Of a stretch of 10,136 bases of DNA, positions 1 to 10,136 are shown in pieces. Origin of the DNA: Clostridia bacterium. Lineage in GTDB: Bacteria; Bacillota_A; Clostridia; Christensenellales; UBA1242. The notes under the pieces are model-generated. The model saw only the letters and a list, made by a program, of their open reading frames with translations. It was not told the origin of the DNA and did not search any database. The stretch covers positions 1-10,136 of the forward strand of contig JAGBBI010000124.1 in assembly GCA_017938565.1 (NCBI GenBank), given 5' to 3'. The number at the start of each line of letters is the position of its first letter. The stretch's first letter is position 1. The translations under genes were made by a program, and so were the position numbers.

Positions 1-1863
<1,863 letters not shown>

Positions 1864-1877
1864 CTATCGCATAATAA

Positions 1878-1899
1878 AACACCCATATAATTGGGTGTT
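1878..1899 (-). terminator. recF terminator hairpin
   Basis: Perfect 7-bp inverted repeat AACACCC / GGGTGTT around an 8-base loop, lying 18 bases beyond the recF stop. On the minus strand the stem is followed by TTATTAT, a modest U-rich tail. It separates recF from gyrB. It could also act weakly on plus-strand transcription, because ATTGTTTAATTTT follows in that direction. Confidence 0.65.
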
Positions 1900-1917
1900 A
1901 TTGTTTAATTTTGGTTT

Positions 1918-3012
1918 TTAGCTTTCAATTGAAATTTGTGCATTTTTAACTCTAATTTTCGAGTGATTTATTCCGCCTAAATTTTTTGAATTTGTGCTAG
2001 TTATGAATACTTGCTTTGTAGATAGATAGTCAATTAGCAGTCTTTGTCGTGTAGTATCAAGTTCACTAAAAACATCGTCTAAAATCAAAGTTGGCTCTTC
2101 ACTTTCGGTCTTTATAGTTTCCATTTCTGCAAGTTTTAACGCTAAAACAACTGAGCGCTGTTGACCTTGAGAAGCATATGGTTTTACTTCCAAGTTATTA
2201 ATAAAAAATTTCAAATCATCCCTATGGACGCCGACCGATGTATATCCTAATTCGATATCTTTTGATCTCTGAGCTTTTAATTCTTTTAAAAACTCCTCTG
2301 TTTTTTCTTCTCTTGTTTCACCTTTAAGTCCAATGTATTCGATTGTCAGTAATTCCTTTCCTCCAGACAAACGTTGCATTACTGATTTTGCATTTTCTGA
2401 AATTTTAGCCACAAAATTTGCTCTTGCTTTTGCTATTTGACTACCAACTAAAGCAAGTTGTTCATCCCATACATCTAGTTCTATATTCAAATTTGTTGAA
2501 TTTTTTCCAAATTTTAATAACCTATTTCTGCTTTGAAGAATTTTTTCATATCTATCGATTAAATCTGAATAAACCTTACTCACTTGACATATATCAATAT
2601 CAAGAAATTCACGCCTTATGTCAGGTGAGCCTTTTACAAGTTTTAATTCATCTGGTGAAAAAACGACCGAATAACAATGACTATACATATCTCTTTTATG
2701 CGTTATTTTATTCTCATTTACGTAAAACTCATTTTCACCTTCTCTATTTATAATATACTTAATTTTCTTTTTCCCAAAATTTAAAGAATAAACATCAGCT
2801 TCTATTTTTGCAAATGCTTCATTCTCATTAATACAATCAACAAGTTTAGAATTTCTGAATGATTTAAGAGTTGAAATTATATAGATTGGTTCAACCAAAT
2901 TCGTTTTGCCCTGTGCATTTTTACCAACAACGTAATTTATATTATCGTTGAAAACCACTTCTACTGAATTATAATTTCTAAAATTTGTTAGTTTTAATTT
3001 AGTTATTTTCAT
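1918..3012 (-). CDS. recF: DNA replication and repair protein RecF
   Basis: SMC-like ABC ATPase that binds at single-strand/double-strand junctions and helps RecO and RecR load RecA at gaps. The protein is 364 residues, the usual RecF length. The N-terminus MKITKLKLTNFRNY is characteristic. Walker A is GKNAQGKTN (residues 30-38), the ABC signature is SQGQQRS (281-287), and Walker B with its downstream motif is LILDDVFSELD (309-319). The motif after Walker A reads NLVEPIY where most RecF proteins have NLLEAIY, a mild variation. Its ATG at 3010-3012 follows a weak GGTGA ribosome site. In most Bacillota recF lies downstream of dnaN on the same strand; here it is divergent from dnaA and precedes gyrB, so the usual block is split and turned round. 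The S4-domain gene yaaA, often found between dnaN and recF, is not present here. Confidence 0.97.
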   Translation of the reverse strand: MKITKLKLTNFRNYNSVEVVFNDNINYVVGKNAQGKTNLVEPIYIISTLKSFRNSKLVDCINENEAFAKIEADVYSLNFGKKKIKYIINREGENEFYVNENKITHKRDMYSHCYSVVFSPDELKLVKGSPDIRREFLDIDICQVSKVYSDLIDRYEKILQSRNRLLKFGKNSTNLNIELDVWDEQLALVGSQIAKARANFVAKISENAKSVMQRLSGGKELLTIEYIGLKGETREEKTEEFLKELKAQRSKDIELGYTSVGVHRDDLKFFINNLEVKPYASQGQQRSVVLALKLAEMETIKTESEEPTLILDDVFSELDTTRQRLLIDYLSTKQVFITSTNSKNLGGINHSKIRVKNAQISIES

Positions 3013-3047
3013 TTTTCACCAAAAACACATAATTATTTATTTATTAT

Positions 3048-3076
3048 ATTTTACTAAAAAAAATATATATAATCAA
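3048..3076 (-). promoter_or_regulatory. recF promoter
   Basis: Minus-strand TTGATT, a 17-base spacer, then TAAAAT, about 36 bases upstream of the recF start. It faces away from the dnaA promoter in the same 168-bp, nearly all A/T gap. No DnaA-box-like 9-mer was seen in this gap. The AT background makes chance matches likely, so confidence is moderate. Confidence 0.55.
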
Positions 3077-3119
3077 TTATTTAATTAGAATTATTTATAT
3101 ATTATTTATTATTTAATAC

Positions 3120-3148
3120 TTGCAAAATATTTTATTATTAGTTATAAT
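3120..3148 (+). promoter_or_regulatory. dnaA promoter
   Basis: TTGCAA, a 17-base spacer, then an exact TATAAT, about 32 bases before the dnaA start codon. Expected transcription start is near 3155, giving a short leader with the AGAAGGA ribosome site. No DnaA-box-like sequence overlaps it, so DnaA autorepression at this promoter is not visible. Confidence 0.75.
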
Positions 3149-3180
3149 TAATATATAGTAAAAGAAGGATAATCCAAACA

Positions 3181-4578
3181 ATGGCAAAAAAGAAATTAGA
3201 AAAAGTTACTACAATTGATCATATTCAACTTTGGGAAGACGCAAAAGTTATTATTTCAAACAAAATAAAAACTGCGTTTACTTTTGATGTATGGATTAAA
3301 CCATTAACTCCGCTTGCCGTTACGGATAATAAGTTGATCCTTCAATCAAAAACTCTAGGGGCCCGTGGTGTTGTTGATAAAAATTATGTTGACATTATAA
3401 AAGACTCTTTAAAAGAGGTATCAAACGAAATTGACGGGTTTGAAATTGTTGTTGAAGGTGAAGAGCAATACGAAAAAACAATCAAAGATATTGAAAAACG
3501 TGAAAAAAAATCTGAAAACAGCAGAAAAAAAGTTGAAAAACCTAATTCTTATGCTTTTAACCCAAAATTTACGTTTGATAATTATGTAGTAGGTCCAACG
3601 AATGAGTTTACAGTTGCAGCTGCAAAAGCCGTTTCAGAAATGCCAGGTACAAATTATAATCCACTTTTTGTATATGGTGGTGTAGGTTTAGGTAAAACAC
3701 ATATTTTACACGCTATAGGAAATCAAATTACTGAAAACAAACCAGAACTAACGGTTGTTTATGTTACTTGCGAAGAGTTTACAAACGAATTTATTGAAAC
3801 TGTTGGTAAAAATGAACTAAGTTTAAATTCAGGATTTAGGAATAAATATCGCAATGCAGATGTTTTAATAGTAGACGACGTTCAATCAATCATTGGAAAA
3901 CCTCGTGTTCAAGAAGAGTTTTTCCATACTTTTAACGCACTTACATCTCAAAATAAGCAAATAGTTTTATCAAGTGATAGACCTCCAAAGGAAATCACCC
4001 CACTTGAAGACCGCTTAAGGTCAAGATTTGAATGGGGACTTATTACGGATATTGGAGTCCCAGAAATCGAAACACGAATAGCTATTTTAAAGAAAAAAGT
4101 TGTTCTAGATAGGCACGTAGTAGATGATGATGTTCTTGAATACATCGCTCAAGCTATGACAACAAACGTAAGAGAACTTGAAGGATACCTTTCAAGATGC
4201 GTTTTTTATGCTGGATTATTAAAAAAGCCAAAGGTTACACTTGAAGTTGCCAAAGATGCACTTAAAAACTATGTAACCATTACACAAACAACCTATGATA
4301 GCGATAAAATCATAGATAAAGTTTGCAAATATTTCGAAATAACAAAAAATCAGATTCTCGGTAAAGACCGTAAAAAAGAAATATCTTATGCAAGGCAAAT
4401 TGCAATGTACCTACTTGACGAAATGATGCAAATGCCGTATACTTCGATTGGGAAGATCTTTAATAAAGACCACGCCACAGTAATTTATTGCAAGAACAAG
4501 GTAATAAAACAACTTGAGAGCGATAAATTATTACAAGTACAGGTAAAAGATATTAAAGGGCTTCTTGAATCTAAGTAA
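3181..4578 (+). CDS. dnaA: chromosomal replication initiator DnaA, variant domain IV
   Basis: AAA+ initiator that binds DnaA boxes and melts oriC. It has 465 residues. Domain I starts around residue 14 (IQLWEDAK), after a Lys-rich N-terminal extension. Domain II is a short Lys/Glu-rich linker (about 95-125). Domain III holds Walker A GGVGLGKTH (166-174), Walker B LIVDD (229-233), sensor 1 LSSDRPP (263-269), the arginine-finger motif RLRSRFEWG (278-286) and sensor 2 NVRELEG (329-335). Domain IV (about 372-465) has the ARQIAMYL helix (404-411), but the DNA-binding signature reads F-N-K-D-H-A-T-V (427-434). The usual form is F-GGRDHTTV, so one residue is missing and two are changed. The substitution T to A lies at the position of E. 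coli T435, one of the base-contacting residues. The AGAAGGA ribosome site lies about 10 bases before the ATG, rather far. The nearby origin has matching non-standard boxes. Confidence 0.98.
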   Translation: MAKKKLEKVTTIDHIQLWEDAKVIISNKIKTAFTFDVWIKPLTPLAVTDNKLILQSKTLGARGVVDKNYVDIIKDSLKEVSNEIDGFEIVVEGEEQYEKTIKDIEKREKKSENSRKKVEKPNSYAFNPKFTFDNYVVGPTNEFTVAAAKAVSEMPGTNYNPLFVYGGVGLGKTHILHAIGNQITENKPELTVVYVTCEEFTNEFIETVGKNELSLNSGFRNKYRNADVLIVDDVQSIIGKPRVQEEFFHTFNALTSQNKQIVLSSDRPPKEITPLEDRLRSRFEWGLITDIGVPEIETRIAILKKKVVLDRHVVDDDVLEYIAQAMTTNVRELEGYLSRCVFYAGLLKKPKVTLEVAKDALKNYVTITQTTYDSDKIIDKVCKYFEITKNQILGKDRKKEISYARQIAMYLLDEMMQMPYTSIGKIFNKDHATVIYCKNKVIKQLESDKLLQVQVKDIKGLLESK

Positions 4579-4585
4579 TATCTTG

Positions 4586-4608
4586 GAGTGAGTTAAATAT
4601 AACTACTC
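4586..4608 (+). terminator. possible weak dnaA terminator hairpin
   Basis: Interrupted inverted repeat GAGT-GA-GTTA / TAAC-T-ACTC with a four-base loop, eight bases after the dnaA stop, followed by a T-rich stretch (TTTTATTGTTTT). The stem is short and broken, so it may only attenuate; dnaA and dnaN could still be partly co-transcribed. Confidence 0.35.
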
Positions 4609-4621
4609 TTGCCTTTTATTG

Positions 4622-4746
4622 TTTTAGACATTTTTCGACAATGTTTTTAACAATGTGTTAAAAAGTTTTTAAATTTTTCAACAGAGTTTTCAAATGCTGA
4701 AAGCTTTATAAATAAAGGGTTTGAAGGTGTTTTTAACTTTTCAACA
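4622..4746 (+). repeat. cluster of non-canonical DnaA-box-like 9-mers
   Basis: Five plus-strand copies of TTTT-N-R-ACA: TTTTAGACA (4622-4630), TTTTCGACA (4632-4640), TTTTTAACA (4644-4652), TTTTCAACA (4675-4683) and TTTTCAACA (4738-4746). There is one minus-strand copy, TGTTAAAAA (4656-4664). The canonical TTATCCACA is absent from all the intergenic regions inspected. The last copy sits directly before the trio array, exactly where an anchoring box belongs. DnaA binding is inferred from position and clustering. Confidence 0.7.
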
Positions 4747-4750
4747 CTCC

Positions 4751-4768
4751 CTACTATTACTATTACTA
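4751..4768 (+). promoter_or_regulatory. DnaA-trio array of the origin unwinding element
   Basis: Six in-phase trinucleotides CTA CTA TTA CTA TTA CTA on the plus strand. The complement reads 3'-GAT GAT AAT GAT AAT GAT-5', all fitting the 3'-[G/A]A[T/A]-5' DnaA-trio consensus. It follows a DnaA-like box by four bases and leads into A/T-rich DNA. In B. subtilis such trios guide DnaA filament growth along a single strand. The assignment rests on this motif and position. Confidence 0.85.
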
Positions 4769-4814
4769 ACTAACAAAAATAAAAATTAAATATATTGTAT
4801 AAGGAGACAAAAAA

Positions 4815-5915
4815 ATGAAACTGATTTGCGATGGTTTTGAACTATCTGAAGCAGTGAATACTGTTTTAAAAGCAACTGCTATCAGATCAACAAATCCAAT
4901 ACTTGAAGGAATTAAACTTAAAGCTGAAAATGATGTTTTAACATTACAAGCAACCGACCTTGAACTTAGTATCGAGAAAAAAATAGTTGCTGATGTAAAA
5001 ATTGAAGGTGAAACAGTTGTTGCAGGAAGATTTTTTGCAGAACTAATTAAAAAATTAAATAATGAGAAAATTGAAATCTCTAAGACAGATGATAATACAA
5101 TAAAATTTAAATATACGGACTCTGAAGGTTTTTTACAAACTATGCCAGTTAGTGAGTTTCCTGCTATTAAATTAATAGAGGATGCAGAATCCATTAGAAT
5201 TAAAAAGTCTGACTTTAAAGAAATTGTTAATAAAACATCATTCTCTGCGGCGTTTGATGATGCGAGGCCAGTACTTAAGGGAATCTTAAATGAAATTAAT
5301 GATGGAAAGGTTAATGCAGTAGCACTTGATGGCTACAGAATGGCAGTTTGTTCTAAGCCAATTGATTCAAAAGCTAATTTTAGTTTTATAGTTCCAGCAA
5401 GAAGTTTAACTGAAATTAATAAAATAATTGATGATAGTGATGATGAACTTGAAATCTTAATACAAAAGAATTTTATGCAAATTAGCATAGATGAAGTGAA
5501 AATTATAACAAGATTGATTGATGGAGATTTTATAAATTATAAGCAGGTTATTCCAAGTCAAGCAACAACAGTAGTTACTGTTGCAAAAAGGTTTTTGGAA
5601 GAAGCAATTGAAAGAGCAAGCCTACTTGCAAGATTAAATAAAAATAATTTAGTAACTCTCGACGTAAATGAAGACATAATGAGTGTCTCAAGCACTTCTG
5701 ACCTTGGAAATATTAGAGAAAAAATTTCTGTAAATACTAAAGGTAAGGATTTGGTTATCGCATTTAATGCAAGATATTTTAGTGAGGCTCTTAAAAATAT
5801 AACAGATGAGCACATAAATATTAATTTTGTGAGTCCAAAAGACCCTTGCACAATTACATCAAGCGATGGTGGCGATTATTTGTTCTTAATTTTGCCGGTA
5901 AGAATTGTTAATTAA
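4815..5915 (+). CDS. dnaN: DNA polymerase III sliding clamp, beta subunit
   Basis: Ring-shaped processivity clamp that tethers the replicative polymerase and binds many partner proteins through its hydrophobic cleft. The product is 366 residues, the normal length for three repeated clamp folds (about 1-120, 121-245, 246-366). Typical features are the N-terminal MKLICDGFELSEAVNTVLKA, the ATDLELSIEKKI stretch in domain 1, LDGYRMAVC in domain 2 and the C-terminal LPVRIVN, equivalent to the usual LPxRxxx tail of the peptide-binding pocket. An AAGGAG ribosome site lies eight bases before the ATG. It follows dnaA across the probable origin and ends at a strong terminator. No convincing separate promoter was found in the gap upstream, so it may rely on dnaA transcription or on a promoter hidden in the AT-rich DNA. 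Confidence 0.98.
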   Translation: MKLICDGFELSEAVNTVLKATAIRSTNPILEGIKLKAENDVLTLQATDLELSIEKKIVADVKIEGETVVAGRFFAELIKKLNNEKIEISKTDDNTIKFKYTDSEGFLQTMPVSEFPAIKLIEDAESIRIKKSDFKEIVNKTSFSAAFDDARPVLKGILNEINDGKVNAVALDGYRMAVCSKPIDSKANFSFIVPARSLTEINKIIDDSDDELEILIQKNFMQISIDEVKIITRLIDGDFINYKQVIPSQATTVVTVAKRFLEEAIERASLLARLNKNNLVTLDVNEDIMSVSSTSDLGNIREKISVNTKGKDLVIAFNARYFSEALKNITDEHININFVSPKDPCTITSSDGGDYLFLILPVRIVN

Positions 5916-5927
5916 TAAAAATTTTTT

Positions 5928-5961
5928 AAACGAACCTTGAAAATGGGTTCGTTTTTCTTTT
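5928..5961 (+). terminator. dnaN intrinsic terminator
   Basis: Perfect 9-bp stem AAACGAACC / GGTTCGTTT (5928-5936 and 5946-5954) around a 9-base loop, followed by a T run with one C. It begins 12 bases after the dnaN stop and closes the dnaA-dnaN unit; recF does not follow, unlike the usual arrangement. Confidence 0.88.
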
Positions 5962-6031
5962 ATTTAAATTAATTTAAACAAAATAATAAAATTTTTTATA
6001 TTAATTATTTTTATTTTTTAATTTAAAAATT
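5958..6031. other. 74-bp tract of nearly pure A/T
   Basis: Only one base in this tract (a C at 5979) is not A or T. It overlaps the tail of the dnaN terminator and precedes a small GC island (about 6032-6056) and a cluster of DnaA-box-like repeats. Such a tract would melt easily and could be a second unwinding element or simply non-coding spacer. The 496-bp region 5916-6411 holds no convincing gene; its other contents are listed separately. Confidence 0.5.
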
Positions 6032-6080
6032 CTGACACAGCTCGTCTGAGTGGCTTGAAAATGTTAAAATATATCAAAAT

Positions 6081-6120
6081 TGTTGAAAAGTTGAAAGTGT
6101 GTTGAAAACTTTGTTGAAAA
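6081..6120 (-). repeat. second cluster of TTTTCAACA repeats
   Basis: Three exact minus-strand copies of TTTTCAACA (seen as TGTTGAAAA at 6081-6089, 6100-6108 and 6112-6120), a shorter match GTTGAAAG at 6090-6097, and a near match TGTTAAAAT at 6062-6070. The 9-mer is the same as the one beside the DnaA-trios. All copies point the same way, with start-to-start spacing of 19 and 12. They probably bind DnaA and could form a second origin half or a titration site. Confidence 0.65.
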
Positions 6121-6167
6121 GTAATTTTTAAAAAATTGTCAAGCAAAAAAAATAAAAAATTTTAAAT

Positions 6168-6196
6168 TCGACAAATTTTGTGCAATGTGCTACAAT
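6168..6196 (+). promoter_or_regulatory. candidate promoter P1 upstream of the membrane protein gene
   Basis: TCGACA, a 17-base spacer that ends in the extended element TGC, then TACAAT. It lies just downstream of the second 9-mer cluster, so DnaA bound there could affect it. Motif match only. Confidence 0.45.
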
Positions 6197-6219
6197 TTTT
6201 AAAAGTTTAAAAAATGTAC

Positions 6220-6247
6220 TTTACTTTTTTTCGGTATTGTTTATACT
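6220..6247 (+). promoter_or_regulatory. candidate promoter P2 upstream of the membrane protein gene
   Basis: TTTACT, a 16-base spacer, then TATACT. Predicted transcription start is near 6254, at the left arm of the first leader hairpin, giving an untranslated leader of about 155 bases. Confidence 0.5.
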
Positions 6248-6250
6248 AAA

Positions 6251-6375
6251 ATTACTAAAAGCGAAATAGCGTTTTTGCTCTTAGTAATATAATTGCGTTT
6301 TTAACAACCCTGTGTGGTTGGGTGTTAAAAATTAAAATAAATAAAAATAAATTATATTTGAGTTTATTTTTATTT
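6251..6375 (+). promoter_or_regulatory. structured leader with three consecutive inverted repeats
   Basis: Hairpin 1 is ATTACTAAAAGC / GCTCTTAGTAAT (6251-6262 and 6277-6288, one mismatch). Hairpin 2 is TTTTTAACA-A-CCC / GGG-TGTTAAAAA (6298-6310 and 6320-6331, one bulged A), and its CAACC / GGTTG could pair alternatively. Hairpin 3 is a perfect 13-bp A/T repeat AAATAAAAATAAA / TTTATTTTTATTT (6339-6351 and 6363-6375). The last arm ends 20 bases before the ribosome site of the following gene. It matches no riboswitch family I can recognise. It may be a regulatory leader or an origin-associated structure; neither is shown. Confidence 0.5.
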
Positions 6376-6411
6376 GCTTTTGTATATGCTTAAATGAGGA
6401 ATTGATAGAAA

Positions 6412-7095
6412 ATGAAAACGGTTGAAGTAGGATTTAAGGAAAAAAGGAAGATTGATTTGTCTGAAATTGTACTATTTACAATTTTAGGTCTTTTGTTTGC
6501 CTTGATGACTACTATGATTGTTATGAGTTTTGTGGCAGTAGGAACTCAGACAAAAAATATATTTTCTTCTGAACTTATAAAAAATTATATTTTTATTTTA
6601 TTAACAGCTGTTGCTTTAATTTTGGTTGACATTGCTATACAAAAAGGTAGGCTTTATGCGAAAAATTGGGTATTTTCTGTAATTTACATCATAATATTTA
6701 TTCTTTTAAATTTATTAAATATATTTAATTTATATAGATATTTTGTTATTAATTTAATGGCAAATATTCTAATTGGTGCTTTTTTTACATTAATAGGCGT
6801 GTCTATTTATTACAACTACTTAAAAAATGAGAACAATAAAGTAAAGGCTAAAGCTATTATGGTTGTTTTATTTGCTTTTGTATTCACTATAGCTTGTTCC
6901 TTTTTAATGGAAGTAGTTAAATGGTTAGTTGGTATTATTTTTAATAGCGAGCCAACTACTTTTGCGAAGATTGCTTTAAATGTTATTTATTCAACTATCG
7001 GATCGGTTCTTTTGAACTTAGTTTTTTACTTATCGCTTATAGGCAAAAAGGTCGTAGTAAATGCTTGCTTAATTGATGTGTCTAGAGTTGAATAG
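6412..7095 (+). CDS. six-helix membrane protein of unknown function
   Basis: I do not recognise a family. The 227-residue product is very hydrophobic, with about six membrane segments (approximately residues 18-43, 57-76, 86-108, 112-136, 147-170 and 187-211). It has a Lys/Arg-rich N-terminus (EKRKID), which suggests a cytosolic N-terminus. There is no signal peptidase site, no catalytic motif and no ATP-binding loop. Loops between helices are short; the longest cytosolic-looking one (137-147) is Lys/Asn-rich. The start follows a GAGGA site 11 bases upstream, slightly far. The gene stands alone behind two candidate promoters and a long hairpin leader, and it ends at a strong terminator. Its position next to the origin does not by itself imply a replication role. 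A small transporter or a lineage-specific integral membrane protein are both possible. Confidence 0.85.
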   Translation: MKTVEVGFKEKRKIDLSEIVLFTILGLLFALMTTMIVMSFVAVGTQTKNIFSSELIKNYIFILLTAVALILVDIAIQKGRLYAKNWVFSVIYIIIFILLNLLNIFNLYRYFVINLMANILIGAFFTLIGVSIYYNYLKNENNKVKAKAIMVVLFAFVFTIACSFLMEVVKWLVGIIFNSEPTTFAKIALNVIYSTIGSVLLNLVFYLSLIGKKVVVNACLIDVSRVE

Positions 7096-7135
7096 TTGCA
7101 ATTGCTAGAGTTAATTGTGGCTTTTGAAGTATTTT

Positions 7136-7181
7136 TGAGTTTTTAACAAGTTTTCACCATCTTGTTAAAAACTCATTTTTG
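7136..7181 (+). terminator. strong intrinsic terminator after the membrane protein gene
   Basis: Perfect 15-bp stem (7136-7150 and 7161-7175) built around TGAGTTTTTAACAAG, with a 10-base loop, followed by TTTTT. It begins 40 bases after the stop codon. The stem contains the TTTTTAACA / TGTTAAAAA core also present in two other hairpins of this window. Confidence 0.88.
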
Positions 7182-7223
7182 TTGCAAAAAGTTTTACTAT
7201 TAATTATAAATATGTGATCCAAG

Positions 7224-7307
7224 TTGCTTGCAAATAAAGTTATGAAATCATACTAAAATTTTATAACAAAAAAATTTTTTAAAACATTTGTATTGCTTGT
7301 AAATAAA
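7224..7307 (+). repeat. spaced 15-base direct repeat
   Basis: TTGCTTG[C/T]AAATAAA occurs at 7224-7238 and 7293-7307 with one difference, 69 bases apart. No mobile element or palindrome accompanies it. Possibly a protein site or chance similarity in AT-rich DNA. Confidence 0.4.
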
Positions 7308-7349
7308 TAGTTTTAGTAGTTTAGAAAAGTATTATAGTGGCAATAAAAA

Positions 7350-7377
7350 TTGCTTTATTGGATTATTGGATTATAAT
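7350..7377 (+). promoter_or_regulatory. orphan plus-strand promoter
   Basis: TTGCTT, a 16-base spacer, then an exact TATAAT. The next plus-strand element is a terminator hairpin at 7470-7507 with no real gene between, which suggests a short untranslated transcript. Motif match only. Confidence 0.45.
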
Positions 7378-7383
7378 GGAATT

Positions 7384-7507
7384 AATGTAAAAGGAATCGC
7401 ATTAGTTTTTACCTAGGGGAATTTAATGCCTGTAAATTTTACATAAAAACGATGGAAGGTTTATAACAAAAAAAGGAAGTTTCCAGCTTATTGGATACTT
7501 CCTTTTT
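7384..7507 (+). ncRNA. candidate small RNA of about 125 nt
   Basis: Bounded by a promoter (7350-7377) and a hairpin plus TTTTT ending at 7507. It contains a possible hairpin GTAAAA / TTTTAC (7387-7412), the palindrome at 7431-7443, and two tiny frames: MPVNFT from 7426 behind AGGGGA, and MEGL from 7452. It resembles no RNA family I know. The terminator hairpin is shared with the opposite-strand gene, so its plus-strand use is uncertain. Confidence 0.3.
7470..7507 (-). terminator. terminator of the small membrane protein gene, probably bidirectional
   Basis: Stem AAAAAGGAAGT / ACTTCCTTTTT (7470-7480 and 7497-7507), extended past one mismatch by TCCA / TGGA, with a six-base loop. On the minus strand it begins seven bases after the stop codon and has a seven-base T run. 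The plus strand also ends in TTTTT, so it can serve both directions. Confidence 0.85.
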
Positions 7508-7513
7508 GATGAG

Positions 7514-7912
7514 TTACATAGTAAGCTCATCATCTGAATTTTCTTGTGTAATTGGTGATTTAGTCTGTATTGATAATTGTGTAAGTTCATGGCCTTGTGT
7601 TGAGCTTATCTCGGTTGCACTTTGTTTATAAGCTTTTAACAATTCATCATCACTTGCACAAAATCTTAATGGAGTTTTTGGTCTTAAACTTTCTAGGTAT
7701 TCTTGTTTTAGATTGGCTACGCTTTGTTTGGATTTATAGTAATTACTAATAAACAAAATTAATAAAGTAGTTACTCCACTTAATGAAATTAATATTGGTA
7801 TTAATAGTGTCATTATGCTAATATTCGTAAGTTCTAGTACTATAAACTCAATTATTAAAGTTAGCCAAAAAAACACGATTAACCCAGAAATTACTCTGGT
7901 GTTTTTGAACAT
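7514..7912 (-). CDS. small two-helix membrane protein of unknown function
   Basis: No family recognised. The 132-residue product has two adjacent membrane helices (about 7-28 and 32-57) with a short turn between them. A polar tail of about 75 residues follows, rich in Ser, Thr, Gln and Glu, and probably cytosolic because both flanks carry positive charge (FKNTR before, YYKSK after). The tail holds the pentapeptide SDDEL twice, at about 87-91 and at the very C-terminus (126-130). The ATG follows an AGGGAAGATG ribosome site. The gene is monocistronic, with a perfect consensus sigma-A promoter and a strong terminator, which argues it is a real, probably well-expressed gene. It is the only gene on this strand right of the origin, opposite to its neighbours. 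Confidence 0.8.
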   Translation of the reverse strand: MFKNTRVISGLIVFFWLTLIIEFIVLELTNISIMTLLIPILISLSGVTTLLILFISNYYKSKQSVANLKQEYLESLRPKTPLRFCASDDELLKAYKQSATEISSTQGHELTQLSIQTKSPITQENSDDELTM

Positions 7913-7943
7913 TTTTACATCTTCCCTATTTTTTTATAACTAA

Positions 7944-7972
7944 ATTATAATATGTAAAATTAAAGTTGTCAA
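7944..7972 (-). promoter_or_regulatory. perfect consensus sigma-A promoter
   Basis: Minus-strand TTGACA, a spacer of exactly 17 bases, then TATAAT. This is the full consensus, 32 bases upstream of the 132-residue membrane protein gene. It suggests strong constitutive transcription unless a repressor acts. Its -35 overlaps a possible divergent -35. Confidence 0.88.
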
Positions 7973-7995
7973 GAAAAGAAATTAATGTTTATAGG
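7966..7995 (+). promoter_or_regulatory. possible divergent promoter for the 81-residue gene
   Basis: TTGTCA, an 18-base spacer, then TATAGG, with TG three bases upstream of the -10. The -35 overlaps the -35 of the strong minus-strand promoter on the opposite strand, so the two would compete for polymerase. Weak -10 match. Confidence 0.35.
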
Positions 7996-8059
7996 TGTGG
8001 TTTTGATTTTAACAATTCTGGAAAAGCTGTTGAAATTAAAATTGTATTAAGGAGGAATA

Positions 8060-8305
8060 ATGAAAAAGTATAAGGATGAATTATCTAACAGCAAGGTCGT
8101 AAAAAATTTTAATTTAAGCGAGGGTATTTTTAACTTGATAAATGGCTTAACGAGTTTGCCTTCTCAAAAATGTGAACTTTTATGTTTTGCTTATGAATTT
8201 ATTGTTAATGGTAAATTAATCGATATTAGTAAAGACAATGATGCTGCTATAGATAAATTGTATCCAGTTTGCAGGTCTTTAAGGTTATCTAGTCAAAAGT
8301 TATAG
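8060..8305 (+). CDS. 81-residue hypothetical protein
   Basis: No family recognised. It is a small soluble protein with a basic N-terminus (MKKYKDELSNSK) and a likely helical middle (GIFNLINGLTSLPSQKCELLCFAYEF), including a Lys-Cys-Glu-Leu-Leu-Cys stretch. The C-terminus contains one more Cys (residue 71). The three Cys are too far apart for an obvious zinc site. No membrane segment or signal peptide is evident. The strongest evidence that it is real is the near-perfect AAGGAGG ribosome site four bases before the ATG. It stands between a divergent membrane protein gene and the pdaB-like gene. The 177-bp gap after it has no clear terminator, so read-through into the next gene is possible. Confidence 0.7.
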   Translation: MKKYKDELSNSKVVKNFNLSEGIFNLINGLTSLPSQKCELLCFAYEFIVNGKLIDISKDNDAAIDKLYPVCRSLRLSSQKL

Positions 8306-8482
8306 TTTTATTTTAGAAGTGTATTTTGGTTGGAATATTTTTAATTGGTAAAGCATAGCGTTTATTAAGGTTTAGAAGTATTTTGAGGTTTGTTTTATTC
8401 GACAGTATAAACATTTTTTTCTACAAAATATTGCTAACGTAGTAAAGTTAAAAATTTTATAATTGAGGAGTATTCAGTAATT

Positions 8483-9250
8483 ATGAGGTTCTTATGTCTT
8501 AATGCAAAACCTTTTAAAATTATTTTTTCACTTGCTATAGTTGCTATAATTGCATCAACAGCGGTTTACAAGTCTTCATCTGCAAGTGTTTATAATGGTT
8601 ATGCCGAAAGAAAGTTGCCTATTTATGGTGTGCAAACTGAAAAGAAAAACATTGCTATAACTTTTGACGCCGCATATGGAAGTGAAGAAACGCTAAAGAT
8701 TATTGATATATTAAAACAAAAAAATGTAACAGCGACCTTTTTCTTGGTGGGATTTTGGGTTGAAAAGTATCCAGAACTTGTTAAAACTTTAGATGAAAGC
8801 GGGATTGAAATTGGTACTCATTCCAATACTCATCCGTACATGTCTAAATTGAGTTCGGCTCAAATGCAAGCAGAATTATCTACGTCTATGGAACTTATTA
8901 AAAATATCACTGGTAAAGAAGTTTCTCTATTTAGGCCGCCTTATGGCGATTATAATGATACATTGATAAGTGTTGCTGATGAACTTAACTTAAAAACAAT
9001 TCAGTGGAGTGTTGATTCGCTTGATTGGAAGGGTTTGACAACATCACAAATGATGGCAAGGATTACCCCAAATGTGGAGAATGGTAGTATTATTTTATTT
9101 CATAATAATTCAGACCATATTGTTGAAGCACTGCCGGTAATAATTGATACACTACTTGAACAAGGTTACTCGCTTGTACATGTTTCAGATTTAATATATA
9201 AAGACAATTTCACAATTAATAACAATGGAATACAAATTAAAAATAATTAA
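8483..9250 (+). CDS. pdaB: polysaccharide deacetylase, PdaB-like sporulation type
   Basis: Carbohydrate esterase family 4 (NodB fold), predicted to act outside the membrane or in the forespore cortex on peptidoglycan-like sugars. The 255-residue protein starts with a basic stretch and one hydrophobic helix (about 12-29), a signal anchor. Motif 1 is TFDAAYG (60-66), where classic enzymes have TFDDG; the second Asp, normally a metal ligand, is Ala, as in PdaB proteins I recall. Motif 2 HSNTH (113-117) keeps the His pair, motif 3 is RPPYG (151-155), motif 4 DSLDW (178-182) and motif 5 LFH (205-207). The C-terminal LIYKDNFTINNNG segment is typical of the clostridial PdaB group. A GAGGAG site lies 12 bases before the ATG. 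It leads a two-gene unit with the SSB-like gene 20 bases downstream. No reliable promoter was identified in the upstream 177 bp; a sporulation sigma factor could be used. Confidence 0.88.
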   Translation: MRFLCLNAKPFKIIFSLAIVAIIASTAVYKSSSASVYNGYAERKLPIYGVQTEKKNIAITFDAAYGSEETLKIIDILKQKNVTATFFLVGFWVEKYPELVKTLDESGIEIGTHSNTHPYMSKLSSAQMQAELSTSMELIKNITGKEVSLFRPPYGDYNDTLISVADELNLKTIQWSVDSLDWKGLTTSQMMARITPNVENGSIILFHNNSDHIVEALPVIIDTLLEQGYSLVHVSDLIYKDNFTINNNGIQIKNN

Positions 9251-9270
9251 AAAACAAAGGGAGGAATACT

Positions 9271-9909
9271 ATGAATAGTATTTATGAAAAAAACAATGTC
9301 GCTCACATTTCGGGTAAGGTTGCAGAGGAACCACAATTTTCTCATTTAATTCTTGGAGAAGGTTTTTATAATTTGAATTTAGAGGTAATAAGACTTAGTG
9401 AAGAAGTAGATATATTGCCTGTTACGGTTTCTGAAAGACTTTTGGAAAGCGGAGTTGCAGAGGTTGGAAACTATATAAAAATTAAAGGTCAGTTAAGATC
9501 ATATAATAGTTATCAAAATAGAAAAAATCATCTTATACTTACTGTATTTGCAAGAGATATTGAAAAGGTTGAAGAAGAGGAAGCGGCAAACAGTCCTAAT
9601 CAGATATGTTTAAACGGTTATGTGTGCAGAACTCCAGTATACAGAACTACACCTTTTGGCAGAGAAATAGCGGATATATTGCTTGCAGTAAATAGATCAT
9701 ATAATAAATCGGATTATATACCTTGTATAACTTGGGGAAGAAATGCAAAATATACAAGCAAGCTCAATGTTGGAGATAATATAAAGGTTTTGGGAAGAAT
9801 ACAAAGCAGAAATTATCAGAAAAAATTAGAAGATGGCAGTGTAATTACAAAAACAGCTTATGAGGTTTCTGTTTCAAAGGTTGAAATATGCAAAAAAGCA
9901 GAAGAATAA
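9271..9909 (+). CDS. tandem OB-fold SSB-like protein
   Basis: Single-stranded DNA-binding family protein of 212 residues with two OB-fold halves. The first is about 7-100 (NNVAHISGKVAEEP, then GEGFYNLNLEVIRLS and ILPVTVSERLL). The second is about 109-207 (NQICLNGYVCRTPVYRTTP, then DYIPCITWGRN and VLGRIQSRNYQKK, the segment most like ordinary SSB). It lacks the acidic DDDIPF-type C-terminal tip that replicative SSB uses to recruit partners, so it is unlikely to be the main SSB. I recall similar two-domain proteins in clostridia, of unproven role. A strong GGGAGGA site lies five bases before the ATG, 20 bases after pdaB, which implies co-transcription. Right after the stop an A/T-only hairpin precedes the T-box promoter and may be a weak end signal. 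Confidence 0.85.
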   Translation: MNSIYEKNNVAHISGKVAEEPQFSHLILGEGFYNLNLEVIRLSEEVDILPVTVSERLLESGVAEVGNYIKIKGQLRSYNSYQNRKNHLILTVFARDIEKVEEEEAANSPNQICLNGYVCRTPVYRTTPFGREIADILLAVNRSYNKSDYIPCITWGRNAKYTSKLNVGDNIKVLGRIQSRNYQKKLEDGSVITKTAYEVSVSKVEICKKAEE

Positions 9910-9917
9910 AAAAATAA

Positions 9918-9946
9918 TTGATTTTTTTCAAACCATATGATACTAT
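9918..9946 (+). promoter_or_regulatory. promoter of the T-box leader
   Basis: TTGATT, a 17-base spacer, then TACTAT, with a TG dinucleotide one base upstream of the -10 (extended -10). Expected start is about 9953, just before the structured leader. Good motif match in the right place. Confidence 0.65.
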
Positions 9947-9952
9947 ATTTAA

Positions 9953-10136
9953 AAGTGTATTATATGTTAAAATCAATGATTGAAAGTAGTAGATGTATTT
10001 TATTTATTCAGCGAGTCGTTCGGCGGTGTGAGGTAACGATATAAAGGATACATTGAATGGATTCAGGAGATGCAGCATGAATTTTAGTAGTGTGAGCCGT
10101 TTGTCTTACGTTATAAAGACAGGATATTTTAGTATC
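9953..10136 (+). promoter_or_regulatory. T-box riboswitch leader, likely Trp-specific, 3' end outside the window
   Basis: A T-box leader senses uncharged tRNA through a specifier codon and an antiterminator. Conserved blocks are present in the right order: the kink-turn/specifier-loop 5' strand GATTGAAAGTAGTAGATG (9978-9995) and the AG-bulge block CAGCGAGTCG (10009-10018) followed by GGTGTGAG (10025-10032). Then come the specifier region GAA-TGG-A (10055-10061), CAGGAGATG (10064-10072), the stem II signature TGAA...AGTAG (10078-10090), and GCCGTTTGTC...ACGTTA (10097-10113) with a 6-bp stem TGTCTT / AAGACA. Outer pairing ATGTAT / ATACAT (9993-9998 and 10048-10053) and inner TCGTT / AACGA (10016-10020 and 10035-10039) support stem I. 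The antiterminator with its T-box proper and the regulated gene lie past the end. UGG would mean Trp; a one-base shifted reading, GGA (Gly), is less likely because a purine normally follows the specifier. Confidence 0.88.

Follow-up and report, generated by a model that had tools for sequence, protein, structure and literature searches.

A predicted replication origin with AT-rich DnaA boxes in a Clostridia lineage with a changed DnaA recognition helix

Gene content and repeated 9-mers

The stretch of DNA analysed here, referred to as the window, spans 10,136 bases and carries a partial gyrB and recF on the minus strand, and dnaA (3181..4578) and dnaN (4815..5915) on the plus strand. Downstream of dnaN are found two ORFs that match no Pfam family (227 and 132 aa) and an 81-aa ORF; a PdaB-like polysaccharide deacetylase, whose TIGR02764 score is below the cut-off, and an SSB-domain protein are also encoded in the window. 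The dnaA product of 465 aa presents the AAA+ domain, the HTH domain IV and the N-terminal domain (Pfam PF00308, PF08299 and PF11638) and scores 478 bits against the TIGR00362 equivalog, whose cut-off is 344; its changed specificity residues notwithstanding, these domains make the predicted protein a DnaA. The dnaN gene was recognised by Pfam and TIGR00663, and the gap that separates it from dnaA (4579..4814, plus strand) was considered the putative oriC core on account of its DnaA-trios and of a box cluster compared with shuffled sequence. The cumulative GC skew has its minimum at about 3000-3250, within 10 kb only and confounded by gene orientation, and the gene strand switch coincides with this skew turn. 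In this 10-kb view, gene order and skew turn are consistent with a predicted origin at dnaA.

Among the best 120 of 8000 scored proteins, relatives 1-38 of the window DnaA ranged in identity from 95% (P0001) to 63% (P0037), and P0014, 72% identical, is assigned to Christensenellales. In trees, the window and P0001-P0112 formed one clade (support 1.0), treated here as the 113 proteins found among those best 120 of 8000. The node joining this clade to the Christensenellales-type loci had a support of 0.998, and of 0.861 in a tree with more loci and a subset of the proteins. In the best explanation, the DNA comes from an uncultured Clostridia bacterium of low GC content that is related to Christensenellales.

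The 9-mer TTTTCAACA occurs six times in the window, counting both strands, against 0.58 copies expected, and none of 200 shuffles reached six. Five of these copies surround dnaN, as stated in the first-pass annotation of this DNA, and were recovered as predicted DnaA boxes at 4675..4683 and 4738..4746 on the plus strand of the gap and at 6081..6089, 6100..6108 and 6112..6120 on the minus strand after dnaN. The comparison with 2000 shuffles, none of which had as many copies, gave five against 0.14 expected for the span 4622-6120, two against 0.017 for the dnaA-dnaN gap and three against 0.077 for 5916-6411, figures that are not pre-registered probabilities because the 9-mer was chosen after the sequence was seen. 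Additionally, the degenerate form TTTTN[AG]ACA was found six times in the gap, against 0.25 expected. The same annotation was also right that the canonical box is missing from intergenic DNA, since TT[AT]TCCACA has no match anywhere in the window, the nearest being a single TTCTCCACA within coding sequence at 9073; the E. coli-type box TTWTNCACA, with C at position 6 (C6) and searched for as TT[AT]TNCACA, has no copy in the window either.

The variant boxes described earlier are indeed present at 4622..4630 (TTTTAGACA), 4632..4640 (TTTTCGACA) and 4644..4652 (TTTTTAACA), all on the plus strand, but they are weaker candidates than had been claimed because, in 81 other dnaA-dnaN gaps, TTTTAGACA and TTTTCGACA, both with G at position 6 (G6), had no copies and TTTTTAACA had two against 2.6 expected, that is, no enrichment. 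The TTTTTAACA at 4644 is one arm of an inverted repeat whose other arm, a minus-strand TTTTTAACA at 4656..4664, had escaped the first reading; the repeat comprises nine pairs with a loop of 3, and its fold is no better than those of shuffles (z -0.39). Two further TTTTTAACA pairs, at 6298/6323 (z -2.27) and 7140/7163 (z -8.79), were rejected as boxes and excluded from the box count because they are the arms of hairpins. The TTTTCAACA at 4675 forms the 3' end of a 17-mer (4667-4683) that recurs, 88% alike, at 4730-4746, both copies ending in TTTTCAACA.

Under a rival explanation, the repeats would not be DnaA boxes but the arms of terminators, elements of promoters or sites for some other regulator. 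The TTTTTAACA hairpins lend weight to this view, as does the copy at 4675, which is partly paired with the 4656 stretch in the fold of 4579-4700 (z -1.59 for the whole fold). The TTCGACA within TTTTCGACA, which we take to resemble a Spo0A box, was counted on the same side. On the other hand, the fold around 4738 is no better than shuffles (z 0.46), those of 6060-6140 on both strands are like shuffles (z 0.17 and 1.09), and copies are over-represented both before and after dnaN, one of them lying beside the trios. Taken together, it was judged highly improbable that the repeats are elements of this other kind and not DnaA boxes.

Tandem boxes, DnaA-trios and the cluster after dnaN

The copy of TTTTCAACA at 4738..4746 occupies the near place of a predicted tandem pair, whose probable weak far box is TTTTTAACT (4730..4738, plus strand), assigned from its sequence and from the register seen in relatives. 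The far box begins 8 nt before the near one, so the two overlap by one base. They are followed on the plus strand by the spacer CTCC (4747..4750) and by six DnaA-trios (CTA CTA TTA CTA TTA CTA, 4751..4768), which begin 4 nt past the end of the box at 4738, when at least three trios within 16 nt of a box is the criterion given in PMC8287927. According to the same source, the order box, box, short spacer and DnaA-trios is that of B. subtilis and was predicted in 1755 of 2070 origins.

A run of trios scoring at least 4 was found in 62 of 82 gaps, the window included. When the 23 gaps with a score below 5 were excluded, a 9-mer ending in ACA was present 20-24 nt before the trios in 52 of the 59 gaps kept, and 12-15 nt before them in 44, the window among these 44. 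The window keeps this register, its boxes starting 21 and 13 nt before the trios, places that recur across the 59 gaps. Thus, the view that clustering and the place beside the trios mark an origin was supported by the shuffles, by the trios and by a register common to relatives. As to the quality of the two boxes, the far one matched better in 47 of the 59 gaps, both were equal in eight, and the near one was better in four, among them the window, where TTTTCAACA surpasses TTTTTAACT; a far box closer to consensus is therefore the usual, not universal, state, from which the window deviates. Since strand separation in B. subtilis needs the upstream box (PMC8287927), a strong near box represents a departure from that system. 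This order, together with the exact TTTTCAACA that lies inside gyrB (671-679, plus strand) and that had already been reported, was counted against the origin reading.

From the sequence and positions of the sites, their enrichment and the register of relatives, all directly observed, we infer that the dnaA-dnaN gap is very probably an oriC with working DnaA boxes, with TTTTCAACA as the main one. DnaA would bind TTTTCAACA through its domain IV, and the weak far and strong near boxes at 4730-4746 would seat it beside CTCC and the trios, onto which a DnaA filament could grow, opening the AT-rich stretch before dnaN. The arrangement resembles the basal unwinding system of B. subtilis in its tandem boxes, short spacer and trios between dnaA and dnaN (PMC8287927), and differs from it in that the window box is two positions off TTATCCACA and in that the strong box is near rather than far. 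Trios in the dnaA-dnaN gap are likewise described for the bipartite oriC of C. difficile, where unwinding was demonstrated in that gap (PMC7561715). Unlike that origin, the window has its second cluster after dnaN, and no box was found in its recF-dnaA interval.

After dnaN, a terminator-like hairpin is predicted at 5928..5954 on the plus strand (z -3.20 for 5916-5970), and the three minus-strand copies of TTTTCAACA lie within 40 bases (6081-6120). In six of 72 loci, the window among them, the 500 bases that follow dnaN contain two or more strict box matches; the window has five, two of which are the hairpin arms at 6298 and 6323. Upstream of dnaA, 14 of 20 Christensenellales-type loci have no box, five have one and one has two, while for all 122 loci, counted with the window and repeat fetches and with an approximate upstream edge, 53 have no upstream box and 59 have at least two. 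The inverted three-box cluster could act as a second binding region, either as a looping partner that would bracket dnaN or as a titration site; a bipartite origin with dnaN as its spacer would fit. It was held with considerable confidence that the locus is a predicted oriC in all of these respects, namely binding of TTTTCAACA, tandem boxes, trios, a second binding region and a box with A at position 6 (A6) that belongs to a known class.

Adenine at position 6 in other origins

The first-pass annotation had regarded the change from C to A at position 6 as unusual. To the contrary, A6 emerged as the second commonest class in a set of 81 further loci with a dnaN detected downstream of dnaA, chiefly from Clostridia and Bacilli with some other phyla. 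This set excludes three loci with no DnaA frame by the motif used (L066, L074 and L075), loci without dnaN detected beside dnaA, and L078, with a gap of 34 bases. In these 81 gaps, which include close relatives (such as L001 and L013) and hence are not independent, and with shuffle statistics that ignore kinship, TTNTNNACA sites comprised 195 with C6, 85 with A6, 16 with T6 and 14 with G6. When only A, T or G was allowed at position 3, and with shuffled gaps as the control, there were 192 C6 boxes against 5.7 expected, 84 A6 boxes against 13.8 (with a maximum of 27 among 200 shuffles), 14 G6 boxes against 4.0 and 16 T6 boxes against 12.8. This makes C6 and A6 real classes, unlike T6, and leaves G6 doubtful. 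Of the 14 G6 sites, nine consist of TTGTGGACA, a word that overlaps TTGTCCACA on the opposite strand. Across these gaps, chiefly from Firmicutes, A6 is thus a regular box class, not an exception. Regarding individual words, TTATCAACA was found 27 times against 0.5 expected, TTATTAACA 23 times against 1.7 and TTTTCAACA four times against 0.9.

The same class appears beside the trios. Among the 59 gaps whose trio score reaches 5, the best box preceding the trios was C6 in 36, imperfect in 12 and A6 in 11. The last group comprises ten loci besides the window; their A6 box lies at the far place (18-23 nt), and that of the window at the near one (13 nt). The near place itself is held by C6 in 36 gaps, by A6 in seven (the window, L010, L012, L021, L022, L033 and L076) and by T6 in one, with no ACA in 15. 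An exact TTTTCAACA at the far place was found in L010, a Tissierellales MAG with the helix GGRDHSTV, and in L007, a Clostridia MAG with GGRDHTTV. Moreover, among the 61 loci with at least three TTNTNNACA sites, the window included, four others have no C6 site at all (L007, L010, L033 and L050).

The published record is in line with these counts. The Mollicute DnaA-box consensus TT(A/T)TC(C/A)ACA, credited to Cordova et al. 2002 in PMC3322544, has four forms, one of which is TTTTCAACA, so that the five window copies match it, while TTTTAGACA, TTTTCGACA and TTTTTAACA fall outside. The likeness extends to low-GC genomes and to boxes beside dnaA; the window differs by having no C6 form, by its G6 variants and by a Clostridia DnaA with a changed helix. 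In two phytoplasmas TTTTCAACA lies within genes, and its service as a box there was doubted (PMC3322544). Two putative TTATTAACA boxes upstream of dnaA are reported for M. hominis (PMC2751442), and TTATCAACA is the box predicted for the linear chromosome of Cyanothece 51142 (PMC4674748); both share A6 with the window and differ from it in having A at position 3. The predicted window box is a member of this A6 class of many Firmicutes and Mollicutes, with T at position 3 (T3) in addition. The box of Thermotoga is a 12-mer, AAACCTACCACC. With the exception of T. maritima, no analysed origin has boxes with more than two mismatches from TTATCCACA, as a review puts it (PMC4285127), and TTTTCAACA, with two mismatches, is therefore within the known range. 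Within the set of papers searched, none linked Christensenellales to DnaA boxes and none gave the box as TTTTCAACA, TTWTCMACA or TTWTCAACA, the latter being a weak search that misses the hyphenated spelling used in PMC3322544. Ori-Finder 2022, in which motifs of a lineage or of the user can be chosen instead, has TTATCCACA as its default box (PMC10225481), so an origin of the window type could score low by default.

Since A6 boxes are common, the window set might have arisen by plain AT drift, in which a DnaA of normal specificity was kept while AT pressure turned C6 into A6 and A3 into T3, both changes being tolerated. In fact, the fraction of C6 sites rises with GC content (Spearman 0.35, p 0.007) over the 59 loci kept after those with fewer than three sites were excluded, although these loci are not independent. 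However, T3 did not track GC (Spearman -0.03), and C6 still accounts for at least half of the sites in 17 of the 28 loci with a GC content of 0.33 or less, the window included among the 28. A further point against drift is that the DnaA helix of the window clade differs from the usual one. On balance, drift was given a little under an even chance of being the explanation.

The recognition helix and its relation to the box

The recognition helix of the window DnaA reads KDHATVIY, with K432, A435 and Y439, plus T423 outside it, in E. coli numbering obtained by alignment to 1j1v and 3pvp. Positions 399, 433 and 434 are unchanged, and helix 5 is preceded by a loop one residue shorter. Threonine 435 is said, in the title of a 1997 paper, to confer sequence-specific binding. 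Positions 399, 423, 432-435 and 438-439 of domain IV contact bases in E. coli (PMC5043019). According to PMC7561715, R399, P423, D433, H434, T435 and H439 are common to C. difficile, other Firmicutes and E. coli, and three of these six (423, 435 and 439) differ in the window DnaA. All of the 112 aligned clade members have Y439 and the shorter loop, 111 have K432 and 110 have A435. In 115 other DnaA proteins, by comparison, the longer loop was present in 113, R432 in 105, H439 in 98 and T435 in 94. A changed recognition helix is therefore close to fixation in the clade as listed.

Of the 59 loci with three or more sites, the window was also the only one whose sites all lack C6 and have T3; L022 has T3 in all sites, but retains C6. 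In other words, the box set of the one origin that could be read for the clade departs furthest among the 59. These findings led us to consider a linked change, in which the clade helix, with A435, Y439, K432 and the shorter loop, would have changed together with the box, which has T3 and lacks C6, so that TTATCCACA would no longer be preferred. The near fixation of the combined helix changes and the base-contacting positions reported for E. coli (PMC5043019) speak in its favour. Departures of both the box and helix-5 residues from E. coli have been described for the TTCAC-core boxes of Epsilonproteobacteria (PMC5043019), where, unlike the window, T is fixed at position 5 and C6 is kept.

Against a linked change, L058 has A435 and yet three C6 sites out of four, so A435 alone was rejected as the cause of C6 loss. 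A short loop combined with Y439 is found in the chain of 3pvp, which we take to be M. tuberculosis DnaA. For that species the box is TTGTCCACA (PMC4285127, Table 1), and both features were likewise discarded as the cause. Conversely, the four C6-less loci all have the longer loop, with T435 in L007 and L033, S435 in L010 and G435 in L050, and the ten other loci whose best box is A6 have T435 in eight cases, with S in L010 and G in L050. Additionally, Christensenellales-type relatives without P423 (such as L019 and L027) keep C6 boxes, and a single clade origin was read. A linked change of helix and box is thus possible, if rather unlikely. In its widest form, a clade-wide switch of DnaA specificity, the changed helix would read TTTTNRACA and no longer favour TTATCCACA, the origin-initiator pair would be in part orthogonal to its counterparts in other Firmicutes, the strong box would stand next to the trios, and dnaN, not dnaA, would lie between the clusters; this was considered quite unlikely.

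Only one clade origin could be read because further clade DNA was not found in the samples searched. These were drawn with strict E-values and do not measure absence from the collections, and no clade member was seen among the best 80 of at least 592 stretches from GTDB contigs (at most 48% identity), in an order sample of 396 genomes (best 48% identity, helices read for 30 loci), in the same order draw queried with P0052 (E 1e-135; nine matches, helices read), in class samples of 391 (E 1e-125) and 380 genomes (E 1e-143, largely the same draw), in a phylum sample of 388 genomes (E 1e-143), in the families of G249 (18 genomes), G228 (15) and G084 (4), or in viral contigs. The G249 and G228 draws were largely the same, evidently one family. 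The best new relatives (L122-L124) are 51-52% identical to P0052 and have the usual helix. In L126, the short loop is combined with T435 and H439, and the 420 bases downstream of its dnaA contain no TTNTNNACA site.

In sum, a real origin is very probable at this locus, its AT-rich boxes belonging to a known class and its lineage having a DnaA with a changed recognition helix. The clade constitutes a natural set of changed helices in which a rule linking box sequence to such residues as 435 and 439 could be examined.

Box order and possible site overlap in the dnaA-dnaN gap

In the tandem pair of candidate DnaA boxes at 4730-4746, the weak box (4730-4738) lies far from the DnaA-trios (4751-4768, plus strand) and the strong one (4738-4746) near them, an order of strong and weak boxes that is reversed relative to most of the 59 dnaA-dnaN gaps examined (trio score of at least 5, window included). 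Further upstream, the candidate box TTTTCGACA at 4632-4640 contains TTCGACA, which is similar to a Spo0A box; as an alternative reading, it is possible that a DnaA box and a Spo0A box overlap here.

Hairpin arms imitating DnaA boxes

In a motif scan, DnaA boxes are imitated by the arms of two hairpins, one at 6290-6340 (z -2.27) and a terminator-like one at 7130-7180 (z -8.79), in which the arms contain TTTTTAACA and its complement.

Recognition-helix variants in other loci

The DnaA of locus L126, from genome G207, has the short loop (FGKDHTTVIH), yet carries T435 and H439 (E. coli numbering), and is possibly an intermediate; no TTNTNNACA site was found within 420 bases 3' of its dnaA. In one Lachnoclostridium locus (L058), DnaA combines A435 with S436, and boxes with C at position 6 are retained in the gap.

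Other features of the window

Two ORFs near the origin, of 227 aa (6412-7095) and 132 aa (7514-7912), have no Pfam family. The RNA family search gave no match at the gathering score; the T-box leader match to RF00230 at 9967-10127 on the plus strand (70.4 bits, E 1.2e-15) falls below the gathering score of 93, and the window ends after it.
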